Source: Ruminococcus sp.
GTDB lineage: Bacteria; Bacillota; Clostridia; Oscillospirales; Ruminococcaceae
Length of the DNA: 36,580 nucleotides
Direction of reading: 5' to 3'
NCBI GenBank assembly: GCA_015066975.1
Contig: SVNI01000011.1
Span: 1 to 36,580, forward strand
Positions 1 through 36,580 of the stretch are shown in pieces. A program made the translations under genes and the position numbers. Position 1 is the stretch's first letter, and every line of letters starts with the position of its first letter. The notes under the pieces are model-generated. The model ran no database searches. It had not been told where the DNA came from and saw only the letters and a list, made by a program, of their open reading frames with translations.

Positions 1-1
1 G

Positions 2-1618
2 GTTTCTGTTTCCGCAGAAGAACCGGACGAATATCATGATGACTGGCTTCATGTCGAAAACGGCGTTGTTGTGGACAGAAACGGAAATGAAGTCTGGATG
101 ACCGGATGCAACTGGTTCGGCTATAGCGTCGGTTCACAGGTATTTGACGGTGTATGGTCCAGAAATATGCATGAGATGCTCAACGAAATCGCAGACCATG
201 GCTTTAATCTGCTTCGTGTGCCAATGTCTACACAGATTCTTCTGCAATGGAAAAATAATGAACCTGACCCGCTTATCAAGCTCAATGAGTGGAAAAATCC
301 TGAACTGACCCTTGAAGGCACAGTCGGCGGTACACCCATGTACAGTTTTGATGTCTGGAATAAAGCTGTTGAATGGTGCAGAGAAAACGGCATCAAAATT
401 ATGATGGATATCCATTGCGCCACAACCAACGCCGCTGGTCATAACTATCCGCTGTGGTATGATGACAACTACAGTACAGATGACTGGCTGGAAGCCCTCT
501 CTTGGTTTGCAGATTACTATAAAGATGATGATACTGTGATTGCTATCGACCTCAAAAACGAACCGCACGGCAAAGCAGATGAAGGCAATTTTGCCAAGTG
601 GGACGGTTCGACAGATGAAAATAACTGGAGATATGCCGCCGAACGCGGTGCGGCTGCCGTTCTTGAAAAGAATCCGAATCTTCTCATCATGGTAGAAGGC
701 ATTGAAGTTTATCCTAAATTTGAAGACGGTGCAGACTGGACTTATCCGACTATTGATTATGCCCGTTATCCGTACAGCTACTATTACGGCGCATGGTGGG
801 GCGGTAACTTCCGCGGTGCAAGAAAATTCCCCGTTGACCTCGGAAAATATCAGAGTCAGCTTGTTTATTCTCCTCATGATTACGGCCCTGAAGTATATAA
901 TCAGGCATGGTTCTATCTGGATGATGATACAAAAACTTTCACCAGACAGACACTCCTTGACGATTACTGGTATGATTCATGGGCATATCTGATAGAAGAA
1001 CATATTTCTCCGCTGCTCATGGGCGAATGGGGCGGCTGGGTTGATGATGAACACGATACCACAGGCGAAAACCGTCACTGGCTTCAGGAGCTTCGTGACT
1101 ATATGATTGACAAGCATATTCATCATACATTCTGGTGCTTCAATGAGAATTCTTCTGATACAGGCGGTCTGGTTTATGATAATTTTGAAAAATGGGACGA
1201 AGTAAAATATGAATTTATCAAGCCGGCACTCTGGCAGAACGATGACGGAAAATTCATCAGTCTTGACCATAAAATTCCGGTTGGTGCGAACGGCATTTCA
1301 CTCGGCGAGTATTACGGAACAGATTCCGGCACGACAACTCCCACAGAAATTCAGCCTACAGAACAGGAAACAACTACCGAAACCGTAACAGAAACTTCTG
1401 TAACAGGCGGTTCAGGCGATTTGCTTTACGGTGATGTAGATGACAGCGGTTCAATTGATATTTTAGATGTTATTCTGCTGAATAAAAATTTACTCGGCAA
1501 GGAAGAACTGACCGAAATCCAGCAGAAAAAAGCAGATGTCAATAAAAATGGCACTCCAGATACCAACGATTCCCTCATGATTATGAAAGCTATTGTCGGC
1601 CTGATTACATTATCTTAA
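2..1618 (+). CDS. GH5 endoglucanase with C-terminal type I dockerin (5' truncated by window)
   Basis: The reading frame is open from base 2, so the N-terminus (signal peptide) lies outside the window; the GTG at 71 is internal and not the start. The visible part is a glycoside hydrolase family 5 barrel, most like subfamily 1 cellulases: VWMTGCNWFGY near the start, HGFNLLRVPMS, the acid/base Glu in DLKNEPHG (Glu codon at 560) and the nucleophile Glu in LMGEWGGW (codon at 1025). A Thr/Glu-rich linker (about 1309-1425) leads to a dockerin with two Ca-binding repeats, GDVDDSGSIDILD and ADVNKNGTPDTND. Family knowledge: it hydrolyses beta-1,4-glucan outside the cell and docks to a cohesin scaffoldin. 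It is followed by a strong terminator. Subfamily and exact substrate are inference. Confidence 0.93.
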   Translation, partial: VSVSAEEPDEYHDDWLHVENGVVVDRNGNEVWMTGCNWFGYSVGSQVFDGVWSRNMHEMLNEIADHGFNLLRVPMSTQILLQWKNNEPDPLIKLNEWKNPELTLEGTVGGTPMYSFDVWNKAVEWCRENGIKIMMDIHCATTNAAGHNYPLWYDDNYSTDDWLEALSWFADYYKDDDTVIAIDLKNEPHGKADEGNFAKWDGSTDENNWRYAAERGAAAVLEKNPNLLIMVEGIEVYPKFEDGADWTYPTIDYARYPYSYYYGAWWGGNFRGARKFPVDLGKYQSQLVYSPHDYGPEVYNQAWFYLDDDTKTFTRQTLLDDYWYDSWAYLIEEHISPLLMGEWGGWVDDEHDTTGENRHWLQELRDYMIDKHIHHTFWCFNENSSDTGGLVYDNFEKWDEVKYEFIKPALWQNDDGKFISLDHKIPVGANGISLGEYYGTDSGTTTPTEIQPTEQETTTETVTETSVTGGSGDLLYGDVDDSGSIDILDVILLNKNLLGKEELTEIQQKKADVNKNGTPDTNDSLMIMKAIVGLITLS

Positions 1619-1630
1619 TTAATAAATCAA

Positions 1631-1658
1631 AAAGAGCGTTCTTTCGGGAACGCTCTTT
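1631..1658 (+). terminator. Intrinsic terminator after the GH5 gene
   Basis: Perfect 11-bp stem (1631-1641 with 1648-1658, AAAGAGCGTTC) and a 6-nt loop TTTCGG, followed by a short T-rich stretch. The whole 28-nt hairpin recurs, inverted, at 21745-21772. Confidence 0.85.
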
Positions 1659-1661
1659 CTG

Positions 1662-1725
1662 AGTCTATTTCTAGTTATTATATCATTGCTTGTCAAGCAT
1701 GTTCTTCCGAAAACAAGCATAGACT
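1662..1725 (+). other. Structured leader before the flippase gene
   Basis: AGTCTAT (1662-1668) is complementary to ATAGACT (1719-1725). Inside, TGCTTG (1687-1692) can pair with CAAGCA at 1714-1719 or, as a tighter hairpin, with CAAGCA at 1694-1699. I see no convincing promoter hexamers in 1659-1757. A regulatory fold is possible but unproven. Confidence 0.3.
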
Positions 1726-1757
1726 GAAACAGAATCTATCCGAAAGGTTTTGAATCC

Positions 1758-3263
1758 ATGAAACGAAATATTCTGAAAGATACCGTTCTGCTGACAGTCA
1801 TCCAGATGCTTCTTGACGGAATGAGCCTTCTGCTCAATTCGTTTATGACAAAGCATCTCGGCACGGAAGCCATGGGCGTTCTGACACTGACAGGCTCATT
1901 TTTCCGGCTGGCTTCCATGATTGCCGGCGGAAATGTATTTCTGTGTGCAAGCCGTTTTATTTCTGAAGAACTCGGAAAAGAAATCCGAAATCCGAAGAAA
2001 GTGTTGTTCTATTGTCTGGCGGTCAGTCTGGGAATGAGTGCGTTTGTCAGCCTGATGATTATCCTGTTCGCACCGTGGTGCGGAATGCATTTTCTGAAAA
2101 ATCCCGATTTGACAAGTCCGGTTCGTCTGATGGCAGTTTCCCTGCCTTTGGTGACAGTTGTCGCCTGTCTGAAAGGCTACTGCAACGCCTGCTGTAAAAC
2201 AGGCATCTGTGCTTCGGCAGATGCCGTTGATTTTCTGATGCATACCCTTCTGACGGCATGTGCTGTCTGGTTCATGCACCCGGCAACACATGCAGGAATC
2301 TGTTATATGACAGCATACTGCACTATCGGGAGCGAACTGATAACACTGCTGTTTCTGTTATGCTGTCTGCCGAAATGCCGGACGGATGCCACCGGAACAG
2401 TTTCGATTTCACTTAAGAAATATATTATGCTTGCGATTCCGGTGATGACAGGTTCAACACTGACTTCTTTTCTCAGCTCGGCAAATGATGCGCTTGTTCC
2501 GATTACGCTGAAACAATCCGGAAACTCCAGTGCGGAAGCTTTGAGTCAGTTCGGCATTTTTGAAGCAATTGTGATTCCGGTGCTGTTTTTTCCGTCCACG
2601 GTGCTGGTATCGCTTTCAGGTATTCTGATTACGGAAACAGCAAGGGAAAATTCCGCCTGTAACAAGAGCCGAATCACCTGCATGGCAGAAAAAGCAGTTC
2701 AGAAAACAATTATCTTCGCAGTATTTGTGACGGAAATTCTGATTCTGTTCGGGGATGAAATCGGCGAACTTTTGGGCGGTGGCATCACTGCCGGAAGAAC
2801 GATTGCCATGATAGCACCTGTTGTGCCGTTCATCTATCTGGAAATCGTTCTGGAGAGCATCATCAAAGGAACAGGTTCACAGGCCTTTTCATCACTGAAT
2901 TATCTAGCAGAATATATTGTCAGAATCTCCTGTGTGCTGATTTTCATCCCGATAATGGGATTTTACGGAATTGTATTATCTTATTATGCAAGCAATATTT
3001 TCGGAAACATCAGCAGAATCCTGCATGTTATCAAGAAAACTGGAATGGAATTTTCTCTTGTGAAGCTGTTCGGTATCCCGATATTTTCGGCAGTACTGTC
3101 AGCACAGATGCTGCTGATGCTGTTTCATGTGATACATGTCGCACCGGAAGGGCATATTGTTAGCATGATAATTTTTTCAGGGCTTTGCTGTCCGATATAT
3201 TTCCTGATACAGAAAGAACTGTCTGCATTACATTTCCGCACAGCAAGCCCCGAAAAAAGCTGA
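1758..3263 (+). CDS. MATE/MOP-superfamily flippase, SpoVB-like polysaccharide exporter
   Basis: A 501-residue, strongly hydrophobic protein with about 12-14 predicted membrane segments and no cleavable signal peptide. The N-terminus (KDTVLLTVIQMLLDGMSLLLNS) and the repeated GxxAMGxxTLxGS-type segment resemble the MOP exporter superfamily (SpoVB, MurJ, MATE, Wzx). Family knowledge: these flip lipid-linked sugar precursors or efflux small molecules across the membrane. The ATG follows CCGAAAGG with suitable spacing. It stands alone between the GH5 terminator and the Ro60 promoter, so no pathway partner identifies the substrate. A MATE drug exporter is the main alternative, but the length and layout fit the SpoVB/oligosaccharide flippase branch better. 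Confidence 0.8.
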   Translation: MKRNILKDTVLLTVIQMLLDGMSLLLNSFMTKHLGTEAMGVLTLTGSFFRLASMIAGGNVFLCASRFISEELGKEIRNPKKVLFYCLAVSLGMSAFVSLMIILFAPWCGMHFLKNPDLTSPVRLMAVSLPLVTVVACLKGYCNACCKTGICASADAVDFLMHTLLTACAVWFMHPATHAGICYMTAYCTIGSELITLLFLLCCLPKCRTDATGTVSISLKKYIMLAIPVMTGSTLTSFLSSANDALVPITLKQSGNSSAEALSQFGIFEAIVIPVLFFPSTVLVSLSGILITETARENSACNKSRITCMAEKAVQKTIIFAVFVTEILILFGDEIGELLGGGITAGRTIAMIAPVVPFIYLEIVLESIIKGTGSQAFSSLNYLAEYIVRISCVLIFIPIMGFYGIVLSYYASNIFGNISRILHVIKKTGMEFSLVKLFGIPIFSAVLSAQMLLMLFHVIHVAPEGHIVSMIIFSGLCCPIYFLIQKELSALHFRTASPEKS

Positions 3264-3342
3264 TTTTTTGTTTATCATATACAAAAACAATGTCCGGATA
3301 TTATAATTTTTTCCAAATATTTCACTGTTTTCCAAAAAGCTA

Positions 3343-3370
3343 TTGACATTTCAGAATTTTGTGATATAAT
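3343..3370 (+). promoter_or_regulatory. Sigma-A promoter of the Ro60 transcript
   Basis: TTGACA at 3343-3348, 16-nt spacer, TATAAT at 3365-3370. Start is predicted near 3377, which leaves a leader of about 190 nt before the Ro60 start codon. Confidence 0.85.
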
Positions 3371-3405
3371 AATATCATTGAGTTTCCATTCAGCTCAGTC
3401 CGTTT

Positions 3406-3434
3406 CAAAGTGTCAGTTGTGGAATGATACTTTG
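3406..3434 (+). other. Hairpin in the Ro60 leader
   Basis: CAAAGTGTCA (3406-3415) pairs with TGATACTTTG (3425-3434), ten pairs with one G-U and a 9-nt loop. There is no T-tract, so it is not a terminator. It lies about 30 nt after the predicted transcription start. Confidence 0.55.
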
Positions 3435-3470
3435 TCATACTATTTCCAGAATTAATATTTGTCAGTGTAC

Positions 3471-3539
3471 GCCGTGATGCTTTAAGAGGTTAGATTTCAA
3501 GATTGTAATCGTTTGTTGTTTTTAAAGTCAGTCAACGGC
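3471..3539 (+). ncRNA. Possible fourth Y-RNA-like element in the Ro60 leader
   Basis: GCCGT (3471-3475) pairs with ACGGC (3535-3539), and an inner helix CTTTAA (3480-3485) pairs with TTAAAG (3522-3527). The 5' arm carries GTGATGC, a short gap, then GGTTAG, which loosely matches the TGATGCAG/GTTACTTC block of the three RNAs downstream of Ro60. It lacks the ATTC that precedes their 3' arms. It could instead be an autoregulatory Ro60-binding leader or chance. Confidence 0.35.
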
Positions 3540-3568
3540 AATTATTTTTTCTCTTTCAGGAGGCAAAT

Positions 3569-5209
3569 ATGAGCAGGATTTCTAAAGAAGTTTCCCGCAT
3601 GAATGAAGAAAACAAACTTAGACGTGACGAAACTGTCATGAATTTCATGGGCGGTGATTCCTATCGGATTAATCCCTTGGATACGCTCAAAATGATAGCA
3701 GCTTCTTCCATATTTGGCGAAGCTTCCTATTATCGAAGCAACGTCCGCGACGGAAAATTTTATTTTGAAACTGAATTCAGTGATGAATTCGCCAAAATGA
3801 TTTTCAGCATCTATGACGGAAAATCCACAACAGAAATCTTTCAGGAGACAATTGATGCTGCTCTGGATTACGATTTCAAAGCTACGCTGGAACTCGCGGC
3901 TGAACTCCGGCACACCTATCATATGCGTTTGAATCCGCAGGTGATTATGGTCAGAGCCGCTGTACATCCCAAAAGAAAAGCCTTTACAGAAGAATATCCT
4001 AACGAATTCAACAGAATCAATCAGCTTGTGATGTACAGAGCTGATGAGCCTTGTACCCAGTTATCCTATTATCTGTATCTGACAGGCGGAAAGAAGAATC
4101 AGATTCCCTCTGTTCTGAAAAGAAGCCTTGCCAGAAAGCTTTCTGGTCTGTCGGCTTATGCCGTCAATAAGTATAAAAATGCTGAAATCGGCATGATTAA
4201 TGCTGTGCGTATCACTCATGCAAACAGCCCGGTTCTCAACGAACTGATGAAAACAGGTGCTGTTTCCGTTGAGGAATCCCAGCAGACATGGGAACAGAAA
4301 CGCTCCGCTGGTATGGAGTGGCGCGAAATCGTCCAGACTACTGATATGGGGCACATGGCTATGCTCCGGAATCTGCGGAATATCTTCACAGAATTGGATG
4401 ATTTGCAGTTCTGTTTCGGCTATCTTGAAAAGCTGAAAGCCGGTGTTCTGACCGGAAAACAGTTTCCGTTCCGGTATTATTCTGCTTATCAGGCAGTCAA
4501 GAAAGCTGAAAACATTCACCATAGAAAAGAAATTCTGAACGCACTGGAAGAATGCATTGACATTTCTCTTGCGAACATGCCGAAGCTCAAAGGCAGGACA
4601 ATGTGTCTTTCTGATAATTCCGGTTCAGCATGGGGATGCATTCCATCAGAATACGGTTCTGTGACGATTGCAGAGATTGATAATCTTTCTTCTGTTATCG
4701 CAGTGAAATGCTCCGAAGAAGGTCAGGTTGGCAAATTCGGTGACAAGCTTGTCGTGTTCAATGTGAACGAAAGCACACTGAAACAGACAGAGATTATCAC
4801 TTCCGGCAAATATGCCGATGTAGGTGCATCTACAGAAGGCGGTATCTGGAAATTCTTCCGGGATGCTATTAAAAACAAGACATTCTATGATAATATCTTC
4901 ATCTTCTCCGACCAGCAGGCAGGCACAGGCGGTCTGTACGGTACAAGCGAAGATACCAGAGAATATAAAGAACAGGGCTATCTCTGTAAAAACAGTTATA
5001 TCAATGTCTACAAGCTGATTCTTAAATACAGAAAACAGGTTAATCCAAAAGTGAATGTATTCAGTGTGCAGACAGCCGGATATAACAACGTACTGCTTCC
5101 GCAGATGTCTTACAGATGCGCCATGCTGACGGGCTGGACAGGAAAAGAAATTCAGTTTGCTGCCGAATACATCCGGCAGTGGAATGAACTCGAACATCTT
5201 GAAAATTAA
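3569..5209 (+). CDS. rsr: Ro60-family RNA-binding protein (TROVE + vWA domains), Rsr-like
   Basis: 546 residues, close to vertebrate Ro60 (538) and bacterial Rsr. The TROVE HEAT-repeat ring covers about residues 20-330 (NFMGGDSYRINPLDTLKMI at its start, then helical repeats such as RDETV, LRHTYHMRLNPQVIM, LRNLRNIF). A von Willebrand A domain follows, with the MIDAS motif DNSGS at 349-353 (DxSxS intact) and FIFSDQQAG as a later metal-site segment. Family knowledge: Ro60 binds Y RNAs on its outer surface and single-stranded ends of misfolded RNA in its central hole; in Deinococcus it is tethered by Y RNA to PNPase, and in Salmonella it sits with RtcBA. Here no nuclease or ligase gene adjoins it. 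The start has AGGAGG at 3558-3563, 5 nt upstream. Three Y-like RNAs begin 7 nt after the stop codon. The symbol is given by homology. Confidence 0.93.
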   Translation: MSRISKEVSRMNEENKLRRDETVMNFMGGDSYRINPLDTLKMIAASSIFGEASYYRSNVRDGKFYFETEFSDEFAKMIFSIYDGKSTTEIFQETIDAALDYDFKATLELAAELRHTYHMRLNPQVIMVRAAVHPKRKAFTEEYPNEFNRINQLVMYRADEPCTQLSYYLYLTGGKKNQIPSVLKRSLARKLSGLSAYAVNKYKNAEIGMINAVRITHANSPVLNELMKTGAVSVEESQQTWEQKRSAGMEWREIVQTTDMGHMAMLRNLRNIFTELDDLQFCFGYLEKLKAGVLTGKQFPFRYYSAYQAVKKAENIHHRKEILNALEECIDISLANMPKLKGRTMCLSDNSGSAWGCIPSEYGSVTIAEIDNLSSVIAVKCSEEGQVGKFGDKLVVFNVNESTLKQTEIITSGKYADVGASTEGGIWKFFRDAIKNKTFYDNIFIFSDQQAGTGGLYGTSEDTREYKEQGYLCKNSYINVYKLILKYRKQVNPKVNVFSVQTAGYNNVLLPQMSYRCAMLTGWTGKEIQFAAEYIRQWNELEHLEN

Positions 5210-5216
5210 ATAATAG

Positions 5217-5380
5217 CAGTCATGATGCAGTGGCATAGGTTACTTCTTTTTTTATGAAACACAGTGAAAGGCTGAAATCCGGAACTTTCCGCGGTGCAGT
5301 CCGCGTCAACAACCACATGGAGAGCCGTTTCCATGTAAAAAACGTGCTCAAGTTATCCCGTGCCGGCATTCTCATGACTG
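5217..5380 (+). ncRNA. Candidate Y RNA A (Ro60-associated), 164 nt
   Basis: The 5' arm CAGTCATGA (5217-5225) pairs over 9 bp with TCATGACTG (5372-5380). TGC (5226-5228) then pairs with GCA (5366-5368), leaving TTC bulged on the 3' side. A further helix pairs TGGCATAGGTTA (5231-5242) with TATCCCGTGCCG (from 5354) at 10 of 12 positions counting G-U. The insert holds two hairpins: CGCGG/CCGCG (5290-5294/5301-5305) and ACATGGA/TCCATGT (5315-5321/5330-5336), possibly a tRNA-like module as in YrlA RNAs. The 5' arm carries the block shared by all three RNAs, TGATGCAG and GTTACTTC. It follows the Ro60 stop by 7 nt and has no promoter of its own that I can see, so processing from the Ro60 transcript is likely. 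True ends are not determined. Confidence 0.75.
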
Positions 5381-5398
5381 TCCTTAAAAAATCACATG

Positions 5399-5481
5399 CT
5401 GATGTGATGCAGGGATACAGTTACTTCTATTTTTTAGGGAAAAATACGACTTTTTTACTGTCTTCGAGATTCTCACATCAG
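5399..5481 (+). ncRNA. Candidate Y RNA B, minimal form of 83 nt
   Basis: The terminal helix is CTGATGTGA (5399-5407) with TCACATCAG (5473-5481), 9 bp, all different in sequence from RNA A beyond the inner TGA/TCA, so the change is compensated on both arms. The inner helix pairs GGATACAGT with ACTGTCTTC (5456-5464) at 8 of 9 positions. The conserved TGATGCAG/GTTACTTC block and the ATTC before the 3' arm are present. Only a short A/T-rich loop fills the middle, so this RNA lacks the extra module of A and C. An alternative hairpin, ATCACAT/ATGTGAT (5391-5397/5402-5408), competes with its 5' arm and may be a processing signal. The gap to RNA A is 18 nt. Confidence 0.75.
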
Positions 5482-5495
5482 GCTCTTGTAAAAAT

Positions 5496-5699
5496 CAGTC
5501 ATGATGCAGAAGTATCAGTTACTTCGGAAATTATTATGGATGAATATTAACAGACGCTTTTTTAAGTGTTCGTGGAAAATCCACATAAAATGGAGCAGAC
5601 CATTCCAAAAAGCGGGGGAGAAAACCTCCTTACAAAACATCTTTACAATTGAATATTTGATATTGAATTTTAACTGATACATTTTTATTCTCATGATTG
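5496..5699 (+). ncRNA. Candidate Y RNA C, 204 nt with multi-hairpin module
   Basis: The terminal helix is CAGTCATGA (5496-5504) with TCATGATTG (5691-5699), 9 bp including one G-U. A second perfect 9-bp helix pairs TATCAGTTA (5513-5521) with TAACTGATA (5671-5679). The conserved 5' block and the 3' ATTC are present. Between the helices lie at least three hairpins: GTGGA/TCCAC (5572-5584), AATGG/CCATT (5589-5604) and GGGGG/CCTCC (5614-5629), which gives a branched, possibly tRNA-like domain. The gap to RNA B is 14 nt, and a hairpin begins 2 nt after the 3' arm. As with the others, function rests on structure and on adjacency to Ro60. Confidence 0.75.
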
Positions 5700-5701
5700 T
5701 T

Positions 5702-5738
5702 GAAATCCCCTGCACGTTTCCGGACGGGCAGGGATTTC
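5702..5738 (+). terminator. Probable terminator of the Ro60-Y RNA transcript
   Basis: GAAATCCC plus TGC (5702-5713, one bulged C) pairs with GCA plus GGGATTTC (5728-5738), followed by a weak T-rich run TTTCTTTAT. It directly follows RNA C. Confidence 0.6.
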
Positions 5739-5751
5739 TTTATCTGGATAT

Positions 5752-5778
5752 AAAAACAGCTCCTGAAATCAGAAGCTG
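5752..5778 (-). terminator. Terminator of the tRNA-Leu pair
   Basis: Read on the minus strand, a 10-bp stem (CAGCTTCTGA with TCAGGAGCTG, one G-U) is followed by five T. It lies 13 nt past the second tRNA. Confidence 0.8.
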
Positions 5779-5791
5779 AAAAAAATAAAAG

Positions 5792-5875
5792 TGCGGATAA
5801 AAGGACTTGAACCTTCACCGGGTTGCCCCGACTAGCACCTGAAGCTAGCGCGTCTGCCAATTCCGCCATATCCGC
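5792..5875 (-). tRNA. tRNA-Leu(CAG), second of the pair
   Basis: 84 nt with a 7-bp acceptor stem GCGGATA/TATCCGC, anticodon loop TTCAGGT giving anticodon CAG (reads CUG), a long class II variable arm and a T-arm with TTCAAGT. CCA is not encoded. It is almost identical to the copy at 5901-5984; the T-stem differs by a compensated pair (AAGG/CCTT here, GAGG/CCTC there). Confidence 0.97.
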
Positions 5876-5900
5876 ATATTGAATATTAAATTTTATTGAG

Positions 5901-5984
5901 TGCGGATAAGAGGACTTGAACCTCCACCGAGTTGCCCCGACTAGCACCTGAAGCTAGCGCGTCTGCCAATTCCGCCATATCCGC
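5901..5984 (-). tRNA. tRNA-Leu(CAG), first of the pair
   Basis: 84 nt, same acceptor stem, D-arm and anticodon arm (anticodon CAG) as the copy downstream. The variable arm has AACTCGG instead of AACCCGG. CCA is not encoded. It is transcribed first from the promoter at 6027-6055; a 25-nt A/T-rich spacer separates the two tRNAs. Confidence 0.97.
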
Positions 5985-6026
5985 ATTTTTATTTTTTTAA
6001 ATGCTCTCTCGCACTCAACATGATAT

Positions 6027-6055
6027 ATTATATCACACTAATTCTGATTTGTCAA
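6027..6055 (-). promoter_or_regulatory. Promoter of the tRNA-Leu pair
   Basis: On the minus strand TTGACA (6050-6055), 17-nt spacer, TATAAT (6027-6032): a consensus sigma-A promoter about 43 nt upstream of the first tRNA. Confidence 0.9.
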
Positions 6056-6133
6056 GTGTTTTTTCAAAATTTTTTTAATTTTTTTGAAAAAATATTTTTT
6101 TCTCAAAAAGCACTGGTAAAATGCATCAGAATA

Positions 6134-6142
6134 TGTTATAAT
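6134..6142 (+). promoter_or_regulatory. Extended -10 promoter of the cysteine desulfurase operon
   Basis: TG-T-TATAAT, an extended -10 element with no good -35 box. It lies 37 nt upstream of the start codon. Confidence 0.65.
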
Positions 6143-6178
6143 ATAGATTACGCTATTAGAAAGGACTGAACTATAAAA

Positions 6179-7321
6179 ATGATTTATCTGGATAATGCCG
6201 CAACAACCAAGCCGGCAGAATCTGTTATCCGCAGGGCAGGGGAGTGCCTGACTGAACATTTCGGCAATCCATCCTCTCTGCATAAATTCGGACTGAATGC
6301 CCAGCTCTGTATGGATGAGGCAAGAAAAATCATTTCCGGCTCGCTGGGTGCTGAACCGGATAATATACTTTTTACTTCCGGAGCAACGGAAAGCAGTAAT
6401 CTTGCTTTGAGAGGTTCGGCTTCGGCCTACGGAAAACGAAAGAAGAAAATCATTACTTCCGCCGTGGAACATGCTTCTGTCCGGAGTACGCTTGATACGC
6501 TGGAACAGCAGGGCTTTGAAGTCATCCGGATTCTGCCGGATGAAAACGGCAGATTTCAGGCAGAGGATTTTATCAGAGCTGTCGATGAAAATACATTCTT
6601 AATCAGCATGATGCTTGTCGAAAACGAAACCGGAAGAATTCTGCCTGTTCCGGAAGTATTCCGGAGAGTACGGAAAAAATATCCGGATGTGATTCTGCAT
6701 TGTGATGCTGTTCAGGCATATATGAAAATTCCGGTTAAGACAAAAGACTTACAGGCGGATTTGATTTCGCTCAGTGCGCACAAGATACACGGTATCAAGG
6801 GCGTGGGCGCATTATATATCCGGAAGGGAGTCCGTCTTACTCCTCTGCTGACCGGCGGAAAGCAGGAAAAATCAATCCGTCCGGGGACGGAATCCGTTCC
6901 GCTGATTGCCGGATTCGGAGAAGCTGTCCGCTTGATGCAGAATACCATTCCGGAACGTCTGGAAGCAGTACAGACCAAAAAAGACTATCTGCTGAATTTG
7001 CTGTCCAATATGCCTGAAATCAGCATCAACAGCGATACGGATAAAAATTACAGTTCGCCGTATATCTTGAACTTTTCCGTCAAAGGCATCCGTTCGGAAA
7101 TTATGCTTCACTATCTGGAGCAGAAAGAAATTTATGTTTCGAGCGGTTCAGCATGTTCCAAAGGCGCAAAAAGCGGAGTCTTATCGGCATATCATGTGCC
7201 GGATAATCTTGCTGACTGCGCTGTCCGCGTGAGCTTCTCGGAAGAAACCAGCTTGCAGGAATTAGATACCCTTGTTCAGGCAATTGCAGAGGGTCAGAAA
7301 AATCTGATTCATAAAAAATAA
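6179..7321 (+). CDS. Cysteine desulfurase (NifS/IscS family)
   Basis: A PLP-dependent class V aminotransferase of 380 residues. It opens with MIYLDNAATT, has the FTSGATESSNLAL cofactor region and VEHASV, the Schiff-base Lys202 in SAHKIHG and the persulfide Cys326 in SSGSACSKG. Family knowledge: it takes sulfur from L-cysteine as an enzyme persulfide and passes it to acceptors. The operon with ThiI two genes downstream resembles the nifZ-thiI pairing of Bacillus, which supplies sulfur for 4-thiouridine in tRNA; that role is inferred from context. An AAAGGA site precedes the ATG. Fe-S cluster supply is the alternative role, but no IscU/SufU gene is nearby. Confidence 0.93.
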   Translation: MIYLDNAATTKPAESVIRRAGECLTEHFGNPSSLHKFGLNAQLCMDEARKIISGSLGAEPDNILFTSGATESSNLALRGSASAYGKRKKKIITSAVEHASVRSTLDTLEQQGFEVIRILPDENGRFQAEDFIRAVDENTFLISMMLVENETGRILPVPEVFRRVRKKYPDVILHCDAVQAYMKIPVKTKDLQADLISLSAHKIHGIKGVGALYIRKGVRLTPLLTGGKQEKSIRPGTESVPLIAGFGEAVRLMQNTIPERLEAVQTKKDYLLNLLSNMPEISINSDTDKNYSSPYILNFSVKGIRSEIMLHYLEQKEIYVSSGSACSKGAKSGVLSAYHVPDNLADCAVRVSFSEETSLQELDTLVQAIAEGQKNLIHKK

Positions 7322-7337
7322 CAGGAGTCATTTTATC

Positions 7338-8132
7338 ATGAATATTCGGAAACAGAATCTTGATAACGGCAATGCATTCGACTGGGGCAGAACGTCTCAG
7401 GATTATGCAAAATACCGTGATATTTATCCGGAAATCTTCTATCAGAAGATTCTGGAAAAAAACATCGGCACAGCCGGACAGAAAGTTCTTGATTTAGGAA
7501 CGGGGACAGGTGTACTTCCGCGGAATCTGTATCAGTACGGCGCAGAATGGACAGGCATCGACATTTCAGAAAATCAGATTGCACAGGCGAAACTGTTATC
7601 GGAACAGCATCACATGAAGATAAACTTTCAGGCAGTTCCGGCGGAAAAAGCCGATTTTCCGGAAAATCATTTCGATGCCGTCACGGCATGTCAGTGTTTC
7701 TGGTATTTCAGTCCGGAAGTGCTCATGCCGGTTCTGAAAAGAATCCTGAAACCGGAGGGCAGATTACTGCTTCTCCAGATGGGATGGCTTCCGTTTGAAG
7801 ATGAACTTGCACTTGCGAGTGAAAATCTGGTATTGAAATACAATCCGCAGTGGACGGGAGCAGGGGAGAAGCGACATCCTGTTTATGTAGATGAAAAAGT
7901 TCTGGAATATACAGAACTTGTCTCTCATGAAGAATTCGCCGTGCAAGTGCCGTTCACGCGCGAATCATGGCACGGCAGAATGAAAGCTTGCAGAGGAGTC
8001 GGTGCATCTCTGTCCGGAACAGCACTTGCTGACTGGGAACAGGAACATCTTGCTATGCTGAAGCAAAATGCCCCCGAACAGTTTGAAATTCTGCACTATA
8101 TCGCAGTGGCAGAATTAAAAATTAAAAAATAA
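7338..8132 (+). CDS. Class I SAM-dependent methyltransferase
   Basis: 264 residues with the Rossmann-fold glycine motif VLDLGTGTG at about residues 50-58, the acidic GIDIS after strand 2 and a post-motif FDAVTACQCFWYF. This is the broad UbiE/methyltransferase-11 type; the substrate is unknown. The start follows AGGAGT in a 16-nt gap after the cysteine desulfurase, and thiI begins 23 nt after its stop, so the three genes form one operon. Sitting between two sulfur-transfer enzymes suggests a tRNA or thiolated-product substrate, but this is only a context argument. Confidence 0.85.
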   Translation: MNIRKQNLDNGNAFDWGRTSQDYAKYRDIYPEIFYQKILEKNIGTAGQKVLDLGTGTGVLPRNLYQYGAEWTGIDISENQIAQAKLLSEQHHMKINFQAVPAEKADFPENHFDAVTACQCFWYFSPEVLMPVLKRILKPEGRLLLLQMGWLPFEDELALASENLVLKYNPQWTGAGEKRHPVYVDEKVLEYTELVSHEEFAVQVPFTRESWHGRMKACRGVGASLSGTALADWEQEHLAMLKQNAPEQFEILHYIAVAELKIKK

Positions 8133-8155
8133 TTCAGAAAGGATTTTATATCATC

Positions 8156-9337
8156 ATGAAAGAAGTTATCTTAGTCAAATACGGAGAAATGGCACTCAAA
8201 GGCCAGAACAAATACAGCTTTGAGGATATTTTATTCAAGAATATCAAATTCCGGCTGAAACCCGTCGGAAAGTTCAAATATAGTTCGGCACAGTCCACTA
8301 TCTATATTGAACCCGATGAGGAGAATATTGATTTGGATGAAGTTATCGAAAAATTAAAGAAAGTATTCGGCATTGCAGCCATCTGCCGTGCCTGCATCTG
8401 TGAAAAAGATTTTGCAGATATTCAGGAAAAGGCTGTCAGCTATCTGAAAGAAACCCTCGAAGATGCCAAGAGCTTTAAAGTCGAAGCTAAACGCGCTGAT
8501 AAGAAATTCCCTATGAAATCTCCTGAAATCTGCATGGAACTGGGCGGTAAAATCTGTGAAGCCTTTCCGGAAATTTCTGTAGATGTTCACAATCCGGAAG
8601 TGACTGTCATTGTAGAAATCCGAGATACAAATGCCTATATTCATGCAGGACGCATTAAAGGTGCTGGCGGTCTGCCTGTGGGTTCGAGCGGAAAAGCACT
8701 GCTGTTGCTTTCAGGAGGCATTGACAGCCCTGTAGCAGGCTACATGATGGCTAAAAGGGGCATTCATATTTCAGCGATTCACTTTGTCAGCCCCCCTTAT
8801 ACATCCGACAGAGCCAGAATCAAGGTAGAACAGCTTTGTCAGAAATTAACGCCTTACTGCGGAGATATTCATTTCTACTGCGTTCCGTTCACGGAAATTC
8901 AGGAAGAACTCAAAAAAAGATGCCCTGAAGAATATTTCACTATCTTAATGCGCAGATTAATGATGATTATCGCACAAGAAATCGCTAAGAAAGAAGAAGC
9001 CCTTGCACTGGTAACAGGGGAGAGCGTCGGTCAGGTAGCCAGCCAGACACTACAGGCAATGGTCTGCACAGATGCCGTGTGCAACTGCCCTGTATTCCGT
9101 CCGCTTATCGGAATGGATAAGACAGAAATCATCGAGATTTCCAGAAAAATCGACACGTTTGATATTTCCGTTCAGCCGTATGAAGACTGCTGTACTGTAT
9201 TCACGCCCCGTCATCCGAAAATCAGACCGCATCTCGAAGATGTCGAAAAAGCACAGGAAAAAGGCAATTTCGATAACATGATTGCAGAAGCTGTCGCCAA
9301 TACGGAACTTAAAATTTTCAAACATGCGGATGCTTGA
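8156..9337 (+). CDS. thiI: tRNA 4-thiouridine synthetase ThiI (short form)
   Basis: 393 residues. An N-terminal ferredoxin-like/THUMP RNA-binding region (about 1-165, starting with VKYGEMALKGQNK) is followed by an ATP pyrophosphatase domain with the PP-loop SGGIDSPVAGYM at about 186 and the GESVGQVASQT segment. There is no C-terminal rhodanese domain, as in Bacillus-type ThiI, and the length matches that class. It adenylates U8 of tRNAs and replaces the oxygen with sulfur from the desulfurase encoded upstream. The promoter of the next operon overlaps its stop codon. Confidence 0.95.
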   Translation: MKEVILVKYGEMALKGQNKYSFEDILFKNIKFRLKPVGKFKYSSAQSTIYIEPDEENIDLDEVIEKLKKVFGIAAICRACICEKDFADIQEKAVSYLKETLEDAKSFKVEAKRADKKFPMKSPEICMELGGKICEAFPEISVDVHNPEVTVIVEIRDTNAYIHAGRIKGAGGLPVGSSGKALLLLSGGIDSPVAGYMMAKRGIHISAIHFVSPPYTSDRARIKVEQLCQKLTPYCGDIHFYCVPFTEIQEELKKRCPEEYFTILMRRLMMIIAQEIAKKEEALALVTGESVGQVASQTLQAMVCTDAVCNCPVFRPLIGMDKTEIIEISRKIDTFDISVQPYEDCCTVFTPRHPKIRPHLEDVEKAQEKGNFDNMIAEAVANTELKIFKHADA

Positions 9338-9362
9338 CATTTGCTGTTTCCTATGCTATACT
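9334..9362 (+). promoter_or_regulatory. Promoter of the sortase operon, inside the thiI stop
   Basis: TTGACA (9334-9339) includes the thiI TGA stop; 17-nt spacer; TATACT at 9357-9362. Confidence 0.85.
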
Positions 9363-9397
9363 TATAGTAAGTAAATAAAATAACAGGTGGTGTATGC

Positions 9398-10597
9398 ATG
9401 GCAGACGAAGAACAGTATGATAAATACAGCGCAGTCAGAGACGCTTTGCAGAAACAAGAGGAAGAACAGAAATCGAAACGCTCTGCCGGAAATTCTCATA
9501 AAAAGAAAACATCCGGCAAAAAAAGCAAATCCAAAAGGAAAAAGAAGAAAAAGCGCAGAACACTCAGTCAGAGAATCGCTGGTCTGTTTCCTCAGCAGGG
9601 TGACAGCGTTTTTGAAGTATTCCGGAAAATGACATTTCTGGCATCTTCTATGGTGTTTATCGTCTGCCTTGCGCTGATTGGCAAATATTTCTGGGAAAAT
9701 CATCAGAATGCTATTGTTGCCGAAGAAACACAGCGAATTCATGACTCAGTAATAGAACCAGAACGAAAGCTTCCGAAAGAAACCACAGAATCCGGCGAAG
9801 AAACAGAAGAACGCTATGAACTTCTGGAGAGTGCCAAAAATCTGCTTGCGGTCAATAAAGACGTTGTCGGTTATATCAGCATTCCGAACGAGCCAAAAAT
9901 CGCGTATCCGGTATTGCAGAGAAAAAATCCGGATGACGGCAATTATTATTATCTAGATAAAAATATCAATCTGGAATATGCCAGAGCCGGTTCTATCTTC
10001 ATGGACTACCGGAATTATTTTGATGATATGGTGGAAAACCTCGACGAGGGCGGAAACCCTGACGGCACTTACAAACGGACGTTTGTAAATTCTCAGAATC
10101 TTGTTATTTACGGGCATAACATGCATGATTATTCCATGTTTGGTGCGCTGAAATATTATACCAACAATGAAACTTATTATGATACGCATCCGATTATTGA
10201 GCTGGAATCGAATTATATGAAATATCAGTACAAAGTATTCGGCATGATTATTGTTGACGTGGAAGACGAAACAGAAACCAAATTCGATTACTGGAATACT
10301 ATTAACTTCAAAGACGAAACGGAATTCTATGATTATGTCAACGAAATCAAACGTCGTACTATCCGGCTGACAGATGTCGATATTCAGTACGGTGACCAGC
10401 TTCTGACATTATCAACCTGCAACAGCACGTTCACGGACGGACGCTTAGTTGTATTTGCACGTCTGCTCCGCGAAAATGAAGATTTGTACGAAGGCTGTAC
10501 CAGTACAGCGAACCCCAATGTAAAGTGGTCAAACAGCTATTATAAATGGCACAAAAATGTCTATGACCCGGATGCAGAGTTTATTCCTTACGGATAA
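9398..10597 (+). CDS. Class B sortase, with long basic cytoplasmic tail
   Basis: 399 residues. Residues 1-75 are highly charged and Lys-rich, one membrane segment follows (about 80-102, FLASSMVFIVCLALIGKYF), and the extracellular sortase barrel covers about 145-360. The catalytic triad is visible: His240 in YGHNMHDYSMFG, Cys341 in LSTCNS and the Arg in VVFARL. FMDYRN and the class B-type pre-barrel helix support class B. Family knowledge: it cleaves a C-terminal sorting signal and joins the protein to a cell-wall amine. AGGTGG lies 7 nt upstream of this ATG. It is followed by a second sortase; no LPxTG- or NPxTG-type substrate is encoded in the window. Confidence 0.9.
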   Translation: MADEEQYDKYSAVRDALQKQEEEQKSKRSAGNSHKKKTSGKKSKSKRKKKKKRRTLSQRIAGLFPQQGDSVFEVFRKMTFLASSMVFIVCLALIGKYFWENHQNAIVAEETQRIHDSVIEPERKLPKETTESGEETEERYELLESAKNLLAVNKDVVGYISIPNEPKIAYPVLQRKNPDDGNYYYLDKNINLEYARAGSIFMDYRNYFDDMVENLDEGGNPDGTYKRTFVNSQNLVIYGHNMHDYSMFGALKYYTNNETYYDTHPIIELESNYMKYQYKVFGMIIVDVEDETETKFDYWNTINFKDETEFYDYVNEIKRRTIRLTDVDIQYGDQLLTLSTCNSTFTDGRLVVFARLLRENEDLYEGCTSTANPNVKWSNSYYKWHKNVYDPDAEFIPYG

Positions 10598-10633
10598 ACT
10601 CTGTATCAAATTCAAATGAAAGAAGGATATCTC

Positions 10634-11485
10634 ATGACTTCAAGAAGAAAAAAAATTATCACAGGTGTATTTTCCGCAGTTCTGCTGACAGCCGTTACTT
10701 CAGCATATTTATTCAGCACAGTAGGTGCAGAAGTAGCGGATGCCCCGGCAGAAAATCCCGCTGTTTCTGCTTCCGGCGAAAAAATCTCCAGCGAAACAGC
10801 AAATCTCACCATTGCACAAGGTCCTTTCGGAACTCCCAACGGCGAAAGCGGTATGTCAAAATCTATGCGCCAGTATAACGGCGATTCTGTCGGCTGGATT
10901 AAAATTCCCGGCACAAAAGTCAATAACCCTCTGGTACAGTGCGAAGACAATGATTTTTATTTATCCATAGGCTTCAATCATCAGCCTTACCGTGCCGGTA
11001 CTGTCTTCATGGACTACCGGAATCTGTTCGGATTCGGTCAGGAAAACTGGTCAGATAATATCCTGCTGTACGGTCATAACATGGCCAATAACGAAATGTT
11101 TGGTTCTCTCAGAAGATACCGTCAGGATTTGACCTATTATCAAGACAATCAGTTTATCGAACTGGATTCCAATTATGAACATGCAACGTATGTTATCTGT
11201 GCTCTGCCTATCACATACGGCGGTGCGGATGCTGACTGGCGTTACTGGGATATGGAAGAATTCAAAGACGAAGAAGAATTCAATACTTATATGAAATATG
11301 CTCGTGACCAAAGTGTTACCAATATCACAAATGTGGATGTCAAATACGGTGATAAGCTCCTGACCCTTTCCACCTGTTATTCTGATGAGGATAACTCCAG
11401 ATTCCTGGTTATTGCAAGGAAACTCCGCGAAGGCGAGACTGCCGAAACTTTTACAAAAACTTCTGAAGTTTCTGAAAATTCTTAA
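10634..11485 (+). CDS. Class B sortase, second copy
   Basis: 283 residues from the ATG at 10634, chosen over 10616 because AGAAGGA lies 6 nt upstream of it. It has a short basic N-terminus, a signal-anchor helix (about 9-28) and a sortase domain with His148 in YGHNMANNEMFG, Cys248 in LSTCYSDED and the Arg in LVIARKL. It shares FMDYRN, WIKIPGTKVNNPLVQ and the catalytic blocks with the upstream sortase, but lacks the long Lys-rich tail, so the pair looks like an old duplication with changed anchoring. It is 36 nt from the upstream gene and in the same operon. The C-terminal Thr/Glu/Ser tail is of unknown use. Confidence 0.9.
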   Translation: MTSRRKKIITGVFSAVLLTAVTSAYLFSTVGAEVADAPAENPAVSASGEKISSETANLTIAQGPFGTPNGESGMSKSMRQYNGDSVGWIKIPGTKVNNPLVQCEDNDFYLSIGFNHQPYRAGTVFMDYRNLFGFGQENWSDNILLYGHNMANNEMFGSLRRYRQDLTYYQDNQFIELDSNYEHATYVICALPITYGGADADWRYWDMEEFKDEEEFNTYMKYARDQSVTNITNVDVKYGDKLLTLSTCYSDEDNSRFLVIARKLREGETAETFTKTSEVSENS

Positions 11486-11505
11486 TCTGAAAGAGGAAAA
11501 CAGAT

Positions 11506-12702
11506 ATGCATTTTCATTTAAAAGCATTTCTCCTGTATTCATTATTATTCACAATCACCGGAAGGCTGAACCTTCCGGTGATTGCTGAAACAGGCGAAAA
11601 ATTAAGCACTGTCGAAATCATCACTAATTCAGAAAATACTGAAAATACAGATTCTTCCGCCATATGGGAGAAAAAAACATTATCCGATTATGAGGATTTT
11701 TCTTTAATTTCCTATCAGACTGTCGAAATTTCCGAAAACAGAGAAGCTGTTCTTGTATCTGACAACAGCAGGGAAGATATTGTCATATCCAATGACCCGA
11801 CACCTTCTGCTGTGAATGTGGAAGATGTTCCGCCGGGAAGCTTTGCTTTTACCACTTACGGCTGGGGGCATTGTGTCGGATTAAGTCAGAACGGCGCGAA
11901 TTTTTATGCTATCTACGGCGGATGGAACTATCAGGATATTTTATTTCATTATTACCCCGGAACAGTTCTCAAAAATACCGAAACCGCTGAAACAGAAATG
12001 ATTACCGTTCAGGGCGTTCCCGGAAATGCCCTCCAGCAGGTCGCCGAAATCGTAAACAGGGAAGTAGGCCCTTCTTTCAGTACCGAAGCCATCAAAGCAC
12101 AGGCTGTAGCCGTTTATACTTACATCAAGTACTACAACAACGACGCTCATGACCTGAAAGGCAAGCCCAATCCTGCACAAAATATTATAGATGCCTGTGC
12201 ATCCGTACTCGGTGAGGCTCTGTATTATAACGATACGTTCGCAATGACCATGTTCGGCGCATCCTGCGGAGACCTGACCGCCGACAGCAATGATATTTTC
12301 TCTATGAATATGCCGTATCTTCGCAGTGTTTCCAGCGATTACGATTCTCAATATGACCCGCATTACGGAGAAGTCAAATATTTCACGGCTGAAGAAGTCA
12401 GAAATATCATTCAGAATGCTTATCATATCACACTTTCTGATAATCCCGAAAACTGGATTCAGATTGTGGAAGGAAACGGCGGTTATGCAAGACAAGTTAT
12501 CATCGACGGTCAGATGACTGTGCGCGGTGATGCATTCCGTTATGAGTTTGAGCTGAAATCTCCAAAGTTCGCTTATGTGTACGCTTCACCGAATGAATCT
12601 GAAGAAGTTGCTGAAGCTCCGCAGGAAATTCCAGAAGAAATTTCATCTTCGGAAGAAGAATTCGCAAATGCAGAAGAACAGCTTCCGGATAATATTCCAT
12701 AA
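11506..12702 (+). CDS. SpoIID/LytB-like protein with permuted motif order
   Basis: 398 residues with an N-terminal hydrophobic secretion signal. GWGHCVGLSQNGAN and ILFHYYPGT occur at about 118-155, before the catalytic-type segment TEAIKAQAVAVYTY (Glu194) and PYLRSVSS. In classical SpoIID/LytB domains the GHGxGMSQ...HYYPG block comes after these, so the domain appears circularly permuted or built from a preceding half-domain. Family knowledge: SpoIID is a lytic transglycosylase acting on stem-peptide-free glycan. The tail (about 363-398) is Glu/Pro-rich. It is the third gene of the sortase operon (20-nt gap; AGAGGAAA upstream). Activity is uncertain because the usual SGG(x)T segment reads SCGDLT. 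Confidence 0.82.
   Translation: MHFHLKAFLLYSLLFTITGRLNLPVIAETGEKLSTVEIITNSENTENTDSSAIWEKKTLSDYEDFSLISYQTVEISENREAVLVSDNSREDIVISNDPTPSAVNVEDVPPGSFAFTTYGWGHCVGLSQNGANFYAIYGGWNYQDILFHYYPGTVLKNTETAETEMITVQGVPGNALQQVAEIVNREVGPSFSTEAIKAQAVAVYTYIKYYNNDAHDLKGKPNPAQNIIDACASVLGEALYYNDTFAMTMFGASCGDLTADSNDIFSMNMPYLRSVSSDYDSQYDPHYGEVKYFTAEEVRNIIQNAYHITLSDNPENWIQIVEGNGGYARQVIIDGQMTVRGDAFRYEFELKSPKFAYVYASPNESEEVAEAPQEIPEEISSSEEEFANAEEQLPDNIP
11553..11583 (+). repeat. Perfect 13-bp hairpin inside the SpoIID-like signal region
   Basis: AATCACCGGAAGG (11553-11565) and its exact complement (11571-11583) flank the loop CTGAA. It lies in coding sequence about 16 codons after the start and has no T-tract. Confidence 0.75.
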
Positions 12703-12743
12703 AAAATTAATCAGAACTGAGGCAATCAGCAAAATGACAAATC

Positions 12744-12850
12744 CGCACTCTGAAAGGTATATTTAAGGCACATTTTCAGAGTGCGCAGATTTTCGCCCTA
12801 AAACTTGCACAAAATTTATATTTGGCGTAAGTTTTAGGGCGAAAATCTGC
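12744..12850. repeat. Double inverted-repeat element upstream of a promoter
   Basis: Two hairpins meet exactly at base 12785. The first has a perfect 12-bp stem (CGCACTCTGAAA, 12744-12755 with 12774-12785, 18-nt loop). The second has a perfect 22-bp stem (12785-12806 with 12829-12850, starting GCAGATTTTCGCCC) that can extend imperfectly into its loop. Neither is followed by a T-tract, and the second ends 3 nt before a -35 box. It may be a MITE/REP-like remnant, a cruciform operator or a structured RNA. Confidence 0.8.
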
Positions 12851-12853
12851 CTC

Positions 12854-12882
12854 TTGACATTTTCCTTTATTTGTGATAGAAT
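12854..12882 (+). promoter_or_regulatory. Promoter of the Thr-rich membrane protein operon
   Basis: TTGACA (12854-12859), 17-nt spacer, TAGAAT (12877-12882). It directly abuts the long inverted repeat. Confidence 0.8.
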
Positions 12883-12947
12883 AAAAATTAAAGTACGCTA
12901 TTTTATTCTATATTATTTTATCGCCAGAAAAAAGGAGAATGTTTATC

Positions 12948-13718
12948 ATGGCACAACAGCATCACAATCGTGATATGGATATTGATGTCCCCGTTGAAAA
13001 CGAATACGAAGAAGCAGAATCTGAATCCGCCATCTCCAGAATCGCTCCCATCTTTTTGATTGCCATTCTGATTGTTGCAATCATTGCTGTACTAGGATTC
13101 GGATTCGTGAACCTTGCAAAACGAAATCCCAGGAACAATACCAATTATATTCAGAACGAAATGCAGACTACTTCTACAACTGTCGCTACAACCGAAGAAG
13201 TTCTCGATTTAGTTACTACCGCCAGACATACAACTGCCAGCATTTCCACAACAACTACGATTTTTGAAGAAGATGATGATTTCTACGAAACAAAAAAATC
13301 AGAAAAATATCGCTATACTACGACTGCATCCAAATCCAGCGAATCCGAAACCATGACAACTGTCACAACTGTCGGCACGGATACCGAATCCGGCAGAAAA
13401 TATACAAATACAGAAAGAGTCAGCACTCTGGAAACAGAAAAAACAACTACTGTTGTGACAGAACGTTCCGTATCGACGACACAGAGATATATCGAAACGG
13501 TCGTTACTACCAGAAAAACAGAAACCTTTCCGGTTGAAACACAAATTCCGGAAACTGCGCCTCCGCTTCCCGTCTATACTGAGCCAGAAGTGATTGAAAC
13601 TTATCCGCCGGAAACTGCTCCGCCGATTGTCATCACCAATCCGCCTGAACCGGAAATTCCGGAAACCGCTCCCCCGCTTCCGGTCTATGTTGAGCCAGAT
13701 GAGGAGTTATCAGCATGA
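12948..13718 (+). CDS. Thr/Pro-rich single-pass membrane protein, function unknown
   Basis: 256 residues from the ATG at 12948 (AAAGGAG 10 nt upstream; the ATG at 12939 is too close to it). An acidic cytoplasmic N-terminus (about 1-33) is followed by one membrane helix (about 34-57, IAPIFLIAILIVAIIAVLGFGFV) and a low-complexity extracellular stalk very rich in Thr, Glu and Ser, as expected for a wall-spanning region. The C-terminus has duplicated units: PETAPPLPVYTEP, then PPETAPPIVITN, then PETAPPLPVYVEP. I recognise no catalytic domain. It overlaps the next gene by 4 nt, so the two are translationally coupled. The layout resembles the proteins at 17429 and 32900, which suggests a family of wall-spanning anchors. 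Confidence 0.75.
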   Translation: MAQQHHNRDMDIDVPVENEYEEAESESAISRIAPIFLIAILIVAIIAVLGFGFVNLAKRNPRNNTNYIQNEMQTTSTTVATTEEVLDLVTTARHTTASISTTTTIFEEDDDFYETKKSEKYRYTTTASKSSESETMTTVTTVGTDTESGRKYTNTERVSTLETEKTTTVVTERSVSTTQRYIETVVTTRKTETFPVETQIPETAPPLPVYTEPEVIETYPPETAPPIVITNPPEPEIPETAPPLPVYVEPDEELSA

Positions 13719-14146
13719 TTTATACAGAACAAACTAAAAAAGCCCTGAAGCTCTGCTTTGAAGCGCATAAAAATCAGGTCGATAAAAGCGGTCTTCCTTA
13801 TGTATTCCATCCGTTTCACTTGGCCGAACAGATGACAACCGAAACAACAATCATCACTGCCCTGCTTCATGATGTTGTCGAAGATACTGATTATACGCTA
13901 GAAGATTTACAGAACATGGGATTTTCGGAAAGCATTATTGAAGCTGTTTCCCTGCTCACACATCCGAAAAGCGGATTTGATTATACAGAATATATTCTGA
14001 AAATCAAATCCAATCCGATTGCAAGAACGGTCAAGCTCGCGGATTTGCGCCATAACAGTGATTTATCAAGATTGGATAACATAGATGAAAAAATTCTGAA
14101 ACGGTTTGAGAAATATCAGAATGCTATCCGGCTCTTAGAAGAATAA
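13715..14146 (+). CDS. Small HD-domain protein, RelA/SpoT-type (p)ppGpp hydrolase-like
   Basis: 143 residues. The metal-site motifs of the SpoT hydrolase/MESH1 fold are in order: FEAHKNQ with YVFHPFHLAEQ, then ALLHDVVEDTDYT (HD plus ED), then VKLADLRHNSDLSR. It is a stand-alone hydrolase domain with no synthetase or TGS domain, the size of a small alarmone hydrolase. Family knowledge: such enzymes remove the 3'-pyrophosphate of (p)ppGpp or act on related nucleotides. The start codon overlaps the upstream stop (ATGA), tying it to the Thr-rich membrane protein. KLADLRHN replaces the commoner KLADRLHN, so substrate identity should be treated as likely, not certain. Confidence 0.85.
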   Translation: MIYTEQTKKALKLCFEAHKNQVDKSGLPYVFHPFHLAEQMTTETTIITALLHDVVEDTDYTLEDLQNMGFSESIIEAVSLLTHPKSGFDYTEYILKIKSNPIARTVKLADLRHNSDLSRLDNIDEKILKRFEKYQNAIRLLEE

Positions 14147-14151
14147 TTAAA

Positions 14152-14184
14152 AAAACAGCTCTCTGAAAAGAGTGCTGTTTTTTT
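14152..14184. terminator. Bidirectional terminator
   Basis: AAACAGC-T-CTCT pairs with AGAG-T-GCTGTTT around a GAAA loop, with seven T after it on the plus strand and a matching A-run before it for the minus strand. It separates convergent genes. Confidence 0.85.
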
Positions 14185-14214
14185 GTTGATTATGACGAAA
14201 ACTAAAGTGTTTTC

Positions 14215-14757
14215 CTATTGGAGCAATTCAGCATTATGCACAAAACGGCGGTACAGAAAGGCACATTCTGCAATATCATCATGAATGATAAACCAGTCAA
14301 AATACTTCGATAAGATAATGAAATCATCAAGCCAGCCGTCAGTTTCGCTCAGAACTTTTGTAATTTCTTCCGGACAGCCTTCATAAACCCAGCCAGCTGA
14401 TAAAATCAGAAAGTACTTCCCTGCTGTTTCCGGAATTTCGTTCCGGATTTCTTCCAGATAAGTTATCCAGTTACATGACCGGAGAAATCCTGCGATGCAT
14501 TCACACTCCAGATTCTCCCGGAGATGCATATGATAATGCTCCAGCGGAATCACAGACGGTGTAAAATTCCGATAGTCGCAGAATATATAATAAAATTTTC
14601 TGATAACTTCATCATATTTGATTTTAGAATACTCACTGAATTTTGTTCTGTCGATGTTTTCTTCTTTGATAATTTCTTCTATTTCGTCACGAATCCAGTA
14701 TCGTGAGGGTTTCTGCCATGTTCTTTCCTGCCATTCGGCTGATTTCCAGTCATTCAT
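14215..14757 (-). CDS. Hypothetical protein, 180 aa
   Basis: I do not recognise a family. The product is acidic and rich in Trp, Tyr and Ile (WKSAEWQERTWQKPSRYWIRD at the N-terminus; YFDWFIIHDDIAECAFLYRRF near the C-terminus), with no signal peptide, membrane helix or obvious metal site. It looks like a compact cytoplasmic protein, and the composition resembles small immunity-type or DUF proteins, but nothing proves this. It starts 4 nt after the stop of the dockerin gene upstream and has no clear ribosome binding site, so it is probably translated by coupling in the same transcript. Confidence 0.65.
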   Translation of the reverse strand: MNDWKSAEWQERTWQKPSRYWIRDEIEEIIKEENIDRTKFSEYSKIKYDEVIRKFYYIFCDYRNFTPSVIPLEHYHMHLRENLECECIAGFLRSCNWITYLEEIRNEIPETAGKYFLILSAGWVYEGCPEEITKVLSETDGWLDDFIILSKYFDWFIIHDDIAECAFLYRRFVHNAELLQ

Positions 14758-14761
14758 ATTA

Positions 14762-17149
14762 TTATTTTGCGCTCCGTTTCAGAAGAATCAAGTCATAAAT
14801 GTTCCAGATACCATCCTGATTCATGTCCGCATCTCTCTGAATGTGAACTTCACGCTTATGCAGATAATCCTGCAATAATTTCACATCTTTGCCGTCAACA
14901 GCACCGTCAGCATTCAAATCCCCTTTCTGAACAGCTTCTGCCGGATAGATATTCTCGACAGTATACAGCAGAATTTCCTGTGCTGTACCGTTTTCAGCGG
15001 TAATTCTGACAGAGTAATCCCCTGCTGATGCCTGATTGATATCGCTCAGAGTGAGCGTTCTGCCGTCCGCGCCGGAAATTTCCTCACCGTCTTTCATCCA
15101 CTGATAAGAAACGTTCTCCAGAGAAGTTACCGCCTGCATGGTATAATCCTGATGTTCTTTCAGAGATACTTTCTGATATGCTGAATATATCGGGAAAGTG
15201 GTATTCAGCGCACAGCCTTCGGCGATAAGTTCGCCCGTACCTTTCCAGCCGTCGCCCTCATCCTGAACAAAAATTCTGACTTTATCAAATACCGTTCCGG
15301 GCTGGATATTCATAGAGTTCATGGCAATCTTGAATTCTGCGAAATCTTCGCTTTTCTTAAAATCAAAACCAGTATGGTCTTCCCCTTTGGAATAATAGCA
15401 CCATCCTGCGGACTGATAATAAATCCAGTAGGAATCGCCGTCATGTTCAAGCCGGAGATTCCAGACAGGTTTTTCCACATTGTGATGCACTTCTGCGCCA
15501 ATATATAAATATTTATCATCTGCGGACATGTAGAGCTTGTTTTCTCCGGATTCGGCAATGAGATTCTGTTCTGTCCATTCCGATTTGCTGGAGCGGATGC
15601 CGTCGAAAATAAAAACATTTCCTGAAGTATACAAATCAGACTGATAAGTCGCTTTCTGTGCGCTGTCTTTTGTTTCAGTAATCTGGATTGTCCCCATCTT
15701 ATTCGCACCGAGTGAAGCATTCCAGATATCCGGATTCGCAAACTGTACGGTTCTCAGATTGCCGTCCGGAATGTCCTGATTCCCGACAGAAAGTCTTAAA
15801 TAAACATTCCACTCCCCTGCTTCGAGATTTCCGGGAACTTGAATTTCAAGATTTTCCTGAGAAGTCTTGCAGGAATACCATTCACGGGAATCAATATCAA
15901 TATTTTGTACTGTGTAAATACCGTCTTTTTCGAGGATGATTTCAGCATTCTGCGGACGGATGGGATTTGCAAAGCCGGTATTCTCAACAGAAAAATCAAG
16001 ATTGAAAGTGCTTCCCTGTTCAGCGGACTGATTCAGGTCACAGTCACGGACAACAAAGCGATAGCCTAAATGGTCGCGGATGAATTTGAATACTGTCTGT
16101 CCGTAATAGGCTGAATTATCCACACCGGAAACGTCATACTGTTCACTGAATGTATAATCCTGATACATGGTATAAATATTAGAATTGATATAGCTAAGAT
16201 GAGTCTTATACATTTCCGGGATGGCGTTCTGTGGCTGCCATGTGTCATATTTTTTCGCCCAGTCCAGCGCACCGGAGAATTCACCGCCGTAGTAAGTTCT
16301 GACAGTTTGATTTCCGAGCCATGTTGTTTCGATTTCTCTGTTAGAATAAGTACCCAAATCGGAATCAGAACCCATATAGCCATCATTGTACAGACCCACT
16401 CTGGAAGCCTGAGTGAACGGTTCAGAAACCCAGTCCGCAAGGGCAGAAGTTTCAATACCAGCCCATTTTGCGAAGATATTTGGAGTTCTGACCGTGACCG
16501 GAATCTCCTGTGGGGTCATGTCAAGAACAGCATCCAGAAGCTTTGCTTTATACTCCAGAGAAGTATATTTTCCGCTGTGCTGTTCGCCCCATGCGCCGAC
16601 AAATCCGGATTCTATATACATCAGAATATCTTTATAGTCTTCTAAAAAACCGTCTTCTTTGATTTGCTGAATGTGATAAAGCACCTGTTCAAAATTTCTT
16701 GGTTCGGGATTTGTTTTGCCGTTGGCATCATAACGGAATCTCAATGCCACGGTCGAACCATTTTTCCGACAGTTTTCAAGCGTTCCGCGCATGGCTGTAA
16801 AAAATTCCCTGTCAAGGTCATAGTCAATGCCTTCTACATAAGATGAGTTTCCTTCACTATCTGTTTCGGTAGTTCCGTTCGCACCGGATGAAAATGCTCC
16901 GATATCGACAAACATCAGCACTAGATTTCCGGAAGGATTCTGTACAGAGGTTTCTCTGGGGGCGCATTTATACCATAAAGTCGTGGTATAGCCTGCACCA
17001 GGATTGTTGATTGTTTCTGTCGATTCCTGATAGTTTATGCCGGAATCCGTCATTGTACTGATTTTATCTTCTGCAACGGATGCGACAGGAATCACTGACA
17101 GTATCATTGCAGAACCAATGGCCAGAGATGTCAGATTTTTCAAAAACAT
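14762..17149 (-). CDS. Secreted DUF4874/DUF4832-type protein with Ig-like domain and dockerin
   Basis: 795 residues. A signal peptide (1-26, ending VASVAED) is followed by NNPGAGYTTTLWYK, the opening of DUF4874, then a barrel-like region with VALRFRYDANG, IESGFVGAWGEQHSG and TVRTPNIFAKW that continues into DUF4832 (to about residue 480). A beta-rich segment with FIFDGIRSSKSEW and KYLYIGAEV resembles CBM9-like modules. An Ig-like domain (YQWMKDGEEISG, about 670-715) precedes a type I dockerin (GDLNADGAVDGKD and ADMNQDGIWNIYD, about 735-795). Family knowledge: DUF4832 proteins are suspected glycosidases without a settled activity. The dockerin says it is a cellulosome component. It has its own promoter at 17188-17216 and AAAGGAG upstream of the ATG. 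Confidence 0.85.
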   Translation of the reverse strand: MFLKNLTSLAIGSAMILSVIPVASVAEDKISTMTDSGINYQESTETINNPGAGYTTTLWYKCAPRETSVQNPSGNLVLMFVDIGAFSSGANGTTETDSEGNSSYVEGIDYDLDREFFTAMRGTLENCRKNGSTVALRFRYDANGKTNPEPRNFEQVLYHIQQIKEDGFLEDYKDILMYIESGFVGAWGEQHSGKYTSLEYKAKLLDAVLDMTPQEIPVTVRTPNIFAKWAGIETSALADWVSEPFTQASRVGLYNDGYMGSDSDLGTYSNREIETTWLGNQTVRTYYGGEFSGALDWAKKYDTWQPQNAIPEMYKTHLSYINSNIYTMYQDYTFSEQYDVSGVDNSAYYGQTVFKFIRDHLGYRFVVRDCDLNQSAEQGSTFNLDFSVENTGFANPIRPQNAEIILEKDGIYTVQNIDIDSREWYSCKTSQENLEIQVPGNLEAGEWNVYLRLSVGNQDIPDGNLRTVQFANPDIWNASLGANKMGTIQITETKDSAQKATYQSDLYTSGNVFIFDGIRSSKSEWTEQNLIAESGENKLYMSADDKYLYIGAEVHHNVEKPVWNLRLEHDGDSYWIYYQSAGWCYYSKGEDHTGFDFKKSEDFAEFKIAMNSMNIQPGTVFDKVRIFVQDEGDGWKGTGELIAEGCALNTTFPIYSAYQKVSLKEHQDYTMQAVTSLENVSYQWMKDGEEISGADGRTLTLSDINQASAGDYSVRITAENGTAQEILLYTVENIYPAEAVQKGDLNADGAVDGKDVKLLQDYLHKREVHIQRDADMNQDGIWNIYDLILLKRSAK

Positions 17150-17187
17150 ATAGCATTCTCTCCTTTTATAAAATATCTTGTATTCTT

Positions 17188-17216
17188 ATTTTAGCACATT
17201 TTCACAAAATTTGCAA
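17188..17216 (-). promoter_or_regulatory. Promoter of the DUF4832 dockerin gene
   Basis: Minus strand TTGCAA (17211-17216), 17-nt spacer, TAAAAT (17188-17193). Confidence 0.7.
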
Positions 17217-17245
17217 TAGCATTTAAAATATTGTCAGATTAGCTC

Positions 17246-17274
17246 TTGCAATTTCCGGCGGTTTCTGATATAAT
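17246..17274 (+). promoter_or_regulatory. Distal promoter of the SH3-like membrane protein gene
   Basis: TTGCAA (17246-17251), 17-nt spacer, TATAAT (17269-17274). A start here gives a leader of about 150 nt containing a CGTGA/TCACG hairpin (about 17290-17306). Confidence 0.65.
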
Positions 17275-17380
17275 AAAAATAGTTCGCGTATTCGTGATTC
17301 CGTCACGGATTTGTCGAAAACCTGCACGTTTTGTCTGTACTATTTGTTTATAATGCGAATAGCAAAAAACCTGTCATTTA

Positions 17381-17389
17381 TGGTATAAT
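17381..17389 (+). promoter_or_regulatory. Proximal extended -10 promoter
   Basis: TG-G-TATAAT with a poor -35 box, 40 nt before the start of the next gene. Another TATAAT occurs at 17349-17354 without a good partner. Confidence 0.5.
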
Positions 17390-17428
17390 GAATGTGATTT
17401 AAATCTTAACAGAAAGAAGCTGAAAGAA

Positions 17429-18217
17429 TTGTCAAGTCAAACATCCAAAAACAGCAGTCAGAAAAAGGGCGGTAAAAAATTCCCGATGGATTCGGAAGTT
17501 ACCAGAGTTGTTCTGATTTTTCTTCTTCTCCTGGTGATTGTCGCACTTCTGGTAGCGGCTTTTATGAGTCTGGGGCACGGTGCGGAAAATACCAATCCGA
17601 ATAATGTATATCAGATAACACTTCCTCCGGATGAAAATAATGTCGTTGCGGAACAGCCTGCAACTACAGCAGATCCCAATCACGGCAATACCGAAACAGA
17701 AGCCATTCCAGCAGAAGTGCTTGACCCGTCTCTGGTAACAACAGAAAGTGTTACATATATCGAAACTGCTCCGGCTGTGGAAACAGCTCCCGGTGCTGAA
17801 ACAGCTTTGACTGCTCCTGACGGCGCAGTGGATGCACCTATGACACAGTATACAACTACAGGCGCAAGACCAGACAGCCCGACTCCGGTATATATTGCAA
17901 CAACAGACCCTTATTCCGGAATTGCAACACTTGCGCCTCCACTGACAACTGCCGGAACAGGAACAGACCTGACAGGCAATCCGACCACTGTCACAACAAC
18001 AGTCGCACAGAATACACCCGGTGACGGCACTATCACAAACACAAACTATGTTGTTTCCCTGAGTGGTTCTGCAAGCATCTACTCCAGCCCGAACGGAAGC
18101 TCCAACGGAACAGTCGGTGTAAACGGTTCATTCACAATTGTGCAGGAAATGACAGATACCGCAGGTGTAAAATGGGGCAAGCTCAAATCCGGTGCAGGAT
18201 GGGTAAGACTCAACTGA
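17429..18217 (+). CDS. Membrane-anchored protein with C-terminal SH3-like domain
   Basis: 262 residues starting at TTG (17429), about 10 nt after AGAAAGAAG; the next in-frame ATG (17486) would remove the Lys/Ser-rich cytoplasmic tail and lacks a site. One membrane helix (about 27-50, VVLIFLLLLVIVALLVAAFM) is followed by a Thr/Pro/Ala-rich stalk with ETAPAVETAPGAETA repeats and a C-terminal bacterial SH3-like domain (about 205-262, ASIYSSPNGSSNGTVGVNG and WGKLKSGAGWVRLN). SH3b domains commonly bind peptidoglycan, so wall attachment is likely. It shares its architecture with the gene at 12948. No enzymatic domain is visible. Confidence 0.8.
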   Translation: MSSQTSKNSSQKKGGKKFPMDSEVTRVVLIFLLLLVIVALLVAAFMSLGHGAENTNPNNVYQITLPPDENNVVAEQPATTADPNHGNTETEAIPAEVLDPSLVTTESVTYIETAPAVETAPGAETALTAPDGAVDAPMTQYTTTGARPDSPTPVYIATTDPYSGIATLAPPLTTAGTGTDLTGNPTTVTTTVAQNTPGDGTITNTNYVVSLSGSASIYSSPNGSSNGTVGVNGSFTIVQEMTDTAGVKWGKLKSGAGWVRLN

Positions 18218-18237
18218 CAGTTATATCATTCAAAAAT

Positions 18238-18264
18238 AAAAGCTCCTCGCCGTGAGGAGCTTTT
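18238..18264. terminator. Bidirectional terminator
   Basis: AGCTCCTC/GAGGAGCT stem with loop GCCGT, extended by A/T pairs, and T-tracts in both directions. It serves the convergent genes at 17429 and 18270. Confidence 0.9.
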
Positions 18265-18269
18265 TTATT

Positions 18270-19178
18270 TCAGGATTCTGTATTGACTGTAATTGTGCCA
18301 TCTGTGTTATTGACGATAATTGTATATTTTTCATAGCACTTAAAGCTGACTTCATTCTTGGCAGTGTCGTTTGTGATGGAAGCTTCTTCAATATTGGCAT
18401 CAGCCAGATTATGCAGATAATTGAAAACTTCAAGCGAACGGTTTCCGGGGTCTTTCTGTTTGTAGTTATCCGTTTCGAGAAAGTCTTCGATTTTTTTGTA
18501 AATACCTGCATATTCAGCTTCTTCGGCAGTGCTGGCATCTTCATCAGCGGATGTACTTGCTTCTGATTCAGAAGTTTCTGATTCAGTTTCTGACTGTGCC
18601 TGTTCTGTTTCCGTAACAGATTCTGTTTCGGGAGCAGAAGTTTCTGATTCGGTCGTGACAGCTTCAGTTTCGCCCTGCGTTTCTGCCATTGTTTCAGCGG
18701 AAACAGATTCGCCCTTGACAGCCTTTTCCAGTGTGTCGGCATCAAATAAATCAGATTTTTCATAAGTGATGACTAATTTCTTATAGCCATCCGGATAGTC
18801 TTTGCTGTTCAGAGCAGTTTCAAAGTATCTGCCTTCGCTGACGGTGAGCTTATCATTTTCAAGATGCTTGATTTGATATAATCTGTAGTCGCATTCCTGT
18901 ACGGAATAAGATTTTCCGTCGGTACTCTGCACAGTGCCGGAACTATCTTCTTTCAGGAGATAACGGTTTCCGTCGCTGGAATGAAATACAAATTCATCAT
19001 TGTAAGACCATACGCCTACAGTTTCACTGAACGGGACAGCATCAGCTTCAGTCGTGTCTGTTTTTTCTGTCTGGACAGCACTGGTTTCTGAGGGAGTGCC
19101 GTCGCCCTGGTCACTGCATCCGGTTATCATCAGTGCGCTGAGACAGAAAGCCATTATCAGAAATAATTTTCGTTTCAT
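18270..19178 (-). CDS. Secreted lipoprotein, function unknown
   Basis: 302 residues. A lipoprotein signal peptide ends in the lipobox LMITGC (Cys21). A Thr/Glu/Ser-rich linker is followed by a beta-type domain (FHSSDGNRYLLKEDSSG, YRLYQIKHLENDKLTV), a second very acidic Glu/Thr/Ser repeat region (about 160-225, ETE and SES units) and a C-terminal segment ending KYTIIVNNTDGTITVNTES. I do not recognise a family. The promoter at 19223-19251 and GGAGA before the ATG support the start. It is probably anchored to the outer face of the membrane. Confidence 0.8.
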   Translation of the reverse strand: MKRKLFLIMAFCLSALMITGCSDQGDGTPSETSAVQTEKTDTTEADAVPFSETVGVWSYNDEFVFHSSDGNRYLLKEDSSGTVQSTDGKSYSVQECDYRLYQIKHLENDKLTVSEGRYFETALNSKDYPDGYKKLVITYEKSDLFDADTLEKAVKGESVSAETMAETQGETEAVTTESETSAPETESVTETEQAQSETESETSESEASTSADEDASTAEEAEYAGIYKKIEDFLETDNYKQKDPGNRSLEVFNYLHNLADANIEEASITNDTAKNEVSFKCYEKYTIIVNNTDGTITVNTES

Positions 19179-19222
19179 AGTAGTTCTCCTTTATGGAATT
19201 GATTCTATATTTTTATATCTGA

Positions 19223-19251
19223 ATTATAGCACAGTTTTTTTGAAATGTCAA
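19223..19251 (-). promoter_or_regulatory. Promoter of the lipoprotein gene
   Basis: Minus strand TTGACA (19246-19251), 17-nt spacer, TATAAT (19223-19228). The -35 box lies 3 nt past the stop codon of the upstream gene. Confidence 0.88.
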
Positions 19252-19254
19252 GTT

Positions 19255-19752
19255 TCAGGAATGCTTTTCCGGCAGGAGTGCATATTTCTGACCGTTTTTC
19301 AAAGTCACGCACACAAGCGTATCACCTGTTTGTGTGTTTTTCCATTCCAGGAACTTCATGCACCATTGGTATTCGTTTTCGTCAGTACACTTGATAAAAT
19401 AGGGTGCTTTGCCGGAATCCGGCAGTTTTCCGGCGCATTCCAGAAAATCAAGCTGATATTTATCATTCAGCAGGCAGTCATAATCAGAATTTTTCCAGAA
19501 GATGTTTCCCATGCCGTGAAAGAACAGAAACATAAATCCCACCGTGGAAACAACCCACGGAACAAGCAGATGCGGTTCCAGTATCAGATACATTCTGACA
19601 GTCAGCAAATCCGCCAGATTGACTGCATTCAGCACAACAGAAATTATCAGTGCAAGATACAGCAACAGCATAAAACTATATCTTCTGTCTTTGATATATT
19701 CCAGAAGGATTTCTTTCTGTCTGTCCTGAAGCCATAACTGATAGTTCTCCAT
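19255..19752 (-). CDS. Small membrane protein, function unknown
   Basis: 165 residues. A charged N-terminal helix (about 1-25) is followed by two hydrophobic segments (about 27-50, FMLLLYLALIISVVLNAVNL; and about 60-85, LVPWVVSTVGFMFLFFHGMG) and a soluble C-terminal half containing several Cys and Trp (DYDCLLNDKYQLDFLECAGK, YQWCMKFLEW). I recognise no family. It has its own promoter with a 15-nt palindrome over the predicted start site, so it may be under repressor control, and the lipoprotein downstream has a separate promoter. Confidence 0.75.
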   Translation of the reverse strand: MENYQLWLQDRQKEILLEYIKDRRYSFMLLLYLALIISVVLNAVNLADLLTVRMYLILEPHLLVPWVVSTVGFMFLFFHGMGNIFWKNSDYDCLLNDKYQLDFLECAGKLPDSGKAPYFIKCTDENEYQWCMKFLEWKNTQTGDTLVCVTLKNGQKYALLPEKHS

Positions 19753-19771
19753 AAGGTCACTTCTCTCTTAC

Positions 19772-19786
19772 GTAAATATTATTTAC
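19772..19786. promoter_or_regulatory. Palindromic operator candidate
   Basis: GTAAATA-T-TATTTAC, a perfect 7-bp inverted repeat around one base. It sits just past the minus-strand -10 box (19790-19795), over the expected transcription start. Confidence 0.5.
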
Positions 19787-19789
19787 ATT

Positions 19790-19818
19790 ATGATAGCATG
19801 ATTTATTTGTTTTGTCAA
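19790..19818 (-). promoter_or_regulatory. Promoter of the small membrane protein gene
   Basis: Minus strand TTGACA (19813-19818), 17-nt spacer, TATCAT (19790-19795). Confidence 0.8.
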
Positions 19819-19842
19819 TCTGTATTTTTCACAAAAAATACA

Positions 19843-19871
19843 TTGACATAAATTTGATTTTATGCTAAAAT
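19843..19871 (+). promoter_or_regulatory. Promoter of the flavodiiron-deacetylase operon
   Basis: TTGACA (19843-19848), 17-nt spacer, TAAAAT (19866-19871). It lies upstream of the ATG at 19907 and rules out the earlier ATG at 19862. Confidence 0.85.
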
Positions 19872-19906
19872 ATAAAATATATGAAAACAGAAAGAAGGAT
19901 TTTTTT

Positions 19907-21067
19907 ATGACTAACATTACAGAAGATATTTTCTATATCGGCGTGAATGACCATGATATTGACCTGTTCGAGGGTCAGTATACTGTTCCGAACGGTATGG
20001 CTTATAACTCCTATGTCATTCTGGATGAGAAAATTGCTGTGTTTGATACCGTGGACGGCAATTTCAAAAAAGAATGGCTTGCCAATCTGAAAGAAGCTCT
20101 CGGAGACAGAACACCCGATTATCTGATAATTCAGCATATGGAGCCTGACCATTCTGCCAATATTATGGCTTTTCTGGAAGAATATCCTGAAACGATTGCT
20201 GTCGGCAATGCCAAAACTTTCAAGATGCTCTCTGAATACTTCGAGCAGTTAGACCTCGGCGACAGAAAACTGACTGTTACGGACAGACAGACACTTTCCC
20301 TCGGCAGACATGAACTGAAATTTATCTTTGCACCTATGGTTCACTGGCCGGAAGTAATGCTGACTTATGACAGCACGGATAAAGTACTGTTCTCAGCGGA
20401 TGCATTCGGCAAGTTCGGCGCACTCGACATTGAAGAAGACTGGGCTTGCGAAGCCAGAAGATATTATTTCGGCATTGTCGGAAAATTCGGCGCACAGGTG
20501 CAGGCTGTCCTGAAAAAGGCTTCTGCACTGGATATTCAGACTATCTGTGCTCTGCATGGTCCTGTTCTGAAAGAAAATCTCAGCTATTATCTGGATTTAT
20601 ACAATACATGGTCTTCTTACAGCGCAGAATCCGAAGGAATTATGATTGCTTATACTTCCGTATATGGAAATACGAAAAAAGCTGTTCAGCTTCTCGCCGA
20701 AAAGCTCACAGAAAAAGGCTGTCCGAAAGTTGTTGTTTGCGACCTCGCCCGTGAAGATATGGCCGAAGCTGTGGAAGATGCTTTCCGCTATGGAAAATTA
20801 GTTCTTGCGACAACTACTTATAACGGCGATATTTTCCCGTTCATGAGGACTTTTATCGAATCCCTGACAGAAAGAAACTATCAGAACAGAACGCTCGGCA
20901 TTATCGAAAACGGCTCATGGGCATCTACCGCCGGAAAAGTCATGAAATCCATGTTTGAGAAGTCTAAAAATATCACTTGGCTGGAAAATTCTGTTCAGAT
21001 TACAGCATCCGTCAAATCTGATAACCTGCTCCAGATTGATGCCATGGCTGAGGAACTCTGCAAATGA
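19907..21067 (+). CDS. Flavodiiron protein (FprA-type oxygen/NO reductase)
   Basis: 386 residues from the ATG at 19907, which has AGAAGGA upstream; the ATG at 19862 lies inside the promoter. A beta-lactamase-like diiron domain (about 1-245) carries the ligands QHMEPDHS (HxExDH), VHWPE, SADAFG and LHGP, all intact. A flavodoxin domain (about 250-386) has the FMN loop TSVYGNTKK and ENGSWAS. Family knowledge: class A flavodiiron proteins reduce O2 to water or NO to N2O using rubredoxin or similar donors, protecting anaerobes. The stop codon overlaps the start of the next gene (ATGA). No rubredoxin or fused redox domain is present. Confidence 0.95.
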   Translation: MTNITEDIFYIGVNDHDIDLFEGQYTVPNGMAYNSYVILDEKIAVFDTVDGNFKKEWLANLKEALGDRTPDYLIIQHMEPDHSANIMAFLEEYPETIAVGNAKTFKMLSEYFEQLDLGDRKLTVTDRQTLSLGRHELKFIFAPMVHWPEVMLTYDSTDKVLFSADAFGKFGALDIEEDWACEARRYYFGIVGKFGAQVQAVLKKASALDIQTICALHGPVLKENLSYYLDLYNTWSSYSAESEGIMIAYTSVYGNTKKAVQLLAEKLTEKGCPKVVVCDLAREDMAEAVEDAFRYGKLVLATTTYNGDIFPFMRTFIESLTERNYQNRTLGIIENGSWASTAGKVMKSMFEKSKNITWLENSVQITASVKSDNLLQIDAMAEELCK

Positions 21068-21738
21068 TTCCGGAACAGTTCAGAAAAGCCGTCACATTCA
21101 GCTATGATGACGGCAATACACAGGATATCCGGCTTGTGGAGCTGTTTAATCAGTATCATGTGAAATGCACGTTCAATCTGAATTCTGGCTTGGATAATTC
21201 CGAAAAATGGCTTTATAAAGATACACCCGTCAGACGGCTGAATCTCTCGGAATATGCTGATTTATATCAAGGTCATGAAATCGCTGTTCACGGAAGCCGG
21301 CATCTCAACATGAACGAACTCGATTCCCCTGCCCTGCATGAGGAAATTTTCTCTGACAGAGACAAGCTTTTTGAAATCTTCGGGAAAATACCTGTCGGAA
21401 TGGTCTACCCTTACGGATGCTATAACCAGTCTGTCATAGAAATGATAAAGAAAGCCGGTCTGCAATACGGCAGAACCGTCAATGACAATCACAGTTTTCA
21501 ACGGCAGGAAAATCTTCTGCTATTCAAGCCGACCTGTCATCATGATGATGATGCTTTATTCGACCTTGCAGATAAATTTCTTGCTTCGGATTCTGATGAA
21601 ATCCAGATTTTCTATATCTGGGGGCACAGCTATGAATTCGACGGAAATCACAACTGGGACAGAATGGAACAGCTTCTTGATAAAATCGCCGGAAAACCAG
21701 ATATCTTCTACGGCACGAATGCAGAAATTTTATTATAA
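21064..21738 (+). CDS. Polysaccharide deacetylase-family protein (CE4 fold)
   Basis: 224 residues with the NodB-homology motifs in order: TFSYDDG (metal Asp and catalytic Asp), HGSRHLNM (HxxxH metal ligands) and YPYGCYNQ. A late conserved His occurs in IWGHSYEF. There is no signal peptide, so it is cytoplasmic or acts on small substrates, unlike wall deacetylases. Family knowledge: CE4 enzymes remove N- or O-acetyl groups from sugars; in gut Firmicutes short cytoplasmic forms with the YDDG variant are common and not well characterised. It overlaps the flavodiiron gene by 4 nt. The functional reason for that coupling is unknown. Confidence 0.85.
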   Translation: MIPEQFRKAVTFSYDDGNTQDIRLVELFNQYHVKCTFNLNSGLDNSEKWLYKDTPVRRLNLSEYADLYQGHEIAVHGSRHLNMNELDSPALHEEIFSDRDKLFEIFGKIPVGMVYPYGCYNQSVIEMIKKAGLQYGRTVNDNHSFQRQENLLLFKPTCHHDDDALFDLADKFLASDSDEIQIFYIWGHSYEFDGNHNWDRMEQLLDKIAGKPDIFYGTNAEILL

Positions 21739-21744
21739 TCAAAA

Positions 21745-21772
21745 AAAGAGCGTTCCCGAAAGAACGCTCTTT
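21745..21772. terminator. Terminator identical (inverted) to that at 1631-1658
   Basis: 11-bp stem AAAGAGCGTTC with loop CCGAAA; the 28-nt hairpin is the exact reverse complement of 1631-1658. It is the first of two hairpins between convergent genes. Confidence 0.85.
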
Positions 21773-21781
21773 GACAGACTG

Positions 21782-21807
21782 AAACCGCCGGAAATTTCCG
21801 GCGGTTT
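21782..21807. terminator. 26-nt palindromic terminator
   Basis: AAACCGCCGGAAA followed by its exact complement, ending in TTT on either strand. It serves pepF on the minus strand and backs up the previous hairpin on the plus strand. Confidence 0.75.
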
Positions 21808-21812
21808 TGTAA

Positions 21813-23603
21813 TTATTTTTCATCATAGATGGTTTCAAATTCATCAAGAATCTGACTGAACATTTCGACAGCACTGTCGAAAGCATCTGTTTTTGTCATA
21901 TCCACACCGGCAACTTTAAGAGAATCAATCGGATTCTTCTTTGTGCCGAGTTTCAGGAATGCAAAATAATCTTCCAGCGCGCCCGGTTCATGATTCCGGA
22001 TTCGCTTGACGATATGGCTTGCTGCTGTCAGGCCGACTGCATATTTATATACATAGAAATTATAATAAAAATGCGGTACTCTCATCCATTCCATAGCGAT
22101 TTCTTTATCAAGAACAACTTCACCGCCGAAGTATTTTTCATTCAGAGCATAGTATTTCTGACAGAGCAGTTCAGCGGTCAGAATTTCGCCCTGTTCGGAA
22201 AGCTCGTGGGTAATTTTCTCGAATTCGGCGAACATGATTTGTCTGTAGATAGTGCCTTTATATAATTCGAGCAGATGATTCAGGATAGAAAGCTTTTCTT
22301 CCCGGCTCTGGGAATGTTCAAGTCTGTAGTAAGCAAGCACAAGTTCATTGACGGTAGAGGGCACTTCTGCCACAAAGATAGTATAATCCGCATACTGCAA
22401 GGGATTATTGTTTCTGGTGAAATAGCTGTGCATGGAATGACCGGACTCATGCGCCAAGGTGGAAACATCATCTTCTGTATTCTGGAAATTCAATAAAATG
22501 AAAGGATTTGTCGTTGCGCATCCGCCGGAGAATGCTCCACCGGTTTTGCCTTCATTGGGCAAAACGTCAACCCATCTGTCAGCATAGCCCTTCCGGAGAA
22601 TGTCAGCATATTCCTTTCCGAAGATTTCCACAGCGGAAAGCACTTCTTCCACGGCTTCCGGATAGGTATACTCTTTTCTGGAATCCGGAAGCATAGGCAG
22701 ATAGATATCATAGATATGCATCTCTTTCAGGCCGAGTACTTTTTTCTTGAGCCTGTAATATCTGAATAAGACATCCAGATGACCGGAAATACTTTCGATA
22801 ATATTATTATAGATTTCCGGAGTGACATAATCAGCAAACAGCGACATCTGCAATGCAGAATCGAAATTCCGGACTTTAGCAATCACCTTTTCTGCTTCGA
22901 GCTGTCCGGCATACAGACCGGCGAATGTGTTTTCATGCCCCTGATAGGCCGAATACAGCGTCTTGAATGCCAGCTTTCTGACAAGTCTGTCAGGAGAACG
23001 CAGAAAGACAACATAATTTGTATCTGTCAGTTCAGCAGGTTCGCCTTCCTCGTCGAAAATTGTACCGAATTTCAAATCCGCAGAAGTCAGTGCTTCATAG
23101 ACATCCGAAGCAGTTTCGCGTTCTTTCTGAAAAGAGGCCAGAAGTTTTTCTTCGGCTTTGGAAAGCGTGTGTGGCTGATAGCGGAAAGCATCCCGGAGCA
23201 GAATTTCATATTCCCTGAGGTCTTCGCTTTCGTTCAGGAATGTGTCAAGCTGTTCGGATTTGAGCGAAAGCAAATCCGTATCGAAAAAGGCAGTTGCTTC
23301 GGAAAAAGCTGTCAGAAGGTTCTGTGCCTGACCCATTAATTTTTTAGCTTCCGGATTTGAAGTATCTTCGGAATATTTCAGATGTGCGTAAGTGTAAACG
23401 CGGTTGACCTGTTCGCCTGTTTCGGTAATCTGCTTGACAGTCTGATACAGAAAATCAGCCGATTTGAGCATGTTCTTTTCCAGTTCCGGAAACAGCCGGA
23501 AAGAGCTTTCAGCCCTCTGATAGGCTTCTTCCCAGTCCTGAACACTCTTGTATATTGTGGACAAGTCCCATTTGTTCTGTTCTTCGATTTCGTTTCGTTT
23601 CAT
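21813..23603 (-). CDS. pepF: Oligoendopeptidase F (M3 zinc peptidase)
   Basis: 596 residues. The zinc site is HESGHSMHSYF (about 385-395) with the downstream Glu ligand region; the N-terminal helical domain begins EEQNKWDLSTIYKS, and DRWVDVLPNEGKTGGAFSGG is a typical M3B segment. Family knowledge: it cleaves short oligopeptides in the cytoplasm during peptide use. The start is placed at the second ATG (23603) because AAAGGA is 9 nt from it but only 3 nt from the ATG at 23609. Its promoter (23640-23668) lies between its start and the dockerin gene upstream. Confidence 0.95.
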   Translation of the reverse strand: MKRNEIEEQNKWDLSTIYKSVQDWEEAYQRAESSFRLFPELEKNMLKSADFLYQTVKQITETGEQVNRVYTYAHLKYSEDTSNPEAKKLMGQAQNLLTAFSEATAFFDTDLLSLKSEQLDTFLNESEDLREYEILLRDAFRYQPHTLSKAEEKLLASFQKERETASDVYEALTSADLKFGTIFDEEGEPAELTDTNYVVFLRSPDRLVRKLAFKTLYSAYQGHENTFAGLYAGQLEAEKVIAKVRNFDSALQMSLFADYVTPEIYNNIIESISGHLDVLFRYYRLKKKVLGLKEMHIYDIYLPMLPDSRKEYTYPEAVEEVLSAVEIFGKEYADILRKGYADRWVDVLPNEGKTGGAFSGGCATTNPFILLNFQNTEDDVSTLAHESGHSMHSYFTRNNNPLQYADYTIFVAEVPSTVNELVLAYYRLEHSQSREEKLSILNHLLELYKGTIYRQIMFAEFEKITHELSEQGEILTAELLCQKYYALNEKYFGGEVVLDKEIAMEWMRVPHFYYNFYVYKYAVGLTAASHIVKRIRNHEPGALEDYFAFLKLGTKKNPIDSLKVAGVDMTKTDAFDSAVEMFSQILDEFETIYDEK

Positions 23604-23639
23604 GTGCATGATTCCTTTCGTGATGATAGTTTATTTTAT

Positions 23640-23668
23640 AGTATATCACAAATTAAAAGAAAATGCAA
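23640..23668 (-). promoter_or_regulatory. Promoter of pepF
   Basis: Minus strand TTGCAT (23663-23668), 17-nt spacer, TATACT (23640-23645). Confidence 0.7.
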
Positions 23669-23674
23669 ATTTTT

Positions 23675-24766
23675 TTATTTCAACAGTTCTTTTTTCAGGC
23701 TGACAAAATCAAAAATATTCGTGATACCGTCCTGATTCATATCAGAAACAGCATACTGTTCCTGTGAAAATGTTTCCCTGGCTGACAGATATTTCTGCAT
23801 CAGAACAGCATCCAGAATGGTAATGCTTCCGTCAAGATTTACGTCACCGGGCAGAAGTTTTGCTTCTTCTTCTGTGGAAGGCTGAGTTTGGGAAATTTCT
23901 GCAAGACTGGGCTGACCGTCGCCCCACCATGCCCAGACATTGCCCTGCCGATACTGGTCAACACGCTGGTCTCCCGTCCATGTGAAGACGTTATCATACA
24001 AATGTCCTTCTTCATAGTACCATCTGGCAAGAGCAATGATTTCATCCGGATAGTTTTTATAATAGCCGTCATCTTCGCCGGTATAGGTTGCCCAGCCTGT
24101 GTTGAAGCCTTTCAGCGCACCTCTGACAACCTGATAGCCTGATAAGCCTTCTTCTGTCATGCCGACATGCACGAAATGCAGAATCTTTCTGATACCCATG
24201 TGGTCAGAGATAATTGCATCATAGAAAGTCGATTCTGAAAGCGAATACTGATACATTTCGGGAACGTCTTCTTCTTTCATGAAAGTCGGGTCAGCATCTG
24301 CAAAAGCTGTGACAGCCGTCTGTAATGTACCGTAGGCATGAGCGGAACTGACACCGAATCCCTGTGACTGTGCGGTTTCGATATCTGCGCCGTCGCCGTT
24401 TCCGCCGAGTGTGGATTCTCTCGTGCCGATTCCCAGAAACAGAGCGTAAACCATTTCACGGTTATCCTGTCCGAGCCGGACAGAAATCAAATCCCAGTGC
24501 TCGTCGATTTCTTTAAAGAGCGCATATTTGACCTCCTGAACACTCATGGTATGATTGATAGCTCTGATTTCTGCTGTAGAAGCATCTGCCGGCGTATTTC
24601 TTTCACCATAATTGAACGGATTGCCCACCCCTTCGGACTGCACGTCTCTGGAAGCGTCATGCGCTATATCGGTACTGTCTGCAAAAACAGGCAGTGTCTG
24701 CACGGCAAACACTGCACTCAGCAGAACAGCAGAAAGTTTTACTGCAAGTTTTTTTCTGATGTTCAT
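23675..24766 (-). CDS. Secreted dockerin protein with lysozyme-like N-terminal domain
   Basis: 363 residues. The signal peptide (1-29) ends LPVFAD. The central region (about 75-285) includes YALFLGIGTRESTLGGNG, where the RES resembles the catalytic Glu-Ser of SLT/goose-lysozyme folds, plus SQGFGVSSAHAYGTLQTAV and an aromatic-rich end (ALARWYYEEGHLYDNVFTW, VWAWWGDGQ). No annotated family is certain. A type I dockerin (about 300-363) has GDVNLDGSITILD and SDMNQDGITNIFD. Either a peptidoglycan- or chitin-type hydrolase or an uncharacterised glycosidase is possible. AAGGAG precedes the ATG, and it lies 24 nt after the EAL gene, so it is probably co-transcribed with it. Confidence 0.8.
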   Translation of the reverse strand: MNIRKKLAVKLSAVLLSAVFAVQTLPVFADSTDIAHDASRDVQSEGVGNPFNYGERNTPADASTAEIRAINHTMSVQEVKYALFKEIDEHWDLISVRLGQDNREMVYALFLGIGTRESTLGGNGDGADIETAQSQGFGVSSAHAYGTLQTAVTAFADADPTFMKEEDVPEMYQYSLSESTFYDAIISDHMGIRKILHFVHVGMTEEGLSGYQVVRGALKGFNTGWATYTGEDDGYYKNYPDEIIALARWYYEEGHLYDNVFTWTGDQRVDQYRQGNVWAWWGDGQPSLAEISQTQPSTEEEAKLLPGDVNLDGSITILDAVLMQKYLSARETFSQEQYAVSDMNQDGITNIFDFVSLKKELLK

Positions 24767-24790
24767 AATAATTCTCCTTAGTAAGTTTAA

Positions 24791-26527
24791 TTATACATGA
24801 TAGATTCTGTTTCCGAGCAGACGCTGTTCAAACTCATCATGAGGCAATGGCTTGTCAAACAGAAATCCCTGTGCCATATTGCACTGAATATTTCTGAGAA
24901 AATTAGCCTGTTCTTGGGTTTCGACACCTTCGGAAATGATTTCTAGCTGTAAATCTCGAATCATATGTACAATATTTTCAATTACGATTCTGTCACATAC
25001 ACAGTCAGGGGCTGTGACGGCGATTTTATCAACAAAGGATTTATCCAGCTTGATGATGTCCATATGGAATTCACGGAGCATGTTAAGAGAAGAAAAGCCT
25101 GTTCCGAAGTCATCTATCGAAGTGCATATACCATAATCACGCATTTTCTGCAAAAACGAAAGCATAGCGTCATGATTGCTTGCACCGGACATTTCCGTCA
25201 GTTCAATTTCGATATACCGGCTTTCGATTTCATATTTCTGCATGATAGCAAGAATTTCGTCTGCAAGCCAAGGATTTCTTAGATGCTGCTGAGAAAAATT
25301 CACAGAAATGCGGACAGGTTCTATTCCGGCATCCAGCCAGCGTCGCAAATCGGAACAAACTTTTTCAAATATGTAAAAATCAAGATTGCAGACAGTGCCT
25401 TCCCGTTCCAGAACGGGAACGAATTCCATGGGGGGAATAATTTTTCCCTGATGACACCATCTGGCAAGGGCTTCACATCCGCACAGTTCCCGTGTTCTGA
25501 GTACGACTTTCGGCTGATAGTAAACCAGAAATTCACCGTCTGCGAGAGATTTCGGAAATAACTGGGAAATCTGTTTTTCATGCATAATTTTTTCCATCAT
25601 ATAGGGGGCATACCAGAGCTGGTCAATGCCCTTTCCGGAATGCTTGACTTCATTTAGGGCAATTGTGGCAAAATCCAGCGCATTTCCGATATTATCATCA
25701 GGCATAATCTGATAGATGCCGATATTGGCAGAAATCCGGTAAGTTCTCTGGCTGTTGGCATAATCCACTGTAATGGGGATTTCCTGAAGAAATTTCAGAA
25801 ACAGTTCTGTTCTTTCTTTTCTGATAAGCGCAAAAAAATTATCTCCTCCGGGACGGGCAACCTGTTCTCCGGGAAGCAGGAAGCCTTGCAGAGTATGACA
25901 ATATTTAATTAAAATTTCGTCGCCCTTTGCATGGCCGGCATTCCTGTTGATATATTTAAAGTTTTTGAGATTCATGAACAGAGCGTCATAGTCTGCAAGT
26001 TTTTTCTGTTTTTCCAGTTCTGTGCCGTATACTGTGATACCGCGGGTATTCAGGGCACTCGTCATGAAATCACAGTTATTTGCTTTGGAGAGCAGATATC
26101 CCATCCGGGCACGTCCGAGCCGGACAGACAGATTTTCCATGACAAAATGAATATCTTTTTTCTCCTGTTCACTCCATTCGTATCCTCTTACAGGTGCAGT
26201 ATTTAGAATACAAGTACCTTCTTCAGCAGTAACGAACGGAATACACCATATTTTGTGGGAATCATAATCTGTTCTGTAGATTTCTGAACTGATATGTTTT
26301 CCATTTGGTACAAGCGGATTGCACGGTACATCAAGCTGAACTGACAGATAACCGATATGCATTTCTTCTGCAAAACTGCTGATTTCTTTTCCAATCGTCT
26401 TGCTCAGCACTTCTGCTGATTGATAATAGCCGTTAATTGCATGAATAAACGCGGAATAGCTTTCCTGGCAGATGCTTTGATATCCGGTTTTTTTATAGTG
26501 TTTTTCGTTCAAACTGCATACCCCCAT
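24791..26527 (-). CDS. EAL-domain c-di-GMP phosphodiesterase with degenerate GGDEF domain
   Basis: 578 residues, cytoplasmic. The N-terminal region (about 1-160) looks like a sensory or GAF-type domain. The GGDEF-type domain (about 165-310) has the site RPGGDNFFAL, where the catalytic GGDEF/GGEEF reads GGDNF, so cyclase activity is doubtful. The EAL domain (about 320-570) keeps CEALARW, the Asn in ISVNFSQ, ELTE, DDFGTGFSSL, KLDKSF and EGVET, so c-di-GMP hydrolysis is expected. The first ATG has a poor ribosome site; a TTG six codons in, after GGGGGT, is a possible start. The downstream neighbour is a dockerin protein 24 nt away. Confidence 0.92.
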   Translation of the reverse strand: MGVCSLNEKHYKKTGYQSICQESYSAFIHAINGYYQSAEVLSKTIGKEISSFAEEMHIGYLSVQLDVPCNPLVPNGKHISSEIYRTDYDSHKIWCIPFVTAEEGTCILNTAPVRGYEWSEQEKKDIHFVMENLSVRLGRARMGYLLSKANNCDFMTSALNTRGITVYGTELEKQKKLADYDALFMNLKNFKYINRNAGHAKGDEILIKYCHTLQGFLLPGEQVARPGGDNFFALIRKERTELFLKFLQEIPITVDYANSQRTYRISANIGIYQIMPDDNIGNALDFATIALNEVKHSGKGIDQLWYAPYMMEKIMHEKQISQLFPKSLADGEFLVYYQPKVVLRTRELCGCEALARWCHQGKIIPPMEFVPVLEREGTVCNLDFYIFEKVCSDLRRWLDAGIEPVRISVNFSQQHLRNPWLADEILAIMQKYEIESRYIEIELTEMSGASNHDAMLSFLQKMRDYGICTSIDDFGTGFSSLNMLREFHMDIIKLDKSFVDKIAVTAPDCVCDRIVIENIVHMIRDLQLEIISEGVETQEQANFLRNIQCNMAQGFLFDKPLPHDEFEQRLLGNRIYHV

Positions 26528-26576
26528 ACTTGCTCATAAAATCATCATTCTTCTTCTAGCATATTGATTTTTCTAT

Positions 26577-26605
26577 ATTTTATCACATAATTATGAATAT
26601 GTCAA
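26577..26605 (-). promoter_or_regulatory. Promoter of the EAL gene
   Basis: Minus strand TTGACA (26600-26605), 17-nt spacer, TAAAAT (26577-26582). Confidence 0.85.
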
Positions 26606-26668
26606 GATATTTTTTTATTTTTACAATGTATTAACTGACTTCATGCATTAAATTTTTTGGAAAAACAC

Positions 26669-26697
26669 TTGACAAATCTGATTTTCTATAGTATAAT
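26669..26697 (+). promoter_or_regulatory. Promoter of the leuA T-box operon
   Basis: TTGACA (26669-26674), 17-nt spacer, TATAAT (26692-26697). Confidence 0.9.
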
Positions 26698-26703
26698 ATA
26701 TAC

Positions 26704-26987
26704 ATATCAGTTTAAATGCGACGATGGGAAAAAAGTTTTAGATTTCTGTTTACAGCGAGCTGTCGGACGGTGTGAGACAGCATCAGAACTGAAGCACAGC
26801 TCCTCCCTGAGCAGATGCGCTGAATTTTCAGTAAGTGCATTCGGGTGCTCCCGTTACAGAGATATGTATTTATTTTTATAGATACAGAAAAGTGGGTATG
26901 AATTTTTTCATATCAAAAAGAGTGGTACCGCGGAGTGACCCTTCGTCTCTTTTATGTCATCAGATTATGACATGAAAGAGTTTTTTT
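26704..26987 (+). promoter_or_regulatory. T-box riboswitch, leucine type, with terminator
   Basis: The T-box sequence TGGTACCGCGG is at 26923-26933. Stem I lies upstream, with AGCGAGCTGT and GGTGTGAGACAGC as the distal parts, and CTC at 26800-26802 just before CTCCCTGAGC as the likely specifier (Leu). The terminator pairs CTCTTT-TATGTCAT with ATGACATG-AAAGAG (26947-26980), followed by seven T; the antiterminator pairs AGAG before the T-box with the same CTCT. Uncharged tRNA-Leu would favour read-through into leuA. The specifier position is inferred from spacing; the T-box itself is certain. Confidence 0.93.
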
Positions 26988-27019
26988 ATGTTTATTTTTA
27001 AGAAAGGCGGATTATTATC

Positions 27020-28699
27020 ATGAAAAATTATCAGAAATACACAAGACAGTACTTCCCTGTCAAAGATGCCCCTATGAGATGGACAAAAAAAGAATATATC
27101 GAAAAAGCCCCTGCATGGTGCAGCGTTGACCTGCGCGACGGCAATCAGGCATTAATCATTCCCATGAGTCTCGAAGAAAAACTCGAATTCTTCAAATTAT
27201 TAGTAAAAATCGGCTTTAAAGAAATCGAAGTCGGCTTCCCGGCTGCTTCCGAAACAGAATATGAGTTCTGCCGTGCGCTGATTGAACAGAATCTCATTCC
27301 GGATGATGTTACCATTCAGGTGCTGACACAGTCTCGTGAACACATTATTGCAAAAACTTTTGAAGCACTCAAAGGCTGTAAACATGCGATTGTGCATCTG
27401 TATAATTCTACCTCTGTGGCACAGCGTGAACAGGTATTCCGCAAGAGCAAACAGGAAATTATTGATATTGCTGTCTTCGGTGCAAAGCTCTGCAAAGAAT
27501 ACAGAGAAAAAACTCCCGGAAATTTTCAGTTTGAATACTCCCCCGAAAGCTTTACCGGAACAGAACCTGAATTCGCTGCCGAAATCTGCAACGCTGTGAT
27601 TGACATCTGGCAGCCGTCTGAAAATGATAAAGTCATCATCAATCTGCCTGTTACAGTATCCCACTCCATGCCACATATCTATGCAAATCAGGTCGAATAC
27701 ATGAACGACCACCTGAACAGCAGAGAAAATCTGATTATTTCCCTGCACCCGCATAATGACCGTGGCTGTGCCGTTGCTGATACCGAACTTGGCCTGCTCG
27801 CCGGCGGTGACCGTGTAGAAGGCACTCTGTTCGGAAACGGCGAAAGAACCGGAAACGTTGATATTGTTACCCTCGGTATGAATATGTTCTCTCAGGGTGT
27901 TGACCCGGAACTTGATTTCTCCAATATGCCCGAACTTACTGAACTCTACGAGCGTGTCACCAGAATGCAGGTCTATGACCGTCAGCCTTACAGCGGAAAA
28001 CTTGTCTTTGCAGCGTTCAGCGGTTCACATCAGGATGCTATCGCAAAGGGTATGAAATTCCGTGAAGAAAATGACCCGAATCACTGGAATGTGCCCTATC
28101 TCCCCATTGACCCGACTGATGTCGGCAGAGTTTATGAAGCAGACGTTATCAGAATCAACAGCCAGTCCGGAAAGGGCGGTATCGGCTATCTGCTCGAAAC
28201 ACAGTACGGGCTTGACCTGCCGAAAGCTATGCGTGAAGAATTCGGCTATATTGTCAAGGGCATTTCTGACCATGCTCACAAAGAACTTCTTCCGGATGAA
28301 GTTCATGAAATTTTCCTGAACACTTACGTCAATATCAGAAAGCCTCTGGAATATCAGGAAATTCACTATGTTCAGAAAAACAATGACCAGACATTCATTC
28401 AGGCCTCTCTCTCTCTCACCAAGAACGGCGAAGCTTACACACTCAAATCTGACGGCGCAAGCGGAAGACTGGACGCTGTCAGCAACGCATTGAAAGCTTT
28501 CACAGGTGTGAAGTTCACTGTACAGACCTATAATGAACATGCACTGACAGCAACTTCCGAATCCGAAGCCGCTGCCTATGTTTCCATCAAGGTGGAAGAC
28601 AACATTTTCTGGGGTGTCGGCATCAAGAAAGATATTTCCGAAGCTTCTGTTGCTGCACTGTTCAGTGCGCTGAACAGATACCTCTCTGACAAGAAATAA
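27020..28699 (+). CDS. leuA: 2-isopropylmalate synthase, type 2
   Basis: 559 residues. The N-terminus (KYTRQYFPVKDAPMRWTKKEY) and length mark the type 2 LeuA branch also found in actinobacteria and fungi. The TIM-barrel site shows DLRDGNQAL (Arg39, Asp40), SLHPHNDRG (HxH metal ligands, about 240-246) and FGNGERTGNVD. The C-terminal third (about 430-559) is the leucine-binding regulatory domain. It condenses acetyl-CoA with 2-ketoisovalerate in the first step of leucine synthesis. Control by a leucine T-box fits the function. AAGGCGG is the ribosome site. No other leu gene follows. Confidence 0.96.
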   Translation: MKNYQKYTRQYFPVKDAPMRWTKKEYIEKAPAWCSVDLRDGNQALIIPMSLEEKLEFFKLLVKIGFKEIEVGFPAASETEYEFCRALIEQNLIPDDVTIQVLTQSREHIIAKTFEALKGCKHAIVHLYNSTSVAQREQVFRKSKQEIIDIAVFGAKLCKEYREKTPGNFQFEYSPESFTGTEPEFAAEICNAVIDIWQPSENDKVIINLPVTVSHSMPHIYANQVEYMNDHLNSRENLIISLHPHNDRGCAVADTELGLLAGGDRVEGTLFGNGERTGNVDIVTLGMNMFSQGVDPELDFSNMPELTELYERVTRMQVYDRQPYSGKLVFAAFSGSHQDAIAKGMKFREENDPNHWNVPYLPIDPTDVGRVYEADVIRINSQSGKGGIGYLLETQYGLDLPKAMREEFGYIVKGISDHAHKELLPDEVHEIFLNTYVNIRKPLEYQEIHYVQKNNDQTFIQASLSLTKNGEAYTLKSDGASGRLDAVSNALKAFTGVKFTVQTYNEHALTATSESEAAAYVSIKVEDNIFWGVGIKKDISEASVAALFSALNRYLSDKK

Positions 28700-28718
28700 T
28701 CGAAAGGACTGCTGATTC

Positions 28719-31499
28719 ATGATAACAAGCATTCATCTGCAAGGCACATGGCAGTTTTTCGCTGATGAAGATAAAAAATATTCCAGTCCGCCGGAAGTCT
28801 TTTCTGATACGGTACAGCTTCCCGGCACGACGGCGACAAATCACAAAGGGAATTATAATTCCGGACGCGAAACGGGATGCCTGACGGAATTATACCCCTA
28901 TTCCGGAAATGCGTGGTTTCAGAAAGAAATCCGCATTCCGGAACAATTCCGGAACAAGAAAGCAGAATTATTTTTAGAACGTACCCGCATTACAAAATTA
29001 TGGATTAATCATAATTATATCGGCTCTTATAACAGCTTATGCACACCTCACAGCTATGATATTTCTGCCTATTCCGGAAAGGAAAAAATTCTGATTACTG
29101 TCTGTGTCGATAATTCCGACTATCCGACAAAGGGCGGACACATGACCTCACCCGATACCCAAACCAACTGGAACGGCATCACAGGTGAAATATCCCTCCG
29201 CTTCTATGATACAAACAATATCCGGAACGTGAAAGTTTCTGTCGATATGCAGAAACGGGAAGTCACATTTCATTTTCTGACAGGCGGTTCATTTGACTGG
29301 ATGCAGGCCAAGGGCGAATGGTTCGATATCAACGGAAAAATTCAGGATATTATTCCGCAGACTCTGGAAGTTCTGCATCAGGATAAACAACATGCACAGG
29401 CAGTTTTCAAACTAAGCGACAATGCGCCTGTCTGGGATGAGTATCATCCGGTATTATGCCGTCTGAATCTGCATCCGGCTGACAGTGCGGACAATACAGA
29501 AATCTGTTTCGGCCTGACGGATTTCAGAGCCGACGGTCTGGAATTCAAGAGCCACGGCAGACCTGTCTTTCTGAGAGGCAAGCACGACGGCTTGATTTTC
29601 CCTCTGACCGGATATGCGCCGACAACTGTCGAAGAATGGCTGAAAGTTCTGCAAATCTCGAAATCTTATGGAATCAATCACTACAGATTCCATACCTGCT
29701 GTCCGCCGGATGCGGCTTTCACAGCGGCTGACCTGCTGGGTGTGTATTTTGAACCGGAAATTCCGTTCTGGGGAACGCTTCAAGCTCCCGGCGAAGAAGG
29801 CTTCAACGAAACAGAGCAGAATTATTTAATTTCCGAAGGCAGAAGAATTCTTGATACTTTCGGGAATCATCCGTCATTCTGCATGTTCTCGCTGGGTAAT
29901 GAACTCTGGGGAAATCCGCGGAGAATGGGCGAAATTATCGCCGATTACAAAAAATCTGAAAAAAGAATTCTGTTCACACAGGGAAGCAATAACTTCCAGC
30001 ATTTCCCGAACATCCAGCCGGAAGAAGATTTCTTTGTTGGTGTGAGACTGAGCCATGACAGACTGATTCGAGGTTCTTATGGTTCGTGTGATATGCCTTA
30101 CGGACATGTACAGGCGGACAGACCTTCGACAGTGCATTGCTATGACAATCAGATTATCCCGGATGCTTCTGCTCTGGATACAGAAACCAGCAATGCCCCC
30201 CAGGAAATCGAAATTCAGTATGGTACAGGTGTAAAAAAAGTCAAAGTCGGACAGAAAGTTGACGGCCTGATACCAGATAAGCCCGTTATCACACACGAAA
30301 TCGGACAATACTGCACCTATCCGGATTTCAGTGAAATTGAAAAATATACAGGTGTTCTGCAAGCCCGGAATTTTGAAATCTTTAAAGAACGTCTCGAAAA
30401 AGCCGGCATGTCAGATTTGGCACAGGATTTCTTCACCTGTTCCGGACAGCTCGCAGTGCAGTGCTATAAAGAAGAATTAGAATCGGCACTCCGGTCGAAA
30501 TATATTTCCGGATTCCAGATTCTGGATATTCAGGATTTTTCCGGACAGGGCACAGCACTGGTCGGGATTCTGGATGCATTCATGGACAGCAAGAAACTGA
30601 TTTCCAAAAAAGAATGGCGCGGATTCTGTTCAGATTCTGTCATTCTGGGACAGTTCCCGGATTATATTCTGACAAACAAACTGCACATGAAAGTTTCACT
30701 CCGGCATTATTCGCCTGTTCCGGTTACAGAACCGCTTCAGTATGTCATCCGGATTGGAAACACCATCATTACAGAAGGTGAAATTCCGGTGAATGTTCAT
30801 GGGCAAGGTTTATTTGACCTCGGTGAAATCAGCCTTGACCTGAAGCCGGCATCACATGTGCATAAAATCAAAGTGACTTTAAGTCTTCCGCATACAGAAA
30901 ACTGCTATTGGCTGTGGCAGTTCCCGGCAAAACCCATGCCGAAGCTGGAAAGCACAGAAACACTCTGCATCACGTCCAATAAGACTGAAATGCTGTTCAT
31001 GCTCAAACAGGGTAAGAATGTGCTGTACTTTCCGAATCATATCAGAAACAGCATTGTGGGGACATATTGTACTGATTTCTGGTGTTATCCTATGTTCCGT
31101 GATATTTCCCTGAGCATGGGAAAAACCACTCCTGTCGGAACGCTTGGCCTGAACATTCATAAGCATCATCAGGCACTTGGAAAGTTTCGCTGTGAAAGAT
31201 GGTCAACTCCTCCATGGTATGATATTGTCATGCATTCTGACTGTGCTGTTCTGGATGGTCTGAAAATTCATCCGATTGTGCAGATGATTGACAATTTCGA
31301 CAGAAATCACAAGTTAGGCATTCTGTTTGAATGCAATGTCGGTGAAGGAAAACTTCTGGTCTGCACAACAAGGCTTTCTGAAATTGCAGACAGGCCGGAA
31401 ACCGCGCAGTTTGCACAGAGTATCGTTGATTATGCTTCTTCGGAAGCCTTCTTCCCGAAAGAATCTCTCACGTTCCAGCAATTGGAAAGCATTCTGTAA
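28719..31499 (+). CDS. Cytoplasmic glycoside hydrolase family 2 enzyme, substrate unknown
   Basis: 926 residues, no signal peptide. An N-terminal sugar-binding jelly roll (about 1-160, LQGTWQF and AWFQKEIRIP) is followed by an Ig-like domain (about 165-265), a TIM barrel (about 270-600) and a long beta-rich C-terminal region (from about 640). The acid/base Glu is 395 in SLGNELWGNP and the probable nucleophile is Glu527 in ITHEIGQY. GH2 includes beta-galactosidases, mannosidases, glucuronidases and exo-glucosaminidases; HEIGQ rather than SEYG-type surroundings points to a less typical subgroup. It starts 19 nt after leuA with AAAGGA upstream and no terminator between, so it lies under the leucine T-box. 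A cytoplasmic role on imported oligosaccharides is inferred. Confidence 0.87.
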   Translation: MITSIHLQGTWQFFADEDKKYSSPPEVFSDTVQLPGTTATNHKGNYNSGRETGCLTELYPYSGNAWFQKEIRIPEQFRNKKAELFLERTRITKLWINHNYIGSYNSLCTPHSYDISAYSGKEKILITVCVDNSDYPTKGGHMTSPDTQTNWNGITGEISLRFYDTNNIRNVKVSVDMQKREVTFHFLTGGSFDWMQAKGEWFDINGKIQDIIPQTLEVLHQDKQHAQAVFKLSDNAPVWDEYHPVLCRLNLHPADSADNTEICFGLTDFRADGLEFKSHGRPVFLRGKHDGLIFPLTGYAPTTVEEWLKVLQISKSYGINHYRFHTCCPPDAAFTAADLLGVYFEPEIPFWGTLQAPGEEGFNETEQNYLISEGRRILDTFGNHPSFCMFSLGNELWGNPRRMGEIIADYKKSEKRILFTQGSNNFQHFPNIQPEEDFFVGVRLSHDRLIRGSYGSCDMPYGHVQADRPSTVHCYDNQIIPDASALDTETSNAPQEIEIQYGTGVKKVKVGQKVDGLIPDKPVITHEIGQYCTYPDFSEIEKYTGVLQARNFEIFKERLEKAGMSDLAQDFFTCSGQLAVQCYKEELESALRSKYISGFQILDIQDFSGQGTALVGILDAFMDSKKLISKKEWRGFCSDSVILGQFPDYILTNKLHMKVSLRHYSPVPVTEPLQYVIRIGNTIITEGEIPVNVHGQGLFDLGEISLDLKPASHVHKIKVTLSLPHTENCYWLWQFPAKPMPKLESTETLCITSNKTEMLFMLKQGKNVLYFPNHIRNSIVGTYCTDFWCYPMFRDISLSMGKTTPVGTLGLNIHKHHQALGKFRCERWSTPPWYDIVMHSDCAVLDGLKIHPIVQMIDNFDRNHKLGILFECNVGEGKLLVCTTRLSEIADRPETAQFAQSIVDYASSEAFFPKESLTFQQLESIL

Positions 31500-31510
31500 T
31501 ATTGCAAGTA

Positions 31511-31547
31511 AAAAGCACTGTATCAGTAAGATACAGTGCTTTTTTTA
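31511..31547. terminator. Bidirectional terminator
   Basis: Perfect 14-bp stem AAAAGCACTGTATC (31511-31524 with 31530-31543), loop AGTAA, T-run on the plus strand and A-run giving T on the minus strand. Confidence 0.92.
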
Positions 31548-32096
31548 ATATTCCAGTGAATGTGGATTTTTTTCAGTATGCTGATGCCGTCTGTGCCGGA
31601 TAAAATCCCGGAAGCGTTTCGGCTGAGGAAGTACAAATTCTATGACAGCGCAGTATTTATCTACGATTGTAATCAGATACGTTTCGGCATATCTGGGGAA
31701 TGCAAATGTCATGGGAAACATATGATTTTCTATCATATCGCGTTCCTTATCGTTGAGCTTGAGTAATTTCTGCGCATTTTCCAGAGCGATTTCCGGATGA
31801 TGCTTGCTGTGGCGGACAGCAGGTTTCCGGCTGGTATAGGCTTTTGTATCATAGAAATACAAATCATGCAGAAGTCCGGCTCTTGCGGCGGATACGGCAT
31901 CCAGACGGAACAGACGGCATAATTTATAATTATAATACGAAACGTTCAGGCAGTGCTGAAATCTGGTTGTCATGATATGATGCCGGAAGTTTTTCAGTTT
32001 CTGTACTTCTTCCGACTCCAGCAAATCGGCAATTACTGCATAATATTCCGATTCTGTCAGATTTTTGTGTGAACCTGTTGCTTTCAGATTCTGCAT
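31545..32096 (-). CDS. HD-domain phosphohydrolase-like protein
   Basis: 183 residues from the ATG at 32096, chosen because AAAGGAAG lies 10 nt upstream; the ATG at 32135 sits before a leader hairpin with no site. The HD signature is visible: TTRFQHCLNVSYYNYKL (first His), ARAGLLHDLYFYD (HD pair), SKHHPEIALENA and a late Asp in TIVDKYCAVIE. This is a small stand-alone HD protein; substrates in the family include nucleotides and phosphoesters. The promoter is at 32143-32171. No partner gene indicates a pathway. Confidence 0.8.
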   Translation of the reverse strand: MQNLKATGSHKNLTESEYYAVIADLLESEEVQKLKNFRHHIMTTRFQHCLNVSYYNYKLCRLFRLDAVSAARAGLLHDLYFYDTKAYTSRKPAVRHSKHHPEIALENAQKLLKLNDKERDMIENHMFPMTFAFPRYAETYLITIVDKYCAVIEFVLPQPKRFRDFIRHRRHQHTEKNPHSLEY

Positions 32097-32116
32097 AAGG
32101 CCTCGACTTCCTTTCT

Positions 32117-32133
32117 GGATGTCTAAAACATCC
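32117..32133 (-). other. Leader hairpin before the HD gene
   Basis: GGATGT/ACATCC stem with a 5-nt loop, between the promoter and the ribosome site. It lies directly upstream of AAAGGAAG and could influence translation. Confidence 0.4.
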
Positions 32134-32142
32134 ACTGACTAT

Positions 32143-32171
32143 ATTATAGCCTTTTTCAGTTGGTTTGTCAA
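32143..32171 (-). promoter_or_regulatory. Promoter of the HD gene
   Basis: Minus strand TTGACA (32166-32171), 17-nt spacer, TATAAT (32143-32148). Confidence 0.9.
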
Positions 32172-32200
32172 GAAAAGTCTGAAAATTTTCCTGTTATAGC

Positions 32201-32716
32201 TCAGGCAACTATCTGTTCACCGGTTTTCAGGCTGACGAGTTTTTCTTTCCAGTATTCTCCGTAAGGCAGAGACTCCTGCGAACTGATGCGCAGTGCTTCA
32301 CGGTTTTCCAGTACTTCATGAATAATCACGCCGTCATCTGCCAAGCGGTCATTTTTCCAGATGGTATGCAGAGAGCTGTCAACAGCAGTGATACCTGTCC
32401 CGGAAGCGATGTATAAAACATCCTGATAGATAAAAAAATATCCGAAATATAAGCTGACTTCCATAGAAATAGAAGCAAATGTTTCCAGATTCACAAACAT
32501 GACAGAATGCCCTGACCCAATGCACAGATACTTTCCGAAGATGCAGGCTTTGTCAAAATAATCCGAAATATCATTTACTTCTGCTGTCAGATAGGGAATG
32601 CCGTTCTTGCTGACAAAATATTTCTTTCCGTTTCCGAACGTCACAGTCTGAATTACCGGCAAATCCAGTTCATTATCATTTTGTTCAAAATTTTCAGTGA
32701 GCTGATACTCTGACAT
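32201..32716 (-). CDS. Hypothetical protein with beta-propeller-like strands
   Basis: 171 residues, cytoplasmic and acidic. Strand-turn units such as KYFVSKNGIPYLTAEV, KYLCIGSGHSVMFVNLET and DVLYIASGTGITAVDSSL resemble PQQ/WD-type blades, but there are too few for a full propeller. I do not assign a family. AAGGATAATATT precedes the ATG, and the gene has its own promoter. Confidence 0.7.
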   Translation of the reverse strand: MSEYQLTENFEQNDNELDLPVIQTVTFGNGKKYFVSKNGIPYLTAEVNDISDYFDKACIFGKYLCIGSGHSVMFVNLETFASISMEVSLYFGYFFIYQDVLYIASGTGITAVDSSLHTIWKNDRLADDGVIIHEVLENREALRISSQESLPYGEYWKEKLVSLKTGEQIVA

Positions 32717-32757
32717 AATATTATCCTTTCTTGCTGTGAATTTTGCTTTGCCTGTAT

Positions 32758-32786
32758 ATTATAGCATGGATTTTATGAAAAGTCAA
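32758..32786 (-). promoter_or_regulatory. Promoter of the propeller-like gene
   Basis: Minus strand TTGACT (32781-32786), 17-nt spacer, TATAAT (32758-32763). Confidence 0.85.
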
Positions 32787-32823
32787 GTTAAAAGCAAAGA
32801 ATTCTGATTCTGAAAAATACCGC

Positions 32824-32852
32824 TTGACATGAAATCTGTTTTCGTGTATAAT
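32824..32852 (+). promoter_or_regulatory. Promoter of the surface protein gene
   Basis: TTGACA (32824-32829), 17-nt spacer, TATAAT (32847-32852). Confidence 0.9.
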
Positions 32853-32899
32853 AAAATTATGCAAAGCTGATAATTTAGGAATAAAAAAGGGGGTCGCCC

Positions 32900-34183
32900 A
32901 TGAGATACAGAACAAACCGCATTGTACATATTCTGACAGGAATCGTTCTGCTGTGTGCATTTCCGGATAATGCCATGATACAGGCATCTGCCGAAAATCA
33001 GTATCAGCTCGGACAGACTGTCAGTACAGGCAGAAATACAGGATATGCCGAAAGCAGTGCTGTGACTGCCAAAGACCCCCACTATGGCTGGGAACTTGGA
33101 AATTTTTTTGTCACAGGCTATACCAGAGTTTCTGCGGATGCAGATGACAGTGTTCTGTTCCTCAAAAATGCAGGCGAACAGCTCTCCCTCTGCTTCCGCC
33201 TGGAGCAGGATATTTATAAGCTGAATCAGAATCCTGTGCTTTCTGTTGCAGAAGATACAGAGGGCTATGATGAACTGTTCCAGATTCCAAAACAGAATTT
33301 CGGGCGCGGTGCGCTGATTGTCAGATATACGAATTATCAGAATCTGACAGATACACAAGTCAGCACGGATTATCTGCCCGGACTTGAAACAGATACCAAT
33401 ACAGAAATTCTGTTATGTGAAGAAGGCGATTATGAAATTGCACTGGATTATCAAATCAAGAATAATCCCTATCAGGTGGGCGGATTTGATATTCTGCCGA
33501 CGTATACCAGCTACAGCATCAGATTTCAGTTTTCTGTCAGAAACGGTGATACCAATATCTCTCTGACAGATGCCATTACAGGAGATTTGCTTTCTGATAC
33601 GCCTTTTGCAGAAAACGGCTTTTGCATCAGTCAGGAAAATTCCAGATATCTTGATATTGATATTCAGAAAGAAGTCTTTTCCGAAGATTACTCGCATTCT
33701 GAAACTTTCAGCAGTCCCGCCAGAGAGGGCGAAACCTATACCGAAGAAGGCATTTATACTGTCACCGTCCGGAATCCGTATACAGCATCCGAACCGGCTG
33801 TGAAAACGCTCTATGTCGGCAGTGATTCCCTGCTGAAAGCCTATCTGATTTCAGGGTACTCCCTTGCTGAACTTTCCGCACTTCAGACACAGGGCGCGGA
33901 ATTTACAGAAAACGGCGAAATCATCATGCCCACTGAACCAGAAACCGAATCTGAAACAGAGCCGGAAACTGCATCTGAAACAGAAACCATCCCCGAATCA
34001 GAACTAGATTCAGAATTGCTTCCCGATACGGAAATTACAGTATCTTCTGAGCAGGAAGATGCAGTATATATCAATACTTCTGTTACTGAAAAAACAGAAA
34101 TCCGGAACAGACTCCCGATACTGCTCGGCATCACGGCTGTGATAATTCTGCTGGCGGTCATTGGTGTGAAATTTTTAAGCTGA
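32900..34183 (+). CDS. Secreted single-pass surface protein, function unknown
   Basis: 427 residues. A signal peptide (about 1-32, ending IQASAEN) is followed by a beta-rich ectodomain (about 33-345), including HYGWELGNFFVTGYTR and a repeated DTNTEILLCEEGDYEIALDY-type pattern. A Glu/Thr/Ser stalk (about 345-395, EPETESETEPE) precedes a C-terminal membrane helix (about 404-425, LPILLGITAVIILLAVIGV) with almost no tail. There is no LPxTG motif, so it is a type I membrane protein, not a sortase substrate. AGGGGGT is the ribosome site. The ectodomain has no recognised fold. The aquaporin gene 64 nt downstream may share the transcript. Confidence 0.78.
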   Translation: MRYRTNRIVHILTGIVLLCAFPDNAMIQASAENQYQLGQTVSTGRNTGYAESSAVTAKDPHYGWELGNFFVTGYTRVSADADDSVLFLKNAGEQLSLCFRLEQDIYKLNQNPVLSVAEDTEGYDELFQIPKQNFGRGALIVRYTNYQNLTDTQVSTDYLPGLETDTNTEILLCEEGDYEIALDYQIKNNPYQVGGFDILPTYTSYSIRFQFSVRNGDTNISLTDAITGDLLSDTPFAENGFCISQENSRYLDIDIQKEVFSEDYSHSETFSSPAREGETYTEEGIYTVTVRNPYTASEPAVKTLYVGSDSLLKAYLISGYSLAELSALQTQGAEFTENGEIIMPTEPETESETEPETASETETIPESELDSELLPDTEITVSSEQEDAVYINTSVTEKTEIRNRLPILLGITAVIILLAVIGVKFLS

Positions 34184-34247
34184 CTTATCAGGATGATTCT
34201 GCATATGAAAATATGCTGTCATAAATTTTAGGAAAGGAGGAATACAC

Positions 34248-34946
34248 ATGGCAAATATCAGAAAATATGTTGCGGAATGCATCGGCACAATGACACTTGT
34301 CCTGATTGGATGCGGTACTGCTATGCTGACAGGCTGTGAACACTGGAGCGGTTATCTGGCGACAGCACTGGCATTCGGACTGACAATTGTTGGCATGGCT
34401 TACTGCGTCGGCAATATTTCGGGCTGTCATATCAATCCGGCGGTTTCGCTGGGCGTTCTGATGAGCGGAGGCATGACAGGCACAGAGTTTGCAGGTTATG
34501 CTGTTTCACAGTGCATCGGCTCTCTGCTGGGTTCTGTTCTGCTGATGATTATCTTCGGTCTGGGCGGTGTTGCTGACCAGACAGGCGGATTCGGCTCAAA
34601 TGGTCTGGCTGGTGTCAACGGCAGTTTCATTGCCGGACTGCTGGTTGAAATTCTGCTGACGTTTATTTTTGTGCTGACAATTCTGGGTGTGACATCCAAG
34701 AAAGCGAATCATGGTTCGTTCGGCGGTGTTGTTATCGGCTTTACGCTGGTACTGGTACATCTGCTGGGAATCGGCCTGACAGGTACATCTGTCAATCCTG
34801 CAAGAAGTTTCGGCCCTGCTGTGGTAGCTGCTATCACGGGCAATCCTGCGCCGATTACTCAGTTATGGGTATTTATCGTTGGCCCTTTTGCAGGGGCAGC
34901 ACTTGCGGCTGTGACTTACAAGTTCCTTGAAAGCGACCAGAAATAA
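34248..34946 (+). CDS. Aquaporin / glycerol facilitator family channel
   Basis: 232 residues with six membrane helices and the two pore loops, HINPAVS and SVNPARS (both NPA boxes intact). The Asn-Pro-Ala-Arg with a following SFGP and the overall length fit AqpZ-type water channels more than GlpF, which has an Asp after the second NPA-Arg (NPARD). It lets water, and perhaps small neutral solutes, cross the membrane. AAAGGAGG lies upstream of the ATG. A GCATAT/ATATGC hairpin (about 34200-34215) sits between it and the surface-protein gene; I see no strong promoter there. Confidence 0.93.
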   Translation: MANIRKYVAECIGTMTLVLIGCGTAMLTGCEHWSGYLATALAFGLTIVGMAYCVGNISGCHINPAVSLGVLMSGGMTGTEFAGYAVSQCIGSLLGSVLLMIIFGLGGVADQTGGFGSNGLAGVNGSFIAGLLVEILLTFIFVLTILGVTSKKANHGSFGGVVIGFTLVLVHLLGIGLTGTSVNPARSFGPAVVAAITGNPAPITQLWVFIVGPFAGAALAAVTYKFLESDQK

Positions 34947-34966
34947 AACTTATTCAAAAAAAGCTG

Positions 34967-35000
34967 GGCTTCTGTATTTCTATGCAGAAGCCTTGTTTTT
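34967..35000 (+). terminator. Terminator after the aquaporin gene
   Basis: GGCTTCTG (34967-34974) pairs with CAGAAGCC (34985-34992), followed by TTGTTTTT. Confidence 0.85.
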
Positions 35001-35010
35001 CATGAACTGC

Positions 35011-35039
35011 TTGACAAAGCCTTTCTGATTTGATATAAT
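35011..35039 (+). promoter_or_regulatory. Promoter of the DegV gene
   Basis: TTGACA (35011-35016), 17-nt spacer, TATAAT (35034-35039). Confidence 0.9.
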
Positions 35040-35092
35040 AAAAGAAATATGAATTATCTTTTTAGAAAATTTACAAGCACGGAGGACTTACA

Positions 35093-35977
35093 ATGAAAAC
35101 AGCAGTAATGACCGATACCAACAGCGGTATTACATTGAATGAAGGGAAAACCAATGGCATTTTTGTGCTTCCGATGCCTGTCATCATTGACGGAAAAGAT
35201 TATCTTGAAGAAATAAACTTGTCTCATGAAATGCTGTACCAGGCTCTGAACCAAAACAGAGAAATTTCTTCTTCTCAGCCGTCACCTGACATGCTTCTGA
35301 ATATGTGGGACGATATTTTGTCCGATGGTTATGACGAAATTGTTTATATTCCTATGACAAGCGGTCTCAGCGGAGCATGTGCGACTGCAAAGGGACTGGC
35401 GGAAGATTATCACGGGAAAATCCATGTTGTGGATAATCACAGGATTTCCCTCACACTGCTGGATTCTGTCTATGATGCCAGATATCTGGCAGATAACGGC
35501 CATACCGCAGAACAGATTAAAGAAAAATTAGAACAGAATGCCTATATGAATGATATTTATATTACTCTGCACAGTCTTCAGCGCATTGTGAAAACAGGAA
35601 GAATCACTTCTGCGGGGGCAGCTATCGCGACAGTACTCGGCATCAAACCGATTCTGAAAATTCAGGGCGGCAAGCTGGATGCTTTCGCAAAGGCAAGAGG
35701 CATGAAAAAATGTGAAGCCATTATGATAGAAGCTGTCAAAAACGACCTGACCGGAAAATATGCTGCTGTTCCGCCGGAACATTTGACCATCAATACCGCC
35801 GGAACATTCGAGAAAAAAGAAGATGCGGAAGAATGGGTCAGAACCGTACAGAACGCTTTTCCTGACTATATTGTTCAATACAGGCCTTTGTCGTGCAGTA
35901 TCGCCTGTCATATCGGAACAAATACAAAAGGCATTGCTGTCGACCGCGTAGAAAGAAACACTTCTGTTTCAGAATAA
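35093..35977 (+). CDS. DegV-family fatty-acid-binding protein
   Basis: 294 residues. It opens with AVMTDTNSGI (the DegV DSxx-type strand, here DTNSG), followed by VLPMPVIIDGKDYLE, SSSQPSP, IPMTSGLSGACATA (ligand carboxylate-binding Ser region) and RIVKTGRITSAGA. Family knowledge: DegV/FakB proteins bind one fatty acid and present it to the FakA kinase for phospholipid synthesis. No FakA-like gene is in the window, so the partner is elsewhere. GGAGG precedes the ATG. It is flanked by its own promoter and terminator. Confidence 0.93.
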   Translation: MKTAVMTDTNSGITLNEGKTNGIFVLPMPVIIDGKDYLEEINLSHEMLYQALNQNREISSSQPSPDMLLNMWDDILSDGYDEIVYIPMTSGLSGACATAKGLAEDYHGKIHVVDNHRISLTLLDSVYDARYLADNGHTAEQIKEKLEQNAYMNDIYITLHSLQRIVKTGRITSAGAAIATVLGIKPILKIQGGKLDAFAKARGMKKCEAIMIEAVKNDLTGKYAAVPPEHLTINTAGTFEKKEDAEEWVRTVQNAFPDYIVQYRPLSCSIACHIGTNTKGIAVDRVERNTSVSE

Positions 35978-35981
35978 TAAA

Positions 35982-36010
35982 AAAATCACCTGTGACTGAC
36001 AGGTGATTTT
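35982..36010 (+). terminator. Terminator after the DegV gene
   Basis: 12-bp stem AAAATCACCTGT (35982-35993 with 35999-36010), 5-nt loop, then a T-rich run. Confidence 0.9.
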
Positions 36011-36069
36011 CTTTTGCCAGCGTTTTTTTCTCATCCGAATCAATTTGCTGTTTTTTTGATGATTTACTA

Positions 36070-36098
36070 TTGAAAAATTCATAAATATGTGCTATAAT
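36070..36098 (+). promoter_or_regulatory. Promoter of the ABC transporter gene
   Basis: TTGAAA (36070-36075), 17-nt spacer, TATAAT (36093-36098). Confidence 0.85.
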
Positions 36099-36144
36099 AT
36101 AACAATATAGACAAAGAAATAATATGGGAGGAGTTTTGTGATTT

Positions 36145-36580
36145 ATGCTTCAGATTAAAAATATCCGAAAGCAGTACATTACTGGCGATTTGGTGCAGAC
36201 AGCTCTTGATGATGTCAGCCTGAATTTCCGTGATAATGAATTTGTTGCCATCTTAGGCCCGTCTGGTTCAGGCAAAACAACTATGCTGAACATTATCGGC
36301 GGTCTTGACAGATATGATTCCGGTGATTTGATTATCAACGGCATTTCAACAAAACAATATAAAGACAGAGACTGGGATTCTTACCGGAATCATACTATCG
36401 GATTTGTATTCCAGAGCTATAATCTGATACCACATCAGACTGTGCTTGCGAATGTAGAATTAGCCCTGACAATTTCCGGTATTTCTAAAGCAGAACGCAG
36501 ACGGCGCGCCAAAGAAGCCCTTGAAAAAGTCGGGCTTGGAAATCAGATTCATAAAAAGCCGAATCAGATGTCCGGCGGAC
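36145..36580 (+). CDS. ABC transporter ATP-binding protein (MacB/LolD-type), 3' truncated by window
   Basis: 145 codons are visible. The product begins MLQIKNIRKQYITGD; Walker A is GPSGSGKTT (about 41-49), the Q-loop is FVFQSYNLIPHQTV, and the window ends within the signature (MSGG). This spacing and LNIIGGLDRYDSGDLIING match the MacB/LolD/FtsE-like group that drives efflux of peptides or extraction of lipids, often fused to or followed by a FtsX-type permease in Firmicutes. GGGAGGAG lies upstream of this ATG; the GTG at 36138 is in another frame. Whether a permease is fused cannot be seen. Confidence 0.92.
   Translation, partial: MLQIKNIRKQYITGDLVQTALDDVSLNFRDNEFVAILGPSGSGKTTMLNIIGGLDRYDSGDLIINGISTKQYKDRDWDSYRNHTIGFVFQSYNLIPHQTVLANVELALTISGISKAERRRRAKEALEKVGLGNQIHKKPNQMSGG

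Follow-up and report, generated by a model that had tools for sequence, protein, structure and literature searches.

A Ro60 gene with several Y-RNA-like RNAs in a rumen Ruminococcus-like genus, and related arrays at viral Ro60 loci

In a stretch of 36,580 nucleotides from Ruminococcus sp. (hereafter the window), a gene for a Ro60-type protein is followed by three RNAs built on one common module, and RNAs of this module form arrays at many viral Ro60 loci, that of Bacillus phage G included. The structure of the RNAs, their conservation, their linkage to Ro60 and their sharing with viral contigs are supported by computation, and we consider it likely that the locus is a phage-type Ro60-Y RNA cassette with several exchangeable adaptors, carried today by a Ruminococcus-like genus of the rumen. 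The window RNAs have the structural and genomic features of a bacterial Y RNA, as their ends form a stem with an internal loop and they are encoded with Ro60. The Y-RNA-like reading, made at first from the sequence alone, is supported by covarying helices, by close linkage to Ro60 in bacteria and in viral contigs, and by further copies of the module in the same genome, one of which matches YrlA below the gathering score.

Layout of the locus and its Ro60 protein

The arrangement proposed in the sequence-only reading, a Ro60 gene and three Y-RNA-like RNAs on the same strand with a hairpin at the end of the cluster, was recovered in full (Table 1), and the coordinates give the proposed gaps of 7, 18 and 14 nt. 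A promoter site like the one preceding Ro60 is aligned in all eight Ro60 leaders of the genus, and in the window this site probably serves the RNA array besides Ro60. The leader hairpin has 9 bp, with a stem that varies and a loop that is near-invariant in the eight genomes; judged by eye, a pseudoknot could form between its UGGAA loop and the UUCCA at 3444-3448. The hairpin and T-rich tail that close the cluster are a likely transcription terminator, although absent from the terminator-scan listing. A 98-aa open reading frame that crosses the array (5254-5550) was rejected as a gene, as it starts inside RNA1 and one genome (G207) is without RNA1.

Table 1. Features of the Ro60 locus in the window
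Feature	Position	Strand	Remark
Sigma-70 promoter-like site TTGACA-16-TATAAT, before Ro60	3343..3370	+	Consensus match 12/12
Ro60 mRNA, long 5′ leader	3371..3568	+	Conserved hairpin at about 3407-3433
Ro60-type protein gene (TROVE + vWA), 546 aa	3569..5209	+	
Y-RNA-like RNA1, 164 nt	5217..5380	+	Distal part of several hairpins
Y-RNA-like RNA2, 83 nt	5399..5481	+	Minimal form, distal loop of about 30 nt
Y-RNA-like RNA3, 204 nt	5496..5699	+	Distal part a row of small hairpins joined by A-rich linkers
G+C-rich hairpin, then T-rich tail	5702..5738	+	Hairpin predicted by folding

The assignment of the protein to the TROVE family held. It exceeds the cut-off of the Pfam TROVE model (26.4 bits against 23) in a match that spans only residues 239-321, it matches PHROG 850 over residues 8-533 (E 9.6e-42), and it matches TROVE-domain chains in PDB with an E value of 1.4e-8. 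Residues D349, S351 and S353 are invariant and form a D-x-S-x-S sequence, which we take to be the MIDAS motif. No NCBIfam model, the Rsr equivalog model NF041674 among them, was matched at E <= 0.001, and the protein is therefore filed under TROVE and not under the Rsr equivalog.

The shared RNA module and its relatives in the genus

All three RNAs are built in the same order. P1 comes first, then a UGCAG internal loop and P2, followed by UUACUUC, a distal part that varies and, last, the return strands. The pattern of the shared 5′ block, TGATGCAG-N(4-14)-GTTACTTC, had three matches in the window, all on the + strand, and none on the - strand or in 200 dinucleotide shuffles of the window. The block had been described with a spacer of about nine bases; it is present in each RNA, with a spacer of 7-8 nt. 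The 9-bp closing helix that had been described was also found, with one G-U pair in RNA3, and all three also have a second helix, P2, which that description lacks. For each of the three, none of 200 shuffles of the RNA's own downstream sequence equalled the joint P1+P2 score. Folding z-scores were -3.6 for RNA1, -2.6 for RNA2 and -4.0 for RNA3, the last value taking in the hairpin at 5702-5738; the distal part of RNA3 has a z-score of -2.0 and five predicted hairpins. A candidate T-arm-like hairpin of RNA1 (CGCGG-UGCAGU-CCGCG), noted by eye, appears in the predicted folds of two orthologs (G197 and G199) and not in that of the window RNA1 itself. RNA2 has orthologs in eight genomes of the genus, from which RNAalifold recovers the same two helices, and it scores 51.2 bits against our model R1, of which it is a training row.

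Covariation of P1 and P2 is seen in two alignments, one of 49 RNAs from 18 loci and one, unspliced, of the eight RNA2 orthologs. Among the 49 RNAs, which remained from 60 scored arm pairs after 11 had been dropped by eye before counting, 86.9% of cells were paired, compared with 37.8-46.3% in slid controls and 57.7% in shuffles, and the covariation score was 0.724, against at most 0.146 and 0.215, respectively. The number of pairs changed on both sides did not rise above shuffles (15 vs 13.7, with 94 of 500 as high), nor did the number of pair types in the RNA2 alignment (106 of 500 as high). Among the dropped pairs, a wrong choice of partner may have hidden real RNAs in at least three cases, L027:6205, L034:5208 and L034:5487. 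In alignment A1 the 3′ arms of L030_4636, L026_3975 and L017_1196 were corrected manually to match the genomic sequence.

Ro60 was found in 10 of 38 genomes of the genus, eight of the window type and two distant. The conserved helix and block sought beside TROVE genes in relatives were found at all eight window-type loci, with two to four motif copies behind Ro60 and covarying helices. Six of these eight genomes carry a second cluster of two to four copies upstream of rpsJ, unlinked to Ro60 and with its own promoter-like site. Motif copies number two to seven per genome; since second arrays were searched by exact pattern, those of G199 and G221 may have been overlooked. G210, 77% complete, has a second array and no Ro60 was found in it. 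Lone pattern matches in G206, G223, G227, G221 (C183) and G200 (C137) look like chance. At E <= 1e-5, R1 matched in nine of the 38 genomes, all Ro60-positive, a count that takes in the model's own training rows. It gave weak matches in G205 (0.0064) and G444 (0.0092), where Ro60 was not found, and missed the Ro60-positive G198, G379 and G615; R1 misses RNAs with long loops, and its absences therefore carry little meaning.

Known families were scanned with Rfam, which at gathering scores reported a T-box and two tRNAs only in the whole window, and in a permissive scan of 3264-5790 (E <= 10) gave chance-level matches, with no Y RNA and no RF02553. In the three window RNAs the distal part forms no tRNA-like domain with T, D and acceptor arms, and there is no YrlA or tRNA match. 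Some RNAs of the rpsJ cluster are tRNA-like and weakly match YrlA: one in the window genome reached 43.6 bits (E 1.5e-8), and such matches, weak yet significant, were obtained in this array and at five of six other loci, all below the gathering score of 69 bits. Like YrlA (RF02553), the window RNAs are closed by a long stem interrupted by an internal loop, are associated with Ro60 and have a separate distal module. They differ in that their distal parts are minimal or multi-hairpin, whereas that of YrlA is tRNA-like, and in that several RNAs accompany one Ro60. The shared stem was aligned to YrlA in different registers by two Rfam alignments.

Viral loci and the origin of the Ro60 gene

The nearest Ro60s found outside the genus are on viral contigs, with identity of up to 65%; these viral rows were picked by similarity to the window Ro60 and are thus a biased sample, and the check for phage genes covered phage G only. 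In 67 unique viral loci the Ro60 strand offered 342 candidate sites, of which 114 had paired arms, compared with 2 of 216 on the opposite strand and 11 of 223 with a reversed motif; 14 of the 67 had no paired-arm copy. R1, built from bacterial RNAs with no viral rows, matched 33 times across 26 of the 59 viral Ro60 loci searched, each time on the strand that encodes Ro60; 70 control loci had no match. In a pattern scan blind to Ro60, all six examined loci with at least two matches carry Ro60; in the viral L203 and L258, which have paired arms, none was found in the DNA examined. In phage G, a 1.06-kb gap before the Ro60/Rsr gene gp540 holds no annotated feature, yet contains at least five motif copies. 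Listeria phage P100, a relative of CKA15 according to a database listing, had two weak matches (28.4 and 29.1) and no array in positions 1-45000 and 88000-131384 of 131384. The sequence-only reading is incomplete in that the array is not confined to this bacterium, viral contigs having it too, and in that a second, partly tRNA-like array lies near rpsJ.

In the Ro60 tree the eight Ro60s of the genus form a clade (100/99), within a clade that holds 19 viral rows (100/99), which points to transfer from phage to host. That phages acquired the gene from the host, or that it passed through a group of bacteria not sampled here, seems rather unlikely to us. It would fit the choice of viral rows by likeness to the window protein and a bacterial sample that, outside the phylum, consists of two plasmid Ro60s (Deinococcus, 35.8%; Pseudomonas, 37.5%) in a neighbouring clade. 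Against it, the genus is a single clade several forks deep among viral rows, Ro60s of other bacteria in the phylum samples are only 28-33% identical to that of the window, and a search of 394 order and 398 phylum genomes at E <= 1e-20 matched the window's own genome alone. Likewise, a scan for close relatives in 84,980 species, with one genome each, found two, both on contigs of this genus.

Proposed roles of the RNAs

The three RNAs are probably adaptors of Ro60, and three other roles were weighed. That they are decoys, luring anticodon nucleases or tRNA enzymes with their tRNA-like and hairpin modules while Ro60 protects or presents them, as a phage counter-defence later kept by the host, is unlikely. 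A decoy role was suggested for YrlA in a passage of PMC7790460, tRNA matches occur in eight of nine scanned viral Ro60 loci, and weak YrlA matches occur among viral-array as well as second-array RNAs; however, the three window RNAs lack a full tRNA-like domain, the distal part of RNA2 is a loop only, and a Pfam scan of six proteins near the locus identified no nuclease. Still less probable is that the array, instead of comprising three RNA genes, is a structured 3′ UTR by which Ro60 stabilizes or represses its own mRNA. The short distance from the stop codon to RNA1 (7 nt), the single strong promoter-like site upstream of Ro60, the terminal hairpin and the conserved structured leader would all suit it. 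Yet RNAs of the same module sit upstream of Ro60 in other bacteria and in viral contigs, and near rpsJ, and therefore do not depend on a position in the Ro60 3′ UTR. Chance, or a mobile repeat with no RNA role, is hardly credible: tandem copies, two to four behind Ro60, recall a repeat, but covariation with compensatory changes, shuffle controls and tight Ro60 linkage contradict it.

The adaptor reading implies that the RNAs would be transcribed separately, bind Ro60 and direct its choice of partner. The Ro60 ring would bind the constant stem of every RNA (P1, UGCAG loop, P2, UUACUUC), and the variable distal part would pick what the ring works with or on. The minimal RNA2 may gate or stabilize the ring, RNA1 and RNA3 would be long multi-hairpin adaptors, and partly tRNA-like forms would be supplied from the second promoter near rpsJ. 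With one protein and several adaptors, alternative RNPs could be built; these would most likely work together with a nuclease, for instance PNPase, on RNA that is structured or damaged, as in RYPER. The viral source of the cassette's closest relatives found outside the genus suggests one protein with several interchangeable RNA adaptors. Whether this is a phage-born, multi-adaptor Ro60 RNP that the rumen genus has domesticated, with part of the set placed upstream of the S10 ribosomal protein operon and the same machine carried by large phages including phage G, we regard as evenly balanced. The adaptor types in the set are minimal, multi-hairpin and tRNA-mimic.

In the cited accounts, bacterial Ro60s have one or two Y RNAs. 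The Salmonella rsr-yrlBA-rtcBA RNA repair operon, as described in PMC7790460, has a Ro60 ortholog and two Y RNAs, linked to RtcBA/RtcR; it shares with the window more than one Y RNA in a unit with Ro60, whereas the window has three and its genome's RtcB lies on another contig (C176). Deinococcus RYPER, consisting of Rsr, Y RNA and PNPase (PMC4726728; PMC8394870), is alike in its Ro60 ring and in a Y RNA that binds Ro60 by its lower stem and reaches the partner with another part, and differs, in the model presented there, in its single Y RNA. Ro60-like proteins are described in jumbo phages (PMC7824862), Listeria phage CKA15 (PMC12282133), Vibrio phage pir03 (PMC7765460) and crAss001 (PMC10136315). 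For CKA15, three highly transcribed regions near the Ro60-like gene are suggested to be possible Y RNAs (PMC12282133). In these phage papers, mycobacteriophage Y RNAs and phage YrlA are cited, and the passages on Ro60 describe no multi-RNA arrays with a defined common module.

What appears to be new, judged from sequence comparison, is that the closest Ro60s found outside the genus are on viral contigs, that the genus is nested in viral rows and that arrays lie at many viral Ro60 loci. The signature UGCAG-P2-UUACUUC offers a way to find further members, which the current Rfam model overlooks or ranks under its threshold, and, as viral contigs share the arrays, why phages carry Ro60 can be tested in cultured Bacillus phage G. 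The sets reach at least six adjacent RNAs with a common constant stem and different distal parts, and such sets are a natural test set for the roles of the stem and of each distal module.

The three-RNA array behind Ro60 and its constant module

The sequence-only reading had placed three Y-RNA-like RNAs (RNA1 to RNA3) behind the Ro60 gene of the window, and we reproduced their coordinates and gaps. Each RNA begins with a 9-bp strand followed by the block TGATGCAG-N7/8-GTTACTTC and ends with ATTC and the matching strand, so the closing helix was seen as described; the shared 5′ block is likewise present in all three, with a spacer of 7 or 8 nt rather than about nine. The block pattern occurs three times in the window versus none in 200 shuffles. 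For each RNA, the score of the outer (P1) and inner (P2) helices was matched by 0 of 200 shuffles of its own downstream sequence.

Features of the window around the Ro60 gene and elsewhere
Feature	Position	Strand	Remark
MATE-type transporter gene	1758-3263		upstream of Ro60
Sigma-70 promoter match before Ro60 gene	3343	+	12/12 consensus positions
Ro60 mRNA leader	3371-3568	+	conserved across 8 genus genomes
TROVE/vWA (Ro60) protein gene	3569-5209	+	ORF call and Pfam
RNA1	5217-5380	+	7-nt gap after Ro60 gene
RNA2	5399-5481	+	18-nt gap after RNA1
RNA3	5496-5699	+	14-nt gap after RNA2
Two near-identical tRNA-Leu (CAG) genes	5791-5984	-	directly past RNA array
T-box leader	26712-26953		128.5 bits

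Sixty candidate RNAs were scored and 11 removed by eye, leaving 49. They come from 18 loci, of which 17 carry Ro60 and the eighteenth is a second array of the window's genome. All share a module that, read 5′ to 3′, opens with P1 (7-10 positions) and a UGCAG-type loop on the 5′ side and continues with P2 (6-9 positions) and UUACUUC or a close variant; after a distal part ranging in length from 16 to 326 nt come the return strand P2′, a U-rich 3′ loop and the return strand P1′. Pairing is seen in 86.9% of the 824 cells of the spliced alignment, a count biased by the selection of 3′ arms for pairing; sliding by 1-3 columns lowers it to 37.8-46.3% and shuffling to 57.7%. Of 17 pairs, 15 show changes on both sides, while shuffles average 13.7 on the same measure. 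Because the 3′ arms had been picked for pairing, we repeated the test on unspliced RNA2 orthologs from eight genomes. RNAalifold returned the identical two helices, with six pairs changed on both sides and 97.1% of cells paired versus at most 52.2% when slid; in number of pair types the alignment did not exceed its shuffles. A score of 30 was reached by 47 of the 49 real RNAs versus 0.8% of 490 shuffled-downstream trials.

The distal parts of the three window RNAs differ strongly: several hairpins in the predicted fold of RNA1, only ~30 nt in RNA2, and a series of small hairpins with A-rich linkers in RNA3. A T-arm-like hairpin is predicted in the RNA1 orthologs of genomes G197 and G199 and is absent from the best predicted fold of window RNA1 itself. 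RNA3 orthologs vary in length between genomes; that of G197 (locus L030, 4735 onward) has a 326-nt distal part in which similar small hairpins repeat between A-rich linkers.

Across the eight genus genomes, the Ro60 leader contains a 9-bp hairpin with a varying stem and a near-invariant 9-nt loop, possibly an autoregulatory element. The loop UGGAA could pair with UUCCA further 3′, and an Rfam scan of the leader gave no match above chance. Within the DNA covered, the MATE-type transporter adjoins Ro60 in only four of the eight genomes (G000, the window's own, G199, G200 and G207), so the Ro60 cassette occupies more than one genomic place. An RtcB RNA ligase gene lies on a different contig from Ro60 (G000:C176, 34698-35774).

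Distribution in bacteria and a second array near rpsJ

Ro60 was detected at E ≤ 1e-5 in 10 of 38 genus genomes, eight times as a close relative of the window protein (window type; 77-100% identity, its own included) and twice as a distant one (28-30%). Block and helix had been expected beside TROVE genes of relatives, and all eight window-type loci carry 2-4 motif copies directly downstream of Ro60; in the two distant loci the copies lie upstream. R1, an RNA model trained on bacterial RNAs, matched 10 of the 38 genomes at E ≤ 0.01, nine of them Ro60-positive (E ≤ 2.6e-6) and the tenth, G205, at 0.0064; it missed the Ro60-positive G198. Among 391 class genomes Ro60 was found in eight and R1 matches in seven, six Ro60-positive (E ≤ 5e-9) and G444 at 0.0092, with the Ro60-positive G379 and G615 missed. 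These positives are not independent, because the training rows were taken from those very loci; the near-absence of matches elsewhere in the bacterial sets, unlike the positives, is independent evidence. Five class loci (family f57) each carry three RNAs upstream of Ro60. For L014, the one locus of these compared with YrlA (RF02553), the second RNA matches at 50.9 bits, below the gathering score of 69.

Three further motif copies, preceded by a promoter-like site, lie on contig C7 of the window's genome, upstream of a gene that we take to be rpsJ, given the S10-Clostridia leader between array and gene. The window's genome therefore has at least six RNAs of this kind and one TROVE match. In five more window-type Ro60 genomes (G197, G200, G207, G211 and G028) rpsJ is likewise preceded by 2-4 copies in the same orientation. 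G210 carries three copies on a piece of contig that gave no match to rpsJ; Ro60 was not detected in this genome, which is 77% complete. Over the eight window-type genomes the number of copies per genome ranges from 2 to 7. One or two RNAs per locus match YrlA (E ≤ 0.01, all below the gathering score) in the window genome's second array and in five of six other second-array loci. In six loci (L026, at 4464-4546, and L073-L077) the S10-Clostridia leader (RF03136) separates rpsJ from the second array. This leader is preceded in L026 by a promoter-like site at 4407, so the array and the rpsJ operon may be transcribed separately. A RAGATH-18 RNA match (56.5 bits; L077 2124-2189, G028) lies close to the second-array locus.

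Viral relatives of Ro60 and its RNAs

Searched with the Ro60 alignment, viral contigs gave 347 related stretches, the best 80 of which yielded 79 loci; the phage-gene check of these contigs covers phage G only. Among these best 80, viral Ro60 proteins reach 65% identity to that of the window over nearly full length. The Ro60 proteins of the other class genomes have 29-33%. At E ≤ 1e-20 a Ro60 search returned only the window's own genome (1 of 394 in the order sample, 1 of 398 in the phylum sample). In a tree of 68 proteins, whose viral rows were picked by similarity to the window protein and whose bacteria outside the phylum are two plasmids only, the eight genus Ro60s form one clade (100/99), nested in a clade of 27 rows, 19 of them viral (100/99), and this in a clade of 43 rows, 35 of them viral (100/100). 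Within this sampling, the tree suggests that transfer may have run from phage to genus.

In 67 unique viral loci the Ro60 strand has 342 candidate sites, and 114 of them have paired arms; the controls gave 2 of 216 on the opposite strand and 11 of 223 for the reversed motif. At least one such copy is present in 53 loci, at least three in 17 and none in 14. Viral arrays occur on either side of Ro60, some of them downstream like that of the window and others upstream. R1, which contains no viral row, gave 33 matches, spread over 26 of the 59 viral Ro60 loci examined (of the 79, near-copies left out) and all on the strand of Ro60; 70 viral loci without Ro60 in the DNA covered gave no match. These control loci came from a Ro60-blind pattern scan (at least 120 stretches, 80 loci used), in which all six loci with at least two pattern matches carry Ro60 and 9 of 11 paired-arm loci are on Ro60 contigs (L187 and L226 assigned by contig name). 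Two loci, L203 (777) and L258 (minus strand), have paired-arm copies with Ro60 absent from the viral DNA covered; these may be chance or RNAs served by Ro60 from elsewhere.

Locus L142 is Bacillus phage G, whose Ro60, gp540, is 48.5% identical to that of the window. In front of gp540, at least five Y-RNA-like copies lie in 1.06 kb that carries no annotation (L171 4942-6000, NC_023719.1 406355-407413), and another nearby gap has a weak YrlA match (L142 820-906).

A candidate multi-adaptor RNP

Ro60 proteins and Y RNAs of phages have been described before (PMC7824862, PMC12282133, PMC7765460, PMC10136315). Among the matches listed in our literature search we recognised no description of multi-RNA Ro60 arrays like these, nor of transfer between phage and genus; with subscription papers and key Y RNA reviews outside its scope, this is weak evidence of absence. 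In known bacterial Y RNAs the lower stem binds Ro60 and the rest reaches PNPase or mimics tRNA (PMC4726728, PMC8394870). By analogy, the constant module would be the Ro60 binding site and the distal part would act as selector. We infer Ro60 binding, separate transcription of the RNAs and the existence of partners; in our preferred reading, Ro60 and these RNAs would form a multi-adaptor RNP.
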